From positions 57,402-121,401 of the forward strand of contig NCSJ02000120.1 in the NCBI GenBank assembly GCA_002812745.2: DNA of 64,000 nucleotides, given 5' to 3'. Origin of the DNA: Scytalidium lignicola. Taxonomy: Eukaryota; Ascomycota; Leotiomycetes. The position numbers and the translations under genes were made by a program. Within the stretch, counting starts at the first letter, position 1. Each line of letters starts with the position of its first letter. Positions 1 through 64,000 of the stretch are shown here, in pieces. The notes beneath the pieces were generated by a model, which was given only the letters and a program-made list of their open reading frames with translations, searched no databases and had not been told where the DNA came from.

Positions 1-2353
1 TTTTATCAAACATGATTAAAGACAAGTAGGAGAAAATCAAAAACATTTGGTATAAGAACAAGAGATTGTATATATCAACAAACTTAACAGAAGAATTTGT
101 TAAAGAACAATATAGTTTATTATATAACAAACATATAAGAGTAGTTTGATGTTATTACTAAATTAACAAGGATTACTTTATTATGAAATTATAGTCAGTA
201 ATTAAAAAAGTAATCATAGAATGTAAAATCTGTAAGAAGGCTAAAAATCTAAGAAGGAAGCCTTGAGGACAATTATACTTTACACAGATACTTAACAATC
301 CATAGAAATTAATTGGATAAGATTTTATCATGAAACTACTAGTTTTCATAGATTATACAATAAAGGTTAAGTATAACTTTATCTTTGTAATAATTGAACA
401 TCATACTAATTATATAACATTTGAACTGTTCAAGGAGACTTGAGGAGTAAAAAAGATAACTGATATATTCTTGTAAAGAATAATGTCTTAATAAGGATTA
501 TCAAAACAGATAATCTTTAACAAAGATATTAAATTTACATTTAAGTTTTAAGAAATAATAACAATAAGAATAAGAGTTAAGAGGAAATTGTTAACAATAT
601 AATATTCACAAACTAACAGAAAAACAAAATGATTTAAAACAGATAGTTAGAAGAGTATCTTAAGTATTATGTCAATTATAATCAAGATAATTAGGTTGAT
701 TACTTGTTAATAGTAGAAATGATGTACAATAGTATACTATATAAATCAACTAAGATTACTTTATTCTATGTGAATTACAGACATGAACTAGAAAANGTTC
801 TACATTAGACTAGAATTGGAATTCATAAGTAAATCAGCAAAGATCTGTATAAAACAAATAAAAGAAATACAAGAAAAGATTAAGAACTTATTTTAATACA
901 TTAAAGAAAGAATAAAGAAGTATTATGATCATNAATACTTAATANAATTAGTATATAAAAAANAGGATAAAGTTTATCTTCTTANAAAAAACATTAAAAT
1001 AACAAGACTAAGTAATAAACTAAATTAAAGTAAAAATAAGATTATATAAAATCAAAGAAATCTATAAACCTTTAACATATAAATTAAAGTTATTAACAAT
1101 AATTAAGATATATCTTGTTTTCTATATTTTACTTCTTAAACCAATACTTAAAAATACTTAAATATCAATATTAAAAGAAGTTAATCTAGAAAGAGAATAT
1201 AAAGTTAAGAAAATCATTAGTCATAAAATGTATTATAAGAAATTATAATATTTAGTTAAATAGATAAAATATCTAAAGAATAAGAATAAATAAAAACTTA
1301 CTTTTAATCTTATAAGTTATAAGAAATTATTAAAGGTATCTTGTTAAACTTATCTTAAAATGGATTTCTAGATAATAGAATTATAAAGTTAAAGAAAAAG
1401 AAGTTAATAACAAAAGAAGAAATTATACTTAAGTTAATAGAATATAACTTTAAAAGTTATAAAAAGTTTTATTTCTCTTATTTTTCTTTTTCTTTTGTAA
1501 TATTTAACTTGTTTAAAGAAGAAAGTTTATAATAAATCATTTTACTAATATATTTATAAAAGAACTTCTTTTGTTTACAAAGATAAGTAAAACAAATTAT
1601 ATTCTTAGTTATAACCTAAGTAACCTTCTTCTCCTTAGCCTTAAGACAAGCCTTTTTCTTATCAAGAGTTTTCTAAGAGGTTACAAAAATGCTTTTACTC
1701 TTATACTTATACCTTTAACAAGTATATTCATTATAATAGTTAAATTTAAAAACTATTAAGCAAGTTAAACCATTTTAAACATAAAAACTATAAGAAGATA
1801 TCTTAATACTATACTTTGTTATATAATCTCTTAAGTTTAATACTTCTTAATATTTTCTTAATCTTGTCCTTTCTTCTATACTACTCTTAAAACATTATCA
1901 TTTGAGTAATATATTAAAAAGGAAAGAAGGATTAATAAATAAAGAAATGTTCAAAGATAACATTTTAATGTTAGGATAACATTAAACATAAAAGAGGATA
2001 ATATTATAGGTTTTACCATAATATAATGATTAGTATAAGCTTAAGGCTTGATATATAACAAAGTGTATATAAAGAACTTAACAATTATATAATATAGTTA
2101 AAACTCAAAAGACTTAAGAGGTTTAAAGGGTTTATAAACCTAAAGGACTTAAAAANGTTTAAAAAGTCTAGTTAGATTTCATTATTTATATAAGTATATT
2201 ATAAGAATATAAGAGTAAACTCCTTATGTTTAACTTAAATATATTATTGAATTTTACCTTTAACTTAGTTGTTTGTATTATACATTTCTACTGTCCTTAA
2301 ACATTTATTATACCTTGACTATCTAATAACTTGGATAATATAATTTTATAACA
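1..2353 (+). mobile_element. Ty3/gypsy (chromovirus-type) retrotransposon relic, 3' part
   Basis: The plus strand reads as a stop-riddled integrase. A zinc-finger remnant (CKICKKAK) lies near 226-250, followed by core-like stretches near 340-420, and a chromodomain-like remnant near 1195-1350 just after a pol C-terminal stretch. Stops fall mostly at TAA/TAG where Gln is expected, as RIP produces. Positions 1480-1930 match, in inverted orientation, the non-coding/antisense-ORF region of the second gypsy copy at the right edge (63150-63640). The polypurine-like stretch AGAGGATAA directly precedes the LTR. The 5' part lies outside the window. No part is translatable. Confidence 0.8.
2002..2353 (+). 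repeat. 3' LTR of the left gypsy element
   Basis: This stretch aligns along its length with the LTR at 33330-33690 and, inverted, with 62726-63082. It follows a polypurine tract and ends TTTTATAACA, against TTTTGTAACA in the better preserved copies. The starting TG has become TA (TATTATAG for TGTTATAG), a RIP-type change. A shared downstream block matches around 2195-2260 and 33520-33570 (tataagtat..agagtA..actcctTATGTT). Confidence 0.8.
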
Positions 2354-3827
2354 ATTAACTATTTATCTCTTACCTTTTCAAATAAAAATATAAATATAAT
2401 AACTGTTTCCTTTACTGATAATTTATTAATAGTTATATCAAGATCACTTTTTAAAAGCCTTGATTTATATTCCTTACAAAGTAATTAAAATACTTATTAA
2501 ATAGTTAAAACACTTTTACTACTTTGATTATTACTTTTATTAGAATATTATGTATTTTTGAATATATTTACTAACCAAGTTAATCCTTCTTTAATACTTA
2601 TATTTCTTAAGCATTTATAAGAATAATCAGATTTAGAGTTATTCTCTTATTGTTAATTATTAAGAGTAAAAGTCTTTATTATTAAAAAGCTTAAAGCTTA
2701 TAATAATCAAGATAAAAAGCTAATATTTAATAAAGAATATACTTAATTCCTAATTGTAATAACATTATTAAATAAGTCTTTAAATATATCTTAAAAAGAT
2801 AATAAATTAATTTAAAATTATATAACTTGTTTATAACTTAATAGATAATGTTTTTATACAAATAATATAATTGTATATAAATCCTTTTTCTCATTATATC
2901 CAAATCCTAATACTTTTGCTAAAGCTTATTACTCTTTATATATAAATTTATATTAATCTAATTTACTCTTAGTTTATTTTACAATTATAAAAGTAATATT
3001 ATGGATATAATTAACTTTTTTTNACAATTGTAACTTAAGCTTTAGACTTAAACCTATTATCAATTCATTTACCTTGTTAGACTTATTCTTTTATCTTTAA
3101 TAATAAAGTTTATTCTATTCTAATCATCTATATTGAATTAATTAGTTTAACTTGTTAAGAAGGTTATGAATTTAGTAGTTCAGATAGTAGTAAAATGGTT
3201 AAAGATTGAGGAGTAGGAAAAGGTAATAAAACTTTGATAATTTAAGATAATTCCTCATCAAGAAGTTAAGATTTAAGAATATCATCTTCTTAATCAAGTG
3301 AAAACTATTATTCTTATAACTAAAAAGTATAATAAGTAACTATATATATTTAAGTATAGTTATAATTATAATAATAAGTAGTTTACTTATATAATAAGAC
3401 TTTTTTTATTCTACAACATTTTCAATATTAACTAACTTATTACAATATAGCTAAATTGATTATTCATTAATTATTAATCATATCTTCAAGAGTATATAAA
3501 GTAAATATAAAGTTATTATTAAAGTAGAAAGTGGAGAATATAAAGTTGAATATGAAGAGAATATAAGGTTAATTATATAATTATATAAAGTGGAGAATAT
3601 AGTCATTTCATATGGTTATTGAACAAGCCTTAAGTTTAAAGCTTATATAATAAGTAATAAAGTTAATATAATAGTATAAAAANGATAATACTTTAATTTT
3701 TATAATAAGAGAAAAGTTTCTAAGTTCTTTTTTTTAATTTTAATTTTAATTTTTTNATAATTATACTCTTTATTTGACCTCTTAATTTATAAGCATTTGT
3801 AAAAACTCCTTAAGCTATAGTATATAA
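2354..3827. other. AT-rich spacer between two retrotransposon relics
   Basis: This is very AT-rich DNA with no open frame of useful length and no recognisable motif. It probably contains further RIP-degraded repeat DNA. I see no gene here. Confidence 0.6.
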
Positions 3828-4014
3828 TGTTAGTAGACTAATCATATATAAACATAATTAGTCATATATTAATTAGTCTTAATTAAGTAGTAAGGAGTTA
3901 TAACCTTAAGTTATAATTATACTTTATTACCTTAACAATTGATTAACCATTAACATAATTAGTATATTACTTATAAAGTAATATATTACATGTTATATCA
4001 GTAGTATATTAATA
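3828..4014 (+). repeat. 5' LTR of copia copy 2
   Basis: 187 bp, the same length as the LTRs of copy 1 and of the same family, with mainly C-to-T and G-to-A differences. It starts TGTTAGTAGACTA and ends with a degraded TATTAATA where copy 1 has the complement of its TGTCGGTAC start. Confidence 0.85.
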
Positions 4015-7000
4015 TTAATCAGTTTGTATATACAGATTAGGAAATTATAACCTTGTTTTATAACAATCCAGTAGCTTGTCTTATTGTCAAGGTTTTAAAG
4101 CTTATTTATATCTGTTTATAAAGTATCCTTCTTAAGAAGCTCTTCTCTTACTCAAAACTTATAAGTCTCCAGTTAAAAAGGAGAAGCATTGTATTTCAAA
4201 AGAAATATACTATTTCTTGTTAAATCTAAGTAGTCAGCTTTTTAACCTTTCAAAAACACTCTTTTATAACCTCTTACTTTTATTTGAATATACTCTTTCA
4301 TAACATACTCTTTATAATGAATATTACTCTTTACAATGTTCTTATAACCTTAGAGATTATTATATTCTTTTTTATAACTTTCATAACTTATAATTATAGC
4401 TTAAACCTTACTTAACTTTATACCTTACTTTTAAATTATACTTATTAAACTTTTATATGATATATATATATATAAGAGAATACTTAAGGAAAAATATACT
4501 TAAGAAGACTTGTTAAGAAGTTATAAATGTCTTTAAATACAATTAAAAAGCCTTTAAGCTTTAGAGTTTATTATTTACAAGTAAATATTCTTCATATTAA
4601 AGTATAACTAATTTTAGTATTTAAATTATTTATATACCTTAAGATTAATACTTATATACAAGGATGTTAAGTATAAAAGAATAAGAAGGATAAAAGGAAA
4701 AGATAAAGAGATAAAAGTATAAAATATATGTTAAAAGTACATTATTAAAAAGCTTAGAAGAATTTTTAATTATTAAGGCTTATAAATATAAATTTAACAA
4801 AACTAATGATTTTAACCTTTAAGACTTATTCTAAGAGGATTTTGAACATTTCATAATAAACAACTTTTATATAATTCCTTATAAAGAATTATAAATCTTA
4901 TATACATACCTTTATTATAATAATGTTTATATAATAATTAATAACAAGAATAAGTCAATTGTACAAATGTTATATAATGTACTTAAGGAAGAAGAATAAC
5001 ATGTATAAATTAAAGAAGACTTTAATAAAGTTATTTAAGATCTTTGAAAAGAGTTTATTACTTTTATAATTATTAGACTAAGAACAAACCTTATAACCTT
5101 ATAACCTAGCCTTTATATAACTTTATACCTTACTTTATTTTATAAAAACTAACAACTTACTTCTTTTATAACTTAATAAAGTAATAAACAATTAATATTT
5201 AGAATTAAAGGACAATTATAAGAATAATACTATAAACAATTAGATGAACAAGTACAAAATAACCTTGACTCTTTATTATACAAGGTTAATAAATATATTT
5301 CTAAGATCTTAAAGATCTTAATTGAAGAACAAAAGTATAATAGAACTAATAACAACTTTAACCTTAAGTTGATTATCTTTAAGAATATTTATAAGAAGGT
5401 AAAACTATTAAAAATAAGCCTTATGAAAGTATTCCTTATAATATTAAAAAGGTTAACCTAAAATCACTTTTATAATAACTAATTATTAAAACATACTTTT
5501 GGAGAAGTATATACTAATCTTTATAACTTCTTTAAGAGATTTAGTTATTATTATTAAAATTTAAGCAAATAAAATAACATTACTCTAATTTTAATTATAC
5601 TTAAGAATTATAAGAAAACAATATAAGAGTATATATAATTACTTATTAATAAACTCTAGAAATTATAATATAACCTTTATTTAACTTTGAAGAATGTTGA
5701 ATTTCTCTACAATAAGATAATTATAACTTGTTAAGGATTACTTATGTATAAATATATAATAACAAATTTACTTTCAGACTTAAGATAGTTTATCAATAAA
5801 TTTTAATCTTTGATTATTATATACAAGAAGGAACAAGAGTAAAATAAGACTTTCTTTATAGATTATCATTATTTTAATAAGAACTTAACTAATTATAAAC
5901 ATAAAAACTTTTTNAAATTGAAACCCTGGATAATATACTATAAATATACTTATATTTCATTGATAAAATAAGTGTTTTATATACAAGAAAGAAGGTTATT
6001 ACTCATAAAAGTACTTATAAGAGGAGTAAGATAAGGAGAAGGCTAAATTCAAGGCTAAGAATATAAGCTAATTTAACATTAAAGTTTATAACTTTAACAA
6101 ATGTTTTAAGAAATGTTTTAAGTAATATATTGTTGATTATAAAGGTGATAATTCAGAAGAAGAGTTAAAGACTACTTTTAAAGCTCTTTTAGTAAACAAT
6201 AATAATACTAAGCTTAAATAAGATGATAATATCTTTACAAATGTCTTTATAGCTTTTACTACTTTATTTAATAATTTTTCAGTTGAATCAATAATCTTTA
6301 TTGTTATAAAACTTGTAAACTAAACTTTTATATATCAACTTATCATTGAAGTACTTACTTTAATCGTTAAAACATTTATACTTATACTTATTAAAATGAT
6401 TACAAGTGTATATAATATAGTTAACATAACAAGATATAATTCTAAACAGTTTTATAAAATTATAATTAATATAAGAGCCTTCAAATACTTTACAATTAAT
6501 TATAGCCAATTTCAAGCCTTATAATAAGTAAACAAAAGTATTATACTTAATAATACTATACAAAATATAACAATTATACAATTTAACATAAGATCTACTT
6601 CCTCAATAAACTTTATAATAATAATTACACTTATTAGTCAAATAAAGTTTTATATTATTTAAGTAAATATATCTTTTCTACTTAGTATAACTAATATAGA
6701 CTATTTAAGTATATACTTTAATAATCTTATAAATAACCTAGTCATACTACAAGATGAAATATTAATTGTACATTGATTTAATTATCCTTTTATATTATAA
6801 AAGATTCTTTTACAAATGTTAATTGTCAAATCTTTTGATTAAAACCCTTGTTTCTTGACTAACATTAAATTACAATGCTTATACTAGCATTTTGGCTACT
6901 TATCAATAAGTAAGCTTCAGAAGATATTAAACCAAGTTAGTTATGATATTAACAAATAAACCTTAAAGTACTTGATTAAGTATTATATTCATTGTTAACA

Positions 7001-7824
7001 TTATAGCAAATTATTAGGACATTTCAGATTTAACCTTAAAGACAACATTAGCTTTAATTACTTTATTATTATAAATATCTTTTATATCTTTAAAAANGTT
7101 AGTTTTCTATATTGTTAATAAAAATACTTAATACTAGGCTAGTAGATAACTTTAGAATATTAATGCTAAACATACTTAAGATGTACTTTGAATATACTAG
7201 ATTAATACTTATTTAAACTCTCTTGACCAGATTACTATTAACATTAAAAAAGAACTTTATAAGTAAAGAATTTTAATAATATGTTAATACTATAAGAATC
7301 ACTTTGAAGGTTATCTTAATAGAAGTTTATAACTTTATTAGAATTATTAAAAGATATTATAACCTTATATAATATACTTATTAAATCATTATTATAGAAA
7401 TCTACAATATTAACAAGAAGATAACCTTATAAATAGCTTTTAAAGTTGTTAATAATTTAGTAAGTCTAAATAATCTTGTTCTTATACTTTTAATATATAG
7501 TACTTACTTTCAACTGTCTGAATTTAACATTCTCTCCTTAACAATTACTTAAAAGGCAATTGTAATTAAAAAGGCAATAAAGGAAATATACAAATTAAGA
7601 GTAAAACATCAGGTTTAAAATATTCTTAACATACAAAATAGCCTAAATATAGATAATATTCATAATTTATCATTAAATTCACAAGTCTTTGTATAAAGGG
7701 AAAGTAATACTAATTAGAATAAAAGTTAAGAAGGACTATACAAGTTTATTAACATAAACAGTAAATCTTGTGTATTAACATTACCTTATAATAATATAAC
7801 ATTTTAATTAACCTTTATAAAGCT

Positions 7825-8064
7825 TTACTTTACATCAACAATAAAATTGAATAATATTGAGTTATTAAAGGTTAATACTGAAGATGTTGAAGAAGAAGAA
7901 AACTCTAAAGGAAACAACCTTATAATTATTATATTATTATTAATATAACTTGTATAACTTATACAACTTGTCAAATGTAAAAGGAAAAGACTATATAAGT
8001 ATCTTATTAATATAAACCTAGTTAATATTGTTATGTTTATACAAGATGATATTATTATATTCAT
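7825..8064 (-). other. Open frame antisense to copia pol; not a gene
   Basis: A 79-codon minus-strand frame that corresponds residue by residue to the antisense frame at 19883-20122 in copia copy 1. It is useful only as a landmark showing that the two elements belong to one family. The sense strand here carries the acidic Glu/Ser linker and the start of the reverse-transcriptase region. Confidence 0.7.
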
Positions 8065-9750
8065 ATAAAATAAACATTAATATACAACTTCTTAAGAAGT
8101 TGAAATATTAAGGTTATTAAAGAAAAGAGTCTTTAAGATTACTTTAATAATAAACATACTTAAAAGAGTATACATTTTTAATATAAGATTCATGAACAAG
8201 ATCAAGAATAAAAGGATAGAAAAAGCTTTTAAGAAATCAAGGCTTATAATACAAATATACAATAATGAAGGAAAAGAACTAGTTTTGACTTAATTTCTAA
8301 CTATTCAATATATTAGCCAAAGAATTATTCTTTGTATTATGATTATAAAGAATAAAATTACAGATTTGTACTTACAAGACATTTTTTTAAGCTTATATAC
8401 AATTAACAACCTTGTTAAACTATGATTTTTATATATAATCACCTATTGAACTTACTTAATAATTATACTTCTAAGAAGACTTAATTTTAAGGGTTATTAA
8501 ACCTTTATATAAAGTCTTTAAAGTTAAGAACTATTAATTTAAAACTTATTACTTATATCATATTAAAGAGCTTTTAATAGAGTAATTTATTTATGATTTA
8601 TGCCTTTTGTACAATAACAACCTATTTAGCCTTGTTAACCTTCAAACCAATAATATACTGTTTATTAAAGACCTTAAGTTTATATAACAAGAGTAAGTAC
8701 AACTTTAAAAGATTAAGTTTTTAACTAAGGAATAAGAGCTTTTAACTTCTGAAAAGAGCTTTAAATTTAATAATAGTATTATTTAATTATAAGATAACAA
8801 AACTACCTTTACTTAAGAATGTTAATATAATAACTTAAAGCTTATAAGTAATAAATCAATGAATATAATAAGTTCTTGTAAAATTATATACTAAAACCTT
8901 TTTATTAAAGAGTAATATGTTGTTTAATATATAAGAAAAGTATATATTATATTTATTTGTTAGTCAAAAGTTATATTTAACTTGTTAATTATAACTTAAA
9001 CTGTAGATTTAAACAAAAAGAACATTAAAGTACTGAATAAACAATTATAATAACAAATCAAGAATATTATTAAGGGTTTACACTTTGTTAAATTAGACAA
9101 AAACACTTTATAACTATTAATATTTATAAATGTTTCTTTTATAAACAACAAGGACTTGTCCTTGTAAATTAACTATATTTTAACTTTAACAAATAAAAAA
9201 AGAAATATAAATATATTACACTAGTCCTTGATTAAGTACAAAAGGGTTATTCAAAGTGTTCTAACCTTTAAACTTTATAGAATAATTTATAAGTTTGATA
9301 TAAGAGCTTTTATCAAATCTATTATTGATAAAGCCTTGAAGATTAGCTTTCTACTAACTTTTTTATATAAATTCAAAATTACTTTACAATTACTTTATCA
9401 AGTTAAGAATTATATAAGAAAAGCACTTGATGATCAACATAATATACCTTTGCTAAGCTTACAAGTAATAAGAGATTGTAAAGGTTAAATGAATATAAGG
9501 AATTACAAATCCAACTAATTCTATAAGTAAGGAAAAGTCTTCGAATGCTTTAAAACAATTGGTAGATATGAATAAAGTATAATTAAAANGTGGTAAAATA
9601 AGTGAAACATAGAAGAAGTAACAACAAAGTTTGAGTAATAACTTAGAGTTAAGCCTAAATAAATAATTAACATGTAATCAGGAGAAAACAGTAGATTTGA
9701 GCTTTTTGAGCTTTTGTACAATAGTTTGACAATTTTCAAAGTAATTCCAA

Positions 9751-9937
9751 TGTTAATAAACTAGTCATGTATAAACATGATCAATTACATGCTAGTTAGT
9801 CTTAATTAGGTAGTAAGGAGTTATAGCCTTAAGTTATAACTTTACTCTACTACCTTTACAATTAATCAACCATCAACATAACTAGTATATCATTTATAAA
9901 GTGATGTACTATATATTATATCAGTAGTATACTAACA
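9751..9937 (+). repeat. 3' LTR of copia copy 2
   Basis: 187 bp, TG at 9751 and CA at 9936-9937. It is less mutated than the 5' LTR of the same element (for example ctagtcatgtata against ctaatcatatata). Confidence 0.87.
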
Positions 9938-10654
9938 TATGGTTTTCTCTACTAATATTCCTTTATTTTACTATTCCTTTGAACTGTACTGTTAATAATA
10001 AGAGAATACTCTCTTGTAAACAGGCAAAGGACAAAGCCTTACTCAAAAGCTTATAATAAACCTAAGTTACTCAAATTCCTATATACTTATCACTTTGTAA
10101 TTTCATTTACTATCTCCTTGTATTATACATTGTACATTATACAATTTTAACTCCTTAAGATCTATTCCTTTTTATAATGTTTGTTTATAATAAGAGTTGA
10201 TTGATTATTCCTTATTCTATTGTATAAGGATACTTGTTGATTGTCTAAGTTTATAATTTAGTATATTTGTTGATAGTTATTCTTCTTTTAAGATGTATTT
10301 TATCATCATAATCAATCTTAAAGACTATAAACAATTGTTAAGTAAGAAAGTAAGTTTACTATATTCATTTTCTATCAAAGTAAAGTATAATATATATTTT
10401 GAAAGAGAGAATTAAACCCTTTCATGATAGTAATACTATGGTTATTTCTATTTATAGTATTTTAAAAGGTTTAAAAGGTTAATTTTCAATGTATTAACAT
10501 ATTGTTGATAAAGGAATAATTATCATATGACTTAATCTTAGCTTTACAAATTATACTATAAGATTATAACCCTTATTATGTACAAGTATTAAGTCTTGAA
10601 AGTTATGAATTATTACTTGTAAGTAACTTAATAATACCAGAGAACTTCTTATAA
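9938..10654. other. AT-rich spacer without genes
   Basis: Lies between the copia 3' LTR and the start of the large inverted repeat. No coding frame, RNA gene or recognised repeat was seen. Confidence 0.6.
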
Positions 10655-13118
10655 CTAAAGAGATATTAAATATCTTCTCCTTTTGTTCATATTACTTTTC
10701 TAACCTTTTTNGTTCTTTGTAGACTAGAACAAAGATTAAGTTAAATTTGATTATTAAAGATAATACTTTTAACTTAAAGTCTTATACTTTAGACAATTAT
10801 ATTAGGTTTCTTTATAATGTTTAGTTTAATAAGTAATAATAGTACTTTATAACTATTGTTAGTTTTTAATAAGTAATAATTTACTTGTTATTTTCTTGTA
10901 CTAATAATCTACTAACTTTACTTTTACCTATTATCAGGATATTTATGTTTTCTAAAAGTATCTTAAAATCAATTGAGCATTATGATGATTTTACTTTCTG
11001 TAATATCTCAAGGATCCATCCAAATACAGTGAAGCAGAGTATAATACTAATATACTTTACATTTAGTATAAGGGATAAAGATATAGAACCTTTAATATAC
11101 CTCGAAGTTGAAGTTTGATTAAAGAATCATTTCTGAATCACCCTTAACAAATACTTAATAGTAAATCTATAAAAGAGAAACTTATTACTACTCTGTATAT
11201 AATTAAAGACTAAGAGCATATAAACTACTTAATATTATACATTCTATTATATGCATATACACAATAAATTGTATAAACATCATGATTGATTAAATTAAGG
11301 CTTTATAGTTTATATAAATAAAGTATTGTATTTTACCTAAATTTCATTATTTAAATACTAAGCTATATTATCTCTATACTTACTTCTCTCTTAGTCTTAA
11401 CAACTCTAAAAAGTAATCTACACTACTGATTACTTGATTTTCATATAATTAAAACTTAAAGTTAAATGTTTTTTCTGTAATTTTCATTATACTTGTTTTA
11501 AATGTTGTTAAGCCTTAAATTTTATACAACTATTATCAGAAAAGGTATTTTAAACTTATATTTAAAGTAAAGAAATACTTTTACTTACTTAAGGATAATT
11601 AATATAATTATACTAAGCTTTATCTATACATACAAAATATAACAATTAGACTATCAAGTTGTTAAACTAATTAATTAAGTTTAATCAAATTCTTTAATTG
11701 TATCTTAACCTTTTTTNAAGAATATATGATTAAGTTAAGGTCTAGAATATAAACACTTGAAGGTTATTTATAATAAATTAATATTAACAACTTAAATCAT
11801 TATATCAAAGTTCTTTAATTCTAAAAGGATACTTTAGTAATAATAAGAATTCATAAGCCTTGCAGAATAATATAACTTTATAATGTTTGTATCCTTGACT
11901 ATATTTACTTAGAAGATGCTTAACTGCCCTTGAAGGAGGTCCTCTCCTTTTAAGCTAAGTAATCTTACTCTTATTACTTTAACTTCATTAACCTTTATTC
12001 TTAATTATATATATCTTTACTCTTTGATTAAATAAAGCTTTAATTTCAGTAGTATATTATAATTTAACATTTGTAAAACTTAATGTTAAGGAATTATCTT
12101 AAAGCTTATACAAGACATTCCACTTGTTAAGCTGAATATAATCTTACATAACATATCCTGATCAATGAAGTTTACTTTAAGAGTTAATATACAAGAAATA
12201 TGTACATGTTTCTTCTTGGTATACTTAATATTATACACTAAATAATCTTGTGTTAATATCTTAAGCAAACAAAGTTTTGATGTAAAGAAGTTCTTCATCT
12301 TAAGTATAGTCATAAAGATAATACTTATCATCTTGCTTATTAGTTATCTTCAAGCTTTCATAGAAGAACTTGTTGTTAAATCCTAAGTATATAGAATACA
12401 AAATTTTATATCTCTCCTTATATATATCTGCTAATATAATTTGACAGATTTCTACTAAACCAAAAGACAAGAGATATTAGATATACACTAAGTCAATTTC
12501 ATTTTCATATTCAATACAAAACTCTCCTTATACAATATTATACTTAATAATATCATTAAAAGTTATTATAATTAATAAGAGAAATTGTAATAATTTATGA
12601 TATATATATACTTAAGAAGACAATCAAGAAGAGGTAATTATAAATATAAGTTATTTGTTCATTCTCTTATGATGAAAAGTTTAAAAAAAAAGACATCTTA
12701 TTGTTCTTGAACATTAAACAAGGTACATATAAAGTTATAAAATAAGTTATAATAAATTTCAAATCTATAAAAAGTATATATAATCTATATCATTTCAGCA
12801 TGTAATAAGGGATTTAAGTTTACCTTAAGGCTAGTTAATATCAAGTATTTGCTTAATGTATAAGAGGCAAAATCTACTATAAAGTAATAAATATAATAGT
12901 AAAGTCTACTTATAAGGAGAGTATTAAGCAATGTTTACAGTTAAGATAATAGCCTTCAGATATGAAGATGCTAAATAACAAACTTATTCATGTTCTGTTG
13001 ACTTTATAATTTTAATCATAAGAATTCTAATGTTATAATAACTTCAAAAAATAATGTAATTCCTAATCTTACTAATTACTTAGTCTTATTAACCACTGAA
13101 TTTGATAATGAAATTTAA
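10655..13118 (+). repeat. Left arm of a large inverted repeat
   Basis: The arm pairs with 13418-15885 in inverted orientation. Checked anchor pairs: 10681-10690 with 15848-15857, 11171-11180 with 15356-15365, and 13101-13110 with 13425-13434. Coordinate sums stay at 26535-26538, so the arms are collinear with almost no net indel over about 2.4 kb. The arms differ at many sites, mostly transitions. The minus-strand frame at 12086-12331 is the counterpart of the plus-strand frame at 14238-14456. Both are relics of an unrecognised coding region. Confidence 0.85.
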
Positions 13119-13417
13119 TAAAATCATACCTTTATATCTTAACAATTACTTTTGAATTTTAATATAAAATTTTAAATTTAACTAATATATTTAATTATAT
13201 ACTTTATTTTAAAGTTTTCAACAATTCAAAGTCTTTGTAATATTATTAAATATAATATTAACTTAAATTATAAGGCTAAGGAGGTATATTCTATATTATA
13301 TAAGTTATTATTATATTTAAAGCTTATTAATTTAAATTTTAAAGATTAACTAAATACTCAAAGAAAGATAATTCTATGAAATAGTTTTATAATTGAATTA
13401 TTAACACTTTAAATTTA

Positions 13418-15885
13418 ATAATTTCATTGTCAAATGTAGTGGTCAATAAGATTAAGTAGTCAGTAAAACTAAGAATTACATTATTTCCTAAAGTTATTAT
13501 AATGTTGGAATTCTCATAATTAAAACCATAAAGTCAACAAGACATAAACAAGTTTACTATTCAGCATTTCTACATCTGAAGGCTATTATCTCAATTGTAA
13601 ACACTGCTTAATACTCTTCTTATAAGCAGACTTTACTATCACATTTATTACTTTGCAATGGATTTTGCCTTTTATACATTAAACAAATACTTGATATCAA
13701 CTAGCCTTAAAGCAAACTTAGATCCTTTATCATATACTAAAATGACATAGATTATACATGCTTTTTACAGATTTGAAATTTACTATAACTTATTTCATAA
13801 CTCTATATATACCTTGTTTAATGTTCAAGAGTAGTAAGATGTCTTTTTTTTCAAACTTTTTNGTTATAAGAGAATAAACAAATAACTTGTATTCATAATT
13901 ACTTCTTCTTAATTGTCTCCTTAAGTATATATGTATTATGAACTGTTACAATTTCTCTTACTAATTATAATAACTTTTAATAATATTACTAAGTATAATA
14001 TTGTATAAAAAGAGTTTTATATTAGATATGAAAATGAAATTAACTCAATGTATATCCAACATCTCTTGTCTCTTAATTTAGCAGAAATCTGTTGAATTAC
14101 ATTAGCAGACATATATAAAGAGAAACATAAAATTTTGTATTCTACATGCTTAAAATCTAATAACAAGTTCCTCTATGAAGACTTGAAAGCAACTAATAAG
14201 CAAAACAATAAGTATTATCTTTATAATTATACTTAAGATGAAGAACTTCTTCATATCAAAACTCTATTTGCTTAGAATATTAACACAAGACCATTTAATG
14301 TATAATATTAAGTATACCAAGAAGAAACATGTATATATTTCTTGTATATTAACTTTCAAAGTAAACTTTGTTAATCAGAATATATTATATAAGATTATAT
14401 TCAGCTTAACAAGTAGAATATCTTATACAAGCCTTAAGATAATTCCTCAACATTAAGTTTTACAAATGCTAAACTGTAATGTATTGTTAAAATTAAAGCT
14501 TTATTTGATTAAAGAGTAAAGATATATATAGCTAAGGATAAAGGCTAGTAGAATTAAGGTGATAAAAGTAAAATTACTTAGCCTAAAAGAAGAGGACTTC
14601 CTTTAAAGGCAGTTAAGCATCCTCTAAGCAAATATAATCAAGGATATAAACGTCATAAAGTTATATTGCTTTATAAGGCTTATGAATTCTTATTATTATT
14701 AAAATATTCTTTTAGAATCAAAGAACTCTGATATAGTAATTTAAGTTATTAATATTAATTTATTACAAATAACCTTTAAGTACTTATGTTTTAAACCTCA
14801 ACTTAATTGTATATTCTTAAAAAAGGTTAAGATATAACTAAAGAGTTTGATTAAACCTGATTAATTAGTTCAACAACTTAATAGTTTAACTGTTATATTT
14901 TGTATATATAAATAAAGCTTAGTATAATCATATTAACTATCCCTAAGCAAGTGAAAGTACCTCTTTACTTCAAACATAAGTTTAAAACACTCCTTCTAAT
15001 AGTAATTACACAAAATTTAAAGCTTAATAACACTTAAAACAAGTATAATGAAAATCACAAAAAAAAACATTTGACTTTAAGTTTCAACCATATGAAAATC
15101 AAGTAATTAATAGTATAAACTACTTTTTAAAGTTGTTAAGACTAAGAAAGAAGTAAGTGTAAAGATGATATAGCTTAACATTTAAATAATGAAATCTAAG
15201 TAAAATATAATACTTTACTTATATAAACTATAAAGCCTTAATCTAATCAATCATGATGTTTATACAATTTATTATGTATATACATATAACAAAATGTATA
15301 ATATTAAGTAGTTTATATACTCTTAATCTCTAATTATACATAGAGTAATAATAAGTTTCTCTTTTATAAATTTACCATTAAGCATTTGTCAAAGGTAATT
15401 CAGAAATAATTCTTCAATTGAACTTCAACTTCAAGGTACATCAAAGGTTCTATATCCTTATCCCTTATACTAAATATAAAGCATATCAGTATTATACCTT
15501 ACTTCATTATATTTAGATAAATCCTTAAAACATTGTAAAAANGCAGAATTATCATAATACTTGATTGATTTTAAGATACTTCTAAGAAACATGAATATCC
15601 TAATAATAAGTAAAAGTAAAGTTGGTAAATTGTTAGTATAAGAAAATAATAAGTAAACTATTACTTATTAAAAANTTGATAATAGTTATAAAGTACTGTT
15701 ATTACTCATTAAACCAAACATTATAAAGAAACTTAATATAATTGTTTAAAGTATAAAACTTTAAGTTAAAAGTACTATTTTCAATAATCAAATTTAGCCT
15801 AATCTTTGTTCTAGTCTACAAAGAATAAAAAGGTTAAAAAANGCAATATGAACAAAAGGAGAAGATGTTTNNTATCTCTTTAATT
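13418..15885 (-). repeat. Right arm of the large inverted repeat
   Basis: Partner of 10655-13118, separated by about 300 bp of unpaired AT-rich DNA (13119-13417). In the plus direction a second frame around 14238-14740, with its TAA/TAG codons read as degraded Gln, gives a protein-like stretch. It includes an AT-hook-like basic segment (PKRRG) near 14590, followed by KAVKHPLSKYNQGYKR. I do not recognise the family. No intact ORF remains. Confidence 0.85.
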
Positions 15886-17369
15886 ANGNTTTAAACAGAT
15901 ATTTATTAATATTCTAATATATATATATATATTTATTTGATTTTATCAAGCTTTTAACGATTAAACTTAATTTTATAATTGTAAACATCTTTAGCAAAAT
16001 AAAAGTAAAACATTTAAGGTTAGCCAGGAATATAATATAACTTATAAAGCTGTTTTTAAATTTAATAAACATTTTAAACTTATATGTATTTTTTTTACTT
16101 TTTTTTCTAATAATCAGTATATAAACAATAAGTATAATTATTATGTTAGTTAACAATTCTTTTAAATATAAGCGTTTAAACTTCAATTCTTTAAAATACA
16201 ACTTTTACTTATTTAACATTAATTTTATTATTTGTCCTTATTATACTTTAATATGTTAATTTATTATAAATGTTCTATATTAAAAGATTTTAGAAAATCG
16301 ATATAAATTATATTTAAATACAATTATTATTACTTTATAAAAGATATAATAAGCATTAACTATTATAAAAGTCTTAATATTATAGTTAAATTGTATATAA
16401 AAAGATTAAATATCAAAAGAATTAATCTAGTTTAAATATTGTTTTAATATACTAATAACAGTTTTATTTGATATTTTAATATATATCTAAAATACAAATC
16501 TTGAATATATGTCGATTTTAGCATATTTTCAATTTTGACAAATCGAAGCTTATAATAACTATTAATTAACTATACAAAATTCAACTTTAATATAATATAT
16601 TTATTATAAGTTGCTTTTATTTACTTGTACTAACATTAAGCTAATTTAAAGTTAACAAAGTAAAGAATAACTACAATTTTGTTTTATGTATAATAGTTAT
16701 TCTTAAGAAAGTTCAAGTATATATATAATATATTAATTTTATAACTTTATAGTATTTTAAGTTTATTAATAAGTAATTCTTTTATATAGTTTTTTAACTT
16801 TTACCNTTTTCTCTACTATAATTAAAGTATATTAACATAACTTTATATTTGTTTGAATATATCAAAGAGAATATTTACTTAAGTTATAACTATTATCCTT
16901 AAAATAATATACTATATCTTTATTATTTAATACAACTTCATGGAAATATATAACAATAAAGGATTGAAGATTATAGTTAGCAAGTAAAACTCTTTTGTAA
17001 ACTTCTTACTAACAAAAATAACATTAAAAAATAATTCTGAAAATTTGAATATTATAAGATATAAAGTTCTTAACGATAAATTTAATTAGAATACTACTGT
17101 TAAACTAGTTTATAATAAATGCTTTATAAAGTTCAAGATTAAATGTTAATAACAGCATTTTATAAGCGAAATTAAAAGTATAGAACATTAAAAGAATAAT
17201 TCAAAAATAACATAATTATAGTAATTGATTTCTTTAATTTGCACAAGTTAAATATGATAATTACAAAAGCATTTGCAAAGTATGTAAGGTAAAGGTAATA
17301 CATGTCCTTATAGCAAAGTTTTAACTGTGCAGATGCCTAAGGCGCTTAACCTCGATAAATCAGTAATGA
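15886..17369. other. AT-rich region without recognisable genes
   Basis: Extremely AT-rich. The longest frame (15914-16201, minus, Ile/Lys/Leu-rich) has the low-complexity composition expected by chance. There is a (TA)n tract at about 15918-15936. No feature is supported. Confidence 0.6.
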
Positions 17370-17373
17370 TTAA

Positions 17374-17855
17374 AAAAGGGGATACTTAAATCCACCCGCA
17401 ACATACCTAAATCCACCCAAAAGCGCCGGTATCGGCTATTGCGCAGACTACATGCCTGCGCGATACACTAAATGCCCTGTATATATAATGACTTTCAGGC
17501 TATAAGTAGCCTACAGTACAGCAGCTTTTAGGTTGCTCACAGCTCATGCAACACTATAATTTAGTGCTCATCAACATTTATTTAATTATCTTGAAACTAA
17601 GAGTTATACAACAAAACAAAAGAGAATTTAAGTATATATTATCAATTAAAATAACTAGAAACTTTTATAAAATATAAATTAATCCTTATTATTGCAGATA
17701 AAACTTCGATATTATCAAATATATATTTGATTGAATTTTGTAATTTTTGCTTAAAAATTAAGTTGAAATGGGGTGCTATTGCCTGAAAAGAAACCGATAC
17801 CGGCGATTTTGGGTGGATTTAGGTATGTTGCGGGTGGATTTAAGTATCCCCTTTT
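17374..17855. mobile_element. 482-bp non-autonomous DNA element with ~62-bp terminal inverted repeats
   Basis: The left end begins AAAAGGGGATACTTAAATCC. The right end is its reverse complement over roughly 62 bp, up to the GCCGGTATCGG motif, with about one mismatch. Both ends are flanked by TTAA (17370-17373 and 17856-17859). Because the termini are A/T-rich, a TA duplication is also possible, so a piggyBac-like (TTAA) or Tc1-like (TA) origin cannot be separated by eye. Within each TIR the short sequence AAATCCACCC occurs twice. The interior has no ORF. The central GC-richer part reads like sequence around 28590-28680. Confidence 0.85.
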
Positions 17856-18007
17856 TTAACTCTTCAAATATTTGTATGATTTTGATCATGAAGATAAAAG
17901 ATATGGTTCTCAAGTATAAAACACTCGACACTTTGTAGTTTCAGATAAACGCACAAATGTTCTGTCGTATGTGGCAAAAGAAATATGCAAAGGTCAACAA
18001 AGCTAAC

Positions 18008-18194
18008 TGTCGGTACACTGCCGATATAACACGTAGTACGTCACTTTATGGGTGATATACTAGTTGTGTTGATGGTTGATTGATTGTAAAGGTGGTGGGG
18101 TGGAGCTGTAGCTTAAGGCTACAGGACCCCACTACCTAATTAGGACTAGTTAGCATGTGACTGATCGCGTCCACACGTGACTAGTCTACCAACA
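18008..18194 (-). repeat. 3' LTR of copia copy 1
   Basis: 187 bp on the plus strand from TGTCGGTACACTGCC to CTACCAACA. It is essentially identical to 23929-24115. On the minus strand this is the downstream LTR. Confidence 0.93.
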
Positions 18195-18315
18195 CTGGAA
18201 CTACTCTGAAAATTGCCAAACTATCGTACAAAACCATAGAGCCGTAAAAAGCTCAAAACCGCTGTTTTCTCCCGATCGCATGCTAATTGCCTATTTGGGA
18301 ATAGCTCCAAATTCC

Positions 18316-21300
18316 TCAAACTTTGCTGCCACTTCCTTCACGTTCTACCCATTCCACCACTTTCAATTGTACCTTATTCGTATCCACCAATTGCTTCAGG
18401 GCGTTCGAAGACTTCTCCTTAGTCATGGAATCGGCCGGGTTTGTGGTTCCCTGTATCCATTTAACCTCTGCAATCTCCCGTCGCTCGTAGGCCTGGCGGA
18501 GGCACATCACGTCAATCATCAAGCGCTTTTCTTGTGTAGTTCCCAGCTTGACAAGACAATCGTAAAGTGATTTCGAATCTGTGCAAAGTACCAGTGGGAG
18601 GCTAATCTTCAAGGCCTTGTCGATGGTAGATTTGATGGAGGCTCCCATATCGAACCCATGAGCCATTCCATAGAGCTCAGAAGTTAAAACACTCCAGGTA
18701 ACCCTTTTACACTTAATCGAGGACCAATGCAATATATTTGCGTTTCCCTCTCCATCTGCCAAAGCCAAAACATAACCAATCTGCGAAGACAAGTCCTTGT
18801 TGTTTGCAAAAGAAGCATCTGTGAATACCAATAGTTGTAAAGTGTTTTTGTCCAACTTGACAAAGCGTAAACCCCTAACAACATTCTCGATTTGCCACTG
18901 TAATCGTTTATTCAGAGCCTTGACGTCCTTTTCGTCTGGATTTACAGCTTAGGCTGCAACTAACAGGTCAAATGTGGCTTCTGGCTAACAAACAAACGTG
19001 ATATATGCTCCCCTTGCGCGTTAAACAACATATTGCTCTTTGGTAAAGAGGTTTTAATGTACAATTCCACGAGAACTTGTTGTATTCGTCGATTTATTGC
19101 TCATAAGCTTCAGGTTACCACACTAGCATTCCTGAGTAAGGGTGATTTCGTTATCTTGTAGTTGAATAACACCACCGTTGAATTTGAGGCTCTTTTCAGA
19201 AGTCAAAAGCTCTCATTCCTTAGCTAGAAACTTAGCCTTTTGAAGCTGTACTTACTCTTATTGTGCAAACTCAGAGTCTCCAACAAACAGTGTATCGTCG
19301 GTTTGAAGGCCAACAAGGCCAAATAGGTTGTTGCTGTACAAAAGGCATAAGTCATAAGTAGATTACTCTATTGAAAGCTCCTTAACATGATATAAGTGAT
19401 AAGTCTTGAACCAGTAGTTCCCAGCTTCAAGGACTCCATATAAAGGCTTAATAACCCTCAAAATTGAGTCTTCCTGAAGGCATAATTATTAAGCAAGTTC
19501 AATAGGTAGTCGTATGTAAAAATCATGGTTTAACAAGGTTGTTAATTGTACATAAGCCTGAGAAATGTCCTGTGAGTACAAATCTGTAGTTTCACTCTCC
19601 ATAGCCACAATACAAAGAACGATTCTCTGGCTGACACGTTGAATGGTTGGAGATTAAGTCAAAACCAGTTCCTTTCCTTCATCATTATATGCCTGTACTA
19701 CAAGCCTTGATTTCTCAAAAGCTTTCTCCGTCCCTTTATTCTTGATCTCGTCCACAAATCTCACGTTGAAAATGCATACCCCTTCAGGCATGTCTGTCAC
19801 CAAAGCAATCTCGAAGACTCCTTTCTCCAATAACCCTGATATTTCAGCTTGTTGAGAAGCCGTATATTGATGTTCGTCTTGTGTGAATACAGTAGTATCA
19901 TCTTGTATGAACACAATGATATTAGCTAGGTTCATATCAATAAGGTACTTACATAGTCTTCCCCTTCCACGTTTGACAAGCTGTACAAGCTGTATAAGCT
20001 GTGTTGGTAGCAGTACAGTAATTGTAAGGTCGTTTCCCTCGGAGTTCTCCTCTTCTTCAACATCTTCGGTATCAACCTCTGGTAACTCAATATCGTTCAG
20101 TTCTGTCGTTGGTATAAGGTAAGGCTTCACAAAGGTTGATCAGAACATTGTGTTGCCACAAGGTAGTACTAATACACAAAATTCACCGTCCATACTAACA
20201 AGCTTGTACAATCCCTCCCAACTCCCATTCTGGCTGGTATTACCTTCCCTCCACACGAGGACCTGTAAATTCAGTGGTAGGTCATGAATACCGTCCACAT
20301 TTAGGCCATTTCACATGTTAAGAGCATCCTGAACCTAACGTTTTGCCCTCAATTTGTATATCTCCTCCATTGCCTTTTTAATTGCAACTGCCCTTTGAGC
20401 AACTGTTAGGGAAGGAACGTCAAATTCAGACATTCAAGGGTAAGCACCATACACTAAAAGTGTAAGAACAAAGCCGTCTGGACCTACCAAATCGTTGACA
20501 GCTTTAAAAGCCATCTGTAAGGCCATCTCCTTGTCAATATCGCGGATTTCTGTGATAATGATTTGGTAGGCACGTCGTACAAGGCCATGATACCTTTCAA
20601 CGGTTCCAATAAAGTTATAGGCTTCCACTGGGACAGCCTTCAAAGTGATTCCCATAGTATTAACATATTGCTGAAATTCTTTACTCACAAAGTTCTTTCT
20701 AACGTCAATAGTAATCTGGTCAGGAGAGCCTAAATAAGTATCAATCCAACACATTCAGAGTACATCCCAAGTGTGTTTAGCACTAATGTTCTGGAGCCAT
20801 CTGCCGGCCTGGTATCAAGTACCCTCATCGACGACATGAAGAACTAGCTTTCCGGAGATATAAAAGATGTCTACAATAATAGAATAATTAAAGCTGACAT
20901 CGTCTTTAAGGCTGAATCTGAAGCGTCCTGGCGACTTGCCATAGCATTGACAGTGAACACAATACTTAGTCAAGTACTCCAAGGCTTGTTTGTCAATATC
21001 ATGACCAGCTCAGTCCAATATCTTCTGAAGCCTACTTACTGATGGGTGGCCAAAACGCCAGTGTAAGCATTACAATTCGACGTTAGTCAAGAAACAAAGG
21101 TTCTGATCGAAAGATTCGACAACTAACACTTGTAGAGGAATCTTCCACAGCATAAAAGGATGACTAAATCAGCGTACAATTAGTATTTCACCTTGTGGTG
21201 TAACCAGGTTGTTTGTAAGATTGTTAAGGTATATACCTAAATGGTCTATATCGGTTATACTAAGTAAAAAAGGTATATCTGCTTGGACAATGTGGAACTT

Positions 21301-23726
21301 TATTTGACTGATAAATGTAGTTACCATTATAAAGCTTATCAAGGAAGTAAATCCTATGCCAAACTGTACAATTACTGTACCTTGTGTAACACTGTTGAGT
21401 ATGATACTTTCGTCTACTCGTTATAAGGCTTGAAATTGGCTATAGCCGGTTGTAGAGTATTTAGAGGCTCCTGTATCAATCATGATTTTATAAAACTGTC
21501 TGGAATTGTATCTTGTCATGCTGGCCATATTGTACACACTTGTAATCGCTTCAGTAGGTGTAGGTGTAAGTGTTTCAACGATTAGAGTAAGCACTTCAGT
21601 GGTGAGTTGGTACACAAAAGCCTAGTTTACGAGTTCTATGACAGTAAAGGTTGCTGATTCAACTAAAAGATCACCGAATGAAGTAGTAAAAGCTGTAAAG
21701 ACATCTGTAAGGACATCATCATCTTGTTCAGGCTCAGTATTGTTGTCGTCCACCAAAAGGACTTCGAAAGTAGTCTCCAGCTCTTCCTCTAAATCATCAC
21801 CTTCATAATCAACAATATACTGCTTAAAACATTCCTCAAAACGTCTGTCAAAGTCACAAACTTTGGTGTTGAATCAGCCTATATTCTTAGCCTTGAATCT
21901 AGCCTTCTCCTCATCTTGCTCCTCCTGTAAATGCTTCCATAAGCGGCAACCTTCCTTCTTACATATAAAACACCTGTTTCGTCGGTAGAATGTAAGTATA
22001 TTCACAGTATATCATCCAAGATTTCAATTTAGAAGGTTTCTGCGTCCACAACTAGCTGAATTCTTGCTGAGGTAACAACAGTTTGTAAAGAAAGTCTCAT
22101 TCTGCTCTTATTCCTTCTCGTACATAATAATCGAAGATTGGAGTTTATTGATGAACTGTCCTAAGTCTGAAGGTAAGTCTGCCACTGCGTACCTACACAC
22201 AGGTAATCCTTGACAGGCTGTAACTATCTTGTCATGAAGAAATTCAGCATTCCTCAAAGCTGGATGAAGGCCATACTGTAATTCCCAGAGTTCGTTGATA
22301 AGTAATTGTACATGCTCTTAAGTTGTTTTCCTATGGTTCTTAAGTACAATCAAAGTAAGAGTAATGCTGTTCCATTTGCCCAGATTTCGACGATGATAGC
22401 TAAGCCCTTCAAAGAAGTTGCAAAGGTTAGTGTATACTTCTCCAAAAGTGCGTTTTGACAGTTAGTTGTTATAAAAGTGATTTTGGGCTAACCCCTTCAA
22501 CATTGTAGGGAATGCTTTCATAAGGCTTGTTTCCGGTAGTTCTACCCTCTCACAGATATCCTTGAAGATAGTCAACTTAAGGTCAAAGCTGCCATTAGTT
22601 CCATTATACTTCTATTCCTCAGTCAAGATCTTTAAGATCTCAGAAATATATCTGTTGACCCTGCGTAATGAAGAGTCAAGGTCATTCTGTACTTACTCGT
22701 CTGGTTGTCCATAGTATTGTTCTTACAGTTGTCCTTCAGTTCTAAACGTTGGTTGTTCATTATTCTGCTGAGCTATAAAAGGAGTAGGTTGTCAGTTTTC
22801 ATAAAATGGAGTAGGGCGTGAAGTCACATAAAGACTAGGTTACAAGGTTGTAAGGTTTGTTCTTAGTCCAATAACTGTAAAAGTAATAAGCTCTTTTCGA
22901 AGATCTTGAATAGCTTTGTTAAGGTCTTCTTCAGTCCATACATGTTGTTCCTCCTCCTTAAGTACATCATATAACGTTTGTGCAATCGACTTATTCTTGT
23001 TGTTGACTGCTACACGGACACCACCACAGCGAAGGCATGTACATAAGATCTGCAATTCCTTATGAGGAATTGTGTGAAAGCTGTTTACTGTGAAGTGTTC
23101 GAAATCCTCCTGGAATAAGTCCTAAAGGTTAGAATCGCTAGTTCTGTCAGATCTATATTCGTAGGCCTTAGTAGTTAAGAATTCTTCCAAGCCTTCTGAC
23201 GATGCACTTTCGACATATATTCCATACTTCTATCTCTTTATCTTTTCCTTCCATCCCTCTTGTTCTTCTACACTCGACATCCCTGTATACAAGTACTAAC
23301 CTCAAGGTGCATAGGTAGCTTGGATACTGGAACTGGTTACGCTTTAGCACGAAGAATATTTACCCGCAGGCAGTAGACTCCGAAGCCTAGAGGCTTTTCA
23401 GTTGTATCTAAAGGCACCCGTAACTTCTTAACAAGTCTTCCTGGGTATAGTTTTCCTCAAGTATTCCCTTATATGTATGTATGTCATGTAAGAGCTCGAT
23501 AGGTATGGTTCGAAAGTGAGGTATGAGGTCGGGTAAGGTTTAGGCTACAGCCACAAGCCGTGAAAGTCGTGAAAAGAGTATAGTGATCTCTAGGGTCGTA
23601 AGAGCGTCGTAAAGAGTGGTATTCGTTATAAGGAGTATATCGTGAAGGAGTGTATTCGAATGAAAGTGAGGGGTCGTAAAAGAGTGTTTTCGAAAGGTCA
23701 AAAGGCTGACCACTTAGATTTGGCAA
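18316..23726 (-). pseudogene. Broken copia gag-pol polyprotein
   Basis: Open segments on the minus strand carry diagnostic motifs. Protease: IDTGAS in 21421-21615. Integrase core: 20434-20754, with the GTVERYHG segment typical of copia integrase. Acidic linker plus start of reverse transcriptase: 19654-20130. RNase H: 18316-18855, with VFTDASFANN, a TDSKSLYD segment and NPADSMTK near the end. Gag-like segments lie at 22840-23726. The segments are separated by in-frame stops, most of them TAA/TAG where Gln is expected, as after a light round of RIP. The element is therefore not autonomous as read, although its LTRs are almost identical. Confidence 0.85.
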
Positions 23727-23928
23727 GAAACAGTATATTTCTTTCGAAATACAGTGCTTCCCCCCTTCGACTGGAGACCTATAGGTTCTGAGCAGGAGAA
23801 GAGCTTCCTAGGAAGGATACTCCGTAAACAGACGCGAATAAGCCTCGAAACCTTGACAACGAGACGGGCCACCGGATCGCCACAAAACGAGGTCGTAGTT
23901 TCCTGATCTGTATGTACAAACTGATCAG

Positions 23929-24115
23929 TGTCGGTACACTGCCGATATAACACGTAGTACGTCACTTTATGGGTGATATACTAGTTGTGTTGATGGTTGA
24001 TTGATTGTAAAGGTGGTGGGGTGGAGCTGTAGCTTAAGGCTACAGGACCCCACTACCTAATTGGGACTAGTTAGCATGTGACTGATCGCGTCCACACGTG
24101 ACTAGTCTACCAACA
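23929..24115 (-). repeat. 5' LTR of copia copy 1
   Basis: 187 bp, near-identical to 18008-18194. It is the upstream LTR in the minus-strand element and is followed outward by the CTAAC duplication. Confidence 0.93.
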
Positions 24116-24120
24116 CTAAC

Positions 24121-27100
24121 AAAAAGCGAGGAAGATTACAAGATATGTTAAAAATATTGAAGCCTTGAGAACTGGTGTAAGAAAAAGAGAGTCAATAGGA
24201 GGAACGAGGTGAATTTAAGTTAGAGCAGCGAGGTAGTATCAGTCTCAAGAGATAGAGCCATTGCAAGCAGGCCATCATGCCTTGAGCTAAATCTTACTGC
24301 AGTTTCTTACTGCAGTTTCATGTATGCACTCAAATTAAATGTTGCTGTCGAAGTCACCCAGCGGTTAACTATCCCCTTCAGGCTCTTGCTAATAATAAGT
24401 TGAACATCTCGTTCAATTTCACTCTTGACCTTGATGGCAGCGTGGGAACAATTATGCAGTTGAAGATAGGTCGTCTTAGGCTTTCGGTGGCTTACGAGTC
24501 GCTCCACACTCTCCGAGGTTATCTAATCGACGATCGAGATAACATAAATGAAGGCATCTTAAAGGCCCACATGGAGAGCAAGTTTGTGGGACTTCACCTC
24601 TACCAGAGACCAGCTAGGAAGAGGAAGGCGTTTCATATGCAAAACATTTTTTGAGCTCCAATTGCTCAAAGAAGAAGTCCATTGTTAACAATACCCCTTT
24701 AGTGGTAGCGCTCTGCGCCCCTATTCCCTACAAAGATTTGTAATATGAACTAAAAGCAGGAAGTCCTCAGTCTTTAGAGGTTATACCAATCATTTGCGTG
24801 AAAGATACTAAGCATAATATAAATCATTAGCAGCCTAGAATTTAGTGGTAGCGCTAAGCATTCTAAGAGTTCTACTGTGTTGCATTTCCTTGTGTGAGTG
24901 TATGCTTTTTATTAAGTTCTCGAAAACTAGCTATTCTTTGAATACTCCGTATCCTCTGCGTATGAACTGGAAGATTCTGCAAAGGCAGAAAAATATTTGG
25001 ATGTATTCTGAGACTAGAATACCACAAATAACGCTGAGCAGGGGATTAACCTCACGATAAGTCTCGTCTCAGTCTAGTCATAGCGGTCATTTTAAGTAAT
25101 TCCTTCAGCTGACTTCCTTAACACGGTAAAAATATCAACATTGAATTTATGAGTAGATAGCTCCATGAAATACCAACCATTATCTTCATCCTTTCCCACC
25201 CGTGAAACTGGGCCAGCTGATTCCCTCCCTTTCCTTCCAAGAGAAGTAAGTATCTAATCAATGTCTACTCATTACGAAAACCTGTAAAAAGCACTATCTA
25301 GCTCAGTGAGAAAGATAGGATCTAGGCTGTATAATGAGATAAGTTCTTTGTTATAGTCAAGAAACTCAATTTCGTAATTTGCAAGCACCGCTGTTAGATT
25401 CAGTCGTCTGTGGATTATCACAGGGATAGCAGTGCCAGCGCCAGATCACACCAGTGCCACTTTTGGTTACCAGGGACGGGTAAATGGTGATAAAGTGCCC
25501 AACTGCGGGGAAGAACTGTATGCTGGTGATATGGAAAGAGACTACTGAAATAGAGAAATAAGTTTCTATATATGTATCTAAGTAGATAAGAGAGTAAGTG
25601 TATGGCTGATGAAAATTGGTAGTTGCCTCTAGAGGCTCACTTTGTGATCCTAAGACCTCATAAACTAGGAAGTTATATTGCTTTGTATGTTTCGTGGTAT
25701 CAATAAGGCTGACAGGTAAGTCATCAGGGCCCAAACAAGCCGGTATATTGATCACAGGTTTCCTTGCTTAACCCCTCTCGCTGTTCCGTTGAAACTTATT
25801 GCTAGAAGGATTGTGGTATGTTTTAATGCAGCGCGGCTTGTATTTGAGTTGGAACTGAATTAAGTAGTCTGGAGTTTTGAATGCGATTAGTATGTCGCCA
25901 CAAAACAAGCCCAAAGAGACCTCATCCAACTTTGATTGCAGTCGATGATATCTGTGGCAACTATCCTGCTAAACTGTTTCGTTCATAGAAAACTGCTAGA
26001 CACTACTGCAGATCTGGTAAACGCAGGCAAAATTGATGATAGTGACTATATTAAGGATTCTAGAATCGAGTATACAAGCTTCTCGGCCGCTTAGAAACTA
26101 TACCAGCCTTGTAGAAAGATTTGCAAAGGTCGGAATTTTTATATGTACATCAAGGGATAGCCAATACTAGTACCTTTTATTTTAAGGCACGTTTGATTTG
26201 GGAGAACAGCCGCAGCGCAGGATTACCGATTACCCGCAACTTTATGTGGGTCGAGACGTGCAAAAGAAATCCTAAATGAGGATTTTAAGCTAGGCTGGTG
26301 ATAAGACAAGTTCTATGGTCTAGATCCAGTGAGACATTTTATCAATGATTATATTTTGACCTAATCCCCTGATCCAGCGTCATTCCTCGTTAGATCTTGC
26401 TTGTACTGTACAACTCCTTGGCGGGCGACAACACAATGCACTCGGGTTTTCCGGTAGTTATGGAGCAATTTGCGAGGATTTACAGTACGGATTAATTTAA
26501 AGAAGCAATTGACCTCACCCTATGAGTTCGGACAGAAAGAGAGAAGTGCCAAGATGTCGTGGGGCTGCGGAAACATATGCCTGGACTTGAGGGGTACACG
26601 TAATACCGAAGAACACGGAAGCGGTAAGACAGCACAAATCTGCAACTAGATAACAAATAGATTAAGATGACGAGTTCGTTTCTCGCAGTTAAGGTTCTGC
26701 TGTACGCACGACAAGAAAATAAAGTCGTCTGATTATCTTATTAAAACACACAAGTTCGAGACCTGCTGCTTTGTAACCTCCTGAAGGGTATAGGGACGTG
26801 CAAAGCTTAAGATTTATATACAAAGTACTATTTAAAAGAGAATCAAAAACCAAAAGAGGCAAATGACTTTTCTTATAGACAATTCCAGGTCCCTGATCCT
26901 GTAGTGTTGTAGTACCTTTGAATACTTAAGAAAGTATTTCTAGCATGAACGTGCTATAAAATTAGTTAACTATAAACCTCTTGCAGCCAGTTGGGTGACC
27001 ATCAGATATTTTGTATATATCGAAAGAAAACGCGATATGAAAGGGGAATATCGATATTGTAAGGGAAAATCTCTTCGTAGCACACGTCAGAGTAAAAAAA

Positions 27101-27687
27101 AAAAAAGATACAATGCGCAGGTATAATCGTCAATTCTTTTTTTTTTGACTCAATCTTAGCTTTCTAAACATCTCCTCAGGAGTGCTATAGGTTCGTAGAA
27201 TACACCACGTACAGGTGTTAAGTCGTCACTATTCCCAAATACGCTTAACACAGGAACGCAAGGTATAATTACTGTACTGCTTATAATAGTACTGATTGAT
27301 CAGCATTATTAATACGAGGTATATGTTGTGTACAGTGCAAGCACGGAATATTTCCTAATACGGTACTGTATAATATAAGGGTCAAAACTGGGATTATGAC
27401 TAAGATTAGAGTAGGATTATGAGATTCTGAACAAGAAGACATACGTGTACTGTAACCGAGGTAGAGCAACTTTATTAAATTTAATTTACGGAGGTAATAG
27501 TCGGTTGCGCTCGTAGGGGTGCCAACTATTGGTTATCCTTTTGTTAAGTAAATCCTATAAATAATGAGATTCCTTTCATGAGTTGAAATTCAATTGCCCT
27601 AAAGTGTCAATTTTCAGACTACTAAACATATTTTATAAAACGAGTGATCCTATGAAAATATTCCACCAGATATATTATTCTCAAAAG
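24121..27687. other. Gene-poor region; one unrecognised ORF at 25366-25755 (-)
   Basis: Base composition is intermediate. The only frame above 100 codons is 129 codons on the minus strand at 25366-25755. It has no recognised motif, signal peptide or membrane segment, and no partner exon that I could find, so I do not call it a gene. A 14-bp sequence TTTAGTGGTAGCGCT occurs directly repeated near 24703 and 24842. A poly-A tract lies near 27094. No tRNA or other RNA gene was seen. Confidence 0.5.
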
Positions 27688-28126
27688 ATGGCATATATTA
27701 CCCTTAAGGTATGAGACGAGGAATCCTAATTTAAGATCGATTTTCGAGTAACATTGTTTCCAATAGAGCTTGTTGCTGGGTCTTGCCCTAACAAGATATG
27801 CAATTGCCCAAGTTCCAATACAAGCAACCGTCCTCGCCTATGCCAATAATGCAACTTGTTCCGGTCGAGCATTAACTGGCGGTTCAGTACTCACCACCAA
27901 CTCGTGCATGGATTTCCAGGGATTCTTCGAGGGATTTGATGAGACCTACAACATATTGTCATATTACTCGGGTGAGGACTGCCCGAGCGGTCAGACGGCG
28001 CAGCTTCAGATTACCAGTGACTCAGTATGCGCTGATGTCACCTCGACTTACACAATCACCAAAACCGGGCAATGTTTCTCAATTCCTTTCCCTGGTGCTG
28101 GAGGTGCTATCATTCAGAGTGTCTGA
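27688..28126 (+). CDS. Small secreted protein with five cysteines (candidate effector-like protein)
   Basis: Two exons give a 126-residue protein. Exon 1 (27688-27708) encodes MAYITLK. A 58-bp intron (27709-27766, GTATGA...AGTAAC...AATAG) joins it in phase 0 to 27767-28126. The join completes a signal peptide, a hydrophobic stretch (SLLLGLALT) ending in an Ala-rich cleavage region near residues 20-23, which neither frame has alone. Mature Cys residues fall at 38, 54, 79, 95 and 110; the odd number leaves one unpaired or shared. There is no membrane segment after the signal and no family I recognise. It lies alone in a repeat-rich, gene-poor stretch, a common setting for fungal effectors. That role is inference only. 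Confidence 0.6.
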
Positions 28127-28559
28127 TGATCTTCAAGACATGGTGAAAGAGCTGGGATCTTCTCCTGATAGAATCCTAGAATAGGTGGTCATAGTTGTGA
28201 TTCTTTTAGTGATTCTAAAAATTTATCTATATGGAAACTATTATCACCGTCAGGTGCTGTATCAAACGCCACTGTTGGGCGAGGTAGTCTACCGTATCTA
28301 TATGAGATTATTGCCAGTAGAAGACAAAATGTACACCAAAATGTTATTGTCTATAATTTTATCCATTGTATTCCGTATTTCTAAGATAAATGTATTGGTT
28401 GCTTGTTTTCTTAGGGCCAATTTAAAGCCTGGCACAAAAGCCATTTGTAAAAGAGTTCTGGGATATGTTAAACAATTGTAGAAGTAGTAAATGCTATATG
28501 TATGTAGAATTGAATGAATCCATAGATCTTAAGACATGGGTAGTACTACAAGTTAATTT

Positions 28560-28680
28560 TGTAGGCCAAACTTAAATTTACTTGAAATTTGCCGATACTG
28601 GCTATTGCGCAGGCAGGTTCTATTTGTTAGAATATTATATGCCCTGTTGTATAGTCTACTTATTGTACTAATTACCGTCT
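28560..28680. repeat. Fragment related to the interior of the 17374-17855 element
   Basis: The segment GCCGATACTGGCTATTGCGCAG, followed about 35 bp later by ATATGCCCTGT, parallels GCCGGTATCGGCTATTGCGCAG ... AATGCCCTGT at 17426-17480. No terminal inverted repeats remain. The rest of 28127-29547 shows no supported gene; the 98-codon frame at 28185-28481 has no recognisable feature. Confidence 0.45.
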
Positions 28681-29547
28681 AAACCACGTCGTGGTTCCCT
28701 CTTTCTGGCCCGTGCACGCATGAAGGTTGTATCAAGAAGCTTATTTACACGTTATCTCTTGCAGATTGTAATCTCGTATAATGATGTTGAGAAGAAAATT
28801 GGTTGTTAATATTTTGCGCTAATCCTCACCTCACTCTGCGCGCGCTCCAAGCCGTCTAGCACGTGATACCTTACCGCCTTGCTTATCCTCAGTCTTTTTG
28901 TATACTTTCCACTGTTTTATCTCTATTCATCCGCCTTGCTTGGGATGCAATTATCCCTATTCGTGCTATGATCAAGAGTTAAGAGGCCAAGGAAACTGAA
29001 CAAAAAGCTGAATCCAAGGGAGCCGAAGCTTAATTGCTCCCAGGGCTTGGTGTATGTTGGTTATGCCCGAACAGGAGTGCGGGGCCAAGCGTTCCAAGGC
29101 AATGGCTGTTGCTACTTTTAGGGTGACGGTACACTTGGTGTGCGACCGAAAGCATTGTGTGGTCCAGGAAATTCCCACGTAAGGACATGCGATAATTAAT
29201 AACTTTCGTTGCCTTAACTTATGAAGAATCCTTCAGCAATCTTAAGTAAGTGTTAGCCTATCATATGTGGCAGCTGCATTTCACAGTAAGTCGGCCCCGA
29301 TTGCCTGCATTGAAGGATGATAGTACATTACATTTAAAGTAAGGATCGTAAGACATCGAGATGAGTTTGTTTCCCTACAGCCCACTAAGGAGTCTTGAGT
29401 GGTGAGCCATACCATAGACTCTCAAGGTAATAAATCCTGTCAAAGTTCCCCGTTAAGCCAAGAAGAAAAGTATCACAGTTAACTACTAATCAACTATCAA
29501 ATATATATATTAGACTTTGCCAAAGAGAAACAGCATTCTTATCGACA

Positions 29548-29995
29548 ATGAAGCTCTTTACTCTTGCAACTTCTCTCATGCTTCCGGCATTCTCCCTGGC
29601 TCAGGCTGAAGGAGATCTCTGTTCTCCAGGTCCAGTAGGTTTAATATCCCAATCCTGCCCTTCTAATCATAATAACTTTCCTAATGCTTGGTAGAATCTT
29701 GGACTAGGTGTCTGCGTATCGACTTCCTGGTGTAACAGTCATCATGGGGTTGTCTATTCGGGTGACTGCCCAGATGCTCCTGAGGATATAAAATGCTGCG
29801 GGGTACCTGAATGTGATGGCACATTTTCCTACTGTATCGAAGATACCCTGTACTGTAATGGGCATTTCGTTAGGTAAGTTATATCTTCTTAATAACTTTA
29901 ATACTTCCTATTACTGTAGCTCACTAGTTTACTTTCCCTTCTTCTTTAGCGATCTTTGTCCTGGACCAGCAAGCTTCAAGTGCTGTATTTTCTAG
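29548..29995 (+). CDS. Small secreted 12-cysteine protein with two similar CC-ending modules
   Basis: Three exons (29548-29634, 29695-29873, 29950-29995) encode 103 residues. Introns of 60 bp (GTAGGT...GGTAG) and 76 bp (GTAAGT...TTTAG) keep the frame. The start is the ATG at 29548, giving the signal peptide MKLFTLATSLMLPAFSLAQA. The mature chain has 12 Cys arranged as two modules of the same pattern, C...C...C...CP...KCC: first from GVCVSTSWC to IKCC, then from SYCIEDTLYC to FKCC, where the protein ends two residues later. Similar Cys-rich N-terminal modules occur in fungal secreted proteins, but I cannot name the family. Even Cys number and secretion suggest a disulfide-stabilised apoplastic protein; function unknown. 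Confidence 0.75.
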
Positions 29996-30240
29996 AGTGG
30001 GCTTGCTCAGGTCACAGGTCAAAAGGCTAGGTTCGGGGTCATACGGGATCTCTTAGGCTGTCAGGCTACTTCGTGCAAGGAGTGAGGAAAAGCTAATATG
30101 AAGTACAACTGAGCGTGAGGGTGATAGAAATCTAGCATTTAGGGTAGCAAGTAGGTAGAATGCTGTATTCCGAGAACCAGCAATCATTGCAAATTGATCT
30201 CTGAACCACCCAAACTAGGAGAAAATTCCTCTATTCATAT

Positions 30241-30795
30241 TTGTGGCAAGCTTGTAGACTTCTTGATGGCAATGAAAATAGAAACACAGATGTAGACAAG
30301 TTACCATCGTGGTCTTGGATGAAATACTCTCATATTCAATTCTGTCCAGTTAAGTACAGGCTAAAGGTTCCTGCTGCAACAGACTTGCGATTTGGTACTG
30401 GTGGCAAAATATTGCTTACCCAAATCCATCGATTCTAGGGATTCTAGGGATATACACATTTAAAATACTAACATCAAAACTTTTACACTATAACAACGGA
30501 ATCGGTTCATGCTTTTGGGTTTTTATGGTTCGACGCGAGAGATGCTGTTTCCTTCCAGCATTGTGTTGTCATCGGGGTTAATGTACAGAACGCTGCGGGC
30601 GAGGTGAATGAAATCGATCGAGAGGCTGATCGTTTTCAGCCGTATGGACGTTTAAAGATAAATTACTATATAAATTACCATATTCTACTTCCGCGACAGA
30701 AAGAGACAAGCCCCAACCAGTACGAAAGGGTTGGACTAGGGACAGTCAATGAATGTTGTATATCCGGTGATCCAGCAAAAGGGGAGCTTATCTAG
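30241..30795 (+). pseudogene. Relic of a HET-domain (heterokaryon incompatibility-type) protein
   Basis: Two frames carry pieces that fit the C-terminal half of fungal HET proteins. 30241-30438 has LPSWSWMKYSHIQF, matching the family's PSWSW..-DIxF signature. About 30510-30795 carries a continuous frame with a late YERVGLGTVNE segment, matching the (F/Y)xRxGLGTVxE element near HET C-termini. The N-terminal HET domain proper is not visible upstream and the pieces are separated by stops, so this is a broken remnant. Assignment rests on short motifs recalled from the family. Confidence 0.5.
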
Positions 30796-31521
30796 ATTAT
30801 AGGATGGTCTGGAAATTCTCATCGCAGCGTGCCCACAGTACCTTAGAGGGGCTGTAAAGGTGTAGTAAGACCGTAACCAAACAGATCATACAGTTCGGTA
30901 GGATAGCGTAGTAGGAAGTATGGCATAACTAAATTAGTAATAATAGGCATGATTCCTAGATGGGTCGGATATAGACTGGACTTTTAGGCGATCAATGATC
31001 AATCGAACTTTCTTACTTTACCATCGGTTCATAGATTCGATTTATTCAAGTGCTATTAGTCCTTGCTCTAGTAGATCTTTTATCCATGCCGTCGTGGATT
31101 CTGACTGGGCAACCGTATATTTCTTCCACATTAGCCGGCCTAACCGTTCTCTTTCATTGCTGGTATTTTACATAGCCTCAACTCCTGTATTGCCTATTTC
31201 ATCTCTTAGTTATCACGACTACAGAGGGTGTTGACAAAAAATCTCTCTTAAATAGAATTGTTGGGTTGTTGAATACTACCGTAAGATGGTATATCCATTA
31301 TCCATAAGTTGCATATATCGCAATATTATTTGTTGTGATATCCTAGTTGCCACCTCAGGCACCATATCTCGTGACTTCTTTCTTTCTAGTAGCTATGTCA
31401 AGGATTATGGCGCAGTGGTTAGGCTGGAGTGCATATATATTGTATGGTATAGTGACTCTATTGATTGCTATGCATGATGCTAATAGTTGGTGGGCGCTCG
31501 GACGGTGGGAAATTTTCGCTA

Positions 31522-32470
31522 CCAACCACCTAGGGGTGGTTGGCNAAAAAAAGCTCGTCACATCAAAAAAGCTCGTCACCTTTCGCGAGATAGCTAACCC
31601 ATACAAATTGCCATACAATTTCTATCTAAACAAAGAAAATTACCTATGCTACGATGAAAATATTAGTCTAATTCTACAAAATCTTGATCCATCCATGACG
31701 GTTTAATAGCTCTTGCTTCCTGTTCAGTAGTTTCTCCAATAATAAGATCATCTATAGTTGAAATTAACCTCCCCATATATATGCTTTTTAATATTATATC
31801 GATATCGTCATTGTCATCGTCGTTGCCACCATCTAATATAGTTGTAGATTCTTTAATTGTAACTAGATCAACTGATTTATTTGGTGTTTCCACCAATAAC
31901 TCTGACAGTACAAGGTAATACCTTGTTTTCTTGTATTTTGTAATACGTGCAATTATAACTTTATGTACTTTCTCTTTTGCCTTCCAAGTCTTCAAATCCT
32001 CCAGATATACCTTCTGCAACATCGATTCTTGCTTTTTCTGTAAAGTTTTAGCTTGTTTCTCTAAAGCTTCTTCTTCTTCCTTTTTCTTTACTTCAATTAA
32101 CTCACAAAGGTTAAAAAGATTCCCTCCATTTCTAGACCACGTTATCCTTTTCTTACTTCTTACCTTAACATCTGTTAATTGTTTCCAGGCTAATATAATG
32201 ATAACTTGCTCAACTCAAGTTAAATCAACTGATTCAAGAGTATATTTAGTACCCTTAAGAGTTGATAGGAAATGCTGTGCAAAAAAGCTAAAGAATGCTT
32301 CTGGAATGCAGTCTTCAAGCTCTTCAAGTACTTGAATACTATGTTATACAGTTCTAAGCGTAAATAGAAGTGTTAGTAACTCTAGTTCTATTGGATACTC
32401 AGGAATAGAATATGATCGAAGTTGAGTAAGTGCTTTCTGAACGTTGATTAACCATATACTACTATCGTAA
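31522..32470 (-). pseudogene. Remnant of a DNA-transposon protein next to a palindromic element end
   Basis: On the minus strand a nearly continuous frame runs from about 32470 to the stop at 31663. It is broken by one stop near 32218 and contains a Lys/Glu-rich helical segment and an acidic Asp-rich tail. Just beyond its stop lies a perfect palindrome at 31522-31543 (9-bp arms CCAACCACC and GGTGGTTGG) followed by two direct copies of AAAAAAGCTCGTCAC. Palindromic ends plus short subterminal repeats next to the C-terminus suggest a pogo/Fot-like element. No catalytic DDE motif is seen, so the family is a guess. The 5' side is cut by the gypsy LTR at 32487. Confidence 0.4.
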
Positions 32471-32486
32471 AAAGCATGTCGTATAA

Positions 32487-32829
32487 TGTTACAAAACTAC
32501 GCCATCCAGGTCACTGGATAGCCAAGGGTAAGGTAGATGTTCAGGGACAACGGAAACGTGTGACACACAAGCAAGTTACTAGGTCGAAGGTAGGATACAG
32601 TAATGTATTTAGGTTGAACACGAGGAATCTACTCTCATGTTCCTACAGCGTGCTTATATAGATAATGAAATACAGTTGGATCCCTTGGAGTCCTTGGAGT
32701 CCACTGGAGTCCACCAGGGATCCCAAGACTCCATCACGTGACCCCTGATTGTTAGGTTCTCTATGCACACCTTCCGTGTACCGAGCCTCAGGCCTACACC
32801 AATCAGCTTGTTAGGTAAAACCCGTAACA
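32487..32829 (-). repeat. Solo gypsy LTR (inverted)
   Basis: 343 bp from TGTTACAAAACTACGCC to CCCGTAACA. It is closely similar to 62726-63082; both share the stretch CAGGGACAACGGAAACGTG. No polypurine tract follows and no internal region adjoins on the left, so it is a solo or truncated LTR. Inside it is a run of GGAGTCC-type repeats near 32694-32730. Confidence 0.85.
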
Positions 32830-33690
32830 ACTATAACAAACTATCTCCTTAATATGCCTTTGAAGAAAAACTTACTATTTATCCAAGTAAGCAAGACAAG
32901 TAATAGCCTTAACTAAAGTCTAGGAAGTTTAAGTCAAGGTAATAGAAGTCTTCTTATACTCAGAAGAAAAGTGTTCATCCTTATGTTTATATAACTTCTA
33001 AGAGGGTATATAAAGATATTTGTCATTACATTTGTAATTGTTATAAACGTATTCTTTATAATGATCAAAATTAAGAATTATCTTATATAATAATCCTTTT
33101 TGTTTGTAATATGTATAAGGCATTACTTTAATCTTAAGGTTTTGAATATAAATATCAAGACTTAATCTTTTTTAGTGTTTTCTTAATCATGATCATTCTA
33201 GTAAATTGCTGTTGTTAGAATTTAGACATTTTAGTAGTATGTTTAAAGGAAAGAAAGAATTAATAAGCAATAAGATTGTTTATAATGATAATTAAGTATC
33301 AAAGCAACGTTAGTGCAAAAAGGGGATAATGTTATAGATTTGACCGAACAAGTTAATTGGTGTAAGCCTAAGGCTTGGTATACAACAAGTATGTACAAAG
33401 AACTTAATAATTAGAAGATTATATGATTAAGATCTTTGGATCAAAGTAATCTAATGATTTAGGAACCTGGATCAAAGGATCAGGGCAATTCAACGATCCA
33501 ACTGTATTTTATTATCTATATAAGTATACTATAAGAACATGAGAGTAGACTCCTCATGTTCAACCTAAATACATTACTAGATCCAGCCTTTGACTTAGTT
33601 GCCTGCTTAAGTGTCTTCTGTTTCGACTGTCCTTAAACATCTACCTTACCCCTGGCTATCCAGTGATCTGGACAGCTTAGTTTTGTAACA
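32830..33690 (+). mobile_element. Truncated gypsy 3' end with LTR (33330-33690)
   Basis: The LTR at 33330-33690 (TGTTATAG...TTTTGTAACA) is preceded by the polypurine tract AAAAAGGGGATAA, as in the left gypsy copy. Upstream, 32880-33290 matches the degraded post-pol region of that copy (1590-1990). The fragment abuts the oppositely oriented solo LTR, so at least two insertions or a rearrangement are stacked here. No coding capacity remains. Confidence 0.8.
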
Positions 33691-34479
33691 AATAACTTAC
33701 TTCTTTATTCTAATAACTTTCTTTTCTTAATATACTTTACTTGTATCTAAAAGTAATAATCCTTTTTATTCTTGATAATTGTCTTTTAATCGAGTATAAT
33801 TTACTTAATAAGATGTAATATGTAAACTACTAGTTTAAAAAGAATATTTTATAATTAGTTGAAATCTCTTATAAGAAGAGCATTTCAACTAGTTTAATTA
33901 AAGCTTTAAATGAGTTATAAAAATGGTAAAGTGTAAAAGTAGTAAAGTAGTAAAATATAATATTAAAGAGTATTCTAATTAGGCAATTCGCTTAATTAAC
34001 TTTATAATAATGCAATTTAATTAGTTTGTAATATTAAGTCGTACTCTTAGGCTGGCGCACGTGACCTGTTTGTGTCAAATTCTACGGAGCCGTTTATAAT
34101 ATTATAAGAGATTCTATTTTAATAATTTTAAATTGCCTCCTGCCTGATAATTAAGGTTTCGGATTGTAGAAAGAAGCAGTCACATCTTACACGTGGCGGA
34201 TTACTAAGCAGGTTGGTAAAGTTGGCTTAAGTTACCAGGAGCCTATTATTAGCCATCGTCATCCATTTGCTCACATCAGCCACTTGCTCTCGTCACTAAT
34301 ACTGGCTATCGTCACCCACTTTCTGCATCATCCGATGTTCTCAATAACTTTCACGTGTGAATGGTATTGTAGTTTCAATAAGTCAAGTAAAAAATTAATT
34401 CAAGCTTCAGTAAAGAATAACTTTTGAAGCTCTAATCATATAAGGATATTATTTGAAACATTTACAAATAATCTCTTTT

Positions 34480-35010
34480 CTGTTTGTATTACGTGTGTAG
34501 CTACGGTCACCGTACTACAGCTCACCTTAGTAATCACTAGATCCTTCAACACTACCTCCAGTCATGTAATCTCACAATATCTTACATTCTTACATTCCTT
34601 CGTACTTAGCTTGTACAATTGCTATATATTCAGTGCTCTACGCACTCATTAGTTAGATCTTCAGTTCTAGTCACAGCTAGTTATCTCAATTCCACTCATA
34701 TACCCCTGCCCATCGTTGCTCACGTGACAGTTTGTCTTTACCAAGCACGACTCAGTATCTATAAAATACTAGGAGCTTATAACTCTTTGCTTCGTTTATA
34801 TTGCTTTATTAAATAAATTCTGATCTAATTAGTCCATTAATACTCTACTCTACTATAGAAAAGATTTCTGGGATTAGAAAAAGTAGTTAATCCGACGAAT
34901 GCAGATGGAGAGCAAAAAGATGTTCAAATTGGAGGTGGATCTAGCTCATAGGTGCCTAAGGTAAAGGGAAGCCCCCTTACGTAACCTCCAGAAGATAGGT
35001 CATCAATACT
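34480..35010 (+). mobile_element. Possible LTR end and gag start of a copia-like element
   Basis: Features resemble an LTR promoter and its downstream edge: TATAAAATACTAGG at about 34760, then TTCTGGGATTAG near 34868 in the position of a copia primer-binding site. A gag-like start follows (NADGEQKDVQIGGGSS, then a stop at TAG) near 34898-34950. The frame that follows reads PPEDRSSILE straight into the first codons assigned to the bZIP gene below. No second LTR was found. This is a weak call from pattern only. Confidence 0.35.
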
Positions 35011-35014
35011 AGAA

Positions 35015-36602
35015 TTGATGCATAAGCCTAGGGATTTACGGGCTATCCTCAGAAAAATTCAACCGCCCCATTGCGGTCTGAATGTCTTGTCTCAACGGCA
35101 CCGCCATGCAGAAAGATGCGCTCTAGAGGGTTTGAATGATCATATGTCAACACATATCACTTCACCAATTATGGATGACCAGAGAGGGACAGTATCACGC
35201 CGTCGCCGTCAAATAACTGAACGTAGGCGTGACCAGAACCGAGTAGCTCAGAAAAATTATCGTTAGTTATCCTTTAGCAGACCGCCTAGTCAGGTCTTTT
35301 GATACTTTACCCTGCCAATCAGTGATCTGACCGACTTAATTGTCAGGAGACAAGAAGAAGAGATACTTACAGTGGCTCGAAGCGATTGCTAGACGGCAAA
35401 ACACCACTCTAGACCTGTCATCCACACGGATAGATCATTTTACTGAGCCTGGCTGCCAAGGTGGTACGGGTGCGAGTGGTGGCTTACACTACAATGATAG
35501 AGACGTACAGGGATCTCCTCAGGTGTCATTCTCACCCACGTATTCCCCAGTCAACCAGCTCGCTGGGGATGAAGGTATCCTTCCTGGCATACTGCCGGTT
35601 CATGAGCAATTCGCACACACGAATGACGAATCAAGGGATCAACCGCGAGTAGACACCGGCCCCATCAGTGGAAGTCATTTAACTCCTTTGACAATCGATT
35701 CATCAATCACAGCCTACTCGGACGACATCTTTACATGGCCATTGAATAACTTGAGTCAGGATATTGTGGGGATTGAAGCGAGCATTTACTCTAATAATCG
35801 GCAAGAAGACACCCAACAGAACTTACCAAGCACTATCAGTCCAATTCCTCTTATCTCCAGCAGATTAGTCGATTCTCAACTGTTGGAGGATATTACGAAT
35901 CAAAAGGTCACTCTACAAGCTATCTTGCTAGCAGGCATACGGAGTCTTTCCAAAAATGGAGAGCGGTTACAGAAAAGCACATTCTCCAGGGACCCAGAAA
36001 ATGAGGCTCAACAAGTTCCGACGATGAGGTCTGCATCTGACCACTGTAATCTCCCCGACATACGCATGAACACTATTCAACTTACCACGATATCTTTTGT
36101 TGCAGCCTGTATGTCTAACGCTGCAATGCTCGGGCTTTCGCTGGTAGACCTGATGAATAAGGAGTCACAGTCACCCTTTTACAGGGCACAGATATCACAG
36201 GAAATAGCTCAAACAGCTTGTGACGCGGAGTTCGTCCACCTCAAACCCCAACTTCGACCTTCTGCCGCCCAACTACTTCACCCGCATCACCCGTATCTCG
36301 ATATTCTCCCATTTCCCGTCTTCCGTAATTGCGCTATCCAACTTCTTCAGATCCAACCCTCACCATTTGATCCAAATGAGCTCTGTCAAGATCTCCAGAG
36401 CGATGGGCTTATTTGCTGGGGCTCAACAGTAAGGGATGGGCATGATTCAAGGGATTCGGGTGCCCCATGGGACATCCGAAGCTGGGAGATGCAACCATGG
36501 TTCCATAAAAAGTGGTGGCTATTGATTGGAGGAGTGGATGGAGAAATGTATCAACAAACGCGGTGGTGGTGTGAGATGAAGGAGGGAAGGCCCCTTATAT
36601 AG
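35015..36602 (+). CDS. bZIP transcription factor with DUF3425-type C-terminal domain
   Basis: Likely a nuclear DNA-binding regulator. Exon 1 (35015-35261) and exon 2 (35347-36602) are joined by an 85-bp intron (GTTAGT...CTGAC...TTGTCAG) that splits an Arg codon and restores the basic region. In the 500-residue model, residues 62-88 are SRRRRQITERRRDQNRVAQK followed by NYRDKKKR, with the canonical Asn75-x7-Arg83. The leucine zipper that should follow is short. The C-terminus (about 370-500) has the DUF3425 pattern: hPYLDILPFP, LICWGS, WDIRSWEMQPWFHKKWW, final W-x-x-RGE-like tail. Such proteins often sit in fungal metabolite clusters. The start is uncertain: Met44 or Met53 may be real and the first ~40 residues may derive from a retroelement. 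Confidence 0.8.
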
Positions 36603-37055
36603 AGCGTCAAATTTTTCAAGATTAGATTAGTTGGTCTATTATCTAGACTCGTTAATCCCAGTGAGATGCTCGATCATAATATCAGTCACGTATTGCCTTT
36701 GCTTCTAGTGGGGAGATCTCGTTAACACTCAACTAGGAAAATGACCTGGAGATAAGCCATTCTCTACATTCGTCTTTGTTGCGGTTGACATCTCGCCATC
36801 CACCTCTCCATACCCCATAATATTCTAACCCCCCGCGTAAGCCATTCGTGTTAGCCGACCCACTACTGGGAAACTTGGCGAAGCAGGAGGAGAAGAACTT
36901 TGACCAAGTGCGTGTAATATTATTGATGTAATCAGCACTCGGGAGGAGGAAAGCTCGAGAAGCGGAGAATATATATACGACTATCTTTAATTTAATAAAC
37001 ACCAATTCAATCTCATTCAGCTAGGAATTATTTGTTTCAGGATCACATTACCATC

Positions 37056-37770
37056 ATGGCACCTCGGCTTCAAACTCGTCAACTAGGACGAAATGGACTG
37101 TCCGTCACGGCGTTAGGATTCGGTACCATGGGACTTTCCGCATACTGCTTTCCTGCCGCCCCAGGTGAAGAACGCTTGCAATTCTTAGATTATGTCTACA
37201 ACAGTGGCAGCCATGGTTGGGATACTGCCGATGTATATGGAGACAGTGAAGTCCTCCTAGGAAAGTGGTTCGCTAAATCAGGGAAGCGAAGTGAGATCTT
37301 CCTGGCAACCAAAGGAGGAGGTGGTGTTGATGCAAATGGTAAGGCTTATGTCAGGAGTGACCCTGAGTATGTCAAAGAAGCTTGTAATCTGAGTCTGAAG
37401 AGACTTGGGGTCGATTTCGTCGATCTATACTACATTCACCGCTTAGATAAAGTCACCCCGATTGAGAAGACTGTTGCTGCCATGGTTGATTTGAAGAATG
37501 AGGTCAAGATTCGGTATTTTGGATTGTCAGAATGTTCCGCAATCACTCTACGCCGTGCGTAAGTATTACCCTACATCTGTCCCTTCTGAGAATCTCACGT
37601 TAATGATGTCAATATTTTGGCTTTAAAGATGCAAGATCCATCAGATATCTGCAGTACAGATCGAGTATAACCCTTTCAGCCTGGATATCGAACAGAACGG
37701 CCTCCTAGAAGCATGTCGTGAGCTTAGTGTGGCTGTAGTCTGTTACGCACCTCTTAGTCGAGGGCACTAG
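37056..37770 (+). pseudogene. C-terminally truncated aldo/keto reductase
   Basis: Exon 1 (37056-37558) and exon 2 (37629-37770) are joined by a 70-bp intron (GTAAGT...TTTAAAG). They encode 214 residues closely similar to the N-terminal two thirds of fungal aldo/keto reductases of about 330 residues. All four catalytic residues are present: Asp56 (WDTADVYG), Tyr61, Lys86 (LATKGG) and His128 (YYIHR). The frame stops at PLSRGH just where the NADPH-clamping C-terminal part (the GxxRxxxLxEN region) should begin. Nothing downstream resembles it. The product would lack much of the cofactor site and probably does not fold normally. The chosen start gives MAPRLQTRQLGRNG; a TTG eight codons upstream is in frame but unlikely. 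Confidence 0.75.
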
Positions 37771-38174
37771 ATGAAATGATTCTTTTGCCGACACACCTCC
37801 ACTATGATCACAGTGTAGCAGGAAATGTTGAACTTCATGATGGATGTTGCCCCCTATGTGAAAAAAGATGAGATCAATTAGTTAGCTCCATAGCCACTGA
37901 GAATGCGAATAATTCGATAGCGAGTGATCAATAAAAGTTTATTCTGTCAACACCTCAATGCCTCGCTCATTATTTGTAATATTAGTCTACCGTATTTGAA
38001 CTATTTTACAAGAGGCCTACCACCCGTAGTTTAGCAATACCTATAGAGATTTAGTTAACCTCCAGATACAACGCTATAAGCGACTAGTGATATGCTAGTA
38101 ATTCTGTCACTATGCTATCATCCAATATTGTAATTGTCTGAAGAATAATTGCTTTTCTATCTAAATTCAAGATA

Positions 38175-39068
38175 CTATTCAGTCGTCCAATACCTCTTAA
38201 GGTACTCTGCTACAGACATAGGTTTGACGTCTGAGAAAAGGCCATTCAAAGTGGGCTTGAAATCCATCCTTCCCTGAGCGATAGCCGAAAGCAATTGATA
38301 ATAAAACCTTTTGCCCACATCTCGTTCTCCTTCCAAGGTCGCTGAAAGTTCCTCAATTGAAACATATGTGGCGCGGAGGTCTTTCCCACAAATCGTTTTC
38401 ACCAAGTGAGCAACCTCAATGAAACTAAGCTTGTCACCAACGATTCTACTCTCGGGTTGCCACCTAGGTAATTCTAGTGAAGCAGCCACAAATCGACCGA
38501 TATCTTGCATTGTAGTGAGGGCAACTTTTTGAGAACCGTCGCCTGGAATGGTTGCTGTACCTGCCCGCAAATCAAAAGCAAATGGTAGACCAGTGTAACC
38601 GCCAAGAGCCTCTTCTTTGTCCCTGACGCAACCAGGACCCCATACATTCATCCATAGGCCATTTATAAACCGAGTATATTCCAGTCCCGACGATTTGACA
38701 GCTTCCCAAACGGTGTCTTTATCTGAATAGAGGTCTACGATGTCATGGCAGTCAGTAGCCCATTCCGAAGGCACAAAGCGAACGACTCCAGCTTGTTTAG
38801 CCCCTTCCAGAAGATTGAGTTCAGCAGATACTGAATCGGCACCATACGTGGAGATGCAGCTAATCACCGTGTGCACTTCTGTTAGGCTTTCCTTAAGTTG
38901 TTGTGCCGACCCGTAATCCGCGATTCGAATGTCGACTCCTAGAGTGACGAGGTCGGCCCTATTTGACCGGGAGAGAACAACCACCTCGTATCTCTTTGAA
39001 TTGAGAATCGCCCGCACAATGGCCAATCCTATTCCACTTCCCCCTCCGGCAATGGCAACGGTAACCAT
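38175..39068 (-). CDS. NmrA-like / isoflavone-reductase-like NAD(P)-binding protein
   Basis: A single exon of 297 codons. The N-terminus carries the Rossmann nucleotide-binding loop (VAIAGGGSGIG, residues 5-14) and a following VVVLSRSN turn that usually selects NADPH. Later segments VRFVPSEWATD and GLEYTRFINGLWMN are typical of the NmrA/PCBER-like family of short-chain reductases. An AQGRMDF segment lies close to the C-terminus. The ATG at 39068 is preferred over the ATG ten codons upstream because it starts directly at the first beta strand. Members are either reductases of small aromatic or terpenoid substrates or redox sensors; which applies here cannot be told. It is a plausible tailoring reductase of the island. 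Confidence 0.88.
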   Translation of the reverse strand: MVTVAIAGGGSGIGLAIVRAILNSKRYEVVVLSRSNRADLVTLGVDIRIADYGSAQQLKESLTEVHTVISCISTYGADSVSAELNLLEGAKQAGVVRFVPSEWATDCHDIVDLYSDKDTVWEAVKSSGLEYTRFINGLWMNVWGPGCVRDKEEALGGYTGLPFAFDLRAGTATIPGDGSQKVALTTMQDIGRFVAASLELPRWQPESRIVGDKLSFIEVAHLVKTICGKDLRATYVSIEELSATLEGERDVGKRFYYQLLSAIAQGRMDFKPTLNGLFSDVKPMSVAEYLKRYWTTE

Positions 39069-39420
39069 ATTGGTGTAGTACAATTGAACTCTCTTCAAAG
39101 AGTACTAAGTTTTCACTATCAGATTAGACTTCTGCTTTTGCATCGATTATATATAGCTAAGATTACACGTACGATGTAAGGAGGATTGAGTAGATTCAAC
39201 TTGCTGATGAGTAAATCACAAAATCAGTAAAGAAAAGTTAAAAAGAAATTGTCAGGCAAATTAGATATTTGTACCTGAGCATCGCAATTATTCGATAATT
39301 ATTTAGGACACTGTAAAAGTTAACCCAGAGCTCCAACCTGGTGCATGAATTGCGCCCCATATGCTCCCGTCAGCCTATGAGTAGTCCTCACCACAAATAC
39401 CTACTGACTAAGAGCGAATA

Positions 39421-41100
39421 CGGAGGTCGCGGCAAAAAGTCATGACTATATTGCCAAGCCACTAATCCTCACTAATGCCAAATTATGCCCTAAGCATAGT
39501 CTTACATTATTTTCTATGCAAATTTGTACTGAATTCGATGAAACTACTACAGCCGGACTCTGCTAGGATTTTTCTTCCTTCCTTTACCACCTGTTCTACC
39601 TTCTGTATATTCATTCCCACCATTCAAAGCTATAACTTTCTGTATATGGATTGGAATCCTTTCAATCCAAGCTTGAATCTTCTCCTGTGGTATATCCTCC
39701 TAGCAATCAATCCAATCTTCCTTAAGCTGATGTTGAGAACTAGCACAACTATGCTTAGTTGTATTGTGTTTCATAGGAAACCAAGTAGACTCAATTACGT
39801 TCAGATCAGGAGAATTAGATAGTCATAATGTTCTCTGGACATCCTAAATATTCAATACCTCCTGATGATACCAATACTAGTGTGGAAAAGCGTTATCATC
39901 TTGAATAATAGTATTTGGCCAATCTTTCTAGCATTCTTTAGCAAATAGTATAAGCTTTTGCTCAAGGATAAGCTTGTTATATCAATACCAATCAATCTCT
40001 CCTTTAGAATCTTTGACTAACTTTCCATTAGTTTTATTCCATCTTCATGTAGGCTTTCTCCCTAGCTTATTTCTGGTTCCTAATCAATACATTCCTATAA
40101 TCAACTCCTATTCCTCCTTCTTAATTGATTTCTACTCTTCATTTTTAGCTTTAAGCCATTTCTCAGCTTTTTCCTTTTCTTTCTTGGTTTTATTTTCCCA
40201 TACATGATAAGGGCCTTTCTTATCATAAGNAAAAACAACCCCAAAACATGAATTCCTTAAAACCTTTTCATCTATAGTGTATACAATGATAATTATATAC
40301 TTCAGAAGATAATCTCCATACTCTGATCTTTCCACGTTGACCTCCTATAGTTAAAGAAGTTTCATCTGACCAAATAACATTTTTCCAATCCTCAAGAGTC
40401 TAATCTTTATAATCTAAACACCATTTTAATCTAGTAACTTTAATTGAGAGTATAAGGCCAGGTTTGGTGGTTAGTTTAACAGGAGAATACCCTAGAGAGT
40501 ATAAGATATTCCAAATAGTTCTTGCTGATATTACTGTTCTAATTTTAGCTATTGCTTGAGAAATAGCTTGTGTAAAGAGTTTTCGAGTAGTAGAATTCTT
40601 TGAAACAATTTTGACAACTTGGTTTTTTACCTCATTTATAGCTTTAGCTAGTCTTCCAGATTTTGAAGCATCTTCTACATATTTAAGTAAAATCCTTGGA
40701 TCTTCAGTTGGTTTATAACCATGTTCAAATGCTATTCTGCAGTAACTATGTATTCTAGACTGAGATATACTAGTTTGTTTGGTAATTTCATTTAAAGGAA
40801 CCTTATTTTAAAGTAAGGTTAAAGCTTGAACACAAGTTCCAAGGTTATTATAAGTTTGCTGACGATGTGAGGAGTTATTTTCAGTTGATTCAGCCATATA
40901 TTTTAAAGTAATATATGTAGAAATAAGGGGTAAAATAAGGGGTAAAAAAGTAGAAAGATGGAGAGAATTAAAATTCATAAAATTTGTTCACTATCTGTGT
41001 GCACTAGTGCACTTAGCGTCTCGCTAAATCCTATTAGCTCCACGCTAGTAGCACTTAGTGGCTTGGCAATATAGTCATGACNTTTTTGCCGCCACCTCCG
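39421..41100 (-). mobile_element. Tc1/mariner transposon, inactive
   Basis: 1680 bp with terminal inverted repeats of at least 45 bp (left CGGAGGTCGCGGCAAAAAGT, right its complement) and flanking TA dinucleotides (39419-39420 and 41101-41102). On the minus strand a broken transposase starts near 40897 (MAESTENNSSHRQ). It keeps an HTH-like N-terminal region, then WSDETSLTIGG for the first catalytic Asp and QDDNAFPHSS for the second, and further degraded C-terminal sequence. Stops and frame changes are frequent. Inserted between the NmrA-like gene and acyltransferase 1. A 338-bp relative lies at 59127-59464. Confidence 0.9.
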
Positions 41101-41388
41101 TACAACTTTCAAAAGTTAACAAATCAAAGTGCCTCAGGCTGACAATTAGTGTTATTTTAGCGCTTTAACAAAAATCCTATAATTTTTTGCTAACTTTTAT
41201 ATTTACAAGTGTAAAGCGAAATATTGTTTTTACCCCACTTTTAAGTGGATACACGTATATATATATATATATATTAGCTAAACTTAACCGCATACCCGTT
41301 GCAAGGTCTGCTTTGTGCAGTTAAAACTTAACCATCTTCAACTATTTATACAAAGTAACTTTTTGCAAGGTCGTTTCCGGTCTATACA

Positions 41389-42980
41389 ATGCCTTCCGGG
41401 TCCCAAAGGGGCACGGCGCCGCCGATCGTCAAAGGCGATCGCATTGTGCCGATGCATCTATTCGACGATACTACTGCTAATAATAATGTACTTCTCTCAG
41501 TGACCCTGCGCTTCGATAAGATTTTGCATCCAGAACGCATCCATTCCGCGTTAGTGCACTTGTTGCAAATCGGAGAATGGAGGAAGCTCGGCGGCCGATT
41601 ACGTCGTCATGTAAGTCCGGGAGTATCGAAATCGGCAGCAAAGGCAAACATGTTAACTATGCCCTTCAGAATACCGGCAAGCTCGAGATTCACATTCCCG
41701 AATCTTTCACCAAGACGAGGCCTGCGGTCCGTTACTACCACGAAAACTTCGATTCTAACATCAATGATCATCCCATTGCTTCGCAACTTCCGCGGGCCGG
41801 GCGTCTCGCAAAGACTACTGATAACATCTGGAACTCCTTTGGTTCTCTGACAATACCTCCTGGTGGTCCTCAGAAACTAGCCGACTACCTCTCGCGAGAC
41901 GAGCCGCAATTATCATTACGGATTAATTCTTTTCGCGATGCCACGCTGGTTTCCTGGAACTTCCTACATAATCTGACCGATGGCCAAGGCATAGGCATTA
42001 TCCTTAAAGCTTGGAGCGATGTAATAGCTGGGAAAGAAGCCCAAGTCCCGGACAAGATCGGTGCGTTTGAAGATGCCTTCGCAAGGTTCGGCAATACCAT
42101 TCCGAAAGAGCAGCTGCAGTTCGCCGACAAGTTAGCAGGCTTGGAATCAAAACCTTCCATTTCAGGCAATGCGTGGGACGCGTTGGTTAGCGCGAAGAGC
42201 CAACCCAAGTCTATATTTCTGCAAAAGCGCGTGATCAACAAAATCAAACAAGAAGCTGTTGCGGATCTTACAGCCCGAGGCTTCCCTCCGGAAGCAGCTC
42301 TCAACAGTGACCCAAGCAAGCCGTTCCTTAGTGAGGGAGATGTCCTGGTGTCATGGCTGAGCAGGCACGCTCTCGCCGAGCTCGCCCCGTCAACTCCGCA
42401 GGCGGTCACTATCATTAATTCTTATGATACCCGCGACCGGGTCCCATCTGCCTTCGCCGCCTTCGATTCTGACGGCAAGAGCCCGATCTACGTGGGCAAC
42501 GCCACCCTCCGGGGCCACATCTACGTTTCTAGTAGCCTGGTGACGGAGGCACCGCTCGGGGAGTTCAGCGCGGCTGTCCGCACCCAGCTTGTCAAGCAGA
42601 CCACTCCCGAGCAGATCCATGCTAGGGTTGCCGTCGATTGCAATATTCTCAATTCTGCTGAGGGAGCCCGGGCCTCCTTCATTGAGGCCGGTAGCACCCG
42701 TATTTTCTTCACGAACTGGTCGAAGGCCCACTTGTACGAAAAAGCCGACTTCAGCGCGGCTGTTGTGCAGCCAGATGCCGGCGACGGTGGCTCGAAGCCG
42801 GGATTGGTATCTTACATCCACACTCAAGCTATCGGCGTCGGAAACCTACCCTTGAATGTCTTCCAGATCTCTGGAAAAGATCGAGAGGGGAATTATTGGA
42901 TAGAGGGTTGTATGACAGTGCAAGCATGGGAGTCGCTAGAGAGAGACTTGGAGGTGTTGAATAAGTTTGGTTCATTATAA
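41389..42980 (+). CDS. BAHD-type acyltransferase (transferase family PF02458), copy 1
   Basis: Exons 41389-41610 and 41670-42980 are separated by a 59-bp intron (GTAAGT...GTTAACTATGCCCTTCAG). The model has 510 residues. The splice joins GEWRKLGGRLRRH to NTGKLEIHIPESF, the order expected for fungal members; without it the frame shifts. The catalytic motif HxxxD is present as HNLTD at residues 174-178. The structural DFGWG motif near the C-terminus is degenerate (ADFSAA), as in many fungal members. These enzymes transfer acyl groups from CoA thioesters to hydroxyl or amino groups; some homologues are mislabelled in databases as LysR-type regulatory proteins. It is GC-richer than its surroundings and likely intact. 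Substrate unknown. Confidence 0.88.
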
Positions 42981-43089
42981 ATGGATTGACACAGGGATGT
43001 CAACGAATCACCACTTACTTGTCGAGCATTGCTTTTCATCAAAGTATATGTTAAGCATGGTTTTGTAACCAATCCAACGAGAATACTAG

Positions 43090-43780
43090 TTAGCAAGGAT
43101 TAGTCGCTTTCATCAGCCCAGTAATTGTCATCGTCTTCCTCTTTGTCGTCCGTGATCAGCTCAACGTCAATCATGTCAGCATGAACCGCAAAAATGAACC
43201 GCAAAACTGTATCCCCTGCCTCGCTGATGCTGCTGCGTTAGTCCACGATAGTTCGACCACTGTTATGCAATCGCTAGGTGTGTGCCCTTTTTAACATCAG
43301 CTGTACCCATTCTAATACGACGTTGTTAGTGGGCGGTGCGATGAATTACAGATGCCAGATCCAGAGCGCTATCATCTCCAATGAAAGCATCTACTCTCGT
43401 GGATTCTCACATGCGGCGCTATAAAGATACGTTCGTCTTCTAGTAACCAGACTACGTAGTTGGTGCTCTCTTTGTAACCAAGAAGCACTCCTAAGGTGGG
43501 CACTGCCTCTTTAACTATCGACCAATACGTACCTATCTAGATAACCTCCTCGTCGGTATCACTGCTTCCCTGACATGAATCTCACGAGGTAGTTCTGAGT
43601 AAGAAGCGTTTTGTTTAGGTGGGTAATACGCTTCCCGCCTCTAGGGCTTGCAATAGCGCACTCAACTAGCCCCATCTTGATCGCTTTTATTGGCTGCTTA
43701 ATTGTATTTACCCTGCCTGGAAAAGACCTCGATAACGAGAAAAGAGAAGAAGCCATAATGGTATAGTCTTTGTAAGATTC
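43090..43780 (-). pseudogene. Short copia pol remnant
   Basis: Minus-strand frames contain the copia-type segment LLGYKESTNYVVWLLEDERI near 43400-43490. It parallels the GY-x-YRVW element downstream of the integrase core, here with RIFIAPHVRIHES following. Next to it, at about 43090-43190, is an acidic DDKEEDDDNYW segment. Stops interrupt every frame and no LTRs were found. It does not obviously belong to the two complete copia copies on the left. Confidence 0.5.
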
Positions 43781-44347
43781 CTAATGTCCTAGTCATCTCC
43801 TTCTCTATATGAGCTCGGATCTTTGGCATTCGTTTTTGGCTCTCGTGTTGTTGAAGCCCCATAAGCTTGCTTTTCTTAGAGGTTCAAGAGGCATGGTGGC
43901 CCTGGTCCTAATCGGTGCATACGGCCGAAGGCGCCTAAGGCCATCTGCTCGTTACAGCAGCTCGTTACAGTAAATTTAAGATTACAGTAAACAGCGATAA
44001 GCGCTATGTACGTAAGTACTTAAGTAAATTGCGGAGCTGTCAGCATTTGAGAGAGCCCGTTTTACATCACTGCGGCAGCTAATGAGTAGTCACACTCACT
44101 AATGCCAGTCGGCCCTAGCAGACCTTAGAGGCCGTAGAGGAATGCACCGCAATTTCGACCCCGCAGGCCTTTGTAGACATGGTTCACGGGCTTGTCTCAG
44201 CGCTAGCGGCAGCCATAAATGCTTACTATAAAGCGGCAGATCATCTATGTCGGTAAGACGAATCCTTCAGGGTTGAACCATCACTCCCATTATTGATAAA
44301 TTTCTGAATCTCTCCTCTGCCTTCTGCTTGCTGTTGCCAAGGCTGCT

Positions 44348-45172
44348 ATGGCAAGCACCGACACGGCCACCAGACGGCCTGGTCCGCCTTGTGTCATTCA
44401 TGCCGGCTTGTGGCGCACCGGCACAGCTTCTATGTGTGAGGCATACTCTATTCTTGGTCTGCGTCCCTGGCATGGTCTTTACCTTGATCGGGAGGATAAA
44501 GAGATTTGGCACCGATTCGAGAAAGCCATTGATGCGACACTTCCTAACGCCCCCGGCGCCAAGGCGCAACCACCATTTACCCGCACCGATTGGGACACTA
44601 TCTTTGGCGACTTCGATGTCCCGACGGATTGGGCAGGATGGTTCGTAGAGGAGCTTGCAGATGCCTACCCAGACACGAAAGTGGTCATCGTGCAACGCGA
44701 CTTTGATGCCTGGTATCGGAGTCTCGACGAGACCCTGTTGCGACACGTTTTTCGGTTTCCCGATACTCAATTGGGCCCTATTGTCTCGGCTCTTACCGGC
44801 AACAGGGCGCGGCAGTGTGTCGAAAAGCTGGTTTTAGGAAGGTTCGGGTTGCAGAACCATAGAGAGATTAACAAAGACGTGGCAAGGAAATTCTACTTCT
44901 CGTACTACGACAGGATCCGGCAAGTGATCCCGGAAGAGAGGAAGCTTGAGTACAAGCTAGGCTCAGGCTGGAAGCCGCTTTGCGAGTTCTTAGGAAAAGA
45001 GGTTCCAGTCGGTGTGGATTTTCCGCGTATCAACGAAGCCGAAGGATTCGAAGCCAAGGTCAAAAAGGTATCAAGCGATCTCTCGTGGGCTGCGTGGGAG
45101 AAGGTACAGCCTTGGGTGCTGGCAGGAGGTGTGATTGCTGTGGCGACTATGGCGGCGCGTTTTTGGAGGTGA
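44348..45172 (+). CDS. Sulfotransferase-like P-loop protein (PF17784-type) with C-terminal membrane anchor
   Basis: A single exon of 274 residues. The N-terminus has the PAPS-binding-like loop AGLWRTGTASM (residues 19-29). A 3'-phosphate-binding-like segment VVIVQRDFDAWYRSL follows at 113-127. These match the fungal sulfotransferase-like family often deposited as 'NAD dependent epimerase/dehydratase' or 'P-loop containing protein'. Residues about 256-272 (WVLAGGVIAVATMAARF) form a C-terminal transmembrane helix with no lumenal tail, suggesting a tail-anchored protein. Family members recur in metabolite clusters but few have a proven reaction. Start ATG at 44348 immediately precedes the conserved N-terminus. 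Confidence 0.88.
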   Translation: MASTDTATRRPGPPCVIHAGLWRTGTASMCEAYSILGLRPWHGLYLDREDKEIWHRFEKAIDATLPNAPGAKAQPPFTRTDWDTIFGDFDVPTDWAGWFVEELADAYPDTKVVIVQRDFDAWYRSLDETLLRHVFRFPDTQLGPIVSALTGNRARQCVEKLVLGRFGLQNHREINKDVARKFYFSYYDRIRQVIPEERKLEYKLGSGWKPLCEFLGKEVPVGVDFPRINEAEGFEAKVKKVSSDLSWAAWEKVQPWVLAGGVIAVATMAARFWR

Positions 45173-45966
45173 CAAAACGTACGCCAAGTGTCACCAGGGC
45201 CCGCAGGAACTTGATTCACACCTAAAAATCAACCAACTCAATTAATACACCACGCACAAGTTTAAACTTCAAATCCTTTCAGTAAATAATAATATAACAT
45301 ACAATTAAATGCATCGTCAACTTTTTTTGTTTCCGAAAAGTTGTATTGTTAGTAGTTGTAGTTGATCTTTTATTAAGGGGTGAAACGAGTTCCTACAACC
45401 CCTGGTGTGTCTTTCCAAATTGACAAGTCGATTCTTTATAGCTATACCTGTCAACAAGGCGGAACCTTGAGTGTCTTGGAAAGTGAATGTTTAATTCTTG
45501 CGGATGACGGATTGACCCACAAGCACCTTGTGCGACCCCCAGAACCCGTTCAAGGCCGGATCCTGACCGAGCTGCCTAACCCTAGATACACTACATACAT
45601 GAAGAGCTCGAAGACACCCAGGGTGACCTCCACTTCCCTTCTTCCGCTCCTGGAGCAGCAAGTGTTCGTCCATGAACAGAGTGCGACACAGATTGGTTGC
45701 TTTACAAGAAGCGCTCTATCCACCATTTTAATATAGCGTCACGTAATTTCGTCAATGCGTTCATGTCGGATATTACCATTAGGTAACGAGCTTAAGACAC
45801 ACTTATGAACCTTGTTTAGTGAAGTTAATACCTAAATTGATCACGAAAGATCTGGAAACTATCTTCTAGCTAGTGTAAGGAGTGTCTCCATGATATCTTC
45901 ATTCCAGCTCTCTGCTGATCTTCTGTTGGGACCGTCAACCCACCACAGTGATCCAACGCATTCCCT

Positions 45967-47082
45967 TTACCAGACGCATAAGCAGCGTAATTCCACCGAT
46001 TCCCGGAGTTCTTCGTCTTCCGTTCCGGGCAATTCCACACTCGAATGCAGAACACCCCCTGAAGCCAGGCCGCCGTCCTTTTCGGCATCACTATCAAAAA
46101 ATGTAATGACGAGCACCTCTTCTGCTTTTTGTTCCTCCACCCAAAACCACTTATGGCTTTCCGAGTACCTCGATAGATAGCTGTCGATATCGTGTGTTCT
46201 GGTGACCCCCAGTTGCCCAAGGTAAGGAAATTTCATTACGGTAGGCACGTAATCATCGGGCTGAACTGTCCTTTGGTCGCTTACAGCTAATGCATCCCTT
46301 CGCACCGTTTTCAAGGGCCTCCAAATCGAATAGATCGCCCATCGAGGTCCGTTGCTCTCTTTATAATTGGTTTTCAGATCTTTACCCTCGGCAAGCAGAG
46401 CATCTTCCGCTTTGATAATGTCCGCCGCGGCTTCAGTAAATTTGGGATGGAATTTCCGGAGATGTGTTCGAGCACCACTAGGCGTATAGTCCAAATGAAC
46501 TTTAGCAGACGGCTTTCCGCCGCCCTGAGTAGGATCGAAGCCGATGAACTGAGGGAAGCCGGTCACCAGATCAAGTTGGGACCGCTTGCGTGCCAGTTCG
46601 GATCCATTCCCACCTTGATTACCTTCGTTGCTACGTTGGACCTGTATAGCAACGGCGTCGTCATCACTCCCTTTGGCAGCCCTGAGCACGAGGCCATCCG
46701 CGACGACGTACTTGCATCCCGTGATTTGTCTCAACATGTCTGCAGTTTCTGGTAAGTAGTATTTCTCCAGAAGATCTGGGTCTCGCCAAGACAAGGAGTT
46801 ATAAGGGGCAGCATTGAGAGCAGTGGGATGATGAACAGCTGTGAAGCCATGAGTTTCTAGCTGGGCGTGATTAGCTGAAGCAGGAAGCTCTTTCACGGTT
46901 GGTATAGGTCGCATATTATGGAGTGTGAGAAGTCGCTCATCTTGGATCTCGCTAGCTTCCGGTAGATGGAAGAGATGCGGGCTTGCTTGCGGCATATGTC
47001 CTGCAGCAACATATCGTATCTTTCCCTTCTTAGGTGCTGTTTGGTGCAGAGGGGCAGCTTGCGTTATTGTTGTAGTAGACAT
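45967..47082 (-). CDS. AsaB / GA4-desaturase-like non-heme iron enzyme
   Basis: An uninterrupted 371-residue frame matching the fungal family of AsaB-type hydroxylase/desaturases, which includes the gibberellin GA4 desaturase, CTB9-like and CmcJ/NvfI-like proteins. Seen in order: VHLDYTPSGAR (His196-x-Asp198, first two iron ligands), GPRWAIYSIWRPLKTVRRD (about 246-263, family signature), GVLHSSVE with the distal His346, and RESVELRCL (about 360-368) supplying the 2-oxoglutarate-binding Arg. Length and both termini fit a complete gene. It lies tail-to-tail with the sulfotransferase-like gene. Expected reaction: 2-oxoglutarate-dependent hydroxylation or desaturation of a small molecule; substrate not predictable. 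Confidence 0.9.
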   Translation of the reverse strand: MSTTTITQAAPLHQTAPKKGKIRYVAAGHMPQASPHLFHLPEASEIQDERLLTLHNMRPIPTVKELPASANHAQLETHGFTAVHHPTALNAAPYNSLSWRDPDLLEKYYLPETADMLRQITGCKYVVADGLVLRAAKGSDDDAVAIQVQRSNEGNQGGNGSELARKRSQLDLVTGFPQFIGFDPTQGGGKPSAKVHLDYTPSGARTHLRKFHPKFTEAAADIIKAEDALLAEGKDLKTNYKESNGPRWAIYSIWRPLKTVRRDALAVSDQRTVQPDDYVPTVMKFPYLGQLGVTRTHDIDSYLSRYSESHKWFWVEEQKAEEVLVITFFDSDAEKDGGLASGGVLHSSVELPGTEDEELRESVELRCLCVW

Positions 47083-47279
47083 GGTTGAGACGGCGCCGTC
47101 TTGGGATTTTTCATATAATCTAGCCCAAAAGAGTTATATGGAGGCTGAAATCTCTAGAGAAAGACCAATCTATATGTATCCGAGCAGGTAGCTGAAATAC
47201 CGGGGATTAGATACTAGTGGCGAACTTTGCGAAGGAAGGAAAACCGTACGGCAAAAGCAGCATCAAACCGATAGCTTAA

Positions 47280-48240
47280 TTAGGGAGGTCCGTGGGCAGC
47301 TGCAGGGTGGGATTCATACTTCTTGCACCCCACCGTAGATACTGTAACCCATTGGGCTCAGCTCCCCCACAATGTAACCAATACAGCTGATAAGGCGTTC
47401 TATACAGGCGAGGTAATTACATCACCCACTCTGCACAGTAACGCTTATACTATTGGCAAGGACTGGATTTAGCAGGGTCAGGTAGCCGTTGGACACCCGG
47501 AAGGCTACCAGCCAAACGACTCGTAACAAAGTGAGTGGTGTGAATTTGATCTGCTATTAGTAGGACAAGCGGGACTCCGCTTTATCGACCTTCCACAGGT
47601 GTAATAAAGAGGGGTGTTTGGCTTACTTACCGTAAAAGGCTACAGTATCAGCTGAGGGACTTACAACAGCGTGGTGTGACTCTGGTCTGCTATTCAGATA
47701 CAAGCGGAGTTCTGCTCTATCGACGTTCCCTAATGAAAAGGGGGTTCCGTTCCGTTAAAATTATCATCCCACCCCATCGTTATCTTGGTCGAGTACGGAC
47801 GTACCCGCAGCCAGTCTGCTGGCATTCACAATCAACGAGGAAAATTCAAATGGGGCTACCAGCGATCCCGGGGGCTCGATTTCAATCCGTATACAAACTC
47901 CCATAGCATAGAGGACGTTACACAATATTTAAACTCCCATTCGCGCATGTTTGGAATGAAATGACTTAACTAGTCACACGTTTAGGGGTACTAGTTCATA
48001 CATGCAAGTGCCATTTCAGACTTGCGCTGAGCAACTCCTAATTTGAGCAAACCTTAAAAGTTGTTTGTATGAAGTTTATAATATTCCTCCAGTGCATATA
48101 ATACCTATATATGAGAACCTTAAACCAATGAAAAAGGACGAGAGAATCCATCGCTGGCGTTTTTAACAAGTCTTATACGCATATGCTTAGCTCGTTTAAT
48201 TCTTCTCTAAAACATTTCTGTATAGAACTTCCTTGGCCNA
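47280..48240. other. Intergenic region with a degenerate direct repeat
   Basis: No coding region. A stretch of about 55 bp occurs twice in direct orientation, 47538-47593 and 47671-47728. Both begin GTGTGA, contain TCTGCTATT and end with C/G-CTATCGAC-TTCC-like sequence. A short palindrome-like motif (CTTCGGCCGAAG) at about 48244 resembles ACGGCCGAAGG...CCTAAGGCC at 43930, suggesting remnants of a small repeat family. Confidence 0.45.
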
Positions 48241-48309
48241 AACTTCGGCCGAAGGGGTCCTAAGGCCGCTGTAGGCTCCAGACCGTGAGACGTGCCACTA
48301 ATCATAACG

Positions 48310-49708
48310 CTACAATTTTCTTGACTCAGTGAACTCAAGAATCTGATTCTCGATGATCCCAAAGGTATCATAGCTATCGTTCTCCTTTTTCAACGCAAGT
48401 GCGACCTCTTTATATTTGGGGTCCGATAATACTACATCGACGGCCTTTGCAACCTGCTCAGGGGTGGGTGTTCGCATCCCTAGGTTGACTGCCAGCCCGG
48501 CTCTCTCTGCACGTATACCAACTTCGAGTTTATCTTCAGTAACCCCACTAAGGACTTGGGGAACACCGTTGATCACGGTATGGGTTAAGGAACCATACCC
48601 TCCGTTACTCACAAAGACGTCAGCCAATTCCAAGATAGGGTCGTAAGGCAGGAAATCATGGACTCTAGCGTTTGAAGGCAACCGAAAGTCGTCTGCAAGC
48701 TTCGCCCCACGAATACCCAACGTTGCTACTACGAGCAAGTCTTCCCGATCGGCGAGGCCAATCAAGGTTGGGATCACGAGTTCTTCATAATTGACGGCGA
48801 TCGTACCTTGTGCGACGAATACGACCTTCTTTCCTTTGCTGCTCGCGAACTCGGGCCACCAGTCTGGATACTGGTATGAAGGGTCGAGTGGCTTTTTAGG
48901 AACGCACCCGGCAAAACGCACAGAAGAGGGCAGATCTGAGCGTGGGTGTTCAAGAGAAGGAATACACATCTGAAAGCAAACATCCTTGGTCGTAACCCAT
49001 GCATCCAAAGGAATCTCGGGGAACCGAGTAGCACCCGCCTCCTTAAGATACTTGTTCTGGATTTCGACGTATTCTCCGAATTCCGCAGCCATGAGTTTTT
49101 TCCACAGCTCTTCGTTCCGCTGCCGACCAGCTTTAGAAGAATCCGGAGGTATTCCTAGTAAAAAAGGAGCCGTATCGCGAGACTTGATAAATAAAGGAAT
49201 GACGTTGAATGAGATAGTCTTGGGGAATTCCTTGAATCCTTTCGGAGGCGGTTTTCCAAGTTTGAAAGGGTAAATGGCCATAGACAAAGCCTCGTCTAAT
49301 ACGATGATCTGCCGGTCGGGTTCTCGTTGCCGGAGGCTCTCTAACGTGTTTTGTATGATTTGAGCTCTTTCTGGCATAGGTTTTAAAAAGATATGCTCTT
49401 GGCTGTAAAGGACGCCTCTTAAACTAGGTTCCAGTTTAACAATTTCTTTTTGGAATTCCGGAGTGACGAGCTCGAAAGCGCTTAGAGTTGGAACCCATTC
49501 TGCTCCGATTTGTCTTATTTTGGCTTCAAACTCGTGACCGATAACATATACAACGTCATATCCGCGTTTGATCATTTCCTCGGCTATTTGGGCTGTAGGA
49601 TTGAAATGGCCATGAATCCCTAACATCTGTTAGCTTAGACATAGTCGAGTCGTATATTAATACTGAACCGAAGGACGTGAATAATAGTAATGGCTTCTTG
49701 TTAGGCAT
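48310..49708 (-). CDS. UDP-glycosyltransferase (MGT/GT1-like)
   Basis: The main frame 49626-48310 (438 codons) is a GT1-type glycosyltransferase. It opens with GIHGHFNPTAQIAEEM, whose first His is the usual catalytic base, and ends with the donor-binding region VFVSNGGYGSLTH, GVPQVLSGVTEDK (residues about 338-370), typical of macrolide-glycosyltransferase-like fungal enzymes. The family's first beta strand is missing from this frame. It is offered by a small exon at 49708-49664 (MPNKKPLLLFTSFGS), joined in phase 0 across a 37-bp intron (GTATTA...CTAACAG). That intron is very short, so the start is uncertain; Met at 49626 is the alternative. Probable role: sugar transfer from a UDP-sugar to a hydroxyl of a small molecule, for tailoring or self-protection. 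Confidence 0.85.
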
Positions 49709-49806
49709 AATTATGTAGTAGCCTAGAATGTTCGTAAAGAAGATAGTCCTCGGCTTACCGTAAATAGTTGGGTCAAATACTTATCCTCTCCGGTTTAGCT
49801 CGCTTA

Positions 49807-50285
49807 CGAGCCCAGAACCACGGGTCTGTGCGCTACAAGGCATTTCACTCTCAATTCATAAGGATTAGGTACCAAATCATTATTTAATTAGGAGTAGATT
49901 ACTCATGGCGTTGCATAAGTACAGTCACCTAATGCTCTTGCTTTAAAATCAACTTATTAATTCAATCTTGGGGTATTGCATCTTACTCTTCTCTTACAGC
50001 CTATTGTATCTCCTCTACAGTTGTAAGTTGATAGTAACGTCTATAAAGAGCTTGTTTGATCCTCCGCCAGCACTTTTCTATAGGATTCATGTTTGGTAAC
50101 GTAGAAGGATAAGGCGTATAGCCTTTTTATACTTCGTAGCTATCTTATAGTTTTTTTTTATGATGCTAGTCGTCAAGGAGAGGAGTAGTTGAAGGCATAT
50201 TCGTTAAATTGATCAAATTAGCGGTGGAGGGCTGAAAAGTCAGCAAAATGCCCTGTAGCGCACAGACCTATAGTTCTGGGCTCGT
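49807..50285 (-). mobile_element. Internally deleted Tc1/mariner-type element
   Basis: About 480 bp with inverted ends. Left: CGAGCCCAGAACCACGGGTC followed by TGTGCGCTACAAGGCATTT. Right: the complement with a few changes. TA lies at or one base from each end. The minus strand near 50100-49960 retains a transposase C-terminal fragment reading NPIEKCWRRIKQALYRR, the region following the last catalytic residue in Tc1-type enzymes. Everything upstream of it is deleted. Confidence 0.8.
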
Positions 50286-50339
50286 TAAGCTTGTCAAGAA
50301 CAGTTGTATAGCAAAGATATTAACTAATCATATCCTTCA

Positions 50340-51960
50340 TACTACTTTTAAAATACCATAAATATTACTTATTTATTATATTATAATATTACTTAAAATA
50401 AAATAAACTTAAAAATTATTATAATAAAATTAAGGTTTATTTTTTTAAAGTTTATATTTATAATTAAGATAAAAGTTTTTTCTAGTTTTTTTAAAGTATA
50501 AAAATTAACTTAAAACTAATTTATAAAGTACTTAAGTTAATAAATTCTAATGTTATATTCATAAGAAGTTTTATAATACATTTCTATGTAAATTATTGTA
50601 ATTAAAGTATTTGTTTATATGAAAATTATTAATTATTTACATTTAGTATTTTATCCTTAAAATTTGTAACTTAAAGCATCGTGCTAAAAGTAGCTTCAAC
50701 GTGGCTGACCGGGCCTGAGGGGATAGGATTCTACTGCAAGAAGGATCAAAGCACCGCATTATCGCTTTGCTCGTTCAATTTAGCAAGTTATCGTTCACTG
50801 AACATCTTAAGCAAGCATTATGAATAGGCAGCTCGGACAAGGGCTCATCGCCATAAGCAGAAGGTGGATTCTTGCATGCAAGATAAGTAATCGTTATTCG
50901 ATTGGGTAAGTTATGATGGACGAAGGAAGAGGGCCTCTTTTCAGCGTTGGATTAGATTAATTGATAAATGCCTCTTCGCCTAACGTAATTCTCGGTCCAC
51001 CCGATCACCCACTCTACCCGATCAAGGTTATATAACTATTATAACTATTAAAAACAAATATATAATATTAGCTTTTAAACTTAACTTTATTAAATAAATT
51101 AAAAGTGTTTTAAAGTGCTTTAAAGTTAATTATATTATTTATTTATTTATTATTATTAATAATCATTTTCTAATTTTCTTACAAGTTATTATATTATTTA
51201 AGGAGTAAAACCTTTCTTTTAAATACAATTAAAAGTAATAAAGTTTAACTATAAGGATTAACTAATTTAATTATTATAACTTATTCTTTATTACTAAGTT
51301 TTAAAAGTAAAAGTTTGTTATAACAATTAAAGGATATAATTACTTTAATAAAAGTAATAATACTTATAATAAAGTTTATTTTATCAAAATTATAAATATT
51401 CTTATTTAAAATCTTATATTATACATTTATAATTAACATATTATCAAACTACTTTTAAATAAGCTTTAAATCTTTACATTTAGTTTATTTATAATTATAT
51501 TAATGTATATACTTAATGATTAATTATAAGTAATATTTCAAAAATTCTTCAAACTAGTTTTTACTTATAAGATAAAAAGNAAGTAAATTCTTTACACTTA
51601 GTAATTAATATATTAATTATTAATTATATACTTAAAAGTTTAAAAGATAAACTATACTTGTTTATAAAAAGTATTTATTATATAAATAATTATTTTTAAA
51701 GTTAACTTATTTTAAAGCATTTTATATATATAGTTTAATATTAAAAAGTACTTTAAAGTTAATCATTTAATATAAAACAAGAAAATTTAAAAACATATAT
51801 TACTTTATGAATAAATATGATTTATCCTTTTTTAATTATGTTTATAATAAGGACTTTTCCTTCTTGTTATGAATCTAGGATTTTAAGCATTAAAGCATGT
51901 TATAGTTNAAAAAATAATTATTCAAAGTTGTAATGTTAATAGAATTGATGATTTGGTAAG
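50340..51960. other. AT-rich DNA enclosing a ~320-bp GC-richer island (50690-51020)
   Basis: Flanking parts are extreme AT-rich with no coding potential, like the left 17 kb. The island begins near AAAGCATCGTGCTAAAAGTA and ends near CACCCGATCAAGG. It contains GGTCCACCCGATCACCCACT-type repeats but no frame and no recognisable RNA gene. Confidence 0.5.
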
Positions 51961-53167
51961 AAGGTAATCAGTAGGACTGGGTGGTTAGTAAGACCGGGAA
52001 TTACGTTAAGCTTAAGCCCTTGTATTATAGTGGGTTTTAGTGGGGGCCTACTAAAATACAGTAACTTACAACTTTATAGTAAAGGCTACAAGGCCTAATG
52101 GCGTAAAATCCCTATTCCCGACTTGGTTGACCGCTCCGTACTGCTCCACTCTTTGCCGGCCAAGTCCGGTAGCGGGGTTAATACCCAACCTTCTTGTGGT
52201 GAGGGGCCATCCTGAAGATAACAGCAAAGCTACTACAATAGTTTTGCTAGGAAGCATTGCCCGTAAGCTGCATAAATGGATCAGGCGGGCATATTTTTGA
52301 CCTTCCCGAATCATTTCCCCATATATTTTTGCATAATCAAATATATTGTTGAGTTTTAGTGTAAAATGGCCGATCGGTCCAAACTTATAGCCCAGTACTG
52401 TACGTAAAATTAGAGAAATGCCTCAACTTGGGCTGCTCGAATCTCATGCAATTACTAGGGTAACCACTGTATTTAGTTTTCACGTAATACTGCCATGCAA
52501 GCAACCTACGGTCGTAACTGAATCAGGCAGGACGTCTTAGATTCCTCCACACCGGGCCTCCTCTTTGTCTTAGGACACCGGAGCAATGCCAGCAAATAAT
52601 TTGCAGCGCCATTATCTTTTAGAACCGCACAGAAGAATATCAGCAGGAACTCGGGAGCAATAGTTCACGGCCGTATAAGCAGGGTGTGACTTACTTGTCA
52701 AGGTGTGGGGAAAATAAATGGCACGCTAGTAAGACCTCAAGATGTTTTCACTTTAGCAATGTATTGATAATAACTCAAGAAAATGTATTAAGAGGTAAAA
52801 AAGCCTGGATTTTCTCCAATATCGACTGAGTTTAACGAGAAGAGGCAGTTTGCTGTTGCTGTGTTGAGATATCTTGCACTTACCAGTGTAGGCTTGAGTG
52901 TGCCATTTTTTCTCACATCCTGCCTGGTTGGAATACGGGGCAACGCAAACGTTAAGCGTACAATGGCTTACTCCCACCCCTCTTGAACTAACCTACAGAC
53001 TGCACAGACCATTATTACTCCTCAAAGCTAGCTATTTTCTATTGACGCCATACCTTTATCAATATCCTTCACAACTTTAAGGCATTGTCTGTAATAATAC
53101 AGTCAATTCATTCGTATCATCTTGCTGCCGCATACCAATCACAAGCTCTCTACCTCGAAACATCGCC
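51961..53167. other. Intergenic region upstream of acyltransferase 2
   Basis: Base composition is normal. Short frames at 52066-52314 and 52753-52977 have no recognisable motif or partner exon. The part from about 53080 to 53167 is the likely 5' leader of the acyltransferase gene. No promoter element is distinctive enough to call. Confidence 0.5.
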
Positions 53168-54699
53168 ATGCCTCGGATCCAGGAATTCCAGCTTCACCCC
53201 TTTGGTTGGGAGAATGACCCAGAGGAGGAGCGATTCAAGCTCTCTACTATTGACTACTTAACGACAACGACCTATCTTCCCATGGCTATCTTTTTTAGGC
53301 TCGAAGAGGCAGAGAAGCCGTTGGTGCTAAATTAGCCATCTGTCTAGGAAGCAAGTTTGCTAACTCCTCCAACAGCAAGACTGCAGCAATACTTAAGGAA
53401 GGCATAGAGCGGACTCTCAGCCAGATTAGACACTTTTGTGGCACTATTGAGAGGGACGACGATGGCCACCACTCTATAGTCAAGAGGAAGAGCAGTACGG
53501 TCAAGTTTGTCATTCAGTACCTCGACTCCCCCGAGGATAAATTTCCGTCTTTTTCCGAGATCGCAGAAGCTCACTTCGTCTCGTCTATACTTGGCGACAT
53601 TGATGTCTTGTGCAATGCTCCTATGACTTGCGGCAGTAAGCCAGAAGCACATCCTGATAACCGCCCGGCAATCTCATCATTCAAAGCCAATTTTGTCCCT
53701 GGCGGTCTTATCCTTATTATACACGGCCACCATTACAGCAATGGCATCACAGGCTTTAACTTCTTGGTTGAACAGCTGGCAGGGAACTGTTATGCTATTG
53801 CACATGCGACCGAGTTCCCCTCCTTTGACATGAGGTGCCTTGATCGCAGCGTCTTGAGCTTCTTGGAGCACGACCGGCCGTCGAACTCCAAAGAGTCGCA
53901 GGTCGACGCGCCTCCTCGCCCCGGCGCAAACATGCAGCACAGGCAGTCGCAGTCGCTAATGTTCCACCTACGCAAGAGCAGAGCTGCAGAGCTGAAAAAG
54001 GCCGCCTCGTCTAGTGATGGCTCCTGGATCTCCACATACGATGCTGTATGCGCCATGATCTGGCGTATCCTCTCTAGGATCCGCGAGCCTCTGTATAAGC
54101 CTGGCTTAGATTACAGGCTGCTCTGGGCAACAGGCGTAAGCATACATAAGCTATTTACCAACCCTCCGCTACCTGCTGGTTTTCAGGGCAACTCACAAGT
54201 CGACATTAAATCCACTATGTCAACTATACCGCAGTTGACTCTAGCTGAAGTCATCTCAGAGGCGCCATTATCTAAGATAGCAAGCTATACACGTCAGCTG
54301 ACTGACAGTGTTACTGCCGATCTTGTGGCTGCTATGCTGCAGGAACATGCGCATGTGCGTAACAAGCACGACCTATCAATCAACCTTGCATCCTTCCCGC
54401 CTATGTCTATATTAGTGAGCGACTGGCGCATCGCTCATCTCTGCAAGTTTGATTTCGGCTTCGGTGAGCTCAGTGGTTGGCGGCACTTGTTCGGTGGGGT
54501 GCCCCCGTGCCAAGTCCTTGTCTATGCGCCGCATAAGGGCCCAGCTGGGAATGATGAGGGGATAGAACTCCAGATTACGTTTGAGACAGAGCTCGCGCCA
54601 CAGCTGATAAACGATCCGGAGTGGAGCAAGTATTTCGAGTTCAGGGGTGTTGATGCGTCGGATGGAGAAAGCATGAGTATTCAAAAATCCAAGTTATGA
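53168..54699 (+). CDS. BAHD acyltransferase resembling trichothecene 3-O-acetyltransferase (copy 2)
   Basis: Exons 53168-53319 and 53376-54699 are joined across a 56-bp intron (GTTGGTGCTAA...GCTAACTCCTCCAACAG). The result is 491 residues beginning MPRIQEFQLHPFGWENDPEE. The intron removes an in-frame TAG and joins FFRLEEAEKP to KTAAILKEGIERTL, the family order. The active-site region reads IIHGHHYSNGITGF. The catalytic His is His169 of an HxxxN (not HxxxD) motif with Asn173 in place of the structural Asp. DFGFG at 410-414 stands for DFGWG. Members related to Tri101 acetylate hydroxyls of terpenoid or polyketide products. The Asp-to-Asn change may lower activity or mark a subgroup. Faces the P450 tail-to-tail. 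Confidence 0.87.
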
Positions 54700-55280
54700 T
54701 CACGTAGCCAATTCCCATGAAAAAGACGGCAGGGTGCGAGTCGTACATGATATCAGCTCAAGGACTACAGGGCGTATACTCTGAAAAGAGTGGAGGTGCA
54801 GTTGTTTCCACTGAGGGGAGCTATTCCCCGAGTCTTAAATAGCCTCTAAGCCGTGACTGGCTGAGAGCTCAGGGTGGTGTTCGAGCCTCAAACTCGGCTA
54901 AGCTAGGCTACTTTTAGAACTGGGCCCACCGGCTTATTTATATTGTGCTGTAAGACTCAGAAACCTTTACTCTTTAGCTGTTGGTTTTTCGTCAATACTA
55001 GTCTTCGATTTCAGATCAGATCAGTCTCCGTGACATTAATATTTTAATAATTTTTAAATAATATGATAAGTCGGTTTTAAATTTAAAATTAAAAACCGAG
55101 AATTATTTAATAAACACCTTATCTCGACCCTTTTAAAGCATCAGTGCAGGGATATCACTGCGTCACTGTATGGGAACGACACACGGTACCCACAGTGCAA
55201 CGCATCTCTTGTTAACATCAACCACATGTTACCCAGGACGGAATATCCATGGGATACTGTGCAGTTGCACCGCAGAGAAC

Positions 55281-57054
55281 TCATCCATGGCGCAGCTTTA
55301 CGTAAACCTCCATCTCCGGCCTTAGCCACGTCACAAAGCCCTTTTGGTCTCTCATCCAGTTTTGCGACTTTTCACTTAACCGCATGTCAAATTTCCACAC
55401 AGCCCGGCCTAGAATCAGTTTCCCCTCCGCATAGGCCAGACTTGCGTCGAGTCAGTTAGCCCAAATCTTGCACGTCCATTTGCCCCTCCGCCAGGGCAAA
55501 TCATAATAATAGTGTGACGTACCTTCTCCCTATGCAGTTGCGTGGGCCCACGCTGAACGGCTGCAGAACTTCTCGCCGATCATCCGAGAATGCTGCCACG
55601 TCGATGAATCGTTCCGGGATGAACTCCTCCGGCCGACTGAAGTTAAGAGGTGAATGGTAGGCGGCGTAATGGTTGACGCCCACTGACGTCTACTCAACTC
55701 AAGTCGTCATGGTCAGCAAAACTCAGTAGCTCCAGAGTGTTATAGCAAGTATTACTCAGTAGTAGTACTAGCTAGCAGCTTCTGTAAGATCAAGAACACG
55801 TACCCCGCCTGAAACATAGCCGCCATCGATAGTGGCTCCGCCCTTAGGGACCTGTCGCGGAAATCCCGGTACGGCCGGTGAGTATAAGCGCAAGCCCTCC
55901 TCGAGGACGGCAGCAAGATACGGGAGACGGTCGGTATTCTCAATGGTCATCATATCGTCGCTCGCAAATGAAGTCGTCAACTCATCCACCAGCTTCTGCA
56001 TCTTGTCCGGGTGTTGAAGAAGGAGAAACAAAGCCCCAGACAGCAGCGTAGCTGTCGTTTCGCTCCCTGCCTGAATCAGTGTAGCCGAGTTGCTTAGCAT
56101 CTCGTCGAAGGTGAGACCTTGGCCGGAGGGTTGGCGCAAGATGTGTTCCATGAAATCTGGGCGGGGGCGGTTGTTGTTCACTCGATGCGTTACCTTTTCC
56201 TTGGTGAGTTTCCGATGCCCATCTTGCCCCCTCACAGCATTGGAGGGAAGCATGGTATTCACGATCTGGCGGGCATACCGGCTCAGCAAAGGGATATGCT
56301 GTATGATCCGAAAGTGCATTTGGGCCTCCTCGATCTGATTCAACTTCGCGAGCCAATCAGTCGCGCCATTCTCGAGACATCCAAACGGCTCTCCGAATGC
56401 GAGATCCCCGATGATGTCAAATGTGACGAAGTTGAACCACTGGACCATATCTACGGGTGTCTCACCATGCTCGCATATCCGAGTAAGACCGTTGACGAAC
56501 TTGTTCACGTAGCCTTGGATCAGTGGTTCCTGCTCACGCAAGGAGCGTAGCGAGAACCCGGGAGAGTATAAGCGCCGGTAACGAGCGTGTTCCTCACGAT
56601 TTCCGTTGACTATGGTGGGCGCGTCAGGGTTTCTCACGTAGAATTCAGGGTCCTTGATCATTTCTAGCTCGGGCGCCTTCTTGTAGGCGTAGATATCTTT
56701 CCAAGCTTGGGGGTTGATGAATGAGAGATTGTTCGGAGCCATGCGCACAACGGGCCCGTATCTTGCGTGTAGCTCCTGCATCGCAAGGTGGTGTTTCCCC
56801 TTCCACATTGCCGCTAGATACGGGACCTTTGTCACCGCTCGGAGTCGAGGGCCTGGATATCTTGCTAAAGGATGGAACAAGACATTGTAACCAGCGGATC
56901 CCACCAAGTAGACAGCAACCTCTCTTCATTATTACGGTGTCTCCAAGTATTGGATGTACTTACTCACAAGTGTAAAGGTGCTAAAAATTATATTCGGAAT
57001 ATTTAGCAGAATCCAAGTATGGCTAGCCCGAGTGAAATTTGCCCAGTCAAACAT
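55281..57054 (-). CDS. Cytochrome P450 (microsomal, related to fungal isotrichodermin C-15 hydroxylase-type P450s)
   Basis: Four exons: 57054-56968, 56919-55804, 55689-55523, 55440-55281. Introns of 48, 114 and 82 bp give 509 residues in one frame. The N-terminal exon supplies the membrane anchor (WILLNIPNIIFSTFTL) before the proline-rich hinge YPGPRL at about 51-55. Then come the I-helix AGSETT (313-318), ExxR at 370-373 (EGLR), PERF (426-429) and the heme loop FSVGPRNCIGR with Cys453, completed across the last intron by SLAYAEGKL. The second intron uses an AG that restores TSVGVNHYAAYHSP. All core motifs are intact. Likely hydroxylates the pathway intermediate at the ER membrane. Confidence 0.9.
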
Positions 57055-57924
57055 TGTAGATTTGTATTATGCTTCTTTTCTAAAAGTCAACTGGAAAGAT
57101 GCCTCCGGCGCGTCGTGTCTAATGTTTATATATGGTTGTCCCTTTATATAGAAGTAACTTGTAAAAGAATTGCTAACAAGCTCGCGACGAAATATCATTT
57201 AAACATTTAGCAAAGAAGTATAAAAGCCATGCTACCCACATTGACTTTTACCCCACTATTAAAAGTGGGCATTTCTCAACAGAGGTACGTAAAGCAGTAC
57301 ACGATTACTTCGTCCCCGAATTGTTTAGCTATAAGCCACCTCTATCAATCTTTTATTTTCCTTGAAATTCTAAACCACAAAGCAAATGTTATAGGACGGC
57401 GAAGACTCAAAGCATAAGGACGAGCGCTAAGCACGTAAACATATGGCCACAAATTTCTTTCTCGTGTTATCTCTTGCTAGTTATCTCCTTGATCTATTAC
57501 ATAATACCATGTGAGTCAATCCTCGAAGGTCCTTTATCGCTCCCCTGCCCTTACTAGCACCGGCTGCTAGACACAGAAGCATAACATGTTAAAAGAATAT
57601 AAAAGTAATTTCTAGTTAAAGAACAACACAGTTACTTTAAAGGTAATATCACTTATATTAGTGTGTAATTTTTTCTTACCTTAAACTTATATAAAAAGTA
57701 ATTTTAATAGCCTCCGAATACGGAAAGTAAACCTAATACAGAAGGTAAATACTCTTCATGTTTATTGCATGCTTATTGCATAATCATTGCATATTGCCTT
57801 GCCTTGCTAATTTTTCTTAGTGTTGATATAATGTGCCCATTGCATTAATTGGACGAAGCTATTTGCTCCGCGCCTGTGGATTATAACCCACAGCTTGATG
57901 CTATCATCAACTACGTCTTGCCAT
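57055..57924. other. Intergenic region between P450 and dioxygenase
   Basis: Contains the P450 promoter region and an AT-rich patch around 57600-57800. Small frames (57019-57210, 57229-57417) show nothing recognisable. No repeat boundary was found. Confidence 0.45.
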
Positions 57925-58899
57925 TTAAGGCAGCCACATAGGCAAATGCAATGGTACTGTACTGTGGAGCTCCATAGTATCTGCATAACCCGACACATGC
58001 CCCTCTAGTTTAGGTCGCCGAGTAAACACGATTAGCATGTCTCTGGTGGCGGGCTTCGTCGTATCTAGTTGGTGCACTGATGTCACGCTGTGCTTGAAGT
58101 CGTGGTCTGCAAAGACCAGAGTGTCCAGGAAGTGCTGGTGGTGCACGCGCGCACGGATAAGGGTCGGGTTCGTCTCCCATACTTGCACGCCAGTGATCTC
58201 CTCGTTATCGTGCATGAAAGTAACGGCGCTATCAGGGCGCATGTTCTTGCTTTGCAGAAAGACCGTCATCGTGTGATCGGACCCGTCCGAGTGGACACCT
58301 TCGAGCGCCGGCTCTCCGAAAATGCCATTCTCCTTGGAAGTGTGTGTCCGCGCGTTGAACATGGTGCAGATCCAAACCGGAGAGGAATAGTCTAGGCGGT
58401 TGCGGGGCGTGACCGGGACGCCTTGGAAAATGAGTGCCTTGAAGATCATAAGTGCCTGAACGACTGTGTTGCCTTGCATGACCGTCGGAGTCTCGTCGAA
58501 CATCCTGGGGATCCCAGAGTCATGCCGCTTGTAGTCTTCTTGCACCGTTAATGTGTAAGGCTGTGCCTCAAGCCGTCGTATGCTGCGTGTCTCTGGGTCG
58601 ATGCAGTATCGCCCGTAAGTCACCGTGCGATAGTCGAGGGTTGGGTCGGGTCCCGTGAGGTCGCTGATCTGCTGGACAGACTCGAAGTCGTCTTTTCTGG
58701 CGCCGAGACCCTCCAAAATGGGGATCATGTCCTCCCCTCGGACGAAGATGAATCTATTTTGCAAGTATGTCTTGCGCAAAGCCATGATGGCAGCAATGGA
58801 CTCGTAGAATTGTGCATGATAGCGTCGTTCGAGGATATTTAAGATGTGAGGTCCTCGATGAAAGCTCTTGTGCCCGTTAACCCCATTAACGATGGGCAT
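57925..58899 (-). CDS. Fe(II)/2-oxoglutarate-dependent dioxygenase of the PF10014 (2OG-Fe_Oxy_2) type
   Basis: A single exon of 324 residues. The iron site is visible as EGVHSDGSDHT (His203-x-Asp205) and DFKHSVT (His270). Arg286 (ATRDMLIVFTRRP) is placed to bind 2-oxoglutarate. This arrangement matches PF10014, whose studied bacterial members hydroxylate free aliphatic amino acids such as isoleucine. The first ~80 residues (MPIVNGVNGHKSFHRG...) are less conserved. It is transcribed away from the PLP enzyme across about 1.4 kb and in the same direction as the P450. Inference: C-H hydroxylation of a free amino acid made by the PLP enzyme. No stop or frame break; ATG at 58899 is the first in frame. 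Confidence 0.87.
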   Translation of the reverse strand: MPIVNGVNGHKSFHRGPHILNILERRYHAQFYESIAAIMALRKTYLQNRFIFVRGEDMIPILEGLGARKDDFESVQQISDLTGPDPTLDYRTVTYGRYCIDPETRSIRRLEAQPYTLTVQEDYKRHDSGIPRMFDETPTVMQGNTVVQALMIFKALIFQGVPVTPRNRLDYSSPVWICTMFNARTHTSKENGIFGEPALEGVHSDGSDHTMTVFLQSKNMRPDSAVTFMHDNEEITGVQVWETNPTLIRARVHHQHFLDTLVFADHDFKHSVTSVHQLDTTKPATRDMLIVFTRRPKLEGHVSGYADTMELHSTVPLHLPMWLP

Positions 58900-59126
58900 A
58901 GTGTTTTGATAATGAAAAAGTTCAAACTTCGGTCATTGAGGTTGTGAGATAAGGTGTTAGTCTTCTTATACAGCGAAGGCTATAGCCATATTATAAGACT
59001 ACAAACACTGTAAACGTGTCACGTCGAGCACCTCTGCTCACTTATTGTGGGACGTTGGTCAAGACTACTGCAATGCCTCTCACCTCCTCCTTCACCCCAC
59101 ACTTCAAGTACAGTTACATGATTGTA

Positions 59127-59464
59127 CAGAGGTCGCGGTNAAAAAGTCATGACTATTCTGCCAAGCCACTAGTGCTAAATATTCTAAAGCATTATTTTCT
59201 ATGTAAATTGGTATTAAATTCAATAAAACTACTATAATCAAACCCTATTAGGATTTTTCTTCCTTTATTTACTACTTGTTCTAGTTTTACATATTTATTC
59301 TTATCATTTAAAACTATAACCTTTTGTAAAAAGAAGAATTATTTATTATCTAAATATGCTAAAGTATTTAATACTTTGCTAAACTTACTATATATGTGCG
59401 CTAAATCCACTAGTGTTTACTAGTAGCTTAGCAGAATAATCATAACTTTTTACTATAACCTCTG
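59127..59464. mobile_element. 338-bp non-autonomous relative of the Tc1/mariner element at 39421-41100
   Basis: Begins CAGAGGTCGCGGTNAAAAAG and continues TCATGACTATTCTGCCAAGC; the right end is the inverted ACTTTTTACTATAACCTCTG. It is flanked by TA at 59125-59126 and 59465-59466. About 200 bp at the left and a short right end match the larger element; the middle, including both catalytic regions, is missing. It is AT-shifted relative to the larger copy. It sits in the shared upstream region of the dioxygenase and PLP-enzyme genes. Confidence 0.85.
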
Positions 59465-59466
59465 TA

Positions 59467-60333
59467 CTCGTTAATAATTAGTTTGCTCGGTTATAAGCAA
59501 TAATACAGTATATTAAGTTATAAGTTAGTATTAGAACTTAAAATTAACAAATTCGACAATTTAACAATTTGATAATTTAATTAAAGTTATATTAATAATT
59601 TTAAAATTTTAATAATTTAACAATTTAACAATTTACTTTAATAAAAGCAAATTAATTAATATTTATTATAAAAGTAGTTATAATTATAATTTCTTATTTT
59701 TAAAATTTAATAATTAATTTTTTTTATAATTATAATTAAGTTAATTGAAAAAAAAGTATATTTAAGTTTAAATAATTAAGTTTAACTAATTAATTTTTTA
59801 AATAATAATTTTTAAAAATAAAAACTTTTAATTAAAAATTAAAGATTTATATAAAATAAATAAAAACNAAAAATTTAATTAATGTATTAAATGTTTTTAA
59901 CAAACTGATTATTATATTAGATTTTATTCTTATTATAATATTTTTTTTTTAAATAAAGAATTAAAATAATTAATCAAAGAAAAAGTAATATAAAATTNAT
60001 TATAAATGAATTAAGATTTTATCAAGTTTAACGAATAAATACTTTATAATAAAAGTATTCTTTTTTGTTTAAATNAAAAATTATATAATAATTTATATAA
60101 TTTGTTATTATTAAAGAATAATAAAGTTTTAACAAATAATGTTAGTCCATGTGCGACTTACCCTTGCACCACTAAAGAATTGCAAGCAGCACTCATCCTG
60201 GCGACGCTTTGCCATATTACTAGGCTTTACATCGGCTCCTTTCACACTATAAAGCTAGGGCAAGTAAGTGGCAAAAGAATTATCTAACGTTAAAGTTACT
60301 TCATTTCTCTGCCTCGTCCCAACGGCCATCTCA
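59467..60333. other. AT-rich upstream region of the PLP-enzyme gene
   Basis: 59480-60130 is extremely AT-rich, without coding potential. The last ~190 bp return to normal composition and probably hold the core promoter and leader. No TATA box or operator is distinct enough to call in such AT-rich DNA. Confidence 0.5.
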
Positions 60334-62067
60334 ATGTTCACTCCCCATCCCACAGCAGTCGCCAATTCTCATGGGCAGTTGTCGCGACGCACAGATTTGA
60401 AGTCGTATGAACCGCTCAGGTTGTCCATCGTCGACACATGGTCTCTTCTTGTATCCCGCCTCAAGGCGACGACGGCCACCATCAAAGAACGTTATGATGA
60501 ACGCGCCCGTATAGAAAAGGAAATAGATGCCCGCACTGATGACTGGTGCATCAACATCTTTATGCAGATGTACACAAACCTAGAGCATCTTACTTCAGAG
60601 CTGGAGATGCAGCTAGCCATTACCAAGAACCTGGGCCAGGGCCAGAACCAAGCGTCGTCGGCGCTGTCGGTATTCGCTCTTACCCCCTGGCAGATGGAGG
60701 AGCGCTACCGCGCTCTGATCCAGCTTCAGTCCTGCTTAGGGTCGTTTTTCGAGCGCGCGAGTCCCACGTACGACCAATCTAAGACTGTATGGTGGTTTGA
60801 CCCTTCTTACCACCAGTCGGAGGGCCTCAACTATGATCGGTACGGAGCGCCAGACCCTCGAGATTTTGAGGCACGACTCCTCCGCGCCTTGGGGTTAGGC
60901 CACGAAAAGGTGCCACTTAAGCTGTTATTGACGTCTAGCGGCGTTGCGGCCTTCACAGTGCTGCATCAGTTCCTGATGAGCCAGGTTCTTACCGCAGGTG
61001 ACACAATTGTCATCTCTCCGTACCTGTATTTCGAGTGTTTTGAGCACTTGCGGCAAGTCTCGCATGTACGAGTCATCAACTCAGCCACATTTGACGCCGA
61101 AGACATCATCGCGACGGCGGAGAAGCACAACGCCAAGGCAGTCTATCTTGACCCCATGGCCAATACGCTAGGCTTGGAGACTACTGACCTACGGCAAGTT
61201 GCGCAGCTCCTGGCCGGCAGAGAAGGCTGGGCGGACCGGTATCTAATTATTGACGGGACGCTAATTTCGGGCGGAATGCCGTTGTACGAGTGGTTTAACA
61301 AGTCTAGCCACCCAAAGATTCTCTACTACGAGAGTGCCCACAAGTACATCCAGATGGGTATGGACATTGTTATGTGTGGATTCATTGTCTCCCAAGAGGT
61401 TTACCACGAGCGCCTTAATCTCATCCGCCAGGTCACCGGGACAACGTTATATTCACGCCAGGCAAACGTCTTACCGCCCATCGACTATGATATCCATCAA
61501 TCGCGGATGCACTGGTTGACCACAAACGCGGAGAAGCTCTATCACATTCTGGAAAAGAAGAGCGGCACCATTGCCCAGTTCAATTTTCCGACTCATTGGC
61601 GCAAGATGGGCTGGGGTCACGGCGGAAACGTGGTCACCATCCGGCTCTTTGGGGATGATCAGATGAACAAGCGACCGAGCTTGGATATGTTTACGAGCCT
61701 GGTCCTGAGGGCGGCTGAGGAAGAGGGCGTTGCAATGACAAAAGGCGGCGGCCTGGGGTTCTCCGTCACTCGCATTTGGCCGTCGACCCCTTTCATCCGG
61801 AATGAGGACCCGTACATGAGGATCTCCGTCGGAGTCGATCCAAATGAGGTCGAGCCCGTGGCTAGGGCAATCTGTAAAGGGCTGGATAGACATTACCGCG
61901 CTTCCAGATCCGCGATGGCACAATGGAGGCTCAAGGAGAATGGGTTAGTCAAGGATAACGGATTGGTCAAGGAGAACGGATTTGTTAAGGAGAACGGATT
62001 TGTTAAGGAAAATGGGGTAGTCTTAGCTAACCGGGTTTATTTCGACGGTAGCAAAGAGTTAACATGA
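60334..62067 (+). CDS. PLP-dependent enzyme of the Cys/Met metabolism (cystathionine gamma-synthase-like) family
   Basis: A single exon of 577 residues from the ATG at 60334. The in-frame GTG at 60268 is too far upstream of conserved sequence to be likely. Fold-type-I landmarks: YDRYGAPDP (167-175, equivalent of the YxRxxNPT phosphate site), TSSGVAAF (200-207), IIDGTLIS with Asp307 facing the pyridine nitrogen, YESAHKYIQMGMDIVMCGF with Lys337 as the PLP lysine, and MRISVGVD with Arg496 for the substrate carboxylate. The SAHKYIQMGMD segment replaces the usual S-x-TKY-x-GHSD, so it is a divergent subgroup. A ~130-residue N-terminal extension is partly coiled-coil. Expected chemistry: beta/gamma-elimination or substitution on an amino acid such as an activated homoserine. 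The C-terminus carries a hexapeptide repeat. Confidence 0.88.
   Translation: MFTPHPTAVANSHGQLSRRTDLKSYEPLRLSIVDTWSLLVSRLKATTATIKERYDERARIEKEIDARTDDWCINIFMQMYTNLEHLTSELEMQLAITKNLGQGQNQASSALSVFALTPWQMEERYRALIQLQSCLGSFFERASPTYDQSKTVWWFDPSYHQSEGLNYDRYGAPDPRDFEARLLRALGLGHEKVPLKLLLTSSGVAAFTVLHQFLMSQVLTAGDTIVISPYLYFECFEHLRQVSHVRVINSATFDAEDIIATAEKHNAKAVYLDPMANTLGLETTDLRQVAQLLAGREGWADRYLIIDGTLISGGMPLYEWFNKSSHPKILYYESAHKYIQMGMDIVMCGFIVSQEVYHERLNLIRQVTGTTLYSRQANVLPPIDYDIHQSRMHWLTTNAEKLYHILEKKSGTIAQFNFPTHWRKMGWGHGGNVVTIRLFGDDQMNKRPSLDMFTSLVLRAAEEEGVAMTKGGGLGFSVTRIWPSTPFIRNEDPYMRISVGVDPNEVEPVARAICKGLDRHYRASRSAMAQWRLKENGLVKDNGLVKENGFVKENGFVKENGVVLANRVYFDGSKELT
61930..62019 (+). repeat. In-frame 18-bp minisatellite encoding (V/L)KENG(L/F) repeats
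   Basis: Five consecutive units of 18 bp near the end of the PLP-enzyme gene (residues 533-562) encode LKENG, LVKDNG, LVKENG, FVKENG, FVKENG. Two units are identical at the DNA level over most of their length. They lie beyond the conserved catalytic domain. Confidence 0.9.
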
Positions 62068-62725
62068 TGAATAACTTGAAAGATGCTATTCTAATCTTAG
62101 TTACTTTTTGTTAAATATCTGGTATATTAAGCTTATCTGCTTAGATTTACTATATAAGGCGTTAAAGGAAATACTTTGATATATATACACATTACTGTTA
62201 AAACATGTTGTATAATATATAAGAAAGTGCAAAAAATGATTATTATACCTTTTACAAATCAATTTTAATTAAATGTTCTTAGTAGTATATTATAATACCG
62301 TTTAGTTTGTATAACAAAGCTTAAACTAAGTAAACTGTGCAAGAGTACTAATATTATATTATAATACTGTTTTAAAGATTATATTATATATATTGTAAAT
62401 TCATTAATTTAATCATTTTAAAGATAATAATTATCAAAAACTAAATTGTAAAGTTTATTCTTTAAGAATTAGATTTTTAATCTATTTAAATATAAAGTAT
62501 AAAATGTTAATATGTTTAAATAACAATTATTATAAAACAGTTTAATTTAAAAGGGTTTTAAACTATATATGTTAATTTTATAATGTTAATTCAATTGTTT
62601 AAAAGAAAATCAAAAAATATATTAAAGAGTTTTAACTTTATATTATTAGTATTATACATATAATACTGCATAGTATAGTACATGTAAAAGCTTATATGTA
62701 AGTCTTAACAGTAAACAGTATTAAG
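62068..62725. other. AT-rich intergenic DNA
   Basis: From the PLP-enzyme stop codon to the gypsy LTR. It is AT-rich, contains short palindromic AT tracts and no coding region. The first part should contain the 3' untranslated region. Confidence 0.5.
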
Positions 62726-63082
62726 TGTTACAAAACTACGCCATCTAGGTTACTAGATAGCCAAGGGTAAGGTAGATGTTCAGGGACAACGGAAACGTGT
62801 GACACACAAGCAGGCAACCAAGTCAAGGTAGGATCTAATAATGTATTTAGGTTGAACACAAGGAGTCTACTCTTATGTTCCTACAGTGTGCTTATATAGA
62901 TAATGAAATCTAACTGGACCTCTTGGACCCCTCAGGTCCTCCAGGTCCATGGACCCCTTGGACCCCTCAGGTCCCTAGGGTCCTACTCATGTCATGTGAT
63001 TGTTAGGTTCTTTATATACACTCTGCTGTGTATTAAGCCTCAGGCTTACACTAATCATCATGTTATAGTAAAACTTGTAACA
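62726..63082 (-). repeat. Gypsy 3' LTR
   Basis: 357 bp, TG at 62726 and CA at 63081-63082, near-identical in its GC-rich stretches to the solo LTR 32487-32829. It contains GGACCCCT/CAGGTCC tandem-like repeats at about 62930-62985, where the other LTR has GGAGTCC repeats. Confidence 0.87.
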
Positions 63083-63339
63083 TTATCCCCTTTTCTGCTT
63101 AATGTTGTTTTGACATTAAAATATCATCTTTGAACATTCCTTTGTTCATTAATCCTTTTCTTCTTTTTAACATGCTACTCAAACAACAATGTTCTGAGAG
63201 TAGTATAACAGAAAGGACAAGATCAAGAAAATATTAAGAAGTATTGGACTTGGGAGATTATATAGCAAAGTACAGTATTGAAATGTCTTCTTGTGGTTTT
63301 TATATCTGAAATGGTTTGACCTGTTTGATGGTTTTTGAG

Positions 63340-63627
63340 TTCAACCGTTGTAATAAGTACACTTGTCATAAGTGCAAATGCAAGAGTAAAGGTATTCTTG
63401 TAACGTCCTAGGAAACCCTTGATAAGGAGGAGGCTTATCTTGAGGTTGAAGAGGAGAAGGCTGCTCAGGTTATGGCTGAGAACACAGCTTGTCTTGCTTG
63501 TCTTTGCAAACAAAAGAAGTTCCTTTGCCAACATACTAACGAAATGATCTGTTGTGGACTTTCTTCTTTGGATGAGTTGGACATTGTAGAAGAGAAAGAG
63601 AGGCAAGAGAAACAGGATTCCTTATAA
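63340..63627 (+). pseudogene. Accessory ORF antisense to the gypsy element (Cys cluster plus coiled coil), degraded
   Basis: The plus strand, antisense to the retroelement, reads a Cys-rich N-terminal part (CNKYTCHKCKCK, about 63346-63381), one stop at TAG near 63408, and then a long Glu/Lys/Ala-rich helical segment ending DELDIVEEKERQEKQDSL with TAA at 63625-63627. Fungal gypsy elements frequently carry such an antisense or flanking ORF with a CxxC cluster and a coiled coil of the form ARLxRLRKQ. Here Cys stands in several positions where Arg is usual (ACLACLCKQKK), as expected from CpG-to-TpG changes. Confidence 0.55.
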
Positions 63628-64000
63628 CCCTCAGAGTTGTATTCTGCTAACTTAGGTATAACTTCTTCCTCTGTTGTTAACCTCTTCTTCTCTGACCTTG
63701 TGATTCTATTGCCTGGAAATCTGTTTTAGGATGAGTTTAGTAATATACCTCTAGTAACTCCTCATAACTTATGAGGTTAGAAGTAGATTCTTATCCATTC
63801 TTACTCTCTGGATATCTTATCCATTTAACCAAGTATTATAATTTCTTATAATATATTTTATAATTAATAATTTTCTTAACTTTGTATTCTTTTTCTAGAT
63901 TAACTTCTTTTAATATTGATGTTTAAGTGTTTTCAAGTATTAGTTCAAGAAGTNAAAACATAAAAAAATAAGATGTATCTTAACTGTTGTTAGTAATTTT

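What the first reader, a model, noticed from the sequence alone, without database searches (positions are those of the whole stretch)
55281..62067. Possible amino-acid-derived natural product module: divergent PLP enzyme plus PF10014 dioxygenase plus P450
Seen: a Cys/Met-family PLP enzyme (60334-62067) and a PF10014 Fe/2OG dioxygenase (57925-58899), transcribed divergently, next to a complete P450 and a BAHD acyltransferase. No PKS, NRPS or terpene synthase lies in the window. Known: Cys/Met-type PLP enzymes build unusual amino acids (LolC in lolines, Fub7 in fusaric acid, BesB in bacterial ethynylserine synthesis), and several such pathways include Fe/2OG enzymes. PF10014 members hydroxylate free amino acids. 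Inference: the pair makes and oxidises a non-protein amino acid that the P450 and acyltransferases then modify. The lysine-site segment (SAHKYIQMGMD) departs from the usual family motif, so the reaction may be new.
Basis: partly seen in the sequence, partly recalled or inferred. Interest (0 to 1): 0.78.

Follow-up and report, generated by a model that had tools for sequence, protein, structure and literature searches.

The report
Conserved fungal amino-acid enzyme trio
A common wood and soil mould carries two enzymes, usually joined by a third, that other moulds also keep side by side and some fuse into one protein; they look like an unstudied pathway for making an unusual, valine-like amino acid.

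Summary
The window (Scytalidium lignicola: its P450 is 100% identical over 87% of its length to B7463_g6647 on a 121,401-base contig) has an intact 577-aa Cys/Met-type PLP enzyme, a divergent PF10014 Fe/2OG oxygenase and a complete four-exon P450.

The link is real. PLP and PF10014 genes bear consecutive locus tags in 4 other fungi; 20 of 68 single-gene PLP hits share a contig length with a PF10014 hit of one clade, none with 52 hits of the sister TqaL-like clade. Five proteins fuse both domains. The P450 is third in a row in Coniothyrium glycines.

The oxygenase is a sister clade of TqaL, the L-valine aziridine synthase, and keeps its metal- and amino-acid-site residues. The PLP enzyme stands apart from five other PF01053 proteins of its genome. 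His precedes the PLP lysine in 74 of 74 rows of the oxygenase-associated clade, Ser/Thr in 20 of 20 others counted. Nine of 13 bacterial relatives are fused to a threonine-dehydratase-like domain.

Most likely: a module that oxidises Val/Ile at C-beta and reworks it by PLP chemistry. Product and reaction order are unknown; the acyltransferase is untested.

The parts
60334..62067 (+). Cys/Met-type PLP enzyme, 577 aa, single exon; extra helical N-terminal region about residues 32-141, catalytic fold to about 523, low-confidence tail
61333..61365 (+). SAHKYIQMGMD segment (residues 334-344) with Schiff-base lysine K337 preceded by H336
57925..58899 (-). PF10014 Fe(II)/2OG oxygenase, 324 aa, sister clade of TqaL
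55281..57054 (-). Cytochrome P450, 509 aa, four exons; third member of the core in several fungi
58900..60333 (.). Intergenic stretch between the two start codons, 23.6% GC, holding an inverted-repeat element and an AT-rich block
53168..54699 (+). BAHD / TRI-like acyltransferase; membership in the module not tested

Best explanation
The three genes are the core of an uncharacterised fungal pathway to a non-protein, valine-like amino acid. Shown: the PLP enzyme and the oxygenase are a conserved, sometimes fused unit, and the P450 joins them in several species. Inferred: the TqaL-like oxygenase takes an aliphatic L-amino acid (valine or isoleucine) and attacks its beta carbon, giving the 3-hydroxy amino acid or the aziridine. 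The PLP enzyme then binds that product as an external aldimine and uses Cys/Met-family elimination/replacement chemistry to break the new C-beta bond and reposition or replace the function; in bacterial and some fungal relatives a threonine-dehydratase-like domain is the partner instead. The P450 oxidises the product further. The order, oxygenase then PLP enzyme, is inferred and not shown.
For: Pairing: consecutive locus tags in Neocucurbitaria cava (009694/5), Amphichorda felina (009209/10), Coniothyrium glycines (008736/5) and Trichothecium roseum (005176/5); 20 of 68 single-gene PLP hits share a longest-contig length with one of 65 PLP-clade PF10014 hits, 12 of them on contigs under 200 kb and 4 under 20 kb, against 0 with 52 TqaL-like hits. 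Fusions: P0070-P0073 carry both Pfam domains and P0069 shows both parts in its sequence. Tree: paired-type (66) plus fused (6) oxygenases form one clade, support 0.994, apart from 55 TqaL-like rows. P450: C. glycines 008734; Fusarium nygamai P450 08052 and PLP 08050; 5 of 32 close P450 hits share a contig length with one of the 68 PLP hits and 0 of 87 more distant ones. Substrate: E251, R144, R178, R185, the His-x-Asp...His site and R339 are kept in the window and 51 of 51 paired-type rows counted; E251 and the three arginines are the residues proposed, from docking, to hold the amino acid in TqaL (PMC10764440, passages). PLP enzyme: lysine and family positions kept. Bacterial kin: dehydratase-like domain in 9 of 13 loci; alternative ValRS within 7-10 kb in 4 of 13 and a truncated ValRS-like gene directly downstream in 2 more.
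Against: No biochemical or expression data. Position F168, where F168L abolishes TqaL activity (PMC11880133, passages), is Tyr in the window and in 50 of 51 paired-type rows; F344 is Val. Fused forms carry Leu/Ile at F345. So the reaction may differ from TqaL's. 48 of 68 single-gene PLP hits share no contig length with a listed PF10014 hit. In Fusarium decemcellulare the P450 and PLP tags are far apart (g1879, g2832). None of the 13 bacterial loci has a PF10014 gene that tblastn finds, so the ValRS link is indirect; and in 3 further genomes (those of L012, L014, L019) a second ValRS match lies, by contig number, away from the PLP locus.
Confidence: 0.55

Rival explanations
1. PLP first: the PLP enzyme builds the unusual amino acid by gamma-replacement from an activated homoserine, as recalled for LolC, Fub7 and CndF, and the oxygenase then hydroxylates it.
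For: Cys/Met fold with the family's catalytic positions kept; the fused proteins put the PLP part first in the chain.
Against: 26.3 bits against the O-acetylhomoserine sulfhydrylase model, cut-off 495.1; the oxygenase keeps the TqaL amino-acid pocket, which suggests a small natural aliphatic substrate.
Confidence: 0.25
2. The PLP enzyme joins the oxygenase product to a second amino acid: the aziridine nitrogen (a secondary amine, like proline in the recalled LolC reaction) attacks a PLP-bound vinylglycine unit.
For: Would explain why an aziridine-type oxygenase is tied to a Cys/Met enzyme; F345, which favours aziridine over hydroxyl in TqaL, is kept in the window and 50 of 51 paired-type rows.
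Against: Fused forms have Leu (5) or Ile (1) at F345 (6 of 6); Leu there made TqaL release mainly 3-hydroxyvaline. Dehydratase-fused relatives make no aziridine by chemistry known to me.
Confidence: 0.1
3. The unit is catabolic or detoxifying: it destroys a branched amino acid analogue rather than making one.
For: Named hits are scattered over several classes of ascomycetes (class assignments recalled); PLP lyases are often degradative.
Against: A conserved P450 partner, and bacterial kin in clusters with adenylating, carrier, carbamoyltransferase and radical SAM genes, look biosynthetic.
Confidence: 0.1

Closest known systems
TqaL (fungal L-valine aziridine synthase, PDB 7EEH)
   Same: Same PF10014 family; phmmer E 2e-97 over residues 21-323; His-x-Asp...His site, presumed 2OG arginine, E251 and three carboxylate arginines kept.
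   Different: Separate sister clade (0.994); F168Y, F344V, P142D, F143Y; tied to a PLP enzyme and a P450. The TqaF and TqaM partners of the tryptoquialanine cluster were not searched for.
Cystathionine gamma-synthase / gamma-lyase / methionine gamma-lyase family (PF01053)
   Different: 14-23% identity to the solved members listed; extra helical N-terminal region; His before the PLP lysine; apart from five PF01053 proteins of its own genome, 100/99.
Dehydratase-PLP fusion proteins (PF00291 + PF01053) of bacteria and fungi
   Same: Nearest relatives of the PLP part outside the oxygenase-associated clade; shared invariant residues.
   Different: Partner is a threonine-ammonia-lyase-like domain (below curated cut-offs), not PF10014; Ser/Thr instead of His before the lysine.
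LolC, Fub7, CndF, BesB (recalled)
   Same: Cys/Met-type PLP enzymes in amino-acid natural product pathways.
   Different: No direct comparison was possible; the window enzyme is far below the curated cut-off of each of the 17 NCBIfam models listed for it.

Membership tests
TqaL aziridine synthases | PF10014 domain with His-x-Asp...His iron site and 2OG arginine (assigned by me from the motif) | tested here: met
   H254, D256, H323, R339 kept in the window and 51 of 51 paired-type rows
TqaL aziridine synthases | amino-acid pocket E251, R144, R178, R185 (from PMC10764440 passages; numbering offset of 73 fitted) | tested here: met
   all kept in the window and 51 of 51 paired-type rows
TqaL aziridine synthases | F168, F187, F234 and F345, shown by mutation to matter (PMC11880133 passages) | tested here: inconclusive
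   F187, F234, F345 kept; F168 is Tyr in the window; Tyr is not among the mutants told there
TqaL aziridine synthases | falls inside the clade that holds TqaL 7EEH | tested here: not met
   sister clade, 0.994 support
TqaL aziridine synthases | converts L-valine to the aziridine | not testable with these tools
   needs an enzyme assay
Cys/Met PLP enzymes (PF01053) | Pfam match over cut-off, fold, Schiff-base lysine, pyridine Asp, phosphate Tyr-x-Arg, carboxylate Arg (roles recalled) | tested here: met
Canonical transsulfuration / sulfhydrylase families | score over a curated model cut-off | tested here: not met
   best 41.1 bits against a cut-off of 700
Canonical transsulfuration / sulfhydrylase families | clusters with other PF01053 proteins of the same genome in a tree | tested here: not met
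   30 rows of this family against 5 own-genome proteins (one a fragment), 100/99
LolC / Fub7 / CndF / BesB | groups with these sequences in a tree | not tested
   their sequences were not at hand; model TIGR01326 gave 26.3 of 495.1 bits
Dehydratase-PLP fusions | N-terminal PF00291 domain | tested here: not met
   only PF01053 found in the window protein

The most novel reading that the evidence does not exclude
A new family of Cys/Met PLP enzymes, marked by His in place of Ser/Thr before the PLP lysine, that takes a C-beta-oxidised branched amino acid (3-hydroxyvaline or its aziridine) and relays the function to C-gamma or a C=C bond. In its ancestry a threonine-dehydratase-like partner was exchanged for a TqaL-type Fe/2OG oxygenase, and His336 took over the acid role for the leaving group. 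The products mimic valine, which is why several bacterial clusters with the same kind of enzyme carry a second valyl-tRNA synthetase.
Probability: 0.16. Interest if true: 0.85.

Novelty: new variant of a known kind. Interest (0 to 1): 0.66.

Why it matters
It gives a compact starting point (three genes, one organism, dozens of homologues, natural fusions) for a fungal pathway that cluster finders keyed to PKS, NRPS or terpene synthases would be expected to pass over. If the chemistry is right, it adds a new fate for TqaL-type valine oxidation and a new reaction to one of the best-studied PLP enzyme folds. The apparent exchange of a dehydratase partner for an oxygenase, with a matching change next to the catalytic lysine, is a clean case for studying how PLP enzymes change reaction.

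Tried and rejected
Primary-metabolism transsulfuration enzyme: rejected by model scores and tree. Pseudogene or fragment: rejected; frames are intact and catalytic residues kept. Chance neighbours: rejected by locus tags, fusions and the contig-length control. A bacterial PF10014-PLP pair: tblastn found none in the 13 loci; 5 of 13 genomes have a PF10014 gene; the one on the same contig as its PLP gene (Actinosynnema) is about 28 kb away among large PKS/NRPS-like frames (read by eye) and gives no tblastn match to the window's oxygenase. Literature: no paper on this pair found in ten searches, which cover open-licence PMC only; most were seen as listings. Passages were read of PMC10764440, PMC11880133 and PMC7902601, the last of which only names pleurocybellaziridine; PMC6256649 was read whole. 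A paper on fusadapamides (PMC12751119) was seen in a listing only.

Limits and dropped rows: the PF10014 search listed 120 of 293 hits and the P450 search 120 of 3706. A first quick tree dropped P0080 and six bacterial rows because my anchor motif missed them, and took wrong frames for some outgroup rows; one search replaces it with all 13 bacterial loci, 17 window/protein rows and 5 own-genome rows. Residue counts for the oxygenase cover 51 paired-type rows and a set of 9 Aspergillus-type rows (8 named so) of the 65; five rows (P0137, P0141, P0142, P0146, P0147) were not counted; two of the nine (P0143, P0145) have lost iron- or substrate-site residues. In the lysine-motif count P0074 was in no group; it has Ser. 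The His rows form one clade, so this is one change, not many. Genes in bacterial loci were picked by my own script, not by a gene finder, and five of those loci (L014, L019, L021, L022, L023) are cut on one side by a contig end. Contig-length matches on long contigs do not show adjacency; locus tags and the four contigs under 20 kb do so best. The N-terminal helical region was not folded or searched alone.
Full report
What is there. The window is the right end of a 121,401-base contig (C23) of a 46.85-Mb assembly in 664 contigs. The window's P450 is 100% identical, over 87% of its length, to Scytalidium lignicola B7463_g6647 on a contig of that same length, so the organism is taken as S. lignicola (Leotiomycetes); its genome announcement (PMC6256649, whole text) describes a 47.7-Mb draft. 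The first two and the P450's main exon are over their Pfam cut-offs. The genome search found one PF10014 gene, one match to this PLP enzyme and 15 PF01053 match pieces in all.

Is the pair more than chance? Yes. The protein search gave 82 PLP relatives and the PF10014 search 293, of which the best 120 were listed. In four species the two genes have consecutive locus tags. Twenty of 68 single-gene PLP hits share the exact longest-contig length with one of 65 PF10014 hits in the PLP-associated clade; 12 of these contigs are under 200 kb and four under 20 kb (5,371, 9,781, 16,306 and 18,755 bases). None of the 52 TqaL-like hits with a contig length does. Emericellopsis atlantica has one oxygenase of each clade, and only the PLP-associated one shares the contig length of its PLP gene. 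Five proteins (P0069-P0073; three bear names, from Penicillium canariense, Aspergillus turcosus and A. oryzae var. brunneus) carry a PLP and a PF10014 part in one chain, and P0082 holds the end of the one and the other. For the P450, C. glycines has P450, PF10014 and PLP as 008734, 008735 and 008736; F. nygamai has P450 08052 and PLP 08050; 5 of 32 close P450 hits (66% identity or more) share a contig length with one of the 68 PLP hits and 4 with a PF10014 hit, against 0 of 87 more distant listed P450s for either. One distant P450 row (P0313, P. canariense, 44%) shares a 4.86-Mb contig with fusion protein P0069 but is 360 tag numbers away, which shows why long contigs alone prove nothing.

The oxygenase. 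Its best solved relative is TqaL (2e-97). TqaL turns L-valine into the aziridine pleurocybellaziridine, and L-isoleucine was the only other protein amino acid accepted (PMC10764440 and PMC11880133, passages). A tree of 127 rows puts all paired-type (66, window included) and fused (6) oxygenases in one clade (0.994) apart from 55 TqaL-like rows, which include bacterial ones. The His-x-Asp...His site, the presumed 2OG arginine, E251, R144, R178 and R185 are kept in the window and in 51 of 51 paired-type rows counted. F345, whose change to Leu or Ala makes TqaL release 3-hydroxyvaline as main product, is Phe in the window and in 50 of 51 paired-type rows but Leu (5) or Ile (1) in the six fused rows. 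F168 is Tyr in the window and 50 of 51 paired-type rows, Phe in the fused ones. So the kind of substrate is likely shared with TqaL, but whether the product is an aziridine or a hydroxyl cannot be told from sequence.

Bacterial relatives. A pattern scan of the genome collection gave 114 stretches, of which 13 encode a relative (L012-L024), a lower bound. In 9 of 13 tblastn finds a PF00291 domain upstream in the same open frame; where models were run (L013, P0079, P0075) it is threonine-ammonia-lyase-like, below curated cut-offs. The catalytic lysine motif SFKxRG is present in 9 of 9 bacterial and 4 of 6 fungal fusions (one of the two without it lacks the start of the domain, the other was not looked into). 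Neighbours confirmed by Pfam in one or more loci are a carbamoyltransferase, adenylating and carrier domains, radical SAM proteins, an isopropylmalate-synthase-like and a dehydrogenase gene, a desaturase and an acyl-CoA dehydrogenase; P450-like frames were read by eye. An alternative valyl-tRNA synthetase (model NF000540 over cut-off in 4 of 4) lies 7-10 kb from the PLP gene in 4 of 13 (L013 extended by L026, L016, L020, L024); the genomes of L013, L020 and L024 have a separate, better-scoring valS elsewhere and that of L016 a second copy (matching of contigs by position). L017 and L018 have a truncated ValRS-like gene directly downstream. Against this, the genomes of L012, L014 and L019 also show a second ValRS match that is not at the PLP locus, and the chance level was not computed. 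It suggests, indirectly, products that look like valine.

How it most likely works. The oxygenase functionalises C-beta of a valine-like amino acid; the PLP enzyme processes that product; the P450 tailors. The link and the residues are shown; substrate, order and product are inferred. The most specific version, elimination at C-beta with relay to C-gamma assisted by His336, is speculation that fits the exchange of a dehydratase partner for an oxygenase.

Verdict. I rate it a new variant of a known kind.

Noticed in passing
window 59124-59467: A 344-bp element with terminal inverted repeats (arms 59124-59144 and 59447-59467) lies between the divergent genes; a near-complete copy (94%) exists on contig C184 and shorter matches elsewhere, 13 matches in all. 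It looks like a MITE-type insertion.
   Followed up: partly
window 59140-60130: An AT-rich block (14.8% GC) between two genes of 53-54% GC, resembling the AT-rich stretches that fill the window's first 18 kb (18-22% GC), perhaps RIP-made.
   Followed up: no
window 18316-18948 and 19654-20139: Open frames on the minus strand that look like remains of a copia-type retroelement polyprotein (read by eye; not searched).
   Followed up: no
L017:11445-13406 and L018:11343-13301: ValRS-like proteins of about 650 aa; the L018 one shows no anticodon-binding domain in Pfam. Next to them lie a small carrier-protein-like frame (by eye) and, in L018, a fatty-acid-desaturase gene: possibly an amino acid to carrier protein ligase.
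   Followed up: partly
L022:6766-9354 and L023:4477-7050: Two small genomes (1.1 and 1.3 Mb), one titled Gracilibacteria, whose genes need TGA read as sense, encode the same dehydratase-PLP fusion.
   Followed up: no
P0143 and P0145 (Aspergillus violaceofuscus, A. saccharolyticus): Oxygenases of the PLP-associated clade that lost E251 and H323 (P0145 also H254), so probably inactive as Fe/2OG enzymes.
   Followed up: partly
window 53168-54699: The BAHD-type acyltransferase has HHYSN where HxxxD is usual (motif recalled, read by eye), so Asn stands in for the Asp.
   Followed up: no
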